Shown in pieces: positions 1-52,074 of a stretch of 52,074 nt of DNA. This DNA comes from an uncultured Pseudomonadota bacterium. Lineage in GTDB: Bacteria; Pseudomonadota; Alphaproteobacteria; RF32; CAG-239. Location of the stretch: the NCBI GenBank assembly GCA_949292375.1, contig CASEZG010000017.1, positions 1-52,074 of the forward strand, read 5' to 3'. Each line of letters opens with the position of its first letter. The stretch's first letter is position 1. The notes beneath the pieces are model-generated. The model did not search any database and was not told the origin of the DNA. It saw only the letters and a list, made by a program, of their open reading frames with translations. The position numbers were made by a program, and so were the translations under genes.

Positions 1-26
1 AATTTTATTCTGGTCTATATCTCAGA

Positions 27-1217
27 TTACTTCAAAATCTTTGATACAACACCGGCACCTACCGTACGACCACCTTCACGAATAGCAAAACGCAAACCTT
101 CGTTCATTGCTACTGGGTGAATCAATTTTGCTGTCATACGAATGTTATCACCAGGCATTACCATCTCTGTACCTTCCGGCAACTCAATTGAACCGGTTAC
201 GTCTGTGGTACGGAAATAGAACTGCGGACGATAGTTGCTGAAGAACGGGGTATGACGTCCGCCTTCTTCCTTCGTCAAAATATAGCATTCGCAGTTGAAA
301 TCTGTATGCGGGGTAATAGAACCAGGAGCTGCCAATACTTGTCCGCGCTCTACTTCTTCTCTCTTTGTACCACGCAACAATACACCGATGTTATCGCCGG
401 CTTCACCTTCATCCAACAACTTACGGAACATTTCAATACCGGTACATGTTGTCTTCTGGGTCGGCTTAATACCTACGATTTCAATTTCATCACCTACATG
501 CAATACACCGCGCTCTACACGACCGGTTACTACAGTACCACGGCCAGAAATTGAGAATACGTCTTCAATCGGCATCAAGAACGGTTTATCTTTCGGACGA
601 TCCGGCTGCGGAATATAGCTGTCTACAGCCTTCATCAATTCAATGATGGAATCATGTCCAATCTTCGGATCTCCGTTCTCCAATACTGCCAAGGCTGAAC
701 CTTTAATAATCGGAATCTCATCTCCCGGGAAGTCATATGACTTCAACAAGTCTCTGATTTCCATTTCTACCAATTCCAACAATTCCGGATCATCTACTTG
801 GTCTACTTTGTTCATGTAAACAACCAATGCCGGTACACCTACCTGACGAGCCAACAAAATGTGCTCACGTGTTTGCGGCATCGGACCATCTGCTGCTGAT
901 ACTACCAAAATTGCTCCATCCATCTGAGCGGCACCGGTAATCATGTTCTTTACATAGTCAGCGTGTCCCGGGCAGTCTACGTGTGCATAGTGACGATTCG
1001 GTGTCTCATATTCTACGTGTGAAGTAGAAATGGTAATACCACGTGCCTTCTCTTCTGGTGCCTTATCAATTTGATCATAGGCTGTAAAGCTTGCTCCACC
1101 CTCTTCTGCCAATACTTTTGTAATAGCTGCTGTCAAAGTGGTTTTACCATGGTCTACGTGACCAATCGTTCCAATGTTGCAGTGCGGCTTTGTCCGCTCA
1201 AATTTTTCTTTTGCCAT
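27..1217 (-). CDS. tuf: Elongation factor Tu
   Basis: GTP-dependent factor that delivers aminoacyl-tRNA to the ribosome. The 396-residue product has the usual EF-Tu length and starts [20 protein letters not shown] motifs visible are GHVDHGKTT (G1), the RGITI switch, DCPGHADY (G3) and NKVD (G4), followed by the two beta-barrel domains. An in-frame extension of 28 codons reads back through the tRNA-Tyr gene and is not a real N-terminus. The ATG lies only 4 bases after the encoded CCA end of tRNA-Tyr, and no Shine-Dalgarno sequence precedes it. The gene must be transcribed with the tRNA, and its initiation region is unusual. Confidence 0.98.
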
Positions 1218-1221
1218 TAAA

Positions 1222-1307
1222 TGGTGGAGGGGGATGGATTCGAACCATCGTAGACGTTCGTCGACGGATTTACAGTCCGTTGCATTTGACCGCTCTGCCA
1301 CCCCTCC
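1222..1307 (-). tRNA. tRNA-Tyr (GTA)
   Basis: On the minus strand an acceptor arm GGAGGGG pairs with CCCCTCC, followed by discriminator A and an encoded CCA. The anticodon loop reads CTGTAAA, giving anticodon GTA. There is a long class II variable arm, as expected for bacterial tRNA-Tyr, and a canonical GGTTCGAATCC T-arm. The tRNA is the first gene of the tuf transcription unit. Confidence 0.97.
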
Positions 1308-1370
1308 GATTTAAAACTTCAGCCGGGATAGAGGATTTTAGTATCCTTTTTGTTATTCACTAACACGCAA

Positions 1371-1397
1371 ATAATAACATTTTTGGGCAACTGTCAA
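1371..1397 (-). promoter_or_regulatory. Promoter of the tRNA-Tyr/tuf unit
   Basis: On the minus strand a perfect TTGACA (-35, at 1392-1397) is followed after 15 bases by TATTAT (1371-1376). A slightly shifted -10 with 17-base spacing is also possible. It lies 60-90 bases upstream of the tRNA 5' end. A short hairpin (AGGAT/ATCCT, around 1332-1347) lies in the leader. This is the only plausible promoter for tuf in the window. Confidence 0.7.
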
Positions 1398-1439
1398 CAC
1401 ATTTTTTATATTTTGAGATTTATTTTCGGATAAGTTTAT

Positions 1440-3155
1440 TTAACAAGCCAACGCCAAAAGCTTTTGTTCGGCTTCTTTCACTGCCTCAGGAATCCCGACA
1501 TGGAACAAAATTCCATCATTAACCACAAACCCAAGACGACCATTTTTCTGAGCTTTATCAAACAAATCTCTCAATGAAAACTTACCCTCGGGACTGTTTT
1601 CAAAGACTCTCGGATGCACAATAGACACCCCAGTAAACCAATAAGGATACCCTGCTTCTTTGTTCACATTACGCTCAAGCATCCCTTTCGCATTTATCCG
1701 ATAATTTCCGATACCCTTGCCATTGTCGCCGAAAATCTGATTCATCGGATGCAGCAAAAGCAAGATATCATATTTATCATCATCCCATTCATCAAGCATC
1801 TGCCGCATTGCAGGCTTAAAACCTTTATCAATCCACAAAGTATCGCTATTCATGGCAAAAAATGCATTTTTCCCCATAAGATGCAGCGCGTTCTTAATTC
1901 CGCCTCCGGTTTCCAAAGCCTCTGCTTCTTCAGAAAATTGAATATTAAAATCCTTTTGTTTTTCCAGATGCTGTTTAATCAGCTCACCTTTATAACAAAC
2001 ATTAACCACCACATCCTTAATGCCTGTTTCTCTGAGTTTATCAAAATTATAATCTATCAAAGCTTTACCGTTAACCTCAATCAACGGCTTGGGCAGGCTT
2101 TCCGTCAGCTCTCCCATACGTACGCCGCGTCCCGCTGCCAAAACAAAAGCCTTGGTAATATTTTTTTGCTGAGGCACGCATCTTTTTTCCTCCGGCAAAA
2201 TCTCATCCAACCAAGCTTTCAACTTTGCAAATTTTGGATAAGTCAAAGTCTTTTTCAAAAGCTCCAAAGCATGCGGCACATATTGCGCATAATGAGGCTT
2301 TTGGCTGACGGTTATAAGCGTTGTAAAACGCCCGACAACCCGCATATGCCGAAGCAAAGCCAAAAAGGCATACGCGTCTTCAAAATCTTCCCGTTCAACC
2401 CCTTCAATATTTGCAAAGAAATAATCTTTCAATTTCAGAGCCACCTCTGGGGCAATATCTCGACGTTCATCCTCGATAAGGCTTGCCAAATCATACAATG
2501 ACGGCCCCCACATAGCATCCTGAAAATCAATAATTCCATAACGTTTATCATAAGACGGAAGCATAACATTGTTCACATGATAATCCCACATCACCAAAGA
2601 AGCCAGAACTTTAGAGGCCATCGGCAACAATTCATCAATCAAACTCAAAAACTTTTCTCTTTGCGCCGAGCTCAAACATTTTCTAAGCACCGACGGCATA
2701 TACCAATCCAAAAACAAGCAAAAATCTTTAACAATAAACGCCTCATCCATATCCCGAATATAATCCGGACGTTTGGTATTTTTATAAATGGTCAGCAAAG
2801 CATCAACGGCAGGTTTTAAGACTTCTGCATCATTTTTACCATCCAAAGCCGAAGCCACGTCTTTATTTCCAAAATCCTCCAACAACAAAAAGCCTTCATC
2901 GACTTTTTGCGCATAAATCTCCGGAGCCAACACACCGACAGAGCGAAGCAATTCATCAATCTTAACAAAATCACGGATTCGCGTATTAGGACTTTCATCA
3001 TCCATCAACACCGCCGTTGTTCCGTCTTTTTTCAACACTCTGAAATATTTGCGAACTGAAGCATCTGCCACCATATCTTCCAAACAAAAATCCGTAAGGC
3101 CGCATTCTTGTTCCAAAAAGGCTTTTATTTTTGTTTCGCGCTGCTTGTTTTCCAT
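1440..3155 (-). CDS. Fused AmgK-like sugar kinase and MurU-like nucleotidyltransferase
   Basis: Predicted two-step enzyme of peptidoglycan recycling: anomeric phosphorylation of N-acetylmuramate (AmgK role), then UMP transfer to give UDP-MurNAc (MurU role). Residues 1 to about 325 form an aminoglycoside-phosphotransferase-type kinase, with DYHVNN (catalytic loop, about 191-196) and GIIDFQD (metal-binding Asp, about 207-212). Residues about 333-571 form a nucleotidyltransferase with LAAGRGVRMGELT and LPKPLIEV near the start and NSDTLW as the metal-binding Asp motif. In Pseudomonas and many alphaproteobacteria these are separate neighbouring genes; here a short linker joins them. AAGGAG lies 9 bases before the ATG. 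Roles come from family knowledge; the fusion is seen directly. Confidence 0.87.
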   Translation of the reverse strand: MENKQRETKIKAFLEQECGLTDFCLEDMVADASVRKYFRVLKKDGTTAVLMDDESPNTRIRDFVKIDELLRSVGVLAPEIYAQKVDEGFLLLEDFGNKDVASALDGKNDAEVLKPAVDALLTIYKNTKRPDYIRDMDEAFIVKDFCLFLDWYMPSVLRKCLSSAQREKFLSLIDELLPMASKVLASLVMWDYHVNNVMLPSYDKRYGIIDFQDAMWGPSLYDLASLIEDERRDIAPEVALKLKDYFFANIEGVEREDFEDAYAFLALLRHMRVVGRFTTLITVSQKPHYAQYVPHALELLKKTLTYPKFAKLKAWLDEILPEEKRCVPQQKNITKAFVLAAGRGVRMGELTESLPKPLIEVNGKALIDYNFDKLRETGIKDVVVNVCYKGELIKQHLEKQKDFNIQFSEEAEALETGGGIKNALHLMGKNAFFAMNSDTLWIDKGFKPAMRQMLDEWDDDKYDILLLLHPMNQIFGDNGKGIGNYRINAKGMLERNVNKEAGYPYWFTGVSIVHPRVFENSPEGKFSLRDLFDKAQKNGRLGFVVNDGILFHVGIPEAVKEAEQKLLALAC

Positions 3156-3234
3156 TGACCCATTCTCCTTTAACGGCTATCATACCTTTTTATACGGCAA
3201 ATACAATTAAAAAAGCCTAAATAGCGGAGGTTTT

Positions 3235-3888
3235 ATGAGCATAAAATATGTTGTTTTTGATTGGGACGGCACCTTGGCCGACACCTACCCAGTTATCTCC
3301 GCCGCCTATAATTACACTTTCGACCAATTAGGCCTGCCTCGCATTCCTTATGATGAGATAAAAAGCTTAACCAGCACGCTCCCCAACAAAGATACTCTGG
3401 GCTTTATCTTCAAGGAACGTAAAGACGAAGCAAGTATTGCCTATTACGAATATATTAAGGCGCATCATGCAACCAATTTGCAAGCCATGCCCTCTGCAAA
3501 AGAAGTTTTGGAATTTTGCCGCAAGCAAGGCTTAAAAACTTATCTTCTCACCAACAAAAAAACCTTATACATTAAGGAAGAGATTGCCAAACTAGGCTTT
3601 GAAAATCTGTTCGATAAAATTATCGCCGCCGGAGAATATGCCGAAGACAAACCTCACCCCATCGCCACACATGCCGTCTTTGACGGAAAACTTCCGCCAG
3701 CAGATGAAATTTTAGTTATAGGCGACGGCGAGGCAGATATTCAAACCGCCGCGACTTATACACATAATGGCAAACAAACCTTTTGCGCGATTTATGACCC
3801 CAAAGACAAGTTCAAAAACAAAGCAACTTTCACCATTCAAAACTTACAACAGGTTATTGATATCATCAAAAAATTAAATGCCGAATAA
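3235..3888 (+). CDS. HAD-family phosphatase, phosphoglycolate phosphatase-like
   Basis: Haloacid-dehalogenase hydrolase of 217 residues. Motif I is DWDGTLAD (residues 9-16; the nucleophile is the first Asp), motif II is LLTNK (near 105), motif III is the DKPHP lysine, and motif IV is IGDGEADIQTA. The helical cap between motifs I and II has the size of the Gph/PGP group. Likely acts on a small phosphorylated metabolite such as 2-phosphoglycolate, but the substrate cannot be read from sequence. A GGAGG-type site precedes the ATG. The next gene overlaps or abuts it, so the two are probably cotranscribed. Confidence 0.85.
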   Translation: MSIKYVVFDWDGTLADTYPVISAAYNYTFDQLGLPRIPYDEIKSLTSTLPNKDTLGFIFKERKDEASIAYYEYIKAHHATNLQAMPSAKEVLEFCRKQGLKTYLLTNKKTLYIKEEIAKLGFENLFDKIIAAGEYAEDKPHPIATHAVFDGKLPPADEILVIGDGEADIQTAATYTHNGKQTFCAIYDPKDKFKNKATFTIQNLQQVIDIIKKLNAE

Positions 3889-3898
3889 GGAAATCAAA

Positions 3899-4660
3899 AT
3901 GTCAAAAAAGTTCAATAACAACACTGCTCCGAAATCTTCTCTGATTTTATATGGCCGCCACGCCGTAACCGCGGCAATAAACAATCCTGAGCGCAAAATA
4001 ATCAAGTTGCTTTGTTCCAAAGAAAATGCCGAGGAAGCTAAGGCTCTCTGCGCTCAAAGGAACCTCTCTGCCAATATTTTGAATATTGTTGAGCGCAAAG
4101 AGATTGACCGTCTTTTACCGCAAGATGCCGTACATCAAGGATTCGCTCTTTATTGTTCCGAACTTCCCGAATATAACTTGGAAGACATTTGTATATTGGC
4201 CGAACAAAAAGAAGATTGCCATATTTTGATTTTAGATCAGGTAACCGACCCGCAAAATATCGGTGCCATCATCCGTTCATGCGTTGCTTTTGATACTCTG
4301 GCTCTGATTATGCAAGACAAAAATTCTCCGACCGAAAACGGTGCAATGGTCAAAGCCTCTGCCGGCACGATAGAACATCTGCCCATCTGCCGCGTAACCA
4401 ACCTCACGCGCGCCATCAACCGATTAAAAGACGCCGGATTTTGGACTGTCGGCATGGACGGCTATGCCCAAACCACCATAGATAAAATGAACAAAAAAGG
4501 CAAAATCGCTATCATCATGGGTTCTGAAGGCAAAGGAATGCGTCGCTTGGTTGAAGAAAGTTGCGACACCACGGTTCGTTTGCCCATTTCTGAAAAGGTT
4601 GAAAGCCTGAATGTTTCCACGGCTGCCGCCATTGCCTTATATGAAGTCAGCAAAAAATAG
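3899..4660 (+). CDS. SpoU/TrmH-family rRNA 2'-O-ribose methyltransferase (RlmB-like)
   Basis: SPOUT-fold methyltransferase predicted to methylate a ribose 2'-OH in 23S rRNA. It has the N-terminal substrate-binding domain (LYGRHAV, residues about 17-23) and the three SpoU motifs: DQVTDPQNIGAIIRS, IMGSEGKGMRRL and LPISEKVESLNVSTA at the C-terminus. The length of 253 residues fits RlmB. I chose the ATG at 3899 because AAGGAA lies 8 bases upstream; an alternative ATG at 3878 inside the preceding gene would add 7 residues. It follows the HAD gene by 10 bases. Confidence 0.9.
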   Translation: MSKKFNNNTAPKSSLILYGRHAVTAAINNPERKIIKLLCSKENAEEAKALCAQRNLSANILNIVERKEIDRLLPQDAVHQGFALYCSELPEYNLEDICILAEQKEDCHILILDQVTDPQNIGAIIRSCVAFDTLALIMQDKNSPTENGAMVKASAGTIEHLPICRVTNLTRAINRLKDAGFWTVGMDGYAQTTIDKMNKKGKIAIIMGSEGKGMRRLVEESCDTTVRLPISEKVESLNVSTAAAIALYEVSKK

Positions 4661-4740
4661 TTATAATTCATTAACTTTCCTGCCTTATATTAAACTTCGG
4701 AACTTTTCTGCACAACACCCAACAAGCAAGGAGAATTAGT

Positions 4741-5466
4741 TTGTCAGAAACCCTAAAAACAATCCGACTCAGCAAGACTTACGGTAACATACACGCTGTT
4801 GATGACATAAGTTTTTCCGCAAAAGAAGGAGAAATAATTGCCTTATTGGGGCCAAACGGAGCGGGTAAATCAACGCTGATGAATATGATAACCGGCTATC
4901 TGGCTCCGACCTCCGGCGAAATTTTCGTTTTAGGGCGCAACATCAAAGATTATTCTCAAGAAGCCAAAAGCTCTATCGGTTTTTTACCAGAAGGAGCCCC
5001 GCTTTACCCCGATATGAGTGTTAAAAGTTTTCTAAACTATATGGCAGAGCTTCGCGGACTAAATTTCTCAGCCGTTTCAAAGGCTGCCGAAACGGCAAAC
5101 ATCACTCAAGTTTTGTCGCAAAGGATAGAAACCTTATCCAAGGGCTATCTTCGCCGTGTCGGTTTTGCCCAAAGCATCTTAAGCAATCCGCCGATTCTTT
5201 TACTGGATGAGCCGACAGATGGCTTAGACCCCAACCAAAAAGACCACATCCGCACCCTCATCAAACAAATGGGTAAAGAAAAAACCATCCTGATTTCTAC
5301 GCATCTTTTGGAAGAAGCAGAAACCATCTGCAATCGCATCATTTTGCTAAACAAAGGACGCATTATGGCCGATGGCAATTGTGCCGATATCATCACTCAA
5401 AACCGCTGCCAATCTTTAGCAGAAGCCTTTCGCAAACTCACCACCTCCGAGGAAGAAAACCAATGA
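4741..5466 (+). CDS. ABC transporter ATP-binding protein, GldA/ABC-2 type
   Basis: ATPase subunit of 241 residues. Motifs are LLGPNGAGKST (Walker A), LSKGYLRRVGFAQSI (signature region, LSKGY in place of LSGGQ), LLLDEPTDGLDP (Walker B with D-loop) and STH (H-loop His). The start is TTG, supported by AAGGAG 8 bases upstream. It overlaps the start of the large permease fusion by 4 bases, so the two are translationally coupled and should form one exporter. This ATPase type pairs with ABC-2 permeases, including the GldAFG set; the substrate is unknown. Confidence 0.9.
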   Translation: MSETLKTIRLSKTYGNIHAVDDISFSAKEGEIIALLGPNGAGKSTLMNMITGYLAPTSGEIFVLGRNIKDYSQEAKSSIGFLPEGAPLYPDMSVKSFLNYMAELRGLNFSAVSKAAETANITQVLSQRIETLSKGYLRRVGFAQSILSNPPILLLDEPTDGLDPNQKDHIRTLIKQMGKEKTILISTHLLEEAETICNRIILLNKGRIMADGNCADIITQNRCQSLAEAFRKLTTSEEENQ

Positions 5467-8400
5467 AAAAACTGTTTGTCGTCATCAAAAACGAACTGTT
5501 GCGATATTTCATTTCTCCTTTAGCCTATGTTTACCTGATAGCTTTTTTGCTGTTAAACGGCTCTTTTGCCCTATATTTCGGAAGTTTTTTCGAACGTGGT
5601 TCTGCCGACCTATCATCAATGTTTGCTTTTCAACCCTGGCTATATCTTTTGTTTCTTCCCGGCATTTCAATGCGGCTTTGGAGCGAAGAATTTCGTTCCA
5701 AAACCATTGTCCAGATTATGACCATGCCGGTTTCCGCCGCAACCTATGTTTGGGGAAAGTTCTTTGCCTCCTGGCTGTTTTGCGCTCTTACCTTAATCCT
5801 AACCTTCCCCTTTTGGCTAACCGTAAACATTTTAGGCTCTCCGGATAATAGCATCATAAGCTTAAGCTATGTCGGCAGCTTTATTTTAGCCGGATGCATG
5901 CTCGCCATCTCACAAACGATGTCAGCCCTAACCAAAAATCAGGTTATTGCGCTTGTTCTCTCTGTTGTTGCCAATCTCTTATTCTTTTTAAGCGGTTTGG
6001 AATATGTTCTTTCTTTTGTCCGGTTGCTCTTACCTCTTTCTGCCGTAGATATGATAGCATCTTTCAGCTTTCTCACACATTTTGACACCATCATCAACGG
6101 TCTTATTGAGCTCCGAGATATCATCTTTTTTACCTCAATCATTCTGCTGTTTAATTTCACCACCATCCTAATAGTCAGTTTCAAGACATCCGGCACGGCA
6201 CAATGGCTCAAATCCACTTCTCGCAGCTATTATATTTTTGCCTTTTTCTGCCTGATATTGGGTTTTGGCGGCATCAATCTTTTGGCCAACAACTTAACCA
6301 GAGGCATAGCCTTAGATTGCACCGAGGAGCAAATTTTCACTCTTACCGAAACAACCAAAAACACTTTGCGTTACCTACCTCGTCCCATAACCGCCAAACT
6401 TTATTATTCTCCGATTCTGGGCGAACGTAATCCTGACTTTCGCCTAATGTTTGACAAAGTACGTCTTCTGCTCAGACAATACGCCGCCTTGTCAAACGGC
6501 AAATTCACCTACCGCATTTATACACCGGAACCCATGGATGAAACCGAAGACAAAGCCATCACATCGGGGCTGCAACCTTTCCCGATTGCGGACTTGAATA
6601 TCAACGCTTTTTTTGGCTTAACCCTAACCGATGCCGTAGACAACAAACAAAGCATTCCCTTCTTTGCACTGGAACGACGCAACTTTGCAGAACAAGACAT
6701 CACTCAAAAGATTTTTGAGCTAACACATCCGCGCAAAAATTTAGGCATTATCACCACCCTGCCCGTTTTTGATACAATCATCAACAACAATGTTGTCAGC
6801 CCAAAATGGCAAATCATCAAACAGCTTGAAGAACTTTATAACATCAAAAACATCAAAGATGCCAAGGACTTCCCTGAAGAGCTGGATGTCTTAATGATAA
6901 TAAATCCGCAAAACCCGAACAAAGATTTGGTGGATAAAATAAAAGAATATTCTGCCAAAGGCGGCAAAACTCTGCTCATTTTGGACAATGCCGCAGAAGC
7001 ACCGCGAATTTTTTCCCCCATAAATCACGAATATGTCCCCTCTTACCTTGGCTCGTTGGGTGATTTCTGGGGCATAAGATTTCGCAATGATGCAGTTGTA
7101 ACGGATTTAGATAATTCCATAATGGTAGATGCCACCAAAGACTACAAAAACAATCCTTCTTTCACCAGAGATATTGTGCAATTTGTCTTGACCGAAAAAA
7201 ATGTTAACCCTAAAGCACCCATCGTTGCCAAACTGAAAAATCTATTATTCTCCTCCGCCTCCGAGATTGAACCGGCAAGCTTAGACATAAACTTTGAGCC
7301 GTTGATAATCACCTCAAAAAATGCTGCTTATATGGATATTTCCGCTGTTTACCAAAACATCAATCCCGGAGATATTTTGCGGAGTTTTCAATCTGACAAC
7401 ACCCCGAAAATCATCGCGGCAAAAATTACAAGTACCAATCCTGATAAACCCTTTGAACTGATAGCTGTCGGCGATTCTGACTTTTTATACGATTCTTTTT
7501 GGACCAATTCGGTCAAACTTTTAGACGGCAACTTTGCCGTACCGGTTATGGACAACGGCAATTTCGTTCTCAATGCCTTAGAATACTTAAGCGGCGGCGA
7601 CAACCTCATCGGTTTGCGCGGAAAATCAGCAAAGACCCGAAGATTCGAAGATATTGAAAAAATCCGTCGCACGGCCCAGCTTGATTTCAAGGTCAAAGAA
7701 AACGAAATTATCGAACGCATCAACCGCACCAAAACCGAACTACAAGAAATTTGGAGCAAAAAGAACTTTGAGCAACGTCAAATTTTCACCGCAGATGAAC
7801 TTTCTCTGATTGCCGGCATCCGCAAACGCTTGGAAGCTGAGCGTCAGGAACTTTCCAAAATTCGCAAATCTTTGAATGCCGAAATCAATGCCATAGATAC
7901 AAAAGTCAAAATAATCAACATCTATGCCGTTCCTCTGCTCATCTTATGCGGGCTTTTGCTTTTCGCCTTCATTTCTCGCCGCAAAAACTTCAGCAGCACT
8001 TTCGTTTTTAACGACAAGCTCAGCCGGCTGTTGATAGGTTCTTTACTGCTGCTCGGAGCCGGCATTGCTTCGGTTTACTTCACCGAAAACCGCGAGATTG
8101 AAAGTTATGAAAATCAACCCGTTTTCAAAGAACTTAAAAACCAAATAAACGACATCAATCAAATCCTTATCCAAAACAACCAAGCCTCTCTCAAATTCTA
8201 CTTAAAAGACGGCGAATGGATGCTTGAAGGATATGAGGATTTTCCTGTTTATCAGGAAAGAATACGGAGCTTCTTAAGCGCGCTTTTGGAAGCCGTCTAT
8301 TATGAAAAAAAATCTGACCGCGGCGAAGATTTAAGCAAATTCGGCTTAGCCCCGCAAGAGGTCTCTGGCTCAAAAAACATTCGCATTGAACTAAAATCTG

Positions 8401-8915
8401 CCGATAACAAAATTTTAACCGCATTTAACATCGGCAAATATGACCAAGACATCGGACGCGGAGCCAAAGCCGCTTATATTAAATTTGACGACAAATTTCA
8501 GGTCTGGCTCGTTGCGGCTGATTTCATTGATCTAGAACCCACATGGCAAAACTGGACTTACAGTACCCTTTGGAACTTGCGTTTTGGACGTTTAGCCGCA
8601 GTCAACAAAGATACAGACACCGACGCACTTGCCAATCTGGCCCGTGTACTCCTCAATACCTATGTTCTTTCCGCTCAATCCCCTGTTTCCTCGGCAACAG
8701 ATATTTTAACACTGAATTTAGAAGCAGAAGGTAATAACCAAATCACTCTCCGTTTTTATCAAAAAGGCTCGCAGTTTTTTGCCGCCTATGATTTCGGTGA
8801 AAAAATAAACGGAAAACATTTGCAAACTTTTGCCGACAGAGTTAAGAATAAGTTCTTCGCAATAAAAGCCGAAGATATGGAGAAAATAAAAAATGTGTTC
8901 AGAACAGGAAAATAA
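5463..8915 (+). CDS. Fused ABC-2 permease, GldG-like auxiliary and DUF4340 protein
   Basis: A 1150-residue membrane protein that joins three parts usually encoded by two or three genes. Residues 1 to about 240 are an ABC-2 permease with six hydrophobic segments (GldF-like). After a further membrane segment near 255-275, residues about 280-730 resemble the GldG/ABC_transp_aux periplasmic domain. A charged helical stretch (about 740-800) and membrane segments near 815 and 860 follow. Residues about 885-1150 resemble DUF4340. The ATG at 5463 overlaps the ATPase gene. No frameshift or internal stop is present, so the fusion is real in this assembly. The auxiliary domains may bind an envelope polymer or protein; this is inference. 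Confidence 0.82.
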   Translation: MKKLFVVIKNELLRYFISPLAYVYLIAFLLLNGSFALYFGSFFERGSADLSSMFAFQPWLYLLFLPGISMRLWSEEFRSKTIVQIMTMPVSAATYVWGKFFASWLFCALTLILTFPFWLTVNILGSPDNSIISLSYVGSFILAGCMLAISQTMSALTKNQVIALVLSVVANLLFFLSGLEYVLSFVRLLLPLSAVDMIASFSFLTHFDTIINGLIELRDIIFFTSIILLFNFTTILIVSFKTSGTAQWLKSTSRSYYIFAFFCLILGFGGINLLANNLTRGIALDCTEEQIFTLTETTKNTLRYLPRPITAKLYYSPILGERNPDFRLMFDKVRLLLRQYAALSNGKFTYRIYTPEPMDETEDKAITSGLQPFPIADLNINAFFGLTLTDAVDNKQSIPFFALERRNFAEQDITQKIFELTHPRKNLGIITTLPVFDTIINNNVVSPKWQIIKQLEELYNIKNIKDAKDFPEELDVLMIINPQNPNKDLVDKIKEYSAKGGKTLLILDNAAEAPRIFSPINHEYVPSYLGSLGDFWGIRFRNDAVVTDLDNSIMVDATKDYKNNPSFTRDIVQFVLTEKNVNPKAPIVAKLKNLLFSSASEIEPASLDINFEPLIITSKNAAYMDISAVYQNINPGDILRSFQSDNTPKIIAAKITSTNPDKPFELIAVGDSDFLYDSFWTNSVKLLDGNFAVPVMDNGNFVLNALEYLSGGDNLIGLRGKSAKTRRFEDIEKIRRTAQLDFKVKENEIIERINRTKTELQEIWSKKNFEQRQIFTADELSLIAGIRKRLEAERQELSKIRKSLNAEINAIDTKVKIINIYAVPLLILCGLLLFAFISRRKNFSSTFVFNDKLSRLLIGSLLLLGAGIASVYFTENREIESYENQPVFKELKNQINDINQILIQNNQASLKFYLKDGEWMLEGYEDFPVYQERIRSFLSALLEAVYYEKKSDRGEDLSKFGLAPQEVSGSKNIRIELKSADNKILTAFNIGKYDQDIGRGAKAAYIKFDDKFQVWLVAADFIDLEPTWQNWTYSTLWNLRFGRLAAVNKDTDTDALANLARVLLNTYVLSAQSPVSSATDILTLNLEAEGNNQITLRFYQKGSQFFAAYDFGEKINGKHLQTFADRVKNKFFAIKAEDMEKIKNVFRTGK

Positions 8916-9837
8916 TCTAAGACTAAAAAAACTGGCAACCATTGCCAGCGTGAGTTTAGCTGTAAGTTTAAGTTTGCTGAAAACCTTCGGTGCACTATAT
9001 ACCGGTTCTCTGGCTGTTTTATCGTCTATGATTGACAGTTTGGCCGATATTTTTGCCTCTTCAATAACTTTTATTGCCGTCAAAATTTCTTCACAACCCG
9101 CCGATTCCAACCACCGTTATGGGCACGGCAAAGCTGAAGCTCTTTCAGCTTTGGTGCAATCAGCTTTCGTCGCCGGCTCCGGAATTTTCGTTATGTATGA
9201 CGGCATCAGCCGCTTAATCACCCCTGTTGCGGTAGAGCAAACCGGTGTCGGTATTTTGATAATGCTCATCAGCTTATTTGCCACTTTAGGCTTAATTGCT
9301 TTTCAAAAATATGTAACCCGCCGCACAGCTTCTCAGGCCATCTCGGCAGACAGCGCACATTATACCGTAGACGTCATAACCAACCTCTCCATCATCATCA
9401 CCTTAATTGTGGTCAAATTATTCGGCTGGAGCTGGTTTGATACCTTAACCGCTTTTGTTGTATCTTCATACTTGCTGTATAACGCTTACAAACTGGCTGA
9501 AGACGCCGTTCGCTTGCTGACAGACAGCGAGCTCAGTGACGACATCAGAAACAATATCAAAAAAATTGTCCTAAGTCATGACTTTGCTCATGGCATACAT
9601 GATTTACGCACCAGAGATTTAGGCGGCGAATATATGTTTGAACTTCATTTGGAGCTAGACGGAGACTTACCTTTGTCCAAAGCCCATGACTATACGGATA
9701 CCGTTGAAGATGCTTTGCGCGCAGCATATCCGAATTCTCAAATAATCATTCATCAAGACCCGGCCGGATTAAAAGAAAATCGTCTGGACCACAAAATACG
9801 CTGCAACGGCCTCAACGCCACAGACTGCCGACTATAA
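8893..9837 (+). CDS. Cation diffusion facilitator (FieF-like divalent metal exporter)
   Basis: Proton-coupled exporter of Zn, Fe, Mn or a related ion. The 314 residues show the family pattern: DSLAD in transmembrane helix 2 (metal-site Asp pair), the HRYGHGKAE cytoplasmic loop, SADSAHYTVDVITN in helix 5 (second metal-site pair), and a C-terminal ferredoxin-like cytoplasmic domain ending in HQDP. It starts 23 bases inside the end of the ABC fusion gene, so it is the last gene of that operon. The 13-bp palindromic terminator follows directly. Metal specificity cannot be assigned. Confidence 0.92.
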   Translation: MCSEQENNLRLKKLATIASVSLAVSLSLLKTFGALYTGSLAVLSSMIDSLADIFASSITFIAVKISSQPADSNHRYGHGKAEALSALVQSAFVAGSGIFVMYDGISRLITPVAVEQTGVGILIMLISLFATLGLIAFQKYVTRRTASQAISADSAHYTVDVITNLSIIITLIVVKLFGWSWFDTLTAFVVSSYLLYNAYKLAEDAVRLLTDSELSDDIRNNIKKIVLSHDFAHGIHDLRTRDLGGEYMFELHLELDGDLPLSKAHDYTDTVEDALRAAYPNSQIIIHQDPAGLKENRLDHKIRCNGLNATDCRL

Positions 9838-9840
9838 AAA

Positions 9841-9878
9841 AATAAAGCGGATTCTTTTACTAAGAAATCCGCTTTATT
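9841..9878. terminator. Bidirectional intrinsic terminator
   Basis: Perfect 13-bp inverted repeat AATAAAGCGGATT / AATCCGCTTTATT around a 12-base loop, between convergent genes. It serves the cation exporter on the plus strand and probably the unknown gene pair on the minus strand. Confidence 0.85.
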
Positions 9879-9889
9879 TCTTCGGTTAC

Positions 9890-10411
9890 TTATGCAGCTA
9901 AAGCTTTCAAACGTTGCTTCCGCCACATTTTACCACGAGCTTCCAAACCTGCCTTGTGTTTTTCAAAAACTTTCTCCAACAATGGTAAGTTTTCATCTGG
10001 TATCTTATCAAAATTCCACAGCAAAAGACAGAAAGCACAATGCACCGTGTAAGAATATTCGCGCTCCAACAGAACCTTCAGCAAAGCATTTATTGCATTC
10101 TCTCTTTCCGGTTCGGCAACATCACCATAGCAGAAATCAGCAGCCACGGCTCCGAGTTCCTCAAACAAATTATAAGAAGACCGAACCAAGATACCAAAGG
10201 TAACTTCCTCCTGAATTTTATTCCAGAAAAGTTCATTTTCAGAATTCTTTTCCATCAAGAACCTATTGGTTTTGGGATTATCATATAGTTCAAAAAATGC
10301 TCTGAGCTCTAATCCATTTCCCAAACCGCTCATATTTCTTAGTTCCAACATCGGAAGCACCATGCCTTGCATTGTCTTCCACAGCTTGCGCTGCAATTCT
10401 TTCCTTGTCAT
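9890..10411 (-). CDS. Unknown soluble protein, paralogue of the gene upstream
   Basis: I do not recognise this 173-residue protein. It has no signal peptide or membrane segment and looks helical and acidic in the middle. It shares spaced motifs with the product of the gene at 10422-10988: MQGMVLP against MHGQIIP near the N-terminus, FELYDNPKTNRFL against FKEIYQDPKKKYLL, and FCLLLWNFDKIPDENLP against FCLLICNFDLMSESLLP near the C-terminus. The two are therefore diverged tandem duplicates. A 10-base gap separates them and they probably share a transcript. The C-terminus is basic (RGKMWRKQRLKALAA). Confidence 0.65.
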   Translation of the reverse strand: MTRKELQRKLWKTMQGMVLPMLELRNMSGLGNGLELRAFFELYDNPKTNRFLMEKNSENELFWNKIQEEVTFGILVRSSYNLFEELGAVAADFCYGDVAEPERENAINALLKVLLEREYSYTVHCAFCLLLWNFDKIPDENLPLLEKVFEKHKAGLEARGKMWRKQRLKALAA

Positions 10412-10421
10412 AGCAAAATAA

Positions 10422-10988
10422 TTAAAATATTTTCCACAGATTTTGATGCTTGTCCAATGCCTGATAATAAATAGGCAATAAACTTTCTGACATCAAATCA
10501 AAATTACAAATAAGAAGGCAAAATCCCCAATAGACGTCATAGTCTGGTTCTGCTTCCGTTTGTTTTTTCAGCATACCTTCCAACAATTGAGAAGGACTAA
10601 ACTTTGAAGTTCTCCCATACAAAGCATCAGCCAACTGGGTCAAATACGGTCTTTTTTGGCTATTTGCTTCATTTCTGATAAAGTTAGCCAATTCTTCCTT
10701 CCAACTGAATTTTACTTCAAGAAAGTCTCTGCCCTGCAAAAATTCCACTGCCTTTGAGCACAATTCCTCGTCAGGGAATAATTCTTTCCAAAATTCCAGA
10801 TATCCTTCTGATGTTGTATCATTCACAACTAAAAGATATTTCTTTTTAGGGTCTTGATAAATTTCCTTAAATTTATCAAACTTTTTTCCGTCTACAACAT
10901 AGCAAATATCTGCCATAATACTGTTGGGAATAATTTGACCATGCATCAGATTGAATAAATCCAACCTTGCCTTTTGTAACTTATCCAT
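10422..10988 (-). CDS. Unknown soluble protein, paralogue of the gene downstream
   Basis: Unrecognised 188-residue protein, first of a tandem pair. Conserved positions shared with its partner suggest one helical fold with a hydrophobic motif (FCLLICNFDL) about 30 residues from the end. I start it at the ATG at 10988; a TTG two codons upstream is possible. Neither start has a clear Shine-Dalgarno site. No signal peptide or membrane helix is seen. Upstream is a short AT-rich gap and the hppA terminator. Confidence 0.65.
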   Translation of the reverse strand: MDKLQKARLDLFNLMHGQIIPNSIMADICYVVDGKKFDKFKEIYQDPKKKYLLVVNDTTSEGYLEFWKELFPDEELCSKAVEFLQGRDFLEVKFSWKEELANFIRNEANSQKRPYLTQLADALYGRTSKFSPSQLLEGMLKKQTEAEPDYDVYWGFCLLICNFDLMSESLLPIYYQALDKHQNLWKIF

Positions 10989-11085
10989 AAGCAAAAATTT
11001 TTAGTTAAACAATATATCTAGAAAAATATCAAACGAGCCCTCACCATAAAACTTTTGTCCAAAAATGTCAACTCCTGTTTGAGCC

Positions 11086-11122
11086 AAAAAAAATCCTCTG
11101 AACATTAAATCAGCTCAGAGGA
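11086..11122 (-). terminator. Intrinsic terminator of hppA
   Basis: Inverted repeat TCCTCTGA / TCAGAGGA (11094-11101 and 11115-11122). On the minus strand it is followed by a run of T (A-run on the plus strand just left of the stem). It lies 24 bases past the hppA stop codon. Confidence 0.82.
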
Positions 11123-11145
11123 CTTTTTAAGTGATTAACTAAGGC

Positions 11146-13575
11146 TTAGTCCATCTTTTTGGGTTCAATACGCATTCCGTAGAAAGACCTGTAAACAAAA
11201 TACAAACCAATCAGGAAGAACACGATACCCAATCCGATAGATACACAACGAGGTGCTGCAACGGCCATTTCAACAGCCAGCAAACCAAACAACGTTGTAA
11301 ACTTAATAATCGGGTTAAGCGCAACCGAAGAAGTGTCTTTGTATGGGTCGCCGACCGTATCACCGACAACGGCAGCCGCATGCAAAGCGGAACCTTTTTC
11401 GTGCAAATCAACTTCAACCACTTTCTTAGCATTATCCCAAGCACCACCGGCATTAGCCATATACAGAGCTTGGAACAAACCAAAGACCGCAATAGAAATC
11501 AGGTAGCTTGCAAACAATGTCGCATCAAAGCAAGCAAACGCAATCGTAAACGAGAAGATTACGATAAAGATGTTAAGCATACCTTTCTGCGCATAGATAG
11601 TGCAAATTTTAACCACACTCTTAGAATCTTCGATTGAAGCAGCCTTATTTGTATCAAGCTTAATATGCTCCTTGATGTAGTTAACCGCACGATAAGCACC
11701 GGTCGAAACGGCCTGCATGGAAGCACCCGAGAACCAGTAAATAACCGTACCGCCCAAAATCAGACCGAACAATACATTCGGGTCTAACAAATTAAGCTGC
11801 AAGTTCAAAAGCAAAATGATTGAGAAAATCATCGTGGTTGCACCGATAACCGCCGTACCGATAAGCACTGGCTTAGCAGTAGCTTTGAACGTATTTCCGG
11901 CAGAGTCGTTTTCTTCCAACAACTGTTTGCCTTGCTCAAAGTTCGGCTTAAATCCGTATTCTTTCTCAATCTCTTTATCAATACCTTTAACACCTTCAAT
12001 CTGAGACAACTCAAATACAGATTGAGCATTATCGGTAACCGGACCATAAGAGTCTACGGCGATTGTAACCGGCCCCATTCCGAGCATACCAAAAGCCACC
12101 AAACCGAAAGCAAACACGGTCGGATAAACCATATAAGCATCAAGTCCGGTGCGCGCGGTAAAGAAGGCAATAACCATCAAACCGACCATAACCATACCTT
12201 GCCAGAAAGCAGAGAAGTTACCGGCAACAATACCTGAAATAATATTCAGTGAAGCACCGGCTTCACGGCTGGCATTAACGATTTCCTCGACATGCTTAGA
12301 CTTAGATGATGTAAAGATTTTGGTAAATTCCGGAATCAAAGCTGCAGCCAAAGTACCGCAAGAAATAATAACCGAAAGCTTCCACCACAAATCAGCCCCC
12401 ATATCACCAATCATCACATAAGAAACACCGAAAGTAACCAAGATAGAAAGGATTGAAGTCAACCAAATCAAGCTGGTCAGCGGAGTTTCAAAGTTAAAAG
12501 ATTCGCGATTGCCGAAAATCATTTTAGAAACTTTGTTGTTCAACAAATAAGAAACAACCGAAGTAATAATCATCAAAACGCGCATTGCAAAAATCCAAAC
12601 AATCAAGCGCGCCTGAATATCAATACCGCCGGCCATCAAGGTCAAATCCCCGTTCGGCGCATACATCATACCTGCAGCCAAAACAATAAAGCTGATGAGG
12701 GCCACACCAGTAACACCATAGGTTTCAAAACCATCGGCAGTCGGGCCGACAGAGTCGCCGGCATTATCACCGGTACAGTCTGCAATCACACCCGGATTAC
12801 GCGCATCATCTTCATCAATTTTGAAAATAATCTTCATCAAATCAGCACCGATATCGGCAATTTTGGTAAAGATACCACCGCAAATACGCAAAGCGGAAGC
12901 TCCGAGCGATTCGCCGATAGCAAAACCGACAAAACATGCGCCGGCACTTTCTCTGTCAACGAAGAGCAAGATGGCAATCATCATAATCAACTCAACGCAA
13001 ATCAACAAAACACCGATAGACATACCGGAACGCAAAGGCAGGCTCATAACGGAGAAAGGTTTAGCCTTCAAGGAATCAAATGCTGTACGTGAGTTTGCAT
13101 AAGTATTGATTCTCATACCAAACCATGCTACCGAGAAAGAACCCAAGATACCCAAGATTGACCAACCCAAAATTGTCAGAACCTTTGGCAAAGGGGTCGC
13201 ATTCAGATAAAAGAAATAATAGAAAATACAAGCCGCAATAAAGACCTCCAACAAAACCAAAAGTTTGGCTTGCTGTTTCATATAAGTCTTGCAGGTTTCA
13301 TAAATTGTTTCAGAAACATTAAGCATCAACTTATGTGCCGGCATACCCTTAATTTTAACAAATTCATAAAAACCAAAAAGCATACCTAAAATACAGATTC
13401 CCATACCATAAAGCAAAAGCTGAGAACCGGTTGTTGCATAACCCCAAATATTGTAGCTGACGTCCAACATCGGAACATTCAGATCAATTTCGGAAGCAGC
13501 AGCCCCTTGAACAAGGGCAAACATAACCGCCAATGTCATAAACACAACATTGCCGATTTTCTTAAATGCTGTCAT
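11146..13575 (-). CDS. hppA: Membrane-bound ion-pumping pyrophosphatase
   Basis: Couples pyrophosphate hydrolysis to ion pumping across the membrane. The 809 residues include about 16 hydrophobic segments after a signal-like N-terminus. Catalytic-loop signatures are DIGADLMK (241-248), DCTGDNAGDSVG (266-277), NAGGAWDNAKK and TVGDPYKDTSSVALNP. The last Asp/Lys-rich motifs are typical, but the first two differ from the textbook DVGADLVGKVE and DNVGDNVGDCAG forms, so it belongs to a divergent subfamily that I associate with Bacteroidetes-like enzymes. GNTFKATAK has Lys where K+-independent pumps carry Lys, which suggests a K+-independent H+ pump. AAGGAT lies just before the ATG. Confidence 0.9.
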   Translation of the reverse strand: MTAFKKIGNVVFMTLAVMFALVQGAAASEIDLNVPMLDVSYNIWGYATTGSQLLLYGMGICILGMLFGFYEFVKIKGMPAHKLMLNVSETIYETCKTYMKQQAKLLVLLEVFIAACIFYYFFYLNATPLPKVLTILGWSILGILGSFSVAWFGMRINTYANSRTAFDSLKAKPFSVMSLPLRSGMSIGVLLICVELIMMIAILLFVDRESAGACFVGFAIGESLGASALRICGGIFTKIADIGADLMKIIFKIDEDDARNPGVIADCTGDNAGDSVGPTADGFETYGVTGVALISFIVLAAGMMYAPNGDLTLMAGGIDIQARLIVWIFAMRVLMIITSVVSYLLNNKVSKMIFGNRESFNFETPLTSLIWLTSILSILVTFGVSYVMIGDMGADLWWKLSVIISCGTLAAALIPEFTKIFTSSKSKHVEEIVNASREAGASLNIISGIVAGNFSAFWQGMVMVGLMVIAFFTARTGLDAYMVYPTVFAFGLVAFGMLGMGPVTIAVDSYGPVTDNAQSVFELSQIEGVKGIDKEIEKEYGFKPNFEQGKQLLEENDSAGNTFKATAKPVLIGTAVIGATTMIFSIILLLNLQLNLLDPNVLFGLILGGTVIYWFSGASMQAVSTGAYRAVNYIKEHIKLDTNKAASIEDSKSVVKICTIYAQKGMLNIFIVIFSFTIAFACFDATLFASYLISIAVFGLFQALYMANAGGAWDNAKKVVEVDLHEKGSALHAAAVVGDTVGDPYKDTSSVALNPIIKFTTLFGLLAVEMAVAAPRCVSIGLGIVFFLIGLYFVYRSFYGMRIEPKKMD

Positions 13576-13746
13576 ATCCTTATCCTTAAAAAAGTTAATC
13601 CAATAGTTGATAAAGTTAGCTTATAACCACGTCTACAAACTTACAAGTCATAAGTTAAATTATGGGCAAAAGTCTAACTTGGGAATCTAAAGAATCGGTT
13701 AAAATTATTGATGAGATTCGGTTTGCGCCGATTCGCAAGGCGGAAA

Positions 13747-13783
13747 TCCTCAAAAAATTTTCCACATTCCTCAAAAAATTTTT
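13747..13783. repeat. Short direct repeat in the hppA/lipoprotein intergenic region
   Basis: TCCTCAAAAAATTTT occurs at 13747-13761 and again at 13768-13782, 21 bases apart (two helical turns). It lies about 80 bases before the lipoprotein start and could be an operator or UP-like A-tract pair. Apart from this and a nearby repeated GATTCG, nothing else is apparent in the 13576-13863 gap, which must hold two divergent promoters. Confidence 0.4.
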
Positions 13784-13863
13784 GTAGAAAAAAACGCAAT
13801 AAAATGGCATAATAAAAAACTGATGATTAAAAATATTGGCGGAATTAAGGAAAGGAAGAAAAC

Positions 13864-14136
13864 ATGAAAAAACTACTAGCTTTAGGATTAATGCTTATGG
13901 TCTCGGCCTGCGCTTCCGACCCTCTGCCCCAACCGCAACCCAAAGAGACCTATCCTTATGGTATGACCGAAAGAGAATGGAATGAACTTTCCATTAAAGA
14001 CAAAACCCGTATTCGCAGAGACTTTTACTTCTATGAAAAAGGCTCCATAAGTTTTGTTGACCCACAAATTGAAATTGAAGGAAAAAAAGAAGTTGTTCCG
14101 TATCATCTGCGGACCCAAACACCTCCTGCAAAATAA
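13864..14136 (+). CDS. Small predicted lipoprotein, function unknown
   Basis: 90 residues with a signal peptide and lipobox (LMVSAC, Cys16), so the mature protein is a short lipid-anchored peptide of about 75 residues. The mature part starts with a proline-rich stretch (DPLPQPQPKETYPYG) and a charged segment with TEREWNEL and KTRIRRDFYFYEKG. GGAAGG precedes the ATG. It is monocistronic: divergent promoter upstream, strong terminator 6 bases downstream. I know no function for it. Confidence 0.75.
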   Translation: MKKLLALGLMLMVSACASDPLPQPQPKETYPYGMTEREWNELSIKDKTRIRRDFYFYEKGSISFVDPQIEIEGKKEVVPYHLRTQTPPAK

Positions 14137-14141
14137 CGAAT

Positions 14142-14173
14142 AAAAAAAAGCCCTTACAAGTAAGGGCTTTTTT
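14142..14173. terminator. Bidirectional intrinsic terminator
   Basis: Stem AAAAAAGCCCTTA / TAAGGGCTTTTTT with a 4-base loop, between the convergent lipoprotein gene and the phosphoesterase gene. T-runs occur on both strands. Confidence 0.92.
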
Positions 14174-14190
14174 ATTTTCCTAATTTCAGT

Positions 14191-14985
14191 TTAATAAAAT
14201 TCTACCACAACAATTTCCGGCATACATCCCAAACGAACAGGCAAAATACTGGTTCCCAATCCTCTGCTGACAATCATTTTTTTACCATTTTCTTCAATAA
14301 AACCTCCTTCATATTTTTTACCATATTTTGAAGGAACCAACAAGGCCCCGAACCATGGCAAAACAACTTGTCCGCCATGCGTATGCCCAGCCAAAGTTAA
14401 AAAAACACTCTTAGGAACTTCAGGAAAAACATCAGGAGAATGCGTTAAAAGCAAAACATTTTGCCCACTTCCTGACAAAGCCTTTGCCATATCCGGTTTT
14501 CGCGTATTATAATCAGCCAAACCCGTCAAACTAAAATCAATCTCTCCGAACCTCATTGTTTTGTTTTCGTTTTCCAAAACTTCGATTCTATTATGCTGCA
14601 AAACACTTTTTATCTTTTGACCATCCTGCCACCAATCATGATTTCCTAAAACGCTTATAACACCGAGCGGAGCTTTAAGTTCAGATAAACCTCTCGCAAT
14701 TTTTTCAATCGGCATTGATGTTTCAAACTTATGCCCCTTAACAAAATCTCCGCCGAGCAAAATCAAATCTGCCTTTTGCTCATTTATTTTTTGCACGATT
14801 TTTTTAAGCCTTTCTCCATGGTTTGGCGCAATATGAAAATCGCTGGCAAAAGCAATTTTAAATCCTGACAATTCTGGGCGAGCGACACGATAGGTTGTAA
14901 CCTTAAGCATATTCGGTTCAAAACCAAAAGCCCAAATAGCGAGCAACACAGCAACAACAAAAAGCAAAATCAAAATTTTTATCAT
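14191..14985 (-). CDS. Membrane-anchored metallophosphoesterase, YkuE/YaeI-like
   Basis: Calcineurin-type phosphoesterase of 264 residues with all dimetal-site motifs: ASDFHIA (about 48-54), GGDFV, LGNHDWW, LTHSPD and AGHTHGGQ. An N-terminal hydrophobic segment (residues 3-21) anchors it, with the catalytic domain probably outside the cytoplasmic membrane. The GHTHGGQ ending is typical of the YkuE/YaeI group, some of which cleave lipid or nucleotide phosphodiesters; the substrate here is unknown. Confidence 0.87.
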   Translation of the reverse strand: MIKILILLFVVAVLLAIWAFGFEPNMLKVTTYRVARPELSGFKIAFASDFHIAPNHGERLKKIVQKINEQKADLILLGGDFVKGHKFETSMPIEKIARGLSELKAPLGVISVLGNHDWWQDGQKIKSVLQHNRIEVLENENKTMRFGEIDFSLTGLADYNTRKPDMAKALSGSGQNVLLLTHSPDVFPEVPKSVFLTLAGHTHGGQVVLPWFGALLVPSKYGKKYEGGFIEENGKKMIVSRGLGTSILPVRLGCMPEIVVVEFY

Positions 14986-15056
14986 TTAACCTCAAATAAC
15001 TGATGACAATTGGTCCCAATCACCACATAATAACAACAAAAAAAGGAGACGCAACC

Positions 15057-15614
15057 ATGAAAAATGCACTTATCCTGCACGGCATTTGCCCTGAAGAAGA
15101 ATTCTTTTTCTCAAAATATCCATCGCCCTCCAATGCATGGTGGTTGCCATGGTTGCAGCAACAATTTCTGCGCGCGGGTTGGCAATGCCAAACACCGGAG
15201 CTTCCACATCCTTACCGTCCGACTTATAATGAATGGAAAGAAACGTTTGAAGCTTTCAAGCCTCAAAACCTTTCTATCCTTATAGGGCACAGTGCCGGTG
15301 GCGGATTCGCCATAAAATACCTGCAAGAACACAAATTAAAGCTCGAAAAACTGATTTTGGTAGCCCCTTGGCTAGACCCTGAAAACGAATTTGAAGATTT
15401 TCTTCAAACCGAACTCAAACCGACAGCCTTAAGCAACATCGACGAAATTCATCTCATCTTTTCGGAAGATGATGACGAGGCCGAACATCAAACCAAAGAC
15501 AGACTATTAAGTGCCTATCCGCAAATCACTTTTCATCATTACCTGAATTTCGGACATTTTACCACGGGCAAAACTGCACACAGCTTTCAAGAACTTTGGA
15601 ATTTATGCCGTTAA
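15057..15614 (+). CDS. RBBP9/YdeN-family alpha/beta hydrolase
   Basis: Small serine hydrolase of 185 residues. The nucleophile elbow is GHSAGGG, the strand after it carries KLILVAPWLDP, and a late Asp/His pair (SEDDDE and GHFTTG) would complete the triad. Size and layout match the RBBP9/YdeN group of cytoplasmic esterases of uncertain substrate. I chose the ATG at 15057 because AAAAGGAG lies 9 bases upstream; an in-frame ATG 18 codons earlier has no ribosome site. The gene stands alone. Confidence 0.82.
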   Translation: MKNALILHGICPEEEFFFSKYPSPSNAWWLPWLQQQFLRAGWQCQTPELPHPYRPTYNEWKETFEAFKPQNLSILIGHSAGGGFAIKYLQEHKLKLEKLILVAPWLDPENEFEDFLQTELKPTALSNIDEIHLIFSEDDDEAEHQTKDRLLSAYPQITFHHYLNFGHFTTGKTAHSFQELWNLCR

Positions 15615-15656
15615 CAAACAACAAATTTGCATAAAAATCCGTATCGATTTTAATAG

Positions 15657-15684
15657 TTGACAATTATAATATGTATGATATTAT
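15657..15684 (+). promoter_or_regulatory. Strong sigma-70-type promoter
   Basis: Perfect TTGACA (15657-15662), 16-base spacer, then TATTAT (15679-15684), in very AT-rich DNA 50-80 bases upstream of the unknown gene at 15736. It should drive that gene and the following lipoprotein. Confidence 0.65.
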
Positions 15685-15735
15685 ACATATATATATTTTG
15701 TAACATATCAAATATATTACATACGGAGATTAACC

Positions 15736-16308
15736 ATGAAAAAAATAGATAACGTAAAAGAGTTCGTCGAAAAAATAGACAGCTCCAAAAAGCTCAACCC
15801 CAAAGACCTATCTTCAGACCAAGATTTAAGTATTGCCATAATGAACCTCATCTCCATTGAGGAACATTTGGTCTTTTCAGGAGCCAAAACAAACAAAACC
15901 TCTTTTTATGACCTTATCCAAGACATCAGAGAACTCCGCAAAAATCTTATGCAAAAAATAATTCCTTCTTATGAAGGCGAAGTTTGGTGCATCTCAAAAC
16001 ATTTACTTGCCTCTTCAATGCGTCTGATGGAGGTAGGCACCAAACAACAATCTCTAAACAACAAAGAAGAAGCTTACAAACTTTTCAATCAGGCCTATGA
16101 ATTGTACTGTCTTTTCTGGGGGCTGAATATGAATATGCTAAACGTAGACAGTGTCAAATGGATTGAAGATAAGACCGAAGACATCAAAAAACTTTCATCA
16201 AAGATTGAAAGCGTCGACGAAAAACTCCCGAAAAATCTTGAGCAAAGCGGTGCTCTTTCTAAAATGAAGGCTTTTGTCCGCAAAGCCGTAGACTGCTGCA
16301 TTGAATAA
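15736..16308 (+). CDS. Unknown cytoplasmic protein, mostly helical
   Basis: 190 residues that I do not recognise. Predicted to be almost all helix, with TPR-like spacing in the middle (NNKEEAYKLFNQAYELYCLFWG) and a charged coiled stretch (KKLSSKIESVDEKLP) near the end. No signal peptide; the C-terminus ends DCCIE. GGAG precedes the ATG and a near-consensus promoter lies upstream. The next gene, an exported thioredoxin-fold lipoprotein, starts 10 bases later, so the pair forms an operon. Confidence 0.7.
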   Translation: MKKIDNVKEFVEKIDSSKKLNPKDLSSDQDLSIAIMNLISIEEHLVFSGAKTNKTSFYDLIQDIRELRKNLMQKIIPSYEGEVWCISKHLLASSMRLMEVGTKQQSLNNKEEAYKLFNQAYELYCLFWGLNMNMLNVDSVKWIEDKTEDIKKLSSKIESVDEKLPKNLEQSGALSKMKAFVRKAVDCCIE

Positions 16309-16318
16309 GGAGATAAAA

Positions 16319-16690
16319 ATGCGAAAAATTACCTTTACCCTATTTGCTCTGCTGATTTTCCTTTGCGGATGCGATACTAAAACAAAGGAAACATCATCGT
16401 TGAGTGATGATAAAATATATTTCTTTTATTATAATGAATGCCCTTATTGTCATCAAGCCATAGAGTACATAGATAAAAAATATCCAGAACTAAACATGGC
16501 TATGGTTAACATTTATGTTGGAGATGGCTTTGACTTATTCAAAGAATGCGGAAGGAAATTCAATCTCGGCAACAATATCGGAACACCTCTGTTTTGCATG
16601 GGCGACAAATACCTCATGGGTTGGTCTGATTTTAACGCACAACGATTCGATGAATACGTCCAACCATTTCTAAAAACAGAAAAACCATAA
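16319..16690 (+). CDS. Lipoprotein with glutaredoxin-like CPYC motif
   Basis: 123 residues. The signal peptide with lipobox FLCGC gives a mature lipoprotein starting at Cys19. After a short linker comes a thioredoxin/glutaredoxin fold: IYFFYYNECPYCHQAIEYI has the CxxC redox pair, and NIGTPLFCMG matches the cis-Pro loop. It may act on thiols in the periplasm. AAGGAG lies 6 bases before the ATG at 16319; an in-frame ATG at 16301 is less likely. It follows the unknown gene within one operon and ends before a terminator. Confidence 0.8.
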   Translation: MRKITFTLFALLIFLCGCDTKTKETSSLSDDKIYFFYYNECPYCHQAIEYIDKKYPELNMAMVNIYVGDGFDLFKECGRKFNLGNNIGTPLFCMGDKYLMGWSDFNAQRFDEYVQPFLKTEKP

Positions 16691-16714
16691 TAAAACACTC
16701 ATCTAGTATCCTTA

Positions 16715-16747
16715 AATCCCCCCTGTTTCATCGGGGGATTGTTTTTA
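16715..16747 (+). terminator. Intrinsic terminator
   Basis: Stem AATCCCCC / GGGGGATT with a 10-base loop, then GTTTTTATTT. It ends the 15736-16690 operon. Confidence 0.88.
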
Positions 16748-16748
16748 T

Positions 16749-16776
16749 TTGCAATATATGCTGTTTCTGTTATACA
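16749..16776 (+). promoter_or_regulatory. Promoter of the double-ArsR regulator
   Basis: TTGCAA (16749-16754), 16-base spacer, TATACA (16771-16776), just downstream of the preceding terminator and 18 bases before the start codon of the next gene. The leader must be very short. Confidence 0.5.
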
Positions 16777-16794
16777 TACAAAAAAGAGGTGATT

Positions 16795-17439
16795 ATGGAA
16801 TTACAACTACCGGAAAACATAATGCGCAAAGCGGTCAAGGGCATATCTTACATCGCTCATCCGCTAAGACTCCGTATTTTAGAATATCTGGATGTCAACG
16901 GCAGTTCGTCTGTTTCAACAATAACCAAAGCTCTGAATGAAGAACAAGTCATCATTTCGCAAAGCCTGAAAAAAATGCGTGAAGCCAATCTGGTAAAGAC
17001 CACTCGCCGCGGCATTTTCATTTATTATAACATTTGCGAAGAATATCCGGCGAGCATATTTAGCTGTTTGCGTAAGCTCTATGCCATGATGACCGATAAT
17101 TTTTACTTTTTAGAAGAAGGCGTTAAAGCCATTTTACCATCAGATTATACCATGATGACGGCCAACCGCATCAAGCTCTTTGCCAACTATGACAAAATGC
17201 GTATTCTGGAGATTCTGACCTTGCGCGGCCCGATGAATGTAACAGACATTATCAATGCCATTGGCAGCCCGCAGCTCAAAGTGTCGCAATACTTAAAAAG
17301 GCTAAAAGATGACGGATTTGTCACCTCAGAACGTCAAGGCCGCTTTATCATTTATAACATTACACAAGGTGTTCATAAAACCTGCATTCAATGCATTCAC
17401 AAACGCTATGAAGCATTAAAGGACAAATCTCTGTTTTAG
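16795..17439 (+). CDS. Tandem ArsR-type winged-helix regulator
   Basis: 214 residues containing two consecutive winged-helix domains. Domain 1 (about 12-80) has HPLRLRILEYL and VIISQSLKKMREANLV and ends RGIFIYYNI. Domain 2 (about 120-195) has YDKMRILEILTLRG and LKVSQYLKRLKDDGFV and ends QGRFIIYNI. Both match the ArsR/SmtB pattern of recognition helix and wing. ArsR proteins usually have one domain and dimerise; this looks like a covalent dimer. No canonical metal-binding Cys motif is seen in helix 3, although a late CIQC occurs. AGAGGTG lies before the ATG; a GTG two codons earlier is possible. It converges on the antiporter gene with a 4-base overlap. Confidence 0.8.
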   Translation: MELQLPENIMRKAVKGISYIAHPLRLRILEYLDVNGSSSVSTITKALNEEQVIISQSLKKMREANLVKTTRRGIFIYYNICEEYPASIFSCLRKLYAMMTDNFYFLEEGVKAILPSDYTMMTANRIKLFANYDKMRILEILTLRGPMNVTDIINAIGSPQLKVSQYLKRLKDDGFVTSERQGRFIIYNITQGVHKTCIQCIHKRYEALKDKSLF

Positions 17440-19361
17440 ACCTCATTTTTCTCGGTCGGTTCTTCCTTTTTCTCCTGATGATGTCCGCGCAAATTAGCCA
17501 AGAACTGTGCCTCGATTTTCATATATTGCATTAAAAGCCACCTAGATTGTGCCAAAATAAATACAGACACCACCAATAACAACAAAGAAATTTTTACATC
17601 CTCTGTTAAAAATGTATGAACAACTGTAACAATAAAGAAAGCCACTACCAAAAGCCTAAAACTGGTCATTAATACCAAAGGCAGACGATTAGCCTTTTTA
17701 GAAATCCAAAGTTTGTAATAGATTTTAGCCAATATACTATTGGAGATAAAAAAGTTTTTAATATTCTCAGCATTCTCACTCAAATTACTGCAAAAAGCAA
17801 ATTTTTCACCAATTTTTTCTAACCATTTTTCTTTATGCTCACCATCCGATGGCTTTCCATGAATCCAACAAAGCATTTTCATAATTGTATCTCTGACAAA
17901 AGCCGGTAAAATAGCTTCCCAACCTATAAGTGCCTTCAAAAATGGAGCCATAAACACCAATGTAATCCCGGTCAAAAGAATTTTGCCGCTCAAATTAGGC
18001 AAATAACTCAAGACAACAGGTTGAACATAATGTTTTGAGAGTAAAATAATGGTATATAAAATTAAAGAAAACAAAAACATTCTAAGCAGATAATTTTTAA
18101 ACAACTCCGCCCACAATTTTTCTTCTGAAGGACTAACTCTAACAGGTTCATCTGTTTTATCAATATACTTCAACCACGCCTGCGGAGCTAACTTTAACAG
18201 TTTCTTATAAAATGGATCTGCAGCCTTAATCATCATGGGTGTCAAGAAAGTTGTAATAACCGAAACGGCCACAATAATCGGATAGACCTGCGGATTTAAA
18301 ACCTTCAAACTCATACCGAGGCTGGCAATAATGAAAGCAAACTCACCAACTTGAGCCAAAGAAAAACCGCAAAAGATAGATATTTTAACTGGTTGCCCAG
18401 ATACAACAAATCCCAAAACCGAAAAAGCTATTTTACCAACGACCACAATTAAAGTAATCAAGAAAATAGGCTTTGCATAAGTAACAAACATTGCAGGGTC
18501 AACCATCATACCAACCGAAACGAAAAAAACCGCACCAAAGAAATCCTTAATTGGATGAATATTTTTCTCAATCCGCTGAATCAAACTACTCTCTGCCAAG
18601 ATAGAGCCCATAATAAAAGCCCCCAAGGCGGAAGAAAAACCGGAATATGTTGCCAAATAAACCATACCGAAACACAAACTGATGGTAATCAAAAGCAACA
18701 TTTCATCTGTTAAAAAGTTCTCTATTTTTTTCAAAAATGTCGGCACCAAATAGATACCTGAGATAAAACACAAAACCAAAAAAGACACAAGTTTTATAAC
18801 ACTTCCCAGCAAAGCTTCACCATCAATATTACTTCTCAACGCAATTGTCGGAAGCAACACCAACATCAAGATTCCCATAATATCTTCTACCACCAACACA
18901 CCAAAGACCAAATCCGTAAATTTTTGCTTTTTAACATTCAAATCATCAAAGGCTTTGATAATAATTGTCGTCGAAGACATTGAAATCATACTTCCCAAAA
19001 AGAAGCTATCCATCGTTGACCAACCAAGCAAAATACCTGTATTATATCCCAAATACAACATAAACAAAATATTAGCATTTGCCGTAATCATTGCTGATTT
19101 TCCGACATTAATCATCTTTTTGAAGCTAAATTCCAACCCCAAACCAAACAACAAAAAGATAACGCCGATATCCGCCCAAAGTGTAAGGTTTGCTCTGTCA
19201 CTAACAGTCGGCAAAAAATTAAAATACGGTCCGGCCAAAATACCGGCCATCACATACCCAAGCACAATCGGCTGTTTAAGCTTTTTACAAATAAGCGTCA
19301 TAATACCGGCATAAATTGTAATCATTGTAAGGTCTAAAATAAGGGTATGAATCTGATGCAT
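17436..19361 (-). CDS. CPA2-family cation/proton antiporter (KefB/RosB-like)
   Basis: 641 residues with about 12-13 transmembrane segments in the first 400. Family marks are GYVMAGILAGP near the N-terminus, LLFGLGLEFSF, and the paired regions SMSSTTIIIKAF and GVLVVEDI (candidate ion-binding Asp). GFSLAQVGEFAFIIASLG is the conserved second inverted-repeat motif. The C-terminal part has three or more extra membrane segments and a charged tail; no TrkA-N/RCK nucleotide-binding domain is seen, unlike KefB/KefC. Probably exchanges K+ or Na+ for H+. Its 3' end overlaps the regulator gene by 4 bases. Confidence 0.85.
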   Translation of the reverse strand: MHQIHTLILDLTMITIYAGIMTLICKKLKQPIVLGYVMAGILAGPYFNFLPTVSDRANLTLWADIGVIFLLFGLGLEFSFKKMINVGKSAMITANANILFMLYLGYNTGILLGWSTMDSFFLGSMISMSSTTIIIKAFDDLNVKKQKFTDLVFGVLVVEDIMGILMLVLLPTIALRSNIDGEALLGSVIKLVSFLVLCFISGIYLVPTFLKKIENFLTDEMLLLITISLCFGMVYLATYSGFSSALGAFIMGSILAESSLIQRIEKNIHPIKDFFGAVFFVSVGMMVDPAMFVTYAKPIFLITLIVVVGKIAFSVLGFVVSGQPVKISIFCGFSLAQVGEFAFIIASLGMSLKVLNPQVYPIIVAVSVITTFLTPMMIKAADPFYKKLLKLAPQAWLKYIDKTDEPVRVSPSEEKLWAELFKNYLLRMFLFSLILYTIILLSKHYVQPVVLSYLPNLSGKILLTGITLVFMAPFLKALIGWEAILPAFVRDTIMKMLCWIHGKPSDGEHKEKWLEKIGEKFAFCSNLSENAENIKNFFISNSILAKIYYKLWISKKANRLPLVLMTSFRLLVVAFFIVTVVHTFLTEDVKISLLLLVVSVFILAQSRWLLMQYMKIEAQFLANLRGHHQEKKEEPTEKNEV

Positions 19362-19450
19362 ATGTACTTCACTGTAAAAAAATTAAACTCTGCTCAAAAA
19401 TACGCACCTTTGAGTTTAAATTTTCTTAATACATCAGGCTTTAAAAAACA

Positions 19451-19936
19451 TTATTTATTATTTTTTACGTCTGAGGCGGGCAACCACATCGGAACATTTT
19501 TCTTATAAGCCAGATATTCCTCACCAAACTTCTTTTCCAATTGTTTTTCTTCAAACAACTTAAAATAAACGCAATTAATCAAAAAGAAAATTATCATCCA
19601 ATAAAATACATAAATTTCATTTAAGAGAAAAGCTTCTGCTGTCAAAATCGCCAAGACTCCCGTAATCATCGGATTTCTGGTATACTTAAATGGTCCTTCC
19701 GTCACCAAATGAGTCGTCGCTTTCCAAGGCGCAAGAGTTCCCTTACCAATTTTATGAAACAAAAGCATTGTCCAAACGGCCAAAAACAAACCTCCCGCCA
19801 ACAAAACACACCCGAGTACATTTTGCCAAATACCGGGTGCAGTATAAACATAATCGGAAAAATATAAGATAAGAAAAGGAATAACAACTACAACATTAAA
19901 AGGCAAGATAAGTATAGCTTTAACCCATGCTTTCAT
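19451..19936 (-). CDS. Membrane methyltransferase, isoprenylcysteine/phospholipid methyltransferase-like
   Basis: 161 residues with four to five hydrophobic segments. The C-terminal signature TEGPFKYTRNPMITGV and the EEKQLEKKFGEEYLAYKK-type motif are those of the ICMT/PEMT superfamily, which binds S-adenosylmethionine at the membrane face and methylates lipids or small membrane-associated acceptors. The bacterial members rarely have known substrates. GAGGAG precedes the ATG. Neighbours give no functional link. Confidence 0.82.
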   Translation of the reverse strand: MKAWVKAILILPFNVVVVIPFLILYFSDYVYTAPGIWQNVLGCVLLAGGLFLAVWTMLLFHKIGKGTLAPWKATTHLVTEGPFKYTRNPMITGVLAILTAEAFLLNEIYVFYWMIIFFLINCVYFKLFEEKQLEKKFGEEYLAYKKNVPMWLPASDVKNNK

Positions 19937-20012
19937 AATTTTCTCCTCAATGATACCTATTATTTTACTCTAAGCAATTAAGGGCCAAAGACACAAGCAT
20001 TTTTTCAAAAAA

Positions 20013-20225
20013 TTATCCACCACATACCTTACATGCTCTTGCCCCAGCAGTTTGAGCCTTTTGTTTAGTCGTTTTAACACAATTCTTTGTACATTTTTTT
20101 GCCCATCTGCAATTGGGATTATGGTATATATAAGTTTTAACATTCATAATCACAGGAGAATTATCGGCAGCCCAAATAGGCATTGCAAAACTCAAGATAA
20201 CCAACAAGCATAAAAATTTTTTCAT
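20013..20225 (-). CDS. Small exported protein with Ada-like cysteine motif
   Basis: 70 residues with a clear signal peptide (MKKFLCLLVILSFAMPIWA). The mature part of about 51 residues has four Cys in the order YHNPNCRWAKKC, TKNC and ARACKVCGG. The pattern YHxPxCxW...AGxRACKVC matches the metal-binding domain found in Ada and at the ends of some secreted nucleases. Here it stands alone with no enzyme domain. A perfect AAGGAGGT lies 5 bases before the ATG. It may be a periplasmic zinc-binding or redox peptide; function unknown. Confidence 0.7.
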   Translation of the reverse strand: MKKFLCLLVILSFAMPIWAADNSPVIMNVKTYIYHNPNCRWAKKCTKNCVKTTKQKAQTAGARACKVCGG

Positions 20226-20377
20226 TTTACCTCCTTATATCAAGACCTTTCTTAAAGATAATTCCCCATATTATCAACTTCAATAGCGTTACAAATCAAG
20301 TGACCGCAGCGAGTTTGTGTTTGAAAAACACTTATGAGCCAGAACGAACCCGTGGGTTCGACCACTCGGGAAGCCAT

Positions 20378-20408
20378 AAAAAAGCCACTCCTAAGGAGTG
20401 GCTTTTTT
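20378..20408 (-). terminator. Terminator of tRNA-Arg
   Basis: Stem AGCCACTCC / GGAGTGGCT with a 3-base loop, flanked by A-run and T-run so it can work in both directions. On the minus strand it follows the tRNA 3' end by 7 bases. Confidence 0.88.
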
Positions 20409-20414
20409 TTCAAA

Positions 20415-20491
20415 TGGCGTACCCGGGGGGATTCGAACCCACGACCCTCGGCGTCGGAGGCCGATACTCTATCCAACTGAGCTACGGGTAC
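20415..20491 (-). tRNA. tRNA-Arg (CCG)
   Basis: 77 bases on the minus strand. Acceptor GTACCCG pairs with CGGGTAC, then discriminator G and encoded CCA. The anticodon loop is CTCCGAC (anticodon CCG) between TCGGC and GCCGA stems; the T-arm GTGGGTTCGAATCCCCC is regular. Confidence 0.95.
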
Positions 20492-20608
20492 ATAACTCAT
20501 TGCCTTTTTATGTACATTATTTTAAATAACATTTCCAGCATTTTTTATAAAAAAGTCTTTTTCTCGGCACTTTCACCGAAAATTTGCCGAAATTATCGCA
20601 ATTTGGGC

Positions 20609-20637
20609 TTGACTTTTAATTACATAAACGTTATTAA
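20609..20637 (+). promoter_or_regulatory. Promoter of rpmB
   Basis: TTGACT (20609-20614) and TTATTA or TATTAA (from 20631/20632) with 16-17-base spacing, about 35 bases before the rpmB start codon. Confidence 0.6.
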
Positions 20638-20670
20638 CAAGCAACAAGTTTATTTATGAGGATTAATACA

Positions 20671-20957
20671 ATGGCTAAAAAATGTGATATTTCCGGCACC
20701 GGCGTTATGAGCGGCAACAATGTCAGCCAGCTCACAACAAGAGTCGTCGTCGTTTCTTGCCCAACCTTCAGGTTGTTTCTCTTTTGAGCGAAACTTTGGG
20801 CAAAATTTTCAAACTGAAAGTTTGTTCTAAGACCTTGCGTTCTATTGAACACAATGGCGGTTTAGATGCTTATTTGGAATCTACCTCCAACAGCAAATTG
20901 ACCGAAGAAGCTAAAAAAATTAAAAAGAGCATTGCAAAAAGCAAAGCCGCAAAATAA
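20671..20957 (+). pseudogene. rpmB: Ribosomal protein bL28, frameshifted
   Basis: The first 19 codons read MAKKCDISGTGVMSGNNVS, the normal L28 start. The frame then changes: the sequence has CAGCTCAC where CATGCTCAC would give the conserved His-Ala-His. Restoring one base after position 20729 gives a full-length bL28 of about 95 residues, with KSRRRFLPNLQ and the C-terminal LRSIEHNGG region, ending at 20957. Without it the upstream frame stops near 20775. A promoter, a GAGG ribosome site and a terminator are all intact, and the C-terminal half is well conserved. Since L28 is a core protein, a sequencing or assembly error is as likely as a true mutation. Confidence 0.9.
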
Positions 20958-20980
20958 TTATCTACAAGCAAATGTTGTCA

Positions 20981-21013
20981 TATCCTCCTGATTTTTCAGG
21001 AGGATATTTTTTT
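20981..21013 (+). terminator. Terminator of rpmB
   Basis: 11-bp stem TATCCTCCTGA / TCAGGAGGATA with a 4-base T loop, followed by a T-run. Confidence 0.93.
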
Positions 21014-21114
21014 ATCCCCACAATTAACAAGACTGAAACCTTCAAAAAACTAAAACCTTTGAGTTTTGATATGAAGTTGTTTATAAAGAGGCATAAAGAA
21101 ACAAACCAACATCT

Positions 21115-22602
21115 GTGAAAGTCTGTCCGATGGAACAAATTGATCCTGCCTCTTTACCGCAAAACCTTGAAGCTGAACAAGCATTGCTCGGGGCTATCTT
21201 AGCCAACAACAAAGCCTATGAAAAAGTTTCGGAGTTTTTGCGTCCCTATCACTTTGCCGATTCTATTCATGCCAAAGTTTTTGAGGTCATCTCAAAACTT
21301 ATTCAGCGCGGTCATGTGGCAGATGTCATCACGCTAAGAAACTACTTTGAGCAAGAAGGCTCTCTGCAAGAAGTTGGCGGACACCAATATTTAATCAAAT
21401 TAGCAGATAGTGCCTCCCCGCTAACCAATGTGGAATATTATGCTCAATTCATTTACGATAAATATCTCCGTCGAGAACTGATTAACACTGGTTATGAAAT
21501 AGTCAATGATGCAATGAAAGAAGACTTAGACTCTGACGCCACCACTCAGATAGAAGTTGCCGAAAAAAAACTTTTTGAGCTCTCCAATCAAGGAGAAAGT
21601 CAGGGGGGGTTCATTGATTTTGCACAAGCTTTAACCTCTTCTTTAGGTCAAATTGAACAAGCTTATCAAAAGGATGGTAAAATATCAGGCTTACCAACAG
21701 CCTTGGATGCTTTGGATGAAAAAACCGGTGGCTTAAACAACTCTGACCTTATCATTTTGGCTGGTCGTCCGGCTATGGGTAAAACCGCATTAGCCACCAA
21801 CATCGCCTACAATGTTGCTGAGTTTATGAGCCATGACAAGTCTGTTGACCCCAAGTCTCGTGGCGTTGCCTTTTTCTCGCTCGAAATGTCCGCAGACCAA
21901 TTAGCCAGTCGTATTCTTTCTACCGTAACCCAAACCCCCGGACATAAGATGCGCACCGGTGAGCTTGACAACGCCGAGTTCACACGCATTGCTGCCGCCG
22001 TTCGAGAGCTTGAAACCATACCTCTTTATATTGATGACACGCCGGGCCTCAACATCAATGCCATCCGCACTCGTGCCCGTAGGCTAAAACGCAACAAAGG
22101 CTTAGGCTTGATTGTCATTGACTATATTCAATTGATTATGGGTACCGGAAGCAAAAAGACCGAAGGCAATCGTGTACAAGAATTATCAGAGATTTCGCGT
22201 GGACTGAAGATTCTGGCCAAAGAGCTCAACGTTCCCGTCATTGCCTTATCCCAATTAAACCGTGGCGTAGAACAAAGAGATGACAAACGTCCCGTTATGT
22301 CAGACTTGCGAGAATCCGGCTCCATTGAGCAAGACGCAGATATTGTAATGTTTGTATTCCGCGAAAACTATTATATCCAAAACGAAGAACCCAAACAGCG
22401 CGCGGGAGAAACTCCGGAACACCTGCAAAACCGTATGGAAGAATGGCAAAAACGCGTCAGAGAAACAGCCAACATCGGTGAAGTTATCATCGGCAAACAA
22501 CGCCACGGCCCGACCGGTACGGTCAAACTTTTCTGGAACGGCGAATTTGCTCAGTTTGGCAACCTGATTAAAGAAGAATATCTGCCCGACCAAATCGGCT
22601 AA
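21115..22602 (+). CDS. dnaB: Replicative DNA helicase DnaB
   Basis: Hexameric 5'-3' helicase of the replication fork. About 495 residues: N-terminal domain with PQNLEAEQALLGAIL, linker, then the RecA-like domain with AGRPAMGKTALA (Walker A), FFSLEMS (motif H1a), IVIDYIQLI (Walker B), and LSQLNRG and DLRESGSIEQDADI (motif H4 region). The C-terminus ends KRHGPTGTVKLFW. No intein is present. The start is uncertain: GTG at 21115 or ATG at 21130, neither with a good ribosome site. It converges on the small Cys-rich gene with 3 bases between the stops. Confidence 0.96.
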   Translation: MKVCPMEQIDPASLPQNLEAEQALLGAILANNKAYEKVSEFLRPYHFADSIHAKVFEVISKLIQRGHVADVITLRNYFEQEGSLQEVGGHQYLIKLADSASPLTNVEYYAQFIYDKYLRRELINTGYEIVNDAMKEDLDSDATTQIEVAEKKLFELSNQGESQGGFIDFAQALTSSLGQIEQAYQKDGKISGLPTALDALDEKTGGLNNSDLIILAGRPAMGKTALATNIAYNVAEFMSHDKSVDPKSRGVAFFSLEMSADQLASRILSTVTQTPGHKMRTGELDNAEFTRIAAAVRELETIPLYIDDTPGLNINAIRTRARRLKRNKGLGLIVIDYIQLIMGTGSKKTEGNRVQELSEISRGLKILAKELNVPVIALSQLNRGVEQRDDKRPVMSDLRESGSIEQDADIVMFVFRENYYIQNEEPKQRAGETPEHLQNRMEEWQKRVRETANIGEVIIGKQRHGPTGTVKLFWNGEFAQFGNLIKEEYLPDQIG

Positions 22603-22605
22603 GAC

Positions 22606-22935
22606 TTATTTATGGCAACACCCCGACCCACCGCAACCACAGGAACAGTCTTTTTCCTGAGAACAGCAGCAATCTTCCTTTGATAAATTGTTGTCTTTAA
22701 CTTCTACGGGATAACCACCATAATAACCAGCCCCAAAAACCTTACCCGTATATTCGTGCTCGGGAGAATCTGAGTGCATAATAGCATCATCAGCAGCTTG
22801 GAGAGAGTTTTCTTCAACATCCCCGCGCATAATTGCCTCCTGCATTTTTTGCAGTTGCCTTTTTTTACCCTCGCAACAAGCGCAAGTCCCCTGCACAGGC
22901 GTTTTAACTAACATATCGGCCAACCACTTAAACAT
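22606..22935 (-). CDS. Small protein with cysteine-rich tail
   Basis: 109 residues that I do not recognise. The N-terminal half has CACCEGKKRQLQKMQEAI and the last 25 residues hold nine Cys in clusters (DCCCSQEKDCSCGCGG and SGCCHK), a metallothionein-like tail. The middle is acidic and carries a YYGGYP motif. No signal peptide, so it is probably cytosolic. AAGGAG lies before the ATG and a TATAAT-like box is visible around 22965, so it has its own promoter. Candidate metal-binding or metallochaperone protein; function unknown. Confidence 0.75.
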   Translation of the reverse strand: MFKWLADMLVKTPVQGTCACCEGKKRQLQKMQEAIMRGDVEENSLQAADDAIMHSDSPEHEYTGKVFGAGYYGGYPVEVKDNNLSKEDCCCSQEKDCSCGCGGSGCCHK

Positions 22936-23003
22936 TTTTCACTTCTCCTTAATTAATACCTAGTATATTATAGCAAAAAATTTATAAATAAAAAGGAAAC
23001 GCC

Positions 23004-23384
23004 TTGTCAAAAAAACTTGAAGATATGACCGAAGAAGAATGGGAAGCCGTCTGCAACCGCTGCGGAAAATGTTGTCTCATAAAAATTCAGGATGAAGATA
23101 CAGACGAAATTTACTACACTGATGTTGTCTGCAAATATTTTAATTTTGAAACTTGCGAATGTACTGAATATCAAAACCGCTGCAAACTTGTGCCCGAATG
23201 CCTGAAGCTGACCAAAGAAAATGTCGGAAAGATTAAATGGATGCCCAAATCCTGCGCTTATCGCTGTTTGTTGGAAGGTAGACCCAAACCCCAAAGAGAA
23301 CCTGTTTCTTCTTTTTGCATTTCCGAAAAACTGGTCAAAGAAGAAGAGCTTGAAGACCATATTCTGGAGCGTGATGACCTATGA
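23004..23384 (+). CDS. YcgN-like (UPF0260) cysteine-cluster protein, short copy
   Basis: 126 residues of the YcgN/YkgJ family, named for a CxxCxxCC zinc- or iron-chelating cluster. NRCGKCC (about 18-24) is followed by CKYFNFETCECTEY, CKLVPECLKL and WMPKSCAYRCL, all family marks. It lacks the C-terminal WHPLKTG segment present in the next gene, so it is a shortened copy. The start is TTG, supported by AAAGGAA 7 bases upstream. It overlaps the next gene by ATGA. Biochemical role unknown. Confidence 0.83.
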   Translation: MSKKLEDMTEEEWEAVCNRCGKCCLIKIQDEDTDEIYYTDVVCKYFNFETCECTEYQNRCKLVPECLKLTKENVGKIKWMPKSCAYRCLLEGRPKPQREPVSSFCISEKLVKEEELEDHILERDDL

Positions 23385-23887
23385 GCGAAGATAAATATTT
23401 TATAGACGATTCTTTTGACCCTGAAGAACGTTTTGCCCACCTGGAACATCTTGAACCAGAATTTTGGAAAAAGAAAAAACTGGAGGAGATGAGCAAAGAA
23501 GAATGGGAACTTCTCTGTGATGGCTGCGGCAAATGCTGCTTAAATAAATTAGAGATTAAAGGCAAGATTCGTTTTACCAATACTCGCTGTCGATTTTTAG
23601 ATTGTCAAACTTGTCTCTGCCGTATATATCCCAACCGCTTTCAAAAAGTGCCCGATTGCCGCGACATTGATTTAAACGCCGTTCGCGAAAAGCCCAGATG
23701 GCTACCCAAAACCTGCGCTTATTGGCTATTAGACAACGGCCTTGATTTGCCTGATTGGCACCCGCTTAAAACCGGTAGAGCCGCCTCCGTACATGAAGCA
23801 AAAATGTCGCTCAAAAATCGCGAAACCGTTTCCGAAACAGGAATCCAAAACTATGAAAATTACATTATTGACTGGGAAGACCTTTGA
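23381..23887 (+). CDS. YcgN-like (UPF0260) cysteine-cluster protein, full-length copy
   Basis: 168 residues with the complete UPF0260 pattern: FWKKKKLEEMSKEEWELLCD, GCGKCCLNKL, CRFLDCQTCLCRIY, VPDCRDI, WLPKTCAYWLL and DWHPLKTG. It is a paralogue of the gene before it (overlap of 4 bases). An N-terminal acidic extension of about 25 residues is its own. Its end overlaps the metallopeptidase gene by 35 bases. The family probably binds a metal; the role is not established. Confidence 0.88.
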   Translation: MSEDKYFIDDSFDPEERFAHLEHLEPEFWKKKKLEEMSKEEWELLCDGCGKCCLNKLEIKGKIRFTNTRCRFLDCQTCLCRIYPNRFQKVPDCRDIDLNAVREKPRWLPKTCAYWLLDNGLDLPDWHPLKTGRAASVHEAKMSLKNRETVSETGIQNYENYIIDWEDL

Positions 23888-24563
23888 CATTCAGGAAGCC
23901 TTGGGCTTTGAGATAAAAGTTATAAAGTCGCCTCGCGCCAAAAGAATGACCTTGCGTATTGATTCCAAGGAACACTTGCCTGTTCTGACCATTCCCGAAC
24001 GCTGTTCAGCAAAAAAAGCCGTGGCTTTTGCCAAAGAACATCAGGATTGGATAGAACGCTCTTTAGCCAGACTACCGCAAACAAAAAAATTTGAAGACGG
24101 CGAACAAATTTCCCTTTTTGGGCAAAACATAAGCATTTGCCATAATCCAAAATTACGAGGAGGAACATTTTTGGATAACAATATCCTAAATGTTTCAGGA
24201 GATGCAGAATTTTTACATCGGCGTGTCAAAGATTACATCAAAGAACAAGCCAAAACCGAATTTTATAAACGTTCCAAACTCTTGGCAGAAAAGCTGGGCT
24301 ACCCCTTGCATGATGTCAGCATCAAAGACACAAAATCCCGTTGGGGAAGCTGCTCCTCCCTACACAACATTAATTACAACTGGCGGATTGCCTTAGCTCC
24401 CGAAAATGTCATCAATTATCTAATGGCGCATGAGGTTGCACACCTCAAACATCAAGACCACTCTCGTGCTTTTTGGCGTTGCGTCCGCGAACTTTATCCC
24501 GAAGCCGAAACCGGCAAAGTCTGGCTCAGGCTTCACAGTAAAGAACTCTATCTGTATGAATAA
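23853..24563 (+). CDS. YgjP-like metallopeptidase (DUF45)
   Basis: 236 residues of the YgjP/WLM-type zinc metallopeptidase family. The zinc motif is HEVAHLKHQDHSRAFW (HExxH plus a downstream His), preceded by the family motif KSRWGSCS. The ATG at 23853 lies inside the previous gene (35-base overlap) and has AGGAA upstream; a longer in-frame start would run far into that gene and is unlikely. The substrate is not known for bacterial members. Confidence 0.88.
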   Translation: MKITLLTGKTFDIQEALGFEIKVIKSPRAKRMTLRIDSKEHLPVLTIPERCSAKKAVAFAKEHQDWIERSLARLPQTKKFEDGEQISLFGQNISICHNPKLRGGTFLDNNILNVSGDAEFLHRRVKDYIKEQAKTEFYKRSKLLAEKLGYPLHDVSIKDTKSRWGSCSSLHNINYNWRIALAPENVINYLMAHEVAHLKHQDHSRAFWRCVRELYPEAETGKVWLRLHSKELYLYE

Positions 24564-24634
24564 AACAAAAAACTTGATAATTAAACGTTTGCTCCCTATA
24601 TTTAAATAACATCAACTTAAGGAGATTATCTTAA

Positions 24635-25369
24635 ATGTTAGAAAATAAAAACTTTACCGCTGTCAGCAACACCAAAGCTGCCGCATATGTAGATGAAGGC
24701 TTGCGCCAATATATGCTTAAAGTATACAACTACATGGCTGCTGGTCTGGGCATAACCGCTTTTGCAGCATATTTGGTTGCCAACACATCCTTGATAAAAT
24801 TGTTTTTTAATATTACCCCGCAGGGCGCAAGCTTGTCCGGCTTGGGTTGGTTGTTTTTGCTGGCTCCCTTTTTGATGATTTTTGCTTTCAGTTGGGTCAT
24901 CAGCCGCGGAACTTTAGCCCAAGTTCAAGGTGTATTCTGGGGTTATTCAGCCGTTATGGGTATCTCTTTAGCCCCCATTTTCTTGGCTTACACCAATGAA
25001 AGTATTGCACGTTTGTTCCTAATCACGGCCGCCACCTTTGGCAGTATGAGCCTTTACGGCTACACCACTAAAAAAGACTTAACCTCCATGGGCTCTTTTA
25101 TGGTTATGGGGCTTTGGGGTGTTATTATTGCCTCAATCGTTAATATCTTTATGCAAAGCTCTGGCTTGAGTTTTGCCTTGTCAATTCTGACCGTTATCAT
25201 TTTCACAGGCTTAACGGCTTATGACACACAAAAGATTCGTGGTTTATATATGAGCGCAGACACTGGCGATACAGCGGCCCGCAAAGCCATTGCAGGTGCT
25301 TTGGAGTTATATCTTGACTTCATCAATCTGTTTTTGGCTCTGTTAAGATTATTCGGAGACCGCCGTTAA
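24635..25369 (+). CDS. Bax inhibitor-1 family membrane protein (YbhL/YccA-like)
   Basis: 244 residues with seven predicted transmembrane helices, the first after a 30-residue soluble start containing YVDEGLRQYMLKVYNYMAAGL. The late TAYDTQKI motif and a C-terminal LELYLDFINLFLALLRLFG are signatures of the BI-1/TMBIM family. Family members modulate membrane proteases (FtsH) or leak ions such as Ca2+. A good AAGGAG site precedes the ATG and a strong terminator follows. Confidence 0.93.
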   Translation: MLENKNFTAVSNTKAAAYVDEGLRQYMLKVYNYMAAGLGITAFAAYLVANTSLIKLFFNITPQGASLSGLGWLFLLAPFLMIFAFSWVISRGTLAQVQGVFWGYSAVMGISLAPIFLAYTNESIARLFLITAATFGSMSLYGYTTKKDLTSMGSFMVMGLWGVIIASIVNIFMQSSGLSFALSILTVIIFTGLTAYDTQKIRGLYMSADTGDTAARKAIAGALELYLDFINLFLALLRLFGDRR

Positions 25370-25373
25370 CTCT

Positions 25374-25404
25374 AAAAAGCTCCGCTTCCGCGGAGCTTTT
25401 TTTT
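25374..25404 (+). terminator. Intrinsic terminator after the BI-1 gene
   Basis: Stem AAAAAGCTCCGC / GCGGAGCTTTTT with a TTCC loop and an 8-base T-run. Confidence 0.95.
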
Positions 25405-25415
25405 GCAAAAAAACA

Positions 25416-25444
25416 TTGACTTGCCGAAAAAAAATGTCTATAAG
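25416..25444 (+). promoter_or_regulatory. Promoter of the rpmH operon
   Basis: TTGACT (25416-25421), 17-base spacer, TATAAG (25439-25444). The leader of about 90 bases holds a small hairpin GCCGAT / ATCGGC (25502-25519) just before the rpmH ribosome site. Confidence 0.75.
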
Positions 25445-25537
25445 CAGAGTTACCCGAGGCCTTGAGCATAATTTTCAGGGCTTAAATAATTAATAAAAAC
25501 AGCCGATTTGAACATCGGCACTAACCGGAGAAAACAA

Positions 25538-25672
25538 ATGAAAAGAACATATCAGCCGAGTAAATTGGTAAGAGCTCGTCGCCATGGTTTCCGTGCGCGT
25601 ATGGCTACAGCCGGCGGCCGCAAAGTTATTGCAGCTCGTCGCAGCAGAGGACGCAAAAATCTTTCAGCCTAG
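25538..25672 (+). CDS. rpmH: Ribosomal protein bL34
   Basis: 44 residues: [17 protein letters not shown] at the start and [18 protein letters not shown] at the end, a complete and very basic bL34. CGGAG lies 9 bases before the ATG. First gene of the conserved rpmH-rnpA-yidD-yidC-engB block, 9 bases before rnpA. It ends with TAG, which shows that TAG is a normal stop codon here. Confidence 0.98.
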
Positions 25673-25681
25673 GTATAACCT

Positions 25682-26086
25682 ATGCCTGAAGTTTTGGTTT
25701 TAAAAAAACGCAAAGATTTTGTCAGAGTCGCCGCAAAAGGTGTTCGGGTGGCAACATCCACACTTATTTTGCAGGCGGCTCAAAGTTTATCTGCAGACAA
25801 CAACTCTTGTCACATAGGCTACACCACCACAAAAAAAATAGGCAAAGCCCATATTCGCAATCGGACACGTCGCCGGATGCGCGCTATTGTTCGAGAACTT
25901 TTCCCCTCTCGTGCCTTAGCCAACACAGATTATGTCCTAATCGGAAGATACAATACGGCAGATTGTCCTTTCGAAAAACTCAAGAGCGACCTCTGCTATG
26001 GCTTAAAGAAACTCCACAAACAACTCCAGCCGGATGAACAACACAATGAACCGGATATTGAAAAACCTGCTGATATTGTTGGTTAA
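25682..26086 (+). CDS. rnpA: Ribonuclease P protein component
   Basis: 134 residues, basic. It carries the RNR motif as [18 protein letters not shown] and the N-terminal [10 protein letters not shown]. It assists the RNase P RNA in 5' processing of tRNAs. The C-terminal 20 residues are an extra acidic tail ([17 protein letters not shown]) that overlaps the start of yidD. Typical place between rpmH and yidD. Confidence 0.95.
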
Positions 26087-26288
26087 GTTTTACCAAAAAT
26101 TTTTATCCCCGCTTTGTCCCGGCGTCTGTCGCTATCGGCCAACTTGCTCACAATACATGATTGAGGCGATTTCCACCCATGGCATCATCAAAGGTTTATA
26201 TCTCGGGATAAGGCGTATCTTACGTTGCCACCCTTGGGGAGGCTCAGGTTATGACCCCGTTCCCCCGAAGCAAGAAAAAAAAGAATAA
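26034..26288 (+). CDS. yidD: Membrane protein insertion efficiency factor YidD
   Basis: 84 residues with [29 protein letters not shown] and [13 protein letters not shown], the YidD signature including the conserved Cys residues. It has an amphipathic N-terminal helix that binds the inner membrane. Starts at 26034 or at the in-frame ATG at 26049; both overlap rnpA. Acts with YidC, whose gene follows. Confidence 0.95.
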
Positions 26289-26386
26289 AACTGGATATTT
26301 GCTTGCTTAAACCCTAATTATACAGTAGAAAATCCTAAGAAGATATAAAGACACAATAAATGTGTCAATAAAGGAGATTTTAATAA

Positions 26387-28060
26387 ATGAAAGACGAAAT
26401 GAAAGGCATTTATTGGGCTGTAATCTTGTCCATCGCCGTAATTTTCATAACCAACTACTTTTTCCCGCGCAAAGCACCATCAGCACCTGAGGTTCCAACC
26501 CCTGTTGTGGAAGCCGCCGTTGAAGAAAAAAATGAAGTTTCTAATGAAAACATCTCAAACGAAACGCCCCTAGAGGTTGCAGATGTCCTAGGCAAAGATG
26601 CCCGTATCAACATCAAAAATGCATCTATCAGCGGTTCAATTCGCATAAAAGGTGGCCGCTTTGATGAAATTTTGTTGGATAAATACAAACAAACTTTGGA
26701 AGCTGACAGTGCCGATGTTGAGTTGTTTACACCAGCAAAAACCGCTAATCCCTACTATGCCGAATTTGGCTGGTTACCGCAAGATACCGCCATTCGCACC
26801 CCCAATGCCAACACACTATGGACAGTTAAAGGCAAAGAGCTAACACCGCAAACCCCTGTTACTTTGGAGTGGAATAACGGTCAAGGTCTTAAATTCATTC
26901 GTCGCATCAGCCTAGATAATAACTATATGTTCACCATTGAACAAAGTGTTGAGAACAACACCGGCACAAGCATTGTGCTTTATCCTTATGGTTTAATCAG
27001 CCGTTTTCACAATCAAGCGGCAGCCAGCGGCGTCGTTCACGAAGGCCTTATCAGCGTTGCTGACAACAATCTCCACGAAATTAAATATAATGACATTGAA
27101 GATTCTAAAAAAGAAGACTTCAAAACCACCGGCGGCTGGGCTGGTTTTTCAGACCGCTACTGGTTCTCAGCCTTCATCTTGGGCAATGAACAGAATGCCA
27201 CCATCAAGTTCAGCAACACCGGCAAAAACTTATATCAGGCAGACTATGTCGGCGAACCTCTGACCATCGCCGCAGGCTCGGTCGGAACCAATAAAATCAA
27301 GATGTTTGCCGGAGCCAAAGAAATCAAACTTTTGGATACTTATACCAAACAGTTCAACATTCCGAAATTTGACTTAGCCGTAGACTTTGGTTGGTATTAT
27401 TTCTTAACCAAACCCTTCTTCTATATTTTGGATTTCTTGTACAACTTCATCGGCAATATGGGCTGGGCAATTCTTTTGTTTGCCGCTTTGCTCAGACTTA
27501 TAATGTTCCCGATAGCCAATAAGTCATATGAGAGTATGTCCAAAATGAAAAAGGTCCAACCCAAAATTAAGGAGTTGCAAGAAAGATACGGCGAAGACAA
27601 AATGAAGCTTCAGCAAGAAACTCTGGAACTTTATCGTAAAGAAAAAATCAATCCGGCAGCAGGTTGCTTACCTATGCTGATTCAAATTCCGGTGTTTTTC
27701 TCGCTATATAAAGTTTTAAATATCTCCATCGAGATTCGTCACGCTCCGTTTATCGGTTGGATTAAGGATCTTTCGGCGCCGGATCCCTTAACTCTTTCCG
27801 TCTGGACGCATTTGCCGATTCCCGGCCTATTGGATATTGGTATCTGGCCGATTCTTATGGGGCTGACGATGTGGATTCAACAAAAACTTAATCCGGCCCC
27901 GACCAACAAAGATCAGGCGCGTATGTTTGCCATGATGCCGGTTATTTTTACCTTTATGCTTGGGCATTTTGCCTCCGGTTTGGTAATTTACTGGACCTTA
28001 AGCAATATTCTCTCCATTATTCAGCAAAAAGCCATAATGAAGAAAAACGGAGTAAATTAA
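26387..28060 (+). CDS. yidC: Membrane protein insertase YidC
   Basis: 557 residues, the length of the Gram-negative form. An N-terminal membrane anchor is followed by a large periplasmic domain (about 70-340) and the conserved core of five membrane helices (about 350-545), with [36 protein letters not shown] and [17 protein letters not shown]. It inserts proteins into the inner membrane alone or with SecYEG. The 98-base gap after yidD contains a good AAGGAG site. Confidence 0.97.
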
Positions 28061-28061
28061 A

Positions 28062-28703
28062 ATGGAAGCAAAAACGAACAAGTTTAGCAACGAGCAAATC
28101 AATGAAGCCAAGGCTTTGTTTAATAAACCCTGCACCTTTGTTTTAAGTGTTGCTAAACTTGACCAACTTCCGTTAACCGAGATGGGTGAAGTTGCCTTTG
28201 CCGGACGTTCTAATGTCGGCAAATCAAGCCTTATAAATGCTTTGTTTAACCAACGCAAATTAGCCAAAACCTCATCCACCCCGGGACGCACCCAACAGCT
28301 GAACTACTTTAATTTGGCAGATAAGATTCATCTGGTAGACCTACCCGGCTATGGTTTTGCTCAAGCCCCTGAAAGTATGGTTAAAAGCTGGCAAAAACTG
28401 ATTTTTACTTATCTGCAGGGGCGTGTAAATTTGAAAAGAGTTTTTCTTTTGATAGATTCACGCCACGGCATAAAAAAGGTTGATGAAGAAACAATGGAAC
28501 TTCTGGACAAAGCCGCGGTAACTTACCAAATTGTCCTGACTAAAACCGACAAAATCAGTGCCAAAGAATTGGAAGCAACCATAAACAAGACCAAAGAAAT
28601 AATCAAAAAACATGGTGCTGCTTATGTTGATGTTTTAGCTACCAGCTCAGAAAAAAACTTAGGTTTAGACGAGTTAAAAGCAGAAATCAGCAGTTTGATT
28701 TAA
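28062..28703 (+). CDS. engB: Ribosome biogenesis GTPase EngB/YsxC
   Basis: 213 residues with [14 protein letters not shown] (G1), [14 protein letters not shown] (G2), DLPGYGFA (G3), TKTDKI (G4) and ATSSEKN (G5). It helps assemble the large ribosomal subunit. It begins 1 base after yidC, completing the conserved operon. Its 3' end overlaps the convergent methyltransferase-like gene by 17 bases. Confidence 0.96.
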
Positions 28704-29385
28704 CAAAGGCCTTGCGATTTTTGCGCCCCATCGACCACAAATTTCCAATACCATTAATTGGCTGAACTTCATAAAGAGACTTAAAATCAAAATCGCGACT
28801 AAAGAAAACAGACGTTGTTTTGGTATAATTATTCATTGGGCAAAAGCCATAAAAATCTACTTGTAACAAATTGGCCTTTCTAAGAATTTCAACAGCTTTC
28901 ACATATTCGGCAGAGGTATTGATTCTATCGCTATCATCTAAAATAATAATTCCGCCTTTAGCTAATTTTTTAACCGCTGTGGCCGCACAATAGGCCCGAC
29001 ATTTACCATCCACCACAATCACGTCATAAAACTCATCTTTTTCAAGAATAGCATTAAAATAAGCCTCACCTTCATCTCTCCAAATGATTTCAAGATTAGA
29101 CTTATTAAAGCTTTTGCGCCATTTAGCAAACCATTCGGGGTTATCTTCAACGCTCACCACTTTAAAGGCTCTGTTTGCCCAGAAAAGTGAGGAATAACCA
29201 CAACCAAACTCAAAAATTTTTTTATCCGCATAGTCAAACTGCGATAAATATTCAATTGCCGGATAAGTATACCACGGGATAGGATTTCCGTCTTTATCTT
29301 CACAAACTTTTTCATCAATACTGCGCTCTATGGCATATTCTTTTTGCCACATCTCAATAAACTTCAAAAATTTATCGCTAAACAT
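28687..29385 (-). CDS. Class I SAM-dependent methyltransferase-like protein
   Basis: 232 residues with a Rossmann-type pattern: [15 protein letters not shown] (SAM-binding motif I), [10 protein letters not shown] (motif II acidic residue), [15 protein letters not shown] (motif IV) and [12 protein letters not shown] similar arrangement occurs in small bacterial methyltransferases of unknown acceptor. Its end overlaps engB. It stands alone on this strand. Confidence 0.75.
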
Positions 29386-29469
29386 AAACGCCCTTTCGTT
29401 GAAAAATCATATAAGACACATATATCATAAGCGGATAATATTTTGAAACCTTTTTTTTAGGAGAGAACA

Positions 29470-29694
29470 ATGGAATATTTAACAAAAACATCTTTTGTTT
29501 TAACCATTATCGGAGCACTAAATTGGGGCTTAGTCGGATTTTTTGACTTCAATTTAGTTGCTTTTTTGTTTGGCAGTATGAGTGTTTTATCACGCGCTGT
29601 TTACATTTTAGTCGGAATTGCTTCTTTAGTTGTCATTTATGCCGCTTTAACTGAAAATTCCGAAACCCAATTTGTCAAACAAACCAATAAATAG
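29470..29694 (+). CDS. DUF378 small membrane protein
   Basis: 74 residues with two transmembrane helices. TIIGALNWGLVGFFDFNLVA is the DUF378 mark, and the second helix follows SRAVYILVGIASLVVIYA. The family is widespread in the inner membrane and has no known function. AGGAG lies before the ATG. It ends 5 bases before the first hairpin of a structured intergenic stretch. Confidence 0.88.
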   Translation: MEYLTKTSFVLTIIGALNWGLVGFFDFNLVAFLFGSMSVLSRAVYILVGIASLVVIYAALTENSETQFVKQTNK

Positions 29695-29698
29695 ATAT

Positions 29699-29826
29699 CC
29701 CCCAGTAAACTGGGGGTTCTATAACAGCTACCAACCTTACGGTTTGACCACGCTCGTTGGCGTGGAGCGGTGTTGTTCCAACACCTTGGCATTCAGCCCC
29801 GAGTAAACTCGGGGTTTTCTGTAAGG
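29699..29826. other. Cluster of stable hairpins, possible structured RNA or repeat element
   Basis: Four perfect or near-perfect hairpins in 128 bases: CCCCCAGT-AA-ACTGGGGG (29699-29716), CCACGC/GCGTGG (29748-29765), GGTGTTG-TTC-CAACACC (29769-29785) and CCCCGAGT-AA-ACTCGGGG (29797-29814). An outer helix CCTTACGG with CTGTAAGG (29735-29742 and 29819-29826) would close a three-way multibranch around the last three. The first and last hairpins are near copies. They could be terminators, a repeat element or a noncoding RNA; strand is not clear. Confidence 0.55.
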
Positions 29827-29840
29827 CAACTAATATTTCA

Positions 29841-29874
29841 ATCTCTCCTCTCCAAAGAGGAGAGATTTTTTTTT
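29841..29874 (+). terminator. Intrinsic terminator
   Basis: Stem ATCTCTCCTC / GAGGAGAGAT around a 6-base loop, followed by nine T. Ends the DUF378 transcript or the structured element. Confidence 0.92.
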
Positions 29875-29937
29875 ATCATTAAACATTAATCAATAACTTT
29901 TGCGCTACAATAACAAAAAACAACAATAGAGGCAGAA

Positions 29938-30276
29938 ATGTCAGGCGCAAAGTTAATATTAAAAAATCCTCGCAACGGAAGTATTAAAACAGCTCCGATT
30001 GGCTTTTCTTGGAGCATCCTTTTTTTGGGTTTTCTGGTTCCCTTATACCGCAAAGAATGGCTCTGGACAATTTTGATTTTATTTTTGCAAATCATAACAA
30101 TCGGTCTGGCCGCCATACCGCTTGCTTTCTGCTACAATAAAATATACATCCGCCGCCTAATAAACAAAGGCTACACCTATTTCAGCCGAATAGGAAACAT
30201 CTCACCAGAAAAGATGGATAAATATTTAAACTTGCAAAAAAAAGTCTTTGAAAAAGCCTTTACCCCAAGGTTCTAG
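29938..30276 (+). CDS. Small two-helix membrane protein of unknown function
   Basis: 112 residues. It starts with a polar segment (LKNPRNGSIKTAPIGFSWSILFLGF) that resembles a family in which a short soluble strand motif leads into GFSWTxxFFGF and a pair of membrane helices around residues 25-65. A cytoplasmic charged helix (SPEKMDKYLNLQKKVFEKAF) ends it. I know the family as uncharacterised. Weak GAGG site before the ATG. No partner gene. Confidence 0.7.
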   Translation: MSGAKLILKNPRNGSIKTAPIGFSWSILFLGFLVPLYRKEWLWTILILFLQIITIGLAAIPLAFCYNKIYIRRLINKGYTYFSRIGNISPEKMDKYLNLQKKVFEKAFTPRF

Positions 30277-30302
30277 TTTTCCAGACACTATTACCCCGCA
30301 GT

Positions 30303-30336
30303 TTCTGTATTAGTTTCCCATTATGCTTAGCTTCCT
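30303..30336. repeat. Direct repeat, copy 1 (duplicated holA end)
   Basis: A 24-base sequence beginning TTCTGTATTAG and ending CATTATGC, followed by AGCTTCCT, also found at 30428-30460. Copy 1 lies between the small membrane gene and holA. It is followed by a palindrome AGCTTC-CT-GAAGCT (30329-30342). Confidence 0.8.
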
Positions 30337-30374
30337 GAAGCTCGGAGAATGAGGTAAATAATAAGAATCAAAGG

Positions 30375-30418
30375 CAAAAGTACCACAGCGTACAAAAAAG
30401 TACGTGAGGACACTTTTG
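30375..30418. other. Long imperfect hairpin between the direct repeats
   Basis: Outer arms CAAAAGT / ACTTTTG (30375-30381 and 30412-30418) and inner arms CGTAC / GTACG around AAAAAA (30389-30404), with a bulged middle. It lies between the two copies of the repeat, 28 bases past the holA stop on the minus strand, so it may terminate holA. Confidence 0.45.
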
Positions 30419-30427
30419 ACCTGCTAC

Positions 30428-30460
30428 TTCTGTATTAGTTTCCCATTATGCGAGCTTCCT
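30428..30460. repeat. Direct repeat, copy 2 (spans the holA stop codon)
   Basis: Same 24-base sequence as 30303-30326 plus AGCTTCCT. This copy contains the TAA stop of holA (30446-30448) and its last codons, so copy 1 appears to duplicate the tail of holA 125 bases downstream. Confidence 0.8.
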
Positions 30461-31477
30461 AGCCGCTGATGATATCTGCATCAAACAATAAGATACCACT
30501 TCTTGAACCGGCATATTGGTTGTCTTGCAGTCTCGTTCACATTTATACAGAAGCTCTAAAACACTAAGAAGCTTTTCACGCGGCCAAATAGATACCTGAC
30601 GCTTAAAGCTCTGTTCCCTGAAAAAAATAATTCTGGGCTGTAGCTTAAAGACTGCCTTATCCAAGGTTTCACCATTTTCCATATAAGCTTTGCATTGCAA
30701 AATCTTATTAAAATGATACGTCAAACTCCGCACAATAGAAATTGGCTCATTTCCCTCATTAACCAACTTATTAAATGCCGCCAACGCTTTTTCGGCATAC
30801 CCACCGGCAGCAGCATAACAAATATCATCTCCGGAAGAAGACGAAGCATCGCTGATAATCTTTTGCACATCATCAACCGTAACATTTTTGTGGTCACCCA
30901 AATAAGTTATCAACTTCTCAATTTCGCCTGAGTTACTCATACGGTCATTAGATAGTCTGGAACACAGAAGTTGCAAAGCCTCATTTCCGATGGTAATACC
31001 ATTTTCAACAAATTTTGCTCTGGTTGAATTAAAAATATCTTCATCTCTGTCTTCATAACAAGCAATCGCCGCCATATTATCGCTATCTTCAGCCAACTTG
31101 ACCAAAGAAGACTTTTTATTCAGGCTTCCGGAGGATATAATCAATAAGGTATCAGAAACATTGTTCTCAAAAAGGGCTTTGATATGCTTAGTCAGATTAT
31201 TATCTCCGTCGCGAATAACAATCACGCGACGTCCCCCCATTAAGGATTGTCCGTTATACTCACCAAACAAAATCCCAGCATCAGCATTAACATCGCCGCC
31301 ATTCAAATATACTACCCGAAACGGATCATACAAATCAGGACAAATTGCCGCCGTAAACTTTTTAACATATTCTGCTTGCAAACCCTCGTTGCTGCCATAG
31401 ACAACGACACAACGCAAAACATCGTCCGGCTTTTTCAAATATTTATCTATTTGTGCCTGTTTATATTGCACTGGCAT
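30446..31477 (-). CDS. holA: DNA polymerase III subunit delta
   Basis: 343 residues, the size of the clamp-loader delta subunit, which opens the beta clamp. The N-terminal part has VVVYGSNEGLQAEYVKKF and FRVVYLNG; the middle has NEALQLLCSRLSNDRMSNSGEIEKL and the C-terminal helical domain has EPISIVRSLTYHFNKIL. It overlaps lptE by 17 bases and follows leuS, the standard order in Gram-negative bacteria. The last codons lie inside a sequence repeated downstream. Confidence 0.94.
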   Translation of the reverse strand: MPVQYKQAQIDKYLKKPDDVLRCVVVYGSNEGLQAEYVKKFTAAICPDLYDPFRVVYLNGGDVNADAGILFGEYNGQSLMGGRRVIVIRDGDNNLTKHIKALFENNVSDTLLIISSGSLNKKSSLVKLAEDSDNMAAIACYEDRDEDIFNSTRAKFVENGITIGNEALQLLCSRLSNDRMSNSGEIEKLITYLGDHKNVTVDDVQKIISDASSSSGDDICYAAAGGYAEKALAAFNKLVNEGNEPISIVRSLTYHFNKILQCKAYMENGETLDKAVFKLQPRIIFFREQSFKRQVSIWPREKLLSVLELLYKCERDCKTTNMPVQEVVSYCLMQISSAARKLA

Positions 31478-32015
31478 CTCCTATTCCCGTCTGCCGAGAA
31501 TGAAAATAAGCACCCAAACGCAAAGCTATATCATTGGCAATAATCTGAGCACAGTCCTTTTCACCTTTTTTCTCTGCAATAGTTGTCGAATACGGATTAG
31601 ACATAATATCATAGCTGGAATATGCAATACTGTTACCACGCACCAATTCTTTATCTGTCTGCGCATCATATAAAACATAATCCACACGATATTGAACTTG
31701 CTCTCGCGTCGCCGTAATATCATCACGTAAAGCCTGCTGATAAATTTCCTTATTTGTTAATTCCACATAAAGGCGATATTTAGGCCTTGACGGAACACCG
31801 CGCGGCGTCAAGCTATCCATTAACTCATTTCGCACAACTTGACCAAAACGCTCCTCAATAGGCTCGACCTTAATTTGAGCCATTTCTTGCGTAATTGAGG
31901 TGTCAAAATCGCCGGAAAAATACCAGGCATTATTATGCTTCTTTTCCACATACAAAGGCTGAAAACCACATGAGCTTACAAACAAAGCCAACAATAACAC
32001 CTGATATTTTTTCAT
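31461..32015 (-). CDS. lptE: LPS assembly lipoprotein LptE
   Basis: 184 residues. Signal peptide with lipobox VSSCGFQPLY: the CGFxPLY motif just after the lipid-modified Cys is typical of LptE. It plugs the LptD outer-membrane channel that delivers lipopolysaccharide. Position between leuS and holA is conserved. This indicates an outer membrane with LPS. The start follows the leuS stop by 12 bases. Confidence 0.92.
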   Translation of the reverse strand: MKKYQVLLLALFVSSCGFQPLYVEKKHNNAWYFSGDFDTSITQEMAQIKVEPIEERFGQVVRNELMDSLTPRGVPSRPKYRLYVELTNKEIYQQALRDDITATREQVQYRVDYVLYDAQTDKELVRGNSIAYSSYDIMSNPYSTTIAEKKGEKDCAQIIANDIALRLGAYFHSRQTGIGDASAI

Positions 32016-32027
32016 ACATCCGCTTCC

Positions 32028-34529
32028 TTATTCTGCCGCCACTGCCTTAGCAACGATATTAACAATTTTGTTAGGAACAACAATAACTTTCACTACTTCT
32101 TGTCCCTCAAGCTGACGCTTAACATTTTCCATACTCAAAGCAGCCTTTTCTAACTCTTCTTTCGAAGCGTCTTTCGGCATTTCAATCGTTCCGCGCAGCT
32201 TACCACAAACCTGAACAGCAATGGTAACCACGTCGTCTTGAGCCAACTTAGCATCGCCTTGCGGCCAACTTTCAGTAATAATCAATGTATTTTTGCCCAT
32301 ACGCGCCCACATCTCTTCAGCCAAATGCGGCGTAAACGGCGACATCAACTTCAACAAAGTCAAATATAACTCTGCCGGAACCTTCTCCAAGGAGGACATA
32401 TAGTTAACATAAGTCATCAAAGAAGAAACCGCTGTATTAAACTTCATTTGGTCAATACGCTCCGTAACCTCCAAAATACATTTATGCATAGCGCGCAAAT
32501 CTTTTTCGGTCGGCTGAGTAGCATAAACTTTCTTCATCAAAGCATATACTTTGCTGACAAAACGATAAACACCCATCAAACTCTCATCAGACCACATGGC
32601 GACTTGATCAAACGGACCGATAAACATTTCATACAAACGGAACGTATCTGCACCATAAGCATCAACAATATCATCCGGATTAATGACATTGCCGCGAGAC
32701 TTAGACATTTTCTCGCCGTTTTCTGCCAAAATCATACCATGAGATGTACGTTTGTTGTATGGCTCTTTTGTCGGAACCAAACCGCAATCATATAAGAATT
32801 TATGCCAAAAACGAGAATACAATAAGTGTAAGGTCGTATGCTCCATACCACCATTATACCAATCCACATTCATCCAGTAGTCCAAAGCCTCTTTAGATGC
32901 AAATTCCTTATCATTATGCGGATCACAATAACGTAAGAAATACCAAGAAGAACCGGCCCAGTTCGGCATCGTATCCGTCTCACGGCGTGCATGACCACCA
33001 CACTTCGGACATTTAGCATTCAACCAATCACCGGCCTTAGACAAAGGTGATTCGCCTTCATCATTCGGATGATAATCAGGCACCGGCGGCAAGGTCAAAG
33101 GCAACTCGGATTCAGGAATTGGCTGCCAACCGCATTTTTCACAATAAACCATCGGGATAGGCTCACCCCAATAACGCTGACGAGAGAAAACCCAGTCACG
33201 CAGCTTAAAGTTAACCTTAGCCCGACCAAAACCTTTTTCTTCGGCATATTTGATGGCAGCTTTCATACCATCTTCTTTGTTCATTCCGTTCAAAAAGCCC
33301 GAATTGATATGCGCACCGTCTTCTTCCCAAGCTTTTTCGGAAATATCGCCACCTTCCAAAACCTGAACAATCGGCAGATTAAAGGCCTTGGCAAAATCAT
33401 AGTCACGTTGGTCATGCGCCGGCACAGCCATAATTGCACCCGTACCATATCCCATCAAGACATAATCGGAAATAAAGACCGGAATCAAATCGCCGGTATA
33501 CGGATTTTTAGCCTTAATTCCTTTGAGTTCGACACCTGTTTTAGAATCATTTGCCGTACGTTGCAGATCAGACTTTTTCGCCGTTTCGGCAACATAAGCC
33601 TTAACCTCATCGGCATTTTCAAATTGGTCCATCAAAGCACAGACATATTCATGCTCCGGAGCCAAAACCATATAAGTTACACCGAAAGCCGTATCCGGAC
33701 GTGTGGTAAATACGGTCAATTTCTTACCATCCAAAGCATTACCGCTTTTATCGGTCAAACCAAAATCAAGCTCGGCACCTTCAGAACGTCCAATCCAGTT
33801 AACCTGTTGCGACTTAACACGGTCAATAAAGTCCAAACCGTCCAAATCATTAATCAACCGGTCGGCATATTTGGTAATGGCTATCATCCATTGTTCTTTA
33901 TTTTTACGAACAACTTGCGCGCCGCAACGTTCGCAACAACCGTTCACAACTTCCTCATTAGCCAAACCCACCTTGCAGGACGGACACCAGTTAATGGCTA
34001 TTTTATCTTTGTAAGCCAACCCTTTTTCAAAGAACTTAATGAACATCCATTGTGTCCATTTGAAATATTCCGGCGAAGAGGTATCAATACACCTATCCCA
34101 ATCAAAACTAAAGCCCAAAGACTTCAACTGTTTGGTAAAAGTCTTGATATTAGCTTGCGTTGAAACGGCCGGATGCACACCTGTCTTGATAGCATAATTT
34201 TCGGCAGGCAGACCGAAAGCATCAAACCCCATCGGATATAAAACATTAAAACCCTGCATACGTTTTTTGCGGGCAATAACATCCAAAGCCGTATAAGAAC
34301 GCGGATGTCCGACATGCAAGCCCGCACCTGAGGGATACGGGAACTCCACCAAAGCATAAAACTTTTCTTTGTTTGGATCTATCTCAACTTTATAAGCTTT
34401 TTCATCATCCCAAATTTTCTGCCATTTTTTTTCAATGGTATGAAAATTATATCTATCTTCCAAGGCCCATTCTTTGCGCCACTCATCAAAACTTTCTTTG
34501 CCGTTATATCTGGCGTTTTTATCAGTCAT
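32028..34529 (-). CDS. leuS: Leucyl-tRNA synthetase
   Basis: 833 residues. The HIGH motif is HVGHPRSY, the editing domain (about 230-420) contains TTRPDTAFG and GTGAIMAVPAHDQRD, and the KMSKS loop is EKMSKSRGN. The C-terminal anticodon-binding region and tail end GQEVVKVIVVPNKIVNIVA. An N-terminal extension of about 27 residues precedes the usual YNFHTIEKKWQ start, but GAGAGGA lies properly before the chosen ATG. First enzyme of the leuS-lptE-holA operon. Confidence 0.97.
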   Translation of the reverse strand: MTDKNARYNGKESFDEWRKEWALEDRYNFHTIEKKWQKIWDDEKAYKVEIDPNKEKFYALVEFPYPSGAGLHVGHPRSYTALDVIARKKRMQGFNVLYPMGFDAFGLPAENYAIKTGVHPAVSTQANIKTFTKQLKSLGFSFDWDRCIDTSSPEYFKWTQWMFIKFFEKGLAYKDKIAINWCPSCKVGLANEEVVNGCCERCGAQVVRKNKEQWMIAITKYADRLINDLDGLDFIDRVKSQQVNWIGRSEGAELDFGLTDKSGNALDGKKLTVFTTRPDTAFGVTYMVLAPEHEYVCALMDQFENADEVKAYVAETAKKSDLQRTANDSKTGVELKGIKAKNPYTGDLIPVFISDYVLMGYGTGAIMAVPAHDQRDYDFAKAFNLPIVQVLEGGDISEKAWEEDGAHINSGFLNGMNKEDGMKAAIKYAEEKGFGRAKVNFKLRDWVFSRQRYWGEPIPMVYCEKCGWQPIPESELPLTLPPVPDYHPNDEGESPLSKAGDWLNAKCPKCGGHARRETDTMPNWAGSSWYFLRYCDPHNDKEFASKEALDYWMNVDWYNGGMEHTTLHLLYSRFWHKFLYDCGLVPTKEPYNKRTSHGMILAENGEKMSKSRGNVINPDDIVDAYGADTFRLYEMFIGPFDQVAMWSDESLMGVYRFVSKVYALMKKVYATQPTEKDLRAMHKCILEVTERIDQMKFNTAVSSLMTYVNYMSSLEKVPAELYLTLLKLMSPFTPHLAEEMWARMGKNTLIITESWPQGDAKLAQDDVVTIAVQVCGKLRGTIEMPKDASKEELEKAALSMENVKRQLEGQEVVKVIVVPNKIVNIVAKAVAAE

Positions 34530-34540
34530 TTTATTCCTCT

Positions 34541-35005
34541 CTAATTTCTGGCAGCTAAATCTCTTCTATACAATTTTCTGGCCTGCGTCAAAATCGCCTG
34601 CTCAATCTCACCGGACAATCTTTTATCCGGCTCATCATTTACCCATGTCCCGTCACGCAGCACTCTTTTGAACACCACAACTTTCAAACAATCAGCGCGC
34701 AAATTCCGTGACAAAATATTAACTGTAATTTTAAATTGCTCATCAGGGATTCCGTCCATTGCTGACCAATCGGTAACGATTACGCCGCCGACAGAATCAG
34801 TCGAAGCCAAAGGCATAAAAGACAACTTCGTTAGTGCTGCTTGCCACAAATACGGATTAACCCCAAGTATTTGCTCTTGCTCTTCTTCTTCCTTAACCAT
34901 TTCTTTTTCATCGGAAAACGGATTAAACGAAGACCAAGATGCCGTTCCCGAACAGCCCGAAACAATCAATCCCGCAACCAAGATTGCACTAAGTTGTCTA
35001 TTCAT
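34541..35005 (-). CDS. DUF3576 lipoprotein
   Basis: 154 residues with a signal peptide and lipobox VSGCSG. The mature part has an acidic stretch (EMVKEEEEQEQILGVN), then GVNPYLWQAALTKLSFMPL and GGVIVTDWSAMDGIPDEQFKI, the DUF3576 marks. In alphaproteobacteria this lipoprotein gene often sits directly upstream of leuS, as here (11-base gap). Role unknown; probably outer-membrane associated. Confidence 0.9.
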   Translation of the reverse strand: MNRQLSAILVAGLIVSGCSGTASWSSFNPFSDEKEMVKEEEEQEQILGVNPYLWQAALTKLSFMPLASTDSVGGVIVTDWSAMDGIPDEQFKITVNILSRNLRADCLKVVVFKRVLRDGTWVNDEPDKRLSGEIEQAILTQARKLYRRDLAARN

Positions 35006-35153
35006 CGGATATCCTCTTCAAAAAATTACACATTGCACACAAAGTATAATACTTTTTGCCAAAAGACAAGACGCTTACAGCATTTTCTCACTTGTAATTA
35101 ACTCCGGTTTTGCCTAAAATGAGCAAAAAAATACAATCAGCAAGGAACAATTT

Positions 35154-36452
35154 ATGTCTGACCCTCGCCAAACCGCAGCAGAAATGCTTCAAAAAATCCT
35201 AATTGATAAAGCTTTTTTCTCTGACATCAAAAACGCCGCCGATTCTCTTGCCGGAAAAGATGCGTCTTTTGCCAATATGCTGGTACTAACTGCGCTCAGA
35301 CGTCTGGTGTTCTTAAAAAAAGTTCTCAAACAATATGCCAAGAAAAAACTCCCCGAAAAAGCCGCTTTTGCCGAATATGTATTGTTTTTGGGCTTAACCG
35401 AAATCTTGTTTATGGATACACCCGATTACGCCATAATCAACAGCTGGGTAAACATCGCCAAAAGAAAAACCGACAAATACGTTGCCGGCTTTGTCAATGC
35501 GGTTCTGCGCAAAGCCTGCGCCGACCGTGAAGAATTAAAAAAACACGATTTCGGAGAGTTCTTCACTTCCGAATTTTATCGCATACTAGACCATGCCTAT
35601 GGCAAAAAAACCGTTTCCAAAATTCAGGCGGCTTCTCTCAAAGAACCACCGCTTGATATTACGGTAAAATCATCTCCCAAAATCTGGGCAGAAAAGTTAA
35701 GCGGAGTTCTGCTGCCCACTGGCTCGATTCGTCTGAAAAATAGTGGAAAAATATCTGAAATTGAGGGTTTTGAAAGTGGAGAATGGTGGGTTCAGGACGC
35801 TGCTGCCGCATTACCCGTAAAATGTTTGGGCAAAATCAGCGGCCTAAAAGTCCTTGATATGTGCGCAGCCCCCGGCGGCAAAACCGCACAACTGATTAAT
35901 GAGGGGGCTAACGTAACCTCCTTAGACATTTCTGAAAGCCGCCTCAAAAAACTTCGGGATAATATGTTAAGGCTCCGCTTCAATGAACCGCAAACCATTT
36001 GTGCCGACGGCATAGAATATCTGCAAAACTATAAAGGCGAGGCTTTTGACATCATTTTGCTTGACGCCCCCTGCTCGGCAACGGGAACTCTGCGTCGCCA
36101 CCCCGAAATCGTCCACATCAAAAATACAACGGATATTGAAAAACAAGTCAAACTCCAACAGGCCTTACTAAACGCCGCCGCAAACGCGCTAAAAAAAGAC
36201 GGTGTATTACTCTATTGCGTCTGCTCCATAACTAAAGCGGAAGGCGAAAATCAAATACAAAAATTCTTAGAAGACAACCCGCTCTTCAAACTTTGCCCCT
36301 TAAACGCAGAAGATATTTGTGAGAACGATAACACTTCAAAAATTGAAGAAATTTTTACCAAAGAAGGCTACATTCGTACCCTACCCTTCCATATGTCAGA
36401 ATATGGCGGGCTCGATTCGTTCTTTATTGCCAAACTAAGAAAGGTTGCCTAA
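35154..36452 (+). CDS. rsmB: 16S rRNA m5C methyltransferase RsmB-like
   Basis: 432 residues. An N-terminal NusB-like domain (1 to about 140) precedes the NOL1/NOP2/Sun methyltransferase domain. SAM-binding motif is LDMCAAPGGKTAQL; catalytic Cys motifs are LLDAPCSATGTLRRHPEI and YCVCSITKAEGENQ. The protein should methylate a cytosine in 16S rRNA. The ATG follows AAGGAA. The next gene starts 1 base after the stop. Confidence 0.92.
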   Translation: MSDPRQTAAEMLQKILIDKAFFSDIKNAADSLAGKDASFANMLVLTALRRLVFLKKVLKQYAKKKLPEKAAFAEYVLFLGLTEILFMDTPDYAIINSWVNIAKRKTDKYVAGFVNAVLRKACADREELKKHDFGEFFTSEFYRILDHAYGKKTVSKIQAASLKEPPLDITVKSSPKIWAEKLSGVLLPTGSIRLKNSGKISEIEGFESGEWWVQDAAAALPVKCLGKISGLKVLDMCAAPGGKTAQLINEGANVTSLDISESRLKKLRDNMLRLRFNEPQTICADGIEYLQNYKGEAFDIILLDAPCSATGTLRRHPEIVHIKNTTDIEKQVKLQQALLNAAANALKKDGVLLYCVCSITKAEGENQIQKFLEDNPLFKLCPLNAEDICENDNTSKIEEIFTKEGYIRTLPFHMSEYGGLDSFFIAKLRKVA

Positions 36453-36453
36453 A

Positions 36454-37446
36454 ATGTTTTTTCGTAAAGACGTTTTTAACCCCAAACTGGAAGAACTTGA
36501 AAACGATTCTCTTTCCGTGGAAGAAACAAACATTCCGCTCCAAACAGACAAACGTCCGATATATGTCATAGGCAACAATGCTCTGACCTGTTATTTAGCC
36601 GCAAAGTTAACCGATGCCGGACATCGTATTATTGTAATCTCGGATAAAGAAAACAACATCAGTTTATCCACCAACGGCATAAGCCTAAAAGAAGACAGCA
36701 GCCTAAAGCTCAGTCGATACAAATTTGACACATCTTTTTGGCTGAAAGAAGAACCCAAACTTGTCATTCTCAGTGCCGCTGCCGGACAAATAAATCCTTT
36801 TCTGACCACGCTCTCAAAAGAAAAAATCGGAACTGCACCCATTCTGTGTTTTACTCCGCTTAAAGACATTAATTATCTGGAAGCCATTGTCGGAGGCAAC
36901 CTATTCCGAGCATTTTTTGACGGCTACCTGCAACAAAATGAACAACAAGTATTTTTATTCGGTCGAGCACCGCAAATAAAAATCTGCAAAAACATCAATT
37001 GGGAAAAAGAGAACCCATTTCCCGAGCTCCTGAAAAATTGTGAAATCAATATAACCTACAGTGCCGAAACAACCTTATGCTATTGGGAATATTTTATTCC
37101 CTACGCCATCGGTTCTCTACTGGCGGCCCTTTACAACAAAAATCTTTTTGACATAACCAAAGACAAACTGCTACGAGATAAAATTCCGCTTCTGGTCGCA
37201 GAAGCCGCCGAAATTACCTCTGCTGAGGGCATACAACTAAATACGGAAGAGATTATCAAAAAGCTCTATGCCGCCCCCATGAGCTATCGATTTCCTCTAC
37301 AAGATGAAGTAAACATAAGCAGTTACGGAGAAGCCAACTTCATCAGCTCTGTCTTAATGACTTCGGCGCGCAGTGCAAAAATTCGCTTTATGGACAGCCA
37401 TCTCAACAAGATGCTTAAACAAATATACAACTTAATCTTAGTATAA
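36454..37446 (+). CDS. Ketopantoate reductase-like protein, divergent
   Basis: 330 residues with the layout of the PanE/ApbA family: an N-terminal Rossmann domain and a helical C-terminal domain. The dinucleotide motif is altered: PIYVIGNNALTCYLAAKL has IGNNA where GAGAIG is expected. The C-terminal part has LLVAEAAEITSAEGI, as in PanE. Catalytic Lys and Glu positions cannot be confirmed by eye, so it may not be active as ketopantoate reductase. It starts at the ATG at 36454, with AAAGG upstream; a TTG three codons earlier is possible. It lies directly after rsmB. Confidence 0.65.
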   Translation: MFFRKDVFNPKLEELENDSLSVEETNIPLQTDKRPIYVIGNNALTCYLAAKLTDAGHRIIVISDKENNISLSTNGISLKEDSSLKLSRYKFDTSFWLKEEPKLVILSAAAGQINPFLTTLSKEKIGTAPILCFTPLKDINYLEAIVGGNLFRAFFDGYLQQNEQQVFLFGRAPQIKICKNINWEKENPFPELLKNCEINITYSAETTLCYWEYFIPYAIGSLLAALYNKNLFDITKDKLLRDKIPLLVAEAAEITSAEGIQLNTEEIIKKLYAAPMSYRFPLQDEVNISSYGEANFISSVLMTSARSAKIRFMDSHLNKMLKQIYNLILV

Positions 37447-37527
37447 AAACACTTTGTTGGTTGAAGAAAAAGAAGAAAATATGTATAAAATAACAAGGCT
37501 GACCTGAATTTATTAAGGGATAAACTT

Positions 37528-38589
37528 ATGGAAATTGCATTTCTAATATCATTCATTGCTTTTCTGCTCTGTTTTTTAACAACCTTAATTGCGTTAAGAC
37601 TAGTTATTTCGCAAACAACTTTGAGCTCGACATCTCCTTGGAAAAACGACGCTTTTTTACCGGCCCTAAGCATAACCTGTGTTTCTTTTGTCGCCTTCTT
37701 TTTTCTTCGCAACTCTCCGCAGGATCAAATCTTTCCATTAAAACTTACCGAACTGCTGATAGCTTTGACCTCAAGCATTGCAATTTACGCTTTTTTCTTT
37801 TTCAAACAATCCATCAAAACAAATCTTCCTCTGCTTTTGGCTTTAGTTGGTTTGAGCACAGCACTTTTACCGACAGAATTTATGTTGTTCCAAAACCACC
37901 TGCCTTTCTGGGCTGACCGCCTATGCATCATAGCCCTTTGGACAACTTTTGCTTGGTGTTTCCATTATCTCAACGGCATTGACGGCATGACCTCTTTGCA
38001 GGCCTCAAACATGGTTGCCGGGCTGTTCATCGTCTCCGTTCTGGGGGGGCTTCCTCTTCTTTACGGCCATTTTTCCGCATCCTTTCTCGGAGCTCTTCTG
38101 GCTCTGCTGATATACAATTGGTATCCGGCAAAACTTATGCTTTCAAATGGTGCTTGTCTTTCCTTAGGCTTCTTAATCGGATGGTTGTTTCTTCTATCCG
38201 CTCGCGAGGGAATGAGTGGTTGCAGTTTGGTCTTTAGTGTTTACTACATTCTCGAAATCTTTTGGGCTCTCGGCAACAAGCTGGTTTCAGACAAAGGAGA
38301 TTTTGTAGCCAATACACTATACTATCAAACAAACATCTCGGGGCTATCTCCGGCAGAAGTCTGCCAAAACATAAACAAACTTTTGATGATTCTTTTAATC
38401 ATAGGCTGTTTCCAAATCTACGCTCCCAACAACTATTCATTACCTCTAACCTCAGCATTCATTACACTTTGGTTTATGAGCAAACTGAATAATTGGCAAA
38501 CACAAGGTCAAACTCTAAAAGAGATTAACCAAGAAGTCATTCAAGACATCAAAGACAACATAAACGACATCAAAAAAATCATCAGATAA
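37528..38589 (+). CDS. Divergent WecA/MraY-family (GT4) membrane protein
   Basis: 353 residues with about ten membrane segments. CFHYLNGIDGMTSLQASN matches the NxxDGxxGL motif of polyprenyl-phosphate sugar-1-phosphate transferases, and YNWYPAKLMLSNGACLSLGF aligns with the FNFPPAKIFMGDSGSLFLGF motif. In that second motif the catalytic or Mg-binding Asp is replaced (SNGAC for GDSGS), and no DDxxD motif is seen. The protein is a diverged or inactive relative. A 30-residue charged tail follows. It precedes the TPR gene by 14 bases, so the two probably form one unit. Confidence 0.7.
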   Translation: MEIAFLISFIAFLLCFLTTLIALRLVISQTTLSSTSPWKNDAFLPALSITCVSFVAFFFLRNSPQDQIFPLKLTELLIALTSSIAIYAFFFFKQSIKTNLPLLLALVGLSTALLPTEFMLFQNHLPFWADRLCIIALWTTFAWCFHYLNGIDGMTSLQASNMVAGLFIVSVLGGLPLLYGHFSASFLGALLALLIYNWYPAKLMLSNGACLSLGFLIGWLFLLSAREGMSGCSLVFSVYYILEIFWALGNKLVSDKGDFVANTLYYQTNISGLSPAEVCQNINKLLMILLIIGCFQIYAPNNYSLPLTSAFITLWFMSKLNNWQTQGQTLKEINQEVIQDIKDNINDIKKIIR

Positions 38590-38603
38590 GGCATCATCAC
38601 CAC

Positions 38604-39962
38604 ATGGCAATTTTTGATATAATAAAAAAATTTGTTTCTCCCTCCGCCTCAAAAACAACGGAGCAAGAAAACTTTGCCACAACCCAGATGCCGTCCTTCA
38701 AAATAAAAGTCATTGAATTTAGCGACAACGTTGAAGGCAACAGCGGCGAAATCATCGCCCGTCAATTATCTTCCAAAGAAGGAATAGAAGTAAGTTATTT
38801 TGATGAACCCTTTAATAAATCTTTTCTGAATTTAGAAAGTCGAACCTTATTTGACCTCATTGATAAAGGGCAAACCATTTTAGACAAGACAAGATCTGAC
38901 GTCTTAATATGGGGCTATCGAGAAGGCAATCGCATCCGTCTCAATTTTCAAACTCCCAGCCAATACGAAGACGAAGAACTTGCTTTTGTATCTTTAATGG
39001 ATAGCCTGTATATTCCTGCCCGTCCGGAAACAGGAAATTATCCCGATGCTTTAATAAATCTTATCTACGGAGGGGTTCTCAGTGCCATAAACGCAAGTTC
39101 GGCCCAAACAAAAATATACAAACGTTACCTTCTAAAAAAGAATATTGATTGCCTATCCAAAGACAACTCAGCCAAGAGCTTATCCATTGAATATATGCCA
39201 TATGTCATGAACTTTTTAGGCATAATATATTTAAGCTATTCCTTTGACAAATCAGACGGCCGAGACTTCAAAATCGTCAAAAGCCTGTTTGATACAGCTC
39301 TCAAACATCAAGACTTAATAAGCTCTCCGATACATCTTGGCTGCATCTACAACCATCTGGGACAATTATATGATTGCGCCACACGCTATCTGGCAAAAAA
39401 TCCGGCAGCTTATTTCAAGGGTGCCATTGAATATTATCGCTTATCACAAAAATACTTAAGCAAATATACTTATCCTTATGATTATGGCTATATCTCTTAC
39501 AAACTATCCAAGCTCTTCTTCAGTTACTGGCGGCAAAAAGAAGATATTCAAGCCTTACGAGACGCTGTTTTTCAACTGCGTGAAGCAGAAAAAATATATA
39601 CTTATGCCTTATTCCCCGAATTCTGGGCAGAGATACAAGGACAACTCGGTTATCTTTTATCACTGTTAGGTAATTTTACCCAAAGCGAAAGCATTGCCGA
39701 GTTAGCCGTTTCTTGTTATAAGAACCGCCAAAAAGTAATTACTGAACGCAGAGATCCCATTCTCTGGGCTGATTGTTCTGAAAACATCGGTGATATTTAT
39801 TATCGTATAGGCAAAAACAAATCAGACAAAGAAGCATTAGAAGAAGCTTTGGAACATTTTCACGATGCTCTATATATTTTTGAAAACGCTCAACAATCGG
39901 AGCGTATCAAAAAACTCACAGTAGACATAGCAAAAACCAACCAAAGTTTGAATCAAATATAA
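38604..39962 (+). CDS. TPR-repeat protein of unknown function
   Basis: 452 residues, no signal peptide. The N-terminal domain (about 30-150) has a strand-rich pattern with KIKVIEFSDNVEGNSGEIIARQL and DVLIWGYREGNRIRLNF. The rest is helical and TPR-like: repeated units around LGCIYNHLGQLYDCATRYL, FWAEIQGQLGYLLSLLG and ILWADCSENIGDIYYRIG. Probably a scaffold or sensor protein. Weak ribosome site. It follows the GT4-like gene, which may be its partner; that is inference. Confidence 0.75.
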   Translation: MAIFDIIKKFVSPSASKTTEQENFATTQMPSFKIKVIEFSDNVEGNSGEIIARQLSSKEGIEVSYFDEPFNKSFLNLESRTLFDLIDKGQTILDKTRSDVLIWGYREGNRIRLNFQTPSQYEDEELAFVSLMDSLYIPARPETGNYPDALINLIYGGVLSAINASSAQTKIYKRYLLKKNIDCLSKDNSAKSLSIEYMPYVMNFLGIIYLSYSFDKSDGRDFKIVKSLFDTALKHQDLISSPIHLGCIYNHLGQLYDCATRYLAKNPAAYFKGAIEYYRLSQKYLSKYTYPYDYGYISYKLSKLFFSYWRQKEDIQALRDAVFQLREAEKIYTYALFPEFWAEIQGQLGYLLSLLGNFTQSESIAELAVSCYKNRQKVITERRDPILWADCSENIGDIYYRIGKNKSDKEALEEALEHFHDALYIFENAQQSERIKKLTVDIAKTNQSLNQI

Positions 39963-39973
39963 GAAGAAAAAAG

Positions 39974-40315
39974 ATGAAACCTTTATATCCCGTAATTCTT
40001 TTAACCATTTCAAACATCTTTATGACCTTTGCCTAGTATGGACACCTAAAGTTCAAAAGCACAGCCTTATGGACGGTAATTTTAGCCAGTTGGGGAATTG
40101 CTTTTTTGGAATACTGCTTTCAGGTGCCGGCCAACCGCATCGGCCACGAATTTTTCACCGCTCCGCAGCTCAAAATCATGCAGGAAGCCATCACCATTTT
40201 GGTCTTCTCAATTTTTTCGGCCTTATACTTAAAAGAAGCTCTGCGTTGGAATGATATTGTCGGCTTTGTCCTGATTTTGCTGGCTGTCTTTTTCGTGTTT
40301 AAGAAATGGGATTAA
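39974..40315 (+). pseudogene. DUF486 membrane protein gene with in-frame amber codon
   Basis: Reads as MKPLYPVILLTISNIFMTFA, then TAG (40034-40036), then YGHLKFKSTALW and a complete DUF486 protein with four membrane helices, VPANRIGHEFFTAPQLK and a stop at 40313. Family members have Trp at this position (AWYGHLKF), so TGG to TAG is a single-base change. The rest of the gene, 113 codons, is intact with no other lesion, so the mutation is recent, suppressed or an error. The gene overlaps tatC by 4 bases at the convergent end. Confidence 0.9.
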
Positions 40316-41025
40316 TTTTCGGCTCTGTATTTCCGAGCAGCCCAAAGCCCCGCCTCAAATAACAAATAAGTCGGGATCGTCAACATCAATTGGCTGACGA
40401 CATCCGGCGGTGTCAAAATTCCAGCCACAATCAAAATCCCGACAAATATATACGGTCTTTTACTTTTAACACCTTCATAAGATACTATTCCGGCACGAAT
40501 AAGAGAATAAGTAATTAACGGAAACTGAAACATCAAACCGAAAATAACCGAAAGCATTAAGGCCAAACCGACAATATTCGAAATTCCGAACATGGCTTTG
40601 ATATTCACTGTCGCAAAACTGATACCAAAATTAATAATCAACGGCAAAATAAAGAACAAACAGAATAACACCCCGACAATAAACAAAGACGAAGAAGTCA
40701 GAACTATTGATTTTATAAATCTGCGTTCATTATCATACAACGCCGGTAGCAAAAATTTCCAAACTTGTCTGGCAATATAGGGAAAACAAAATAACAAATC
40801 CAAAACAACGGCTATTTTGATTTGCAGTAAAAAAACTTCCATCGGCGAAAAATAATTCAGGACAATCTCATTGTCGCCGACAATAACCTTAATCAATGCA
40901 TTCATAAAATACGGCACAAGGAAGAACATCGGCAACAAGCAAATCGCCAATGCCGTAAGGGACTTCACAAGCATTGAGCGAAGTGCTTCCAAATGCAGAA
41001 TCAGACTTTCTTCTTTGTCGTCCAT
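40312..41025 (-). CDS. tatC: Twin-arginine translocase subunit TatC
   Basis: 237 residues with six membrane helices. N-terminal EESLILHLEALRSMLVKSL is the TatC signature, followed by FPYIARQVWKFLLPALYDNERR. It is the receptor for twin-arginine signal peptides. I chose ATG 41025, 1 base after the tatA stop; a longer start would overlap tatA. It is the last gene of the large minus-strand operon. No tatB is present next to it. Confidence 0.94.
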   Translation of the reverse strand: MDDKEESLILHLEALRSMLVKSLTALAICLLPMFFLVPYFMNALIKVIVGDNEIVLNYFSPMEVFLLQIKIAVVLDLLFCFPYIARQVWKFLLPALYDNERRFIKSIVLTSSSLFIVGVLFCLFFILPLIINFGISFATVNIKAMFGISNIVGLALMLSVIFGLMFQFPLITYSLIRAGIVSYEGVKSKRPYIFVGILIVAGILTPPDVVSQLMLTIPTYLLFEAGLWAARKYRAEN

Positions 41026-41026
41026 T

Positions 41027-41236
41027 TTATTCTTTGTTTTTCTTTTCTTCGTCTTTAACGGCTTTTTCAACCGAATCTTTTAGGTCTTGCGCCTCATTTT
41101 GCAGCATTTCTTTGGCTTTTTTATACTCATATTGCGCCTTGCCGAGAGCTTTGGCCAATTCGGGGATTCTCTTACCGCCGAACAAAACCAAGACCACAAC
41201 CAAAATCAAAGCAATCTCTGTTAAACCTAACGACAT
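41027..41236 (-). CDS. tatA: Twin-arginine translocase subunit TatA
   Basis: 69 residues: an N-terminal membrane helix ([26 protein letters not shown]), with the FG hinge and an amphipathic helix, then a charged tail rich in Glu and Lys. The short tail looks like TatA or TatE rather than TatB. With TatC it would form a minimal TatAC system. It follows the polyferredoxin gene by 12 bases. Confidence 0.92.
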
Positions 41237-41248
41237 TTTTTAACTCCT

Positions 41249-42520
41249 TTACAACAATTTTTGCCTCTCGACGGCAACCATTTTTATCGCCTTCACCGGA
41301 CAAGCCGCTTGGCAAGTTCCGCAACCGATACATTTATTGGCATCTACAATCGGAAAAGCCCCATCTACCCGACGAATTGCTTGCGCCGGACATTTCATCA
41401 CGCACAAACCGCATTTAACGCAGATATTCTCATCAATTTCAGCCAAAGCGATTTGCGTTTTCTGTTTTTGCGCCAGCGTCAGACGTTTAATCGCGCCTGA
41501 CGGACAAACCTCAGAACATTTATGACAGTTATAGTCGCAAAAACTATCCTGATAGTCAATATGCACCGCCGGATATTCCCCGTCCGCTTTTTTAATAATC
41601 TTCATCGGACAATTCTGCACGCAGAGATTACAGTTAAGACATCTGTTGGCAAAATCTTCGGCATTTCCGGCACCGGCAGGCAGAATAACTTTTTTGAGCT
41701 TTATCGCAACTTTCTTGCTGATTTCAACTCCGCTCTTAACGGCCAACGCCAAAACAACCAATGCCGCACCGCCCAAAATAAATTTTCTGCGCTCGGGATT
41801 AAAACTTACCTTCTTATCCGGCTTTTTACCATAATGAATACCGTTTTGGCGGCAACTTCCTAAACACTTGAAACATTTCACACAAGTTTCGTTATCAACG
41901 ATTCTGTTTTTAAAATCAATACTCCCACTCGGACATTTAGAAGCACATCTGCCGCAAGCAACACATTTCTCGTCATCAATATAAACTTGCATCAGCGCAT
42001 TTTTGGACAACAATCCTAAAACCGCACCGACCGGACAAATATTAGAGCAAAAATAACGTCCCTTAAACCAAACCAAAAGAACAATTACGGTCACAACACT
42101 CATGCCTAAAACTGTACCGCTGAAGGCTGAACCAAACAAACTATAAGGGTCAATCAACCGCACCAAATAAGCTGTCCCGCCCAACATAGCACCAAAGACA
42201 ATTGCCGCAACAAAATATTTATAAGGCCGATTTTTCAGAGTTCCGTTTTTGCGCCTGAAGATAAGTGCAAATACCTCTTGCAACAAACCCAAAGGACAAA
42301 GCACGGAGCAATAAACCCGTCCAAGCAACAAGGTCAAAACAATTATACCCAAGAGCAATATGCCGGCAAACAAAGAAAAATCCACCAACACCCTTTGTAA
42401 CAAAGCCGCAAACTGCACATCAAATATCTTAAGCGGATAAAAAACACCAAAGATACCCAAAGTACATAATACTGCTGCAATTATTGCCAAACAGATTCTG
42501 AGCAAATAAATCTTATTCAT
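41249..42520 (-). CDS. Membrane polyferredoxin, NapH-like
   Basis: 423 residues. The first part has four membrane segments with two CxxxCP-type motifs (YCSVLCPLG and FCSNICPVG), as in NapH/NosR/RnfB-like proteins. It is followed by six 4Fe-4S cluster motifs: CVACGRCASKCP, CVKCFKCLGSC, CLNCNLCVQNCP, CDYNCHKCSEVCP, CVKCGLCVMKCP and CIGCGTCQAACP. A further membrane-like segment (FILGGAALVVLALAV, preceded by RRK) lies in the middle. It likely carries electrons between a quinol or ferredoxin pool and a partner. It lies between an iron-sulfur-flavoprotein gene and tatAC in one operon. Confidence 0.9.
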   Translation of the reverse strand: MNKIYLLRICLAIIAAVLCTLGIFGVFYPLKIFDVQFAALLQRVLVDFSLFAGILLLGIIVLTLLLGRVYCSVLCPLGLLQEVFALIFRRKNGTLKNRPYKYFVAAIVFGAMLGGTAYLVRLIDPYSLFGSAFSGTVLGMSVVTVIVLLVWFKGRYFCSNICPVGAVLGLLSKNALMQVYIDDEKCVACGRCASKCPSGSIDFKNRIVDNETCVKCFKCLGSCRQNGIHYGKKPDKKVSFNPERRKFILGGAALVVLALAVKSGVEISKKVAIKLKKVILPAGAGNAEDFANRCLNCNLCVQNCPMKIIKKADGEYPAVHIDYQDSFCDYNCHKCSEVCPSGAIKRLTLAQKQKTQIALAEIDENICVKCGLCVMKCPAQAIRRVDGAFPIVDANKCIGCGTCQAACPVKAIKMVAVERQKLL

Positions 42521-42533
42521 TTATCTCCCCATT

Positions 42534-43151
42534 TTAACGAACAAAATTTGTTCTGGCAGTTTTCTCAATAGCCTCATTCCAATCAACGTCTTTAGCTGCC
42601 GCAATAACTTTAAGCGCATTAGCCATATTATGCGCCAAGTTGCGCATAGTTTGCAAACCCTCAGCGTCTTCCTCAGTGTCTTTAGCATTTGCCCCAAAGA
42701 GCACATTCCAATAAGTTGAGGAAACAATCGGCATCTGATTAATGGTAAAATATTTATTCAAAACATCAATCGTTGCCGTTGTTCCGGCACGTCTGGCAAC
42801 AGCAATTGCCGCTGCTGGTTTATGCTTCAAGAAACTTCCGCCGGCATAAAAGACTCTATCCAAGACCGAAAGCAATCTTCCGCTCGGATGCGCATAATAA
42901 ACCGGACTCCCGACAATCAAAGCATCCGCATTTTTCATTTTTTCGATAATCTCGTTGGCAATATCATTAAACACACATTTATTATGCTCTCTGCAATAAC
43001 CACAAGCCACACAATCTTGCTGAGCATCTGGCCCCAACTGCACAATTTCGGAATCAATATTTTCTTCTTTAAGAGTTGTCGCAATCTCGCTCAGAGCAGT
43101 AAAAGTCGTTCCGTCTTTATGACAACTTCCGTTAACCAGCAAAACTTTCAT
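42534..43151 (-). CDS. Flavodoxin-fold FMN reductase / iron-sulfur flavoprotein-like
   Basis: 205 residues with the NADPH-dependent FMN reductase fold: VLLVNGSCHKDGTT (phosphate loop), GSPVYYAHPSG and YAGGSF. CVACGYCREHNKC near residue 47 could hold a 4Fe-4S cluster, as in archaeal and clostridial iron-sulfur flavoproteins. It begins 20 bases after the nickel transporter gene and ends 13 bases before the polyferredoxin gene, a natural electron partner. Confidence 0.85.
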   Translation of the reverse strand: MKVLLVNGSCHKDGTTFTALSEIATTLKEENIDSEIVQLGPDAQQDCVACGYCREHNKCVFNDIANEIIEKMKNADALIVGSPVYYAHPSGRLLSVLDRVFYAGGSFLKHKPAAAIAVARRAGTTATIDVLNKYFTINQMPIVSSTYWNVLFGANAKDTEEDAEGLQTMRNLAHNMANALKVIAAAKDVDWNEAIEKTARTNFVR

Positions 43152-43171
43152 CTTTTTCCTCCCCTAAATCC

Positions 43172-43918
43172 TTACAAACCGCATATAATTGCCACACCGC
43201 AAGCCATAATTGTTCCGCCGGCAATCTCATGAGCATATTTTTCCAAACGCTCAAACCGTAAAGCATCGATTCCCCAAACACCCAATGCCACCGCTGACAT
43301 CATTGTCAAAATCGTTGCCGTGGAAAAAATAAGCGTACTGGATATCACTGCTGAAACCCCCAAAACGCTGGAGGCTGTCAAAATCGGCAATAAAGCTTCA
43401 CAAGGTCCTAAGACAAAGATAATAAAGACCACCCAAAGTGCAATACTTTTTTGCCCTTTAATCTCTTGTAAATGATTATGTTCTGCTTGGTGCTTATGCT
43501 GCCACCTGTGGCGCAAAGCCCACAACAAATAAGCCGCGCCCAAACCAATAAGAGCATAAGCTGCGACATTGCCGCGATTTTCTTCCAACCACAAAAAGTT
43601 TTCTTCGCTCAGCCAATGCGAAAAATAAATAAACATCAAGGCAATGATAAGCGCGCTTGCAATATGCCCAACCCCGCAGATAAACGTCCATAACAAAGTT
43701 TTTGCCAAACCATAACCGCGGCTTTTGGCAATAGCCACAAAAGGCAGATAATGATCGGGACCCATAATCGTATGCACCACCGCGGTTATCAAAGCCGCCA
43801 ACCAAATAGCAGACAAAGTTGCACCTGAGGCTATTTCCGTTTGCCCAAAACTCCCATGTGCCCAAGCATTAGCTGACAACAAAAACATCATCATAAAACC
43901 AAGTCCGATTTTTCTCAT
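43172..43918 (-). CDS. Predicted nickel importer, UreH/NiCoT-like
   Basis: 248 residues with a signal-like N-terminus and six membrane helices. The first helix carries HTIMGPDHYLPF, a variant of the NiCoT H-x-D-H metal motif. FVLGPCEALLPIL is a second conserved motif and a cytoplasmic loop holds RHRWQHKHQAEHNH, a histidine-rich metal loop. Similar transporters occur beside urease, hydrogenase and lar genes. It overlaps larE by ATGA, so it is probably the nickel supply for the Lar cofactor. Confidence 0.8.
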   Translation of the reverse strand: MRKIGLGFMMMFLLSANAWAHGSFGQTEIASGATLSAIWLAALITAVVHTIMGPDHYLPFVAIAKSRGYGLAKTLLWTFICGVGHIASALIIALMFIYFSHWLSEENFLWLEENRGNVAAYALIGLGAAYLLWALRHRWQHKHQAEHNHLQEIKGQKSIALWVVFIIFVLGPCEALLPILTASSVLGVSAVISSTLIFSTATILTMMSAVALGVWGIDALRFERLEKYAHEIAGGTIMACGVAIICGL

Positions 43919-44733
43919 TTTTCATCCTTCTCAATAGCTCTGTCAAAACTCCCTGAACGGAATCCTTCCAAATCAAGCGTTACAAAATCAAAGCCGAGTT
44001 TTTTCAAAACCCGCACAACTTCTTGGTATTGCACAAACACGTCAGATAAATTCTCTTTTGCCACTTCCACGCGCGCCAAATTTCCATGCACACGCAAGCG
44101 CAAATCCACAACCTCTGGCAGCATTTTTTTGAGCTCCGTTTCACCTTTTGCCACAAGAGCAAGAGCCGCATCATCCAAATATGTGTCATAAGGGAATCTG
44201 GTTGCCAAACAAGGAACAGCTGGCTTAGAAGCTGTTTTTAACCCAAGCTCGGCGGACAATTTTCGAATATCGACCTTTGTCAAGCCAACTTCCGCCAAAG
44301 GCGATATAATGCCAAGCTCTTGCAAGGCTTTTCTTCCTGGACGATAGACCTTCAAATCATCGGCATTTGTTCCATCCAACACATATTTCAAACCTTGTGC
44401 TTTGGCATAAGCAACAAACTTTTCAAATATGGCTTTCTTACAAAAATAACACCGCTCGCGCCTGTTGTTTCTAACCGCCTCTAAGTCAAACGGATTAAAG
44501 GTCAAAAATTCGCTTTTAACCCCCAAATCTGCCGCTGCTTGCTTTGCCTCTTTCATCTCCTTTTCATCTTGCAAAACTGATTTCATTGTCAGCGCAATAA
44601 AAGGAAAAGGCTTTTCTTCAGACATTTTTTGCAGAACCGCCAACAAAAGCATACTATCCACCCCGCCGGAAAAAGCCAAAGCGATTCCCTCTGAGGTCAA
44701 CGGACGAAGAAAAGCTTTCAGAGCCTTAAGCAT
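43915..44733 (-). CDS. larE: LarE, sulfur transferase for nickel-pincer nucleotide synthesis
   Basis: 272 residues. The PP-loop is SGGVDS (22-27). RRERCYFCKK has a CxxC (95, 98) and PAVPCLATRFPYD carries Cys175, which by my recall aligns with the sulfur-donating Cys176 of Lactobacillus plantarum LarE. The enzyme converts carboxylated nicotinate mononucleotide to its thiocarboxylated form. I start it at the ATG at 44733, since it overlaps the larC stop by 8 bases with GAGG upstream; longer starts run deeper into larC. Confidence 0.93.
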   Translation of the reverse strand: MLKALKAFLRPLTSEGIALAFSGGVDSMLLLAVLQKMSEEKPFPFIALTMKSVLQDEKEMKEAKQAAADLGVKSEFLTFNPFDLEAVRNNRRERCYFCKKAIFEKFVAYAKAQGLKYVLDGTNADDLKVYRPGRKALQELGIISPLAEVGLTKVDIRKLSAELGLKTASKPAVPCLATRFPYDTYLDDAALALVAKGETELKKMLPEVVDLRLRVHGNLARVEVAKENLSDVFVQYQEVVRVLKKLGFDFVTLDLEGFRSGSFDRAIEKDEK

Positions 44734-45937
44734 TGTCGCTTGCCTCTGCCAAACGGCGCGCCTCATCAAAAACCCGCCGGAAAGTTACGTTGTTTTTTTC
44801 CGCCAAAAGCTTAACACTTTCATATTCGGGATTATACCGCACAATATCGTCCAAAAAACATTTCTTAACCTCAACTTCACCGAAAGACGTTTTAACTTTC
44901 ATCATCTCCCGCTTCATACACCGCCGCTCCACCGCATATTTTCTGAGCCCGATTGTTGACGTATTACGAAAAATAATATCTTCCATTTGCGGCACAAGCT
45001 CTGCGGATGTAATAACACGTAACACATAAGCCGGACGATTCTTTTTCATAAAACACGGTTCAAAATGGACATCCGCCGCACCTGCGTTCATCAGTTTTTC
45101 CATCGCCAAACCAAGTTCTTCGGCGGTTGAATCATCAATATTTGTTTCAATAACAAACATCTGCTTTTCAGGCACATCATCTTCCAAAATCATTGCTCGC
45201 AAAAAATTTGCATGCCCAAAATCTTTTTTGCCCAAGCCGATTCCCGTTTTTCTGATTTTATACGCAGACGGAAGCTTGTCTTTGGTCCGAAGAGCTGCCG
45301 CCGCGGCAATTCCCGTCGGCGTAACCATCTCACCGTCATCATTCGTCGGGCACAGAGCTATACCATATTTTTCCGCCACATTCACCACTGCCGGAACCGG
45401 CACGGGCAAACGTCCATGTTGGCACATTACAAAGCCTTCCCCTTCGTTCAATGACTTGACAATAACTTCATCAATCCCCAAATCATCAATCAACACGGCA
45501 ATAGAAATAATATCTACAATAGAGTCTACTGCGCCCACTTCATGAAAATGCACTTCCTCCACAGCACAGCCATGCGCTTTTGCCTCAGCTTCAGCCACAA
45601 TCTTAAACATTTTTTTAGCAAGATTCCGAGCTTTGTCAGACATCTCTGCCTTATCAATAATCTCTTCAACATCAGCCAAATGTCTGTGTTCGTGATGATG
45701 ATGTTCGGCATATTCCTCTTCATGCGAATGTTCATGATGATGCAAAATCACCTTAAAATCACATCCGCTAATGCTGTAAGACGACTTTTGCATAATCTCA
45801 TAGTCAAACTCCTGAACGGGCAAACTTTTCAAAACCGCATTCAGTTTGTCTCGGCTTGCACCCAAATCAAGCAAAGCCGCCACCAACATATCTCCACTGA
45901 TACCAGAAGCCCCTTCCAAATACAAATATTGAGACAT
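44726..45937 (-). CDS. larC: LarC, nickel-insertion cyclometallase, single ORF
   Basis: 403 residues. LYLEGASGISGDMLVAALLDLG is the N-terminal LarC/DUF111 signature. Residues 66-86 form a His-rich loop (HHHEHSHEEEYAEHH, then HHEHRH). It inserts nickel into the pincer nucleotide. In L. plantarum larC is made through a programmed frameshift of two ORFs; here the frame is continuous from start to stop. It begins right after the larB stop (TAAATG). Confidence 0.93.
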   Translation of the reverse strand: MSQYLYLEGASGISGDMLVAALLDLGASRDKLNAVLKSLPVQEFDYEIMQKSSYSISGCDFKVILHHHEHSHEEEYAEHHHHEHRHLADVEEIIDKAEMSDKARNLAKKMFKIVAEAEAKAHGCAVEEVHFHEVGAVDSIVDIISIAVLIDDLGIDEVIVKSLNEGEGFVMCQHGRLPVPVPAVVNVAEKYGIALCPTNDDGEMVTPTGIAAAAALRTKDKLPSAYKIRKTGIGLGKKDFGHANFLRAMILEDDVPEKQMFVIETNIDDSTAEELGLAMEKLMNAGAADVHFEPCFMKKNRPAYVLRVITSAELVPQMEDIIFRNTSTIGLRKYAVERRCMKREMMKVKTSFGEVEVKKCFLDDIVRYNPEYESVKLLAEKNNVTFRRVFDEARRLAEASDNA

Positions 45938-46609
45938 TTATCTTATTCTCCTCAAAATCTTGCAAGCCGTAACTGCAGCCCCGAAACCATTATCAATATT
46001 CACCACCGAGATTCCTTCCGCGCATGAATTAAGCATTGTCAGAAGCGCCGACAAACCGTTAAATGAAGCTCCATAACCGACAGAGGTCGGTACGGCAATA
46101 ACCGGAGCCTCAACCAATCCGGCCAAAACACCGGCCAAAGCCCCTTCCATTCCGGCAACGGCAATAATAACCTCTGCTTTTCTGATTTCCTCCAACTTGG
46201 CAAATAATCTGTGGATTCCGGCAACGCCGACATCATAAAAACGCTCAACTTTTGCACCGAAAAACTCAGCCGTGCGCGCCACTTCTTCCGCCACGGGCAA
46301 ATCTGCCGTACCTCCGGTACAAACGGCGATTCTGCCTTTGAGCTGAGCCTTTGTCCTGCTTTTCAAAACAAGAGTTTTTGAACATTCGTCATACTCAACC
46401 GCAAGCCCTTCTGTTTTTACAAAATCAGCCTGCTCTTGAGAACATCTGGTTCCCAAAACCGCAATTTTTTGCTCGGCAAAAGTTTTTAAAATCTTTGCCA
46501 GCTGTTCTTTGGTTTTGCCGGCACAATAGATTGTTTCCGGCATTCCGGTTCTGTCTTTGCGGCTCAAATCCAACTTGGCAAAGCCCAATTCTGCAAAACT
46601 ATCTGCCAT
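45938..46609 (-). CDS. larB: LarB, NaAD carboxylase/hydrolase
   Basis: 223 residues with the LarB layout: N-terminal domain ending near FVKTEGLAVEYDE and a PurE-like C-terminal half with GRIAVCTGGTADLPVAEEVARTAEFFGAKV, DVGVAGIHRLFAK, VAGMEGALAGVLAGLV and VPTSVGYGAS. First enzyme of the nickel-pincer nucleotide pathway: it carboxylates and hydrolyses NaAD. Its ATG touches the flavodoxin stop codon. Confidence 0.94.
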   Translation of the reverse strand: MADSFAELGFAKLDLSRKDRTGMPETIYCAGKTKEQLAKILKTFAEQKIAVLGTRCSQEQADFVKTEGLAVEYDECSKTLVLKSRTKAQLKGRIAVCTGGTADLPVAEEVARTAEFFGAKVERFYDVGVAGIHRLFAKLEEIRKAEVIIAVAGMEGALAGVLAGLVEAPVIAVPTSVGYGASFNGLSALLTMLNSCAEGISVVNIDNGFGAAVTACKILRRIR

Positions 46610-47188
46610 CTATTTTCCAAACCCCAAGTCTTTCAGCCAACCGGAGATTCCCATTGTGCGACTGCCATAACCGACCCAACCATCCGCAACGACTTCGCAA
46701 CCTTTGCATTGTTTGGCCATATCTGCAATTGTGTTTTGCGCTCCACCGCCGCCATGCGTAATAAACGGAACAACCTTTTTGCCTGACAAATCATAGCTTT
46801 CCAAAAAACTGCTGACTTGCGGCGTAATGGTTCCCCACCAGTTTGGCGAGCCTAAGAAGATAACATCATATTGAGCCATATCTGCCACCTTTGATGTTAG
46901 TTTCGGACGATATCCGTCCCTAATTTCTTTTTGAGCCTGCAACGTCATCGGACGATATTCTTCCGGATAACTTCCTTCGGTTTTAATCTCAAACAAATCT
47001 CCGCCGACTTTTTCATGGATGGCTTCAGCCACTTCTTTGGTATTTCCGCTATAAGAATAATAAGCCACCAATATCTTGGCATTTTCCTTGTTCATATTTT
47101 CATTCTCCCGCATCTGCGCCATAATCTTATAGCTTGAAAAAGCAATAACGGAAAAGACAATAAAACCTAAAAACAAAAACTTATTCAT
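46610..47188 (-). CDS. Membrane-anchored flavodoxin
   Basis: 192 residues. An N-terminal hydrophobic segment (FLFLGFIVFSVIAFSSY) precedes a flavodoxin domain: ILVAYYSYSGNTKEVAE (FMN phosphate loop), FLGSPNWWGTITP and FITHGGGGAQNTI. The anchor or signal peptide suggests function at the outer face of the membrane. AAGGAG lies 9 bases before the ATG. It follows the aldo/keto reductase by 14 bases, so electron flow to that enzyme is plausible (inference). Confidence 0.87.
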   Translation of the reverse strand: MNKFLFLGFIVFSVIAFSSYKIMAQMRENENMNKENAKILVAYYSYSGNTKEVAEAIHEKVGGDLFEIKTEGSYPEEYRPMTLQAQKEIRDGYRPKLTSKVADMAQYDVIFLGSPNWWGTITPQVSSFLESYDLSGKKVVPFITHGGGGAQNTIADMAKQCKGCEVVADGWVGYGSRTMGISGWLKDLGFGK

Positions 47189-47202
47189 TTTTAAATTCTC
47201 CT

Positions 47203-48441
47203 TTATGCTTCAAAGGTTTTGGCCACTTCTTTCATCCACTTGCTGATTTCAATATGCTGCGGACAATTCTTTTCGCATAACTTGCATCCAATACAAGAAG
47301 ATGCCTTGCCATGCGTCTTGATCAGGTTTGCATAATAAACCGCCTGAGCATTAAACGGCTTATCTCCGCGTTCTTGTTTTTCGGCATTATATAATGCAAA
47401 ATAATCCGGAATGGCAATCTTCATCGGACAAGCCTCAACACAATATTTGCAAGCCGTACACGGAATAGTAATTTCATCATGCAACGTTTTAACCGCCGTT
47501 TCCACAACTCTCATCTCTTGCTCGTCTAAGGGCTTAAAGTTTTGCATATAAGAGGTATTGTCTTCAAGCTGCTCCATATTACTCATACCGCTCAAAACCA
47601 TCATTACGCCATCCAAGCTTGCGGCATAACGAATAGCCCAAGAAGCCACCGACATATTAGGCTCAGCATTCTTAAAAATCTTCTCCACCTTGGGCGGGAC
47701 CATAGCCAAACTACCCCCCTTAACCGGTTCCATCACAATAACCGGTTTGTTGTATTTTTGCGCAATTTCATAACATTTTCTGGATTGTATGCTGGCATTA
47801 TCCCAGTCAATATAATTAATCTGCAACTGCACAAACTCAACTTCCGGATGTTCCTTTAGCACCTCTTCCAACATCTCCGGAGAATCATGGAAAGAAAAGC
47901 CGAAATGCTTAACTTTTCCTTCTTTTTTCTTATTTTCAACAAACTTAAAACTATCATATTTGCGTGCATTTCCGATTGTATTAGCATTAACATTATGTAC
48001 CAGATAATAATCAAAATAATCCAAACCGGTTTTTTCTAATTGCTTATTAAAAATTTCTTCTTGGTGCTCTGCGCTCTTGAGCATACCGATAGGCAACTTG
48101 CTGGCTACGGTAAACTTATTTCGCGGATGTCTTTCCACCAAAGACTTTCTGAGCGCATTTTCGCTTTCATAGCCCATATACATCCAAGCCGTATCAAAAT
48201 AAGTGAAGCCTCTCTCCAAGAAAGTATCCACCATCTTGTTTAGGGTATCATAATCAATAGATGTCTGATCAGCCGGATTCTTAAGCGGTAAACGCATAAA
48301 CCCGAAACCGAGCTTATTTTTAGGGTTAATCTGGCTCTTAACGGCTTCCGAAACAGCAATCTTGTCAGCAAAAGTCAGCTTCGGCAAAGCCGACAAAGCA
48401 AAAGCAGCCAAAGTTGTCATCAAAAACTCTCTCCTGTTCAT
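47203..48441 (-). CDS. Twin-arginine-exported aldo/keto reductase with two 4Fe-4S motifs
   Basis: 412 residues. The N-terminus [20 protein letters not shown] is a Tat signal, which fits a periplasmic enzyme. The middle is an aldo/keto reductase barrel: [30 protein letters not shown] and DYYLVHNV. The C-terminus has two ferredoxin-like motifs: [12 protein letters not shown] and [19 protein letters not shown] precedes the chosen ATG at 48441; an ORF reaching 6 codons further is less likely. Being in the same operon as tatA and tatC makes it the probable Tat client. Confidence 0.9.
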
Positions 48442-48537
48442 AGAAAAAACTCCTCTCAAAAACTGATTCGTCCTAAGGATAACATTTTGAGCTTACTCTA
48501 GGTCAAGCGTTTTTTTATTATCCTCTTCAAAAAAATA

Positions 48538-48971
48538 TTATCTTTCCCAAATCTCCGCGCGCGCCGCAAAACCACCCTTGGATTCGCTCAAATATTCCAA
48601 TCCGCTTTCCACCTCGCCGAGCTCAATAAGACTATTATCCGGCATCAAGCTATGCGTTTTATAAAAAAGCCAAAATTCCCCCAAGGGGCATAAATAAACA
48701 TCTTTCCGGCCGTTGCAATCATACCGCGCGGTGCATCTTTTAAGGATATTGGTTTTGAAAATTCGCTGATTTTTTCCTCTCCCGCAAAATCAATAAACTC
48801 AAACTCCGCCGGCAACATTTGCACAAATTGGCGTGCCGCAGAATTATCCGACATCTGCACCACAACTTCTTTGCCGCTATCTAAGGTCAACTTAATTTTC
48901 ATCACTTCTGCACTCCAAGCAAAATCTAAAAAAGAAATAAAAGCCATCAAAAATACCAAGAATTTTTTCAT
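48538..48971 (-). pseudogene. Exported cyclophilin-like protein, frameshifted
   Basis: The N-terminal part has a signal peptide (MKKFLVFLMAFISFLDFAWS), then a cyclophilin-like domain with KIKLTLDSGKEVVVQMSDN and YAPWGNF, and stops early after 108 residues. A 1-base deletion in a T homopolymer (A-run at 48672-48675 on the plus strand) explains it: restoring one T gives WLFYKTHSLMPDNS and IELGEVESGLEYL, ending at 48538 after about 144 residues. The restored C-terminus is typical for the family. It lies 5 bases after the CMD gene. Confidence 0.87.
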
Positions 48972-48976
48972 AAAAC

Positions 48977-49825
48977 TTATTCCTCATAGATAGATTTATA
49001 ATTTTCAATTTCCGTATTCTTAATCATGTTGATTGTCGTCATCGCATTAGGCAAACCGACATAAGGGATTGTCTGAATCATTGTTGCCAAAAGTTTTTCT
49101 TTATCATTTCCTGCTCTCATTGCTCCTACCACATGCGCCTCAATCTGTTTTTCAGCCCCCATTGCCGTCAGAATCACCAAAGACAAAAGCTCTCTTTGCT
49201 TAACATCAAGCACTTTGCGGGTATAAAAATCGCCGAAACAAAAATCCGTTAAGGTATCAGGCACTACGTTCTTATATTCGGCAGGCAGTTTTGCCATCGC
49301 TTTTTTCACTTCATCACCATAAAGTTTTTGCTGAATTTCCAAACCTTTAAGATGTCTGTTCTCATCCGTGGTCGTGCCTGTGTTTTCCAACGGCAATTTA
49401 ATATTTCTCTCTTTCGCCACCTCATTAAAAACCCCAATGGCGTTCAAGGTCTTCGGGAAACCGATAAACGGCGCGCATTGATAAATCGCCTCTCTTATTT
49501 CCAAGGGCGTATTTTCCACATTCAACGCCGCATTAATATGCGCTTTAAGCTGAGGCAGAGTCTGCATTGTTGCCAAAGAAACAACCGTAATCATTTCCCT
49601 TTCTTTATGAGTTAAATTACCCGTAAAAAAGACCTCACCGAAAATATTGCGCTGCAAAATCTCCATAAATTCAGGGTCTGTCGGATTCTCCACCCGTTCT
49701 GCTTGAAAAAGAGTCTTAAAAACCTCATCTGCTTTTTCTGCGCGTGTCATAATTTTTTCCTCCGCTGCAACAAAGTTAAAACACCAAAACAAATTCAACA
49801 ATAAAGTAATAACAAAAATTCTCAT
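48977..49825 (-). CDS. Exported two-domain carboxymuconolactone decarboxylase (CMD)-like protein
   Basis: 282 residues. A signal peptide (FVITLLLNLFWCFNFVAA) is followed by two CMD/AhpD-like repeats: LTHKEREMITVVSLATMQTLPQLKAHINAALN with FIGFPKTLNA, and LDVKQRELLSLVILTAMG with YVGLPNAMTTI. No AhpD CxxC redox pair is visible. Genes of this type often sit with a flavodoxin, an aldo/keto reductase and a cyclophilin-like gene under LysR control. First gene of the minus-strand operon; GGGAG lies upstream of the ATG. Confidence 0.87.
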   Translation of the reverse strand: MRIFVITLLLNLFWCFNFVAAEEKIMTRAEKADEVFKTLFQAERVENPTDPEFMEILQRNIFGEVFFTGNLTHKEREMITVVSLATMQTLPQLKAHINAALNVENTPLEIREAIYQCAPFIGFPKTLNAIGVFNEVAKERNIKLPLENTGTTTDENRHLKGLEIQQKLYGDEVKKAMAKLPAEYKNVVPDTLTDFCFGDFYTRKVLDVKQRELLSLVILTAMGAEKQIEAHVVGAMRAGNDKEKLLATMIQTIPYVGLPNAMTTINMIKNTEIENYKSIYEE

Positions 49826-49929
49826 CAACCCTACTCCCAATATTTTTTAAACTATTATGGTTGACGAGAAACCGGAAGTCTAATATTGTTTTCTTATAAA
49901 GCCATAAATATTTTTTATAGTGAGGCAAA
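49826..49929. promoter_or_regulatory. Divergent promoter region of the CMD operon and LysR gene
   Basis: A 104-base AT-rich gap. For the minus strand, TTAGAC and CATAAT with 18-base spacing are plausible -35/-10 boxes. A palindromic AT-rich stretch near the LysR start is a possible LysR T-N11-A site. This is where the regulator probably controls both genes. Confidence 0.5.
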
Positions 49930-50820
49930 ATGGAGCTAACCCAATTATTACAATTCAAGACCATTGCCGAATGCAAAACCATAACCTTAGCCGCAGAGCG
50001 TTTGCACATCTCCCAACCCGCTTTAAGTATGAGCTTAAAAAAGCTGGAGGAAGAACTTGGCACCCCTCTGTTTGAGCGCAAGAAAAACAACATCAGCCTA
50101 AACAAATCCGGCGAGCTTGCCTTCACTTACGCCTGCGCCATCTTAGGCCAAGCAGAAGAAATGAAAAACGCCTTTCGCCAGTATACCAAAGAAAACAACC
50201 ACCTGAATTTAGGTTTTTGCGACCCCGGACCTATGCGTTTTTCCGCACCCTTGTTGCAAAAAAGCAACCATAATCTTTCCATCTCGTCCGAGCTTGTTGA
50301 CGATGACAAAACCTTACTAAACAGCTTGTTAACTAAAAAGTTTGATGCCGTAATATCTCTGAAAAAACTGGAACATTCGGATATTGAAAGCCTACCCTTT
50401 GCCAAAGAACAACTTTTGTTGTCTCTCCCCAAAGACGACAAACTTGCAAACAAAAGCAGCATCAACTTACATGACTATCCCGACCGAGAATTTGCACTTT
50501 ACCGCTCATATTGTGCCTATGAAAGAAAAATGCAAAACTTTATGGACTGGCTAATATCCTTACCCAACGTAACCGTATATACGGATTACTTCATCTTCCG
50601 ACAAATGCTGGAACAAAAAAATGTTCTGAGCTTCACCACGCGACTGGTTCAGACCTATCGCAATGACGGAGATAGAATCATTATTCCCTTGGAAGACGAA
50701 GGCATCACGGCAACCTACTGGCTTTCATATACCAAAGACAACCAAAAACGCCTAAAACCCATTCTTTCCTGGATGGATGAAAATGCTCTTATGCTTTTAG
50801 GGACAGACCGTAAGCTATAA
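49930..50820 (+). CDS. LysR-family transcriptional regulator
   Basis: 296 residues. N-terminal helix-turn-helix: LLQFKTIAECKTITLAAERLH, then ISQPALSMSLKKLEEELG and PLFERKKNNISLNKSG. The C-terminal co-inducer domain begins NHLNLGFCDPGPMRF. Divergent from the CMD-to-TatC operon, a typical layout for a LysR regulator and its target. The inducer is unknown. GAGG precedes the ATG. Confidence 0.92.
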   Translation: MELTQLLQFKTIAECKTITLAAERLHISQPALSMSLKKLEEELGTPLFERKKNNISLNKSGELAFTYACAILGQAEEMKNAFRQYTKENNHLNLGFCDPGPMRFSAPLLQKSNHNLSISSELVDDDKTLLNSLLTKKFDAVISLKKLEHSDIESLPFAKEQLLLSLPKDDKLANKSSINLHDYPDREFALYRSYCAYERKMQNFMDWLISLPNVTVYTDYFIFRQMLEQKNVLSFTTRLVQTYRNDGDRIIIPLEDEGITATYWLSYTKDNQKRLKPILSWMDENALMLLGTDRKL

Positions 50821-50905
50821 ATAAAAATTATAAGACCATAACAAAATAATATTAGACGCTTCTTTTTTTCTGCTCTAAAATCATATAAAAAAACAAGGAA
50901 TTGAT

Positions 50906-51970
50906 ATGCTAAAAATACTGACTATTCTTCTTATTGTTACTTTAATTCTAAGCGGTCTCGTTTGGCGAGAAATTGGCGCATCACCCTCTGCAGAAGAATT
51001 GAAGAAATACGAACATTTACCTTATTTCAAGCATGGCAAATTTCAAAGTCCGCAAAAAATGGTTTATGACTTTGACAATGTTCGCAATGGTCCGGCAAGC
51101 TGGTTTCGTTTTATCAAAAGCTCACCTTTTGCGCCCAAACAACCGCTCCCGATGCAAAAACTTTCCAAAGAGAGTTTTCCAACGCAAGCCGAAAATTTTG
51201 CTCTGTATTGGCTTGGGCACTCCATGGCTTTAATGGACTTTGGTGGCAAAAGAATCATCTTTGACCCCGTTTTTGATAACGCCGCACCGATAGCCTTTAT
51301 GGTTCCGCGTTATGATACCGCTCTGCTAAAGCGTAAAGACTTACCTAAAATAGACTTTGTCATCATCACCCACAACCACTACGACCACTTGGAAAGAAAA
51401 TCCGTTCAATATCTCAAAGATTCGCATTTCATTGTTCCTTTAGGTGTCGGTGCCGCACTCCGCGGTTGGGGCATAAAAGCTGAGAATATAACAGAGCTCG
51501 GCTGGGGCGAAAATTTTGAAGCTGACGGAATAAGCATTTTTGCCGAAACAGCAGTACATTATTCAAGCCGAGGCTTTGGCGATCGTAACAAAACTTTATG
51601 GAACTCTTATGTTCTGAAAAACAAAGATCAAAAAATATTTTGGAGCGGAGACAGCGGCTACGGCAAACATTTTGCAGATATCCGCAATAAATATGGTTCT
51701 TTTGATCTCGCAGCTATTGAAATAGACGGCTGGAACACCGGCTGGCCAAACACGCATATGTTCCCGCAAGAAGTTATCAAAGCCGCTCAAGAACTAAAAA
51801 CAAAAAAACTTTTACCTTTGCATTGGGCTGTATTTGACTTAGCTTTGCACCCTTGGCATGAATCTATTGATATGCTTTTTGCGGAAAATAAAAATACGGA
51901 TATTGAAATCCTGACACCTTTGATGGGCGAAAAACTCACCCTCACCACCCCAACCTCAAAATGGTGGTAA
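50906..51970 (+). CDS. Metallo-beta-lactamase-fold hydrolase, NAPE-PLD/RomA-like
   Basis: 354 residues. An N-terminal hydrophobic segment precedes a metallo-hydrolase with LYWLGHSMALMDFGG, THNHYDHLERKS (dimetal motif HxHxDH), AVHYSSRG, FWSGDSGY and LPLHWAVFDL. The overall layout fits the NAPE-hydrolysing phospholipase D-like or RomA family. The substrate is unknown. AAGGAA precedes the ATG. It is downstream of LysR on the same strand, 85 bases away. Confidence 0.85.
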   Translation: MLKILTILLIVTLILSGLVWREIGASPSAEELKKYEHLPYFKHGKFQSPQKMVYDFDNVRNGPASWFRFIKSSPFAPKQPLPMQKLSKESFPTQAENFALYWLGHSMALMDFGGKRIIFDPVFDNAAPIAFMVPRYDTALLKRKDLPKIDFVIITHNHYDHLERKSVQYLKDSHFIVPLGVGAALRGWGIKAENITELGWGENFEADGISIFAETAVHYSSRGFGDRNKTLWNSYVLKNKDQKIFWSGDSGYGKHFADIRNKYGSFDLAAIEIDGWNTGWPNTHMFPQEVIKAAQELKTKKLLPLHWAVFDLALHPWHESIDMLFAENKNTDIEILTPLMGEKLTLTTPTSKWW

Positions 51971-51987
51971 AATATATTAACCAAAAA

Positions 51988-52004
51988 CCCCGCACAAGGC
52001 GGGG
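51988..52004. terminator. Short GC hairpin
   Basis: CCCCGC / GCGGGG with a 5-base loop just past the metallo-hydrolase gene, with an A-run on the left that favours minus-strand termination. The right-hand T-run is weak. Confidence 0.6.
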
Positions 52005-52013
52005 CTTTAGCTT

Positions 52014-52074
52014 AATGGCGGAGAGATAGGGATTACTCTGCGCTCCGCTTGAGTTGCACAGGCACTCTTTCGCT
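52014..52074 (-). other. tRNA-Ser 3'-end-like fragment at the window edge
   Basis: TGGCGGAGAGATAGGGATT resembles the CCA end, acceptor arm and T-stem of a tRNA-Ser on the minus strand. What follows (ACTCTGCGCTCCG) does not match a T-loop, so it is not a normal tRNA. It may be a remnant or part of a repeat element; the window stops here. Confidence 0.4.

Follow-up and report, generated by a model that had tools for sequence, protein, structure and literature searches.

Layout and fold of the hairpin cluster

The analysed window is a stretch of 52,074 nucleotides from an uncultured alphaproteobacterium (contig CASEZG010000017.1), in which the ORF list and a Pfam scan place a DUF378 gene (PF04070) at 29470..29694 on the plus strand. 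A sequence-only reading had reported a cluster of hairpins behind this gene, and the two do adjoin, the TAG stop codon (29692-29694) lying within the element delimited below. The layout then described, a front hairpin followed by three hairpins enclosed in an 8-bp helix, was recovered both by locating its parts and by folding 29691-29832. The front hairpin, CCCCCAG-TAAA-CTGGGGG, occupies 29699-29716, and the near-identical loop claimed for a second hairpin is indeed found 98 bases further on, in CCCCGAG-TAAA-CTCGGGG (29797-29814). The 8-bp helix is formed by CCTTACGG (29735-29742) and CTGTAAGG (29819-29826), and encloses the hairpins 29748-29765, 29769-29785 and 29797-29814. When the plus strand of 29691-29832 was folded alone as RNA, the minimum-energy structure reached -62.0 kcal/mol (z -6.76, with none of 200 shuffles as good) and contained the 8-bp helix together with all of these hairpins. 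Folding with flanks (29660-29860) gave z scores of -5.49 as RNA and -6.29 as DNA, again with 0/200 shuffles as good in either case; here a local hairpin, AACC-TTAC-GGTT (29733-29744), replaces the 8-bp helix.

An absence of covariation, together with an absence of transcription, had been named as evidence against the proposal. Covariation is present: across 63 distinct related elements the local hairpins show it strongly, two-sided changes being seen at 26 of 37 pairs, with 0/500 shuffles as high. In the 8-bp helix pairing is possible in 89.8% of cells, and two-sided changes are seen at 2 of 8 pairs, a value reached by 291/500 shuffles; three other measures stand somewhat above shuffling (cells paired, 5/500; two-sided cells, 15/500; covariation score, 38/500). 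Covariation thus gives this helix little backing. An alternative enclosing helix around the core, GCTA/TGGC, taken from the flanked RNA fold, was rejected: 82.4% of its cells pair, yet it has no backing from covariation, with 328, 477, 254, 275 and 203 of 500 shuffles as high on five measures.

Boundaries and parts of the element

The unit to which the cluster belongs is a non-autonomous element of 142 bp at 29691..29832. On the minus strand, the tnpA-sense strand of its autonomous relatives, it runs 5'-TAGTTGCC...GATATCTAT-3'. The interval first proposed, 29699-29826, enclosed a real cluster but was slightly too narrow.

The boundaries were set by empty sites of sibling copies. The site of L014, at a gene end that is ftsY-like by eye, is empty in L279, L280 and L274 (92-96% identity), that of L003 is empty in L272 and L273 (97%), and that of L004 is empty in L286, L288 and L289 (81-90%), where the cut agrees with that of L014 and L003. 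The site of L047 is empty in three genomes, with a junction too diverged to place the cut, and among the six joined sites searched no spanning empty site was found for L011 and L046. Clean insertion of the element 3' of TTAT on the tnpA strand is visible at the empty sites, with no target duplication beyond the letters common to the cleavage sites. The joined queries followed a TATTA model and carried three extra junction letters, which appear as gaps in the empty-site alignments. That model, and before it a left cleavage site (CL) of TATT derived from the diverged site L229 of the MAG that also contains L105, were overruled by the close empty sites giving TTAT, a boundary that also fits the TAG stops. 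At the window locus itself, DUF378 orthologues without the element occur in three close relatives; the place agrees and the site has diverged.

On the minus strand, the right cleavage site (CR) is CTAT (29691..29694; ATAG on the plus strand), as read from the empty sites and from the IS608 letters (PMC5934647). It is followed by the right-end subterminal hairpin (29699..29716), whose sequence recurs unchanged in several of the 142-aa TnpA-coding elements described below, and by the putative right guide (GR) AGAA (29717..29720; TTCT on the plus strand). The left-end subterminal hairpin (29797..29814), delimited by covariation and by the ends of TnpA-coding relatives, lies beside the putative left guide (GL) AAAA (29815..29818; TTTT on the plus strand); both guides were read from column counts. 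The left cleavage-site flank (29833..29836) has ATAT instead of the usual TTAT, according to the window sequence and flank counts. Between the ends stand three core hairpins to which no strand is assigned, namely AACC-TTAC-GGTT (29733..29744), which rests on the flanked fold and covariation and competes with the 8-bp helix, and, both with compensatory changes, CCACGCT-CGTT-GGCGTGG (29748..29765) and GGTGTTG-TTC-CAACACC (29769..29785). Terminal inverted repeats are absent: the ends ATAGATATCC and, on the opposite strand, TAGTTGCCTT are unlike by eye, and no inverted pair of at least 12 bases was reported between the element ends. The element has the features of a PATE (palindrome-associated transposable element) of IS200/IS605 type, with subterminal palindromes near both ends (29699-29716 and 29797-29814) that covary on the 63 elements, a length of 142 bp that is too short for a transposase, and ends that are the same as, or related to, those around TnpA ORFs.

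TnpA-coding relatives

Longer elements (about 560 bp), which share the right hairpin and whose left end is related, encode a 142-aa ORF on the minus strand. The two 142-aa proteins that were scanned match PF01797 (Y1_Tnp) with E values of 1.1e-30 and 2.4e-31, and one of these TnpA proteins aligns with ISHp608 TnpA over residues 6-132, including the DHxH motif, with its HUH histidines, and the C-terminal Tyr, which we take to be the catalytic residues. A second TnpA group (151 aa, 67-70% identity), recognised through sequence search alone, is flanked by ends that follow the same layout. The tnpA-coding elements resemble the 142-bp element only at query positions 1-34 and 100-139, and the left-end hairpin of the 142-bp element (CCCCGAGT) differs from that of the 142-aa IS (CCCCCATT). 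In the window's own genome, an incomplete assembly, no cognate TnpA gene was found; it holds one distant TnpA (33% identity) and, near a contig end (C4), the end of a cognate element. Mobilisation would presumably occur in trans.

A more distant TnpA group (L325-L328, L336, L337 and L339; 37-40% identity) has mostly 166-aa frames and other hairpin ends, and by eye several of these loci adjoin an A run and a hairpin. In L028 a full-length IS ends a 257-aa ORF, trmB-like by eye, the stop being the TAA in the right-end hairpin loop.

Dispersal in the genome and the family

A 146-base query gave 11 matches in the window's own genome, corresponding to about nine places; two of the matches lie at a contig end, as expected for a repeat. 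Among relatives, matches were found in 21 of 57 genomes, all within the family (33 genomes) and in 0/24 outside it. Family-wide, 63 of 152 genomes match, part of them only through end fragments common to the IS. Among copies assigned to a genome, one identical 142-bp sequence is shared by 7 genomes from 6 genera, suggesting that it has spread between genera recently. The right-end word was found in at least 87 stretches; among the matches listed, the named contigs are all labelled (Alpha)proteobacteria, uncultured or MAG, and some come from deer or reindeer samples. No exact match of two element patterns was found in IMG/VR, and no match of the element in plasmids. The sequence-only reading had left open a repeat element or a structured RNA. 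Dispersal and empty sites uphold the repeat; the RNA half is not supported, given Rfam matches below gathering scores, element ends at weak core matches and unbiased wobble pairs, all taken up below.

Several further observations were made in the course of these searches. Four unannotated 'Bacteriophage sp.' scaffolds from human faeces in a phage collection (MT839539, MT838190, MT835812 and MT837319) match the element at 76-87% identity, and may be bacterial DNA. In L106:251-524 a diverged copy is followed head to tail by a near-consensus copy, the letters ATA being common to both. At each of four loci (L220, L221, L271 and L041) the right-end hairpin and its complement form a 34-bp palindrome, perfect or nearly so, that lacks both core and left end; these are possible minimal derivatives of the element. 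Two further sequences are dispersed as well. The window region 30280-30470 is a second repeat, with an internal direct repeat TTTCTGTATTAGTTTCCCATTATGC and 16 own-genome matches including itself, the others at 68-94% identity. The upstream flank of L046 (query 1885-2022) contains a third, of about 70-140 bases, which takes many of the 24-56 matches listed per genome in six of the seven genomes of the genus.

The core hairpins: DNA or RNA structure

The roughly 50 bases between the ends (29733-29785) have no match in tnpA-coding elements. Among 56 core sequences the cells that pair make up 93.1%, and two-sided changes are seen at 11 of 20 pairs, with 0/500 shuffles as high. When the changes were placed on a tree, the core hairpins showed 9 two-sided events and 68 pair-breaking or pair-repairing ones; each of four slid controls had 2 events of the first kind, and the controls had 78 to 103 of the second. 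The covariation signal of the core is real, though few events carry it and many copies have decayed. Two-sided changes could also arise from copying errors in which one arm serves as the template for rewriting the other.

The strong fold (z -6.76) and the covarying core are also what a structured RNA downstream of the DUF378 gene, acting as a 3'-UTR regulator or an sRNA, would display, and this copy, standing between a stop codon and a terminator-like hairpin, is probably transcribed on the plus strand. Against such an RNA stands an Rfam scan of the window, which returned only two tRNAs and no family at its gathering score in the cluster; seven sub-threshold matches in the region lie far below their cut-offs, the lowest E value being 0.012 (20.1 bits, against 49.5 required). 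Nor is the element present at the orthologous place in relatives, while it is repeated at many unrelated places. The search for the structure in relatives that the sequence-only reading had proposed was carried out with a covariance model of the core, run with strict filters, and gave matches in 17 of 57 relatives and none outside the family. Each of 13 weak core matches read by eye has at least one element end, with one end indistinct in L305, L306, L308 and L310. Selection on a plus-strand RNA predicts more G-U than A-C among minority pairs; the core has 27 G-T and 37 A-C, with no bias to the would-be mRNA strand. Since G-U pairs are not favoured, a DNA-level structure is, and a structured RNA appears very unlikely.

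A structured segment within an IS605-type element could alternatively be a TnpB-type guide RNA whose nuclease has been lost, a reading to which we give next to no weight. The TnpB guide RNAs extend into the right flank, whereas the core lies inside both end hairpins, and the curated cut-off of PF07282 was passed by 0/136 family genomes compared with 6/14 control genomes. Below that cut-off, matches were found in 30/136 family genomes; in 29 of them the open frame measures 63-83 aa, and in G015 it measures 596 aa.

The covariation fits DNA-level hairpins at least as well as RNA. By analogy, we favour a core that may serve, for example, as a second hairpin beside the left end, like the one in IS608 (PMC5934647).

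Guide letters and target choice

In IS608, the left cleavage site TTAC goes with the guide AAAG and the right site TCAA with the guide GAAT (PMC5934647), and the relation of guide to cleavage site is worded as 'linear and cross complementarity' (PMC8266576). From the IS608 letters we deduced a rule by which the first guide letter pairs with the second cleavage letter, the second with the first, and the fourth with the fourth. As this rule demands, letters one, two and four of AGAA fit CTAT, and AAAA fits TTAT. The guide AAAA stands after TTAT in 63 of 66 copies, a set chosen by a pattern requiring that guide, so that variant left ends fall outside the count; the window copy, after ATAT, is one of the three exceptions. 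The 142-aa IS carry the guide ACTA after GTAT or GTTT (predicted, GTNT) in 8 of 9 places, and the 151-aa group combines AAAA with TTNT in 4/4. Position 1 of CL is associated with guide type (Fisher 3e-9). In the right guide the third letter, which has no partner under the deduced rule, varies (44/9/6/2 of 61), and the other three are kept in 58-59 of 63 copies. Judged from these letters, the guides fit the IS608 pairing code as deduced, and the natural pairs AAAA/TTAT and ACTA/GTNT amount to a test in nature of that code.

The same letters bear on a REP/BIME sequence spread by a domesticated TnpA-REP. The short intergenic palindromes, the relatives with Y1 transposases and the four 34-bp palindromes made from the right end alone would suit such an origin. 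REPs are marked by the tetranucleotide GTAG (PMC8266576), whereas most copies of the element carry AGAA and AAAA on the 5' side of their hairpins; the two ends differ, and related TnpA genes lie between like ends, as in an ordinary IS. A REP/BIME origin is accordingly most improbable.

Terminators and stop codons at the insertion sites

On the target side of the window copy, 7 nt from the cut, lies a terminator-like hairpin with a 12-bp stem followed by a T run (29840..29867, plus strand), recognised from the sequence; hairpins like it stand at the orthologous places in the element-free L049-L051. In a first set of 74 of 80 rows, from which one chance alignment, one partial copy and the short-flank copies had been left out, a hairpin better than -8 kcal/mol within 50 nt was present on the target side in 66/74 copies, on the other side in 15/74, and in 13/56 window control sites. 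A larger set comprised 111 elements (105 short, 6 long), of which 104 had enough flank, and a hairpin of that strength was found in 92/104, compared with 30% of 872 same-word sites. The first G-C pair lies 5-12 nt from the cut in 86/104 copies, against 97/449 intergenic ATAAAA sites (Fisher 2e-31). In these counts the copies are not fully independent, ORFs were masked crudely, and control sites were drawn from the window and from pattern-selected contigs. The TnpA-coding relatives also stand beside hairpins (12/13 flanks by eye). Statistically, the association with terminators is strong.

Among 40 long-flank copies, 20 have open frames of at least 60 codons ending at the element on both sides, 7 have one on the left alone, 10 have one on the right alone, and 3 have none. 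Of 31 frames reaching the element on the plus strand, 13 end in its TAG, 2 in a hairpin loop and 16 before or at its edge; the empty L014 and L004 sites read TAA where the element gives TAG.

The association could partly be survivorship. In its full form, the same PATE would be moved by a TnpA that needs only TTAT, and insertions away from terminators would have been lost. Disruptive insertions are purged from small, dense genomes, and terminators are common, safe, T-rich spots; the control, moreover, masked ORFs only crudely. The excess over intergenic sites of the same word, the one-sidedness of the hairpin and the shared habit of the TnpA-coding relatives speak against survivorship as a substitute for a targeting step, and we regard it as a real possibility that falls somewhat short of even. 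Terminator targeting by IS200/IS605 elements is not stated in the literature searched, which was covered in part, and we do not claim that it is unpublished; PMC7290912 mentions once that end hairpins act as terminators.

Proposed mechanism

It is close to certain that the feature is a PATE-like IS200/IS605 derivative. Very probably it is a 142-bp non-autonomous element moved by a TnpA from elsewhere, with sites chosen by guides and a target beside a terminator. An IS200-group TnpA made elsewhere would bind the hairpins of both ends in single-stranded form. It would cleave the left flank 3' of TTAT and the right end behind CTAT, and join the element ends to a single-stranded circle, which would then be pasted 3' of TTAT in another single strand. 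Cleavage sites would be selected through the four-letter guides 5' of the hairpins (AAAA left, AGAA right), following the pairing code of IS608. Insertion would occur preferentially a short way 3' of a terminator-like hairpin, in a T tract whose last letters are TTAT, which would put copies between gene ends and terminators, and where the target overlaps a TAA stop the element's ATAG would restore a TAG stop. The element also adds hairpins between the stop codons and terminators of gut-bacterial genes.

A more specific version is offered tentatively, and we lean against it: that the terminator hairpin is actively used as target, with conversion of TAA to TAG stops, and that the core hairpins tune the transposition complex as single-stranded DNA. 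At the right end a hairpin is followed by 8 nt, the last four being CTAT; a terminator hairpin with a stretch of mostly 8-12 nt that closes in TAT mimics this arrangement, which would make every terminator a docking site. For the second hairpin of IS608, tuning of the transposition complex has been proposed. If this version is true, the safe-harbour rule would consist of a guide tetranucleotide plus a hairpin.

Comparison with known systems

A close parallel is to the PATEs of Haloquadratum walsbyi (PMC3119063), which likewise lack terminal inverted repeats, have palindromes near both ends, cause no target duplication, are too short for a transposase and have ends resembling IS605-type transposons. 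In contrast to these, the present element resides in a gut alphaproteobacterial family, stands mostly beside terminator-like hairpins and has a covarying hairpin core between its ends. With IS608 (ISHp608) of Helicobacter pylori it shares hairpin ends and four-letter guides, 5' of the hairpins, that match the cleavage sites (PMC5934647), and the Y1 TnpA of its relatives aligns with that of ISHp608 as described above; unlike IS608, it has neither tnpA nor tnpB, its target is TTAT rather than TTAC, and a hairpin adjoins the target. REP/TnpA-REP systems similarly involve palindromes handled by Y1 transposases (PMC8266576), whereas our element has no GTAG guide, has two distinct ends, and has relatives with tnpA between such ends.

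A further likeness is to group IIC introns, group II intron retroelements that insert after intrinsic terminators and, sitting a short distance 3' of terminator hairpins, avoid coding sequence (PMC3240598). The element is not itself such an intron, having 142 bp without a long ORF or reverse transcriptase, and no intron family appeared in the Rfam scan. Active terminator recognition, if true, would make it a DNA-transposon counterpart of the group IIC introns.
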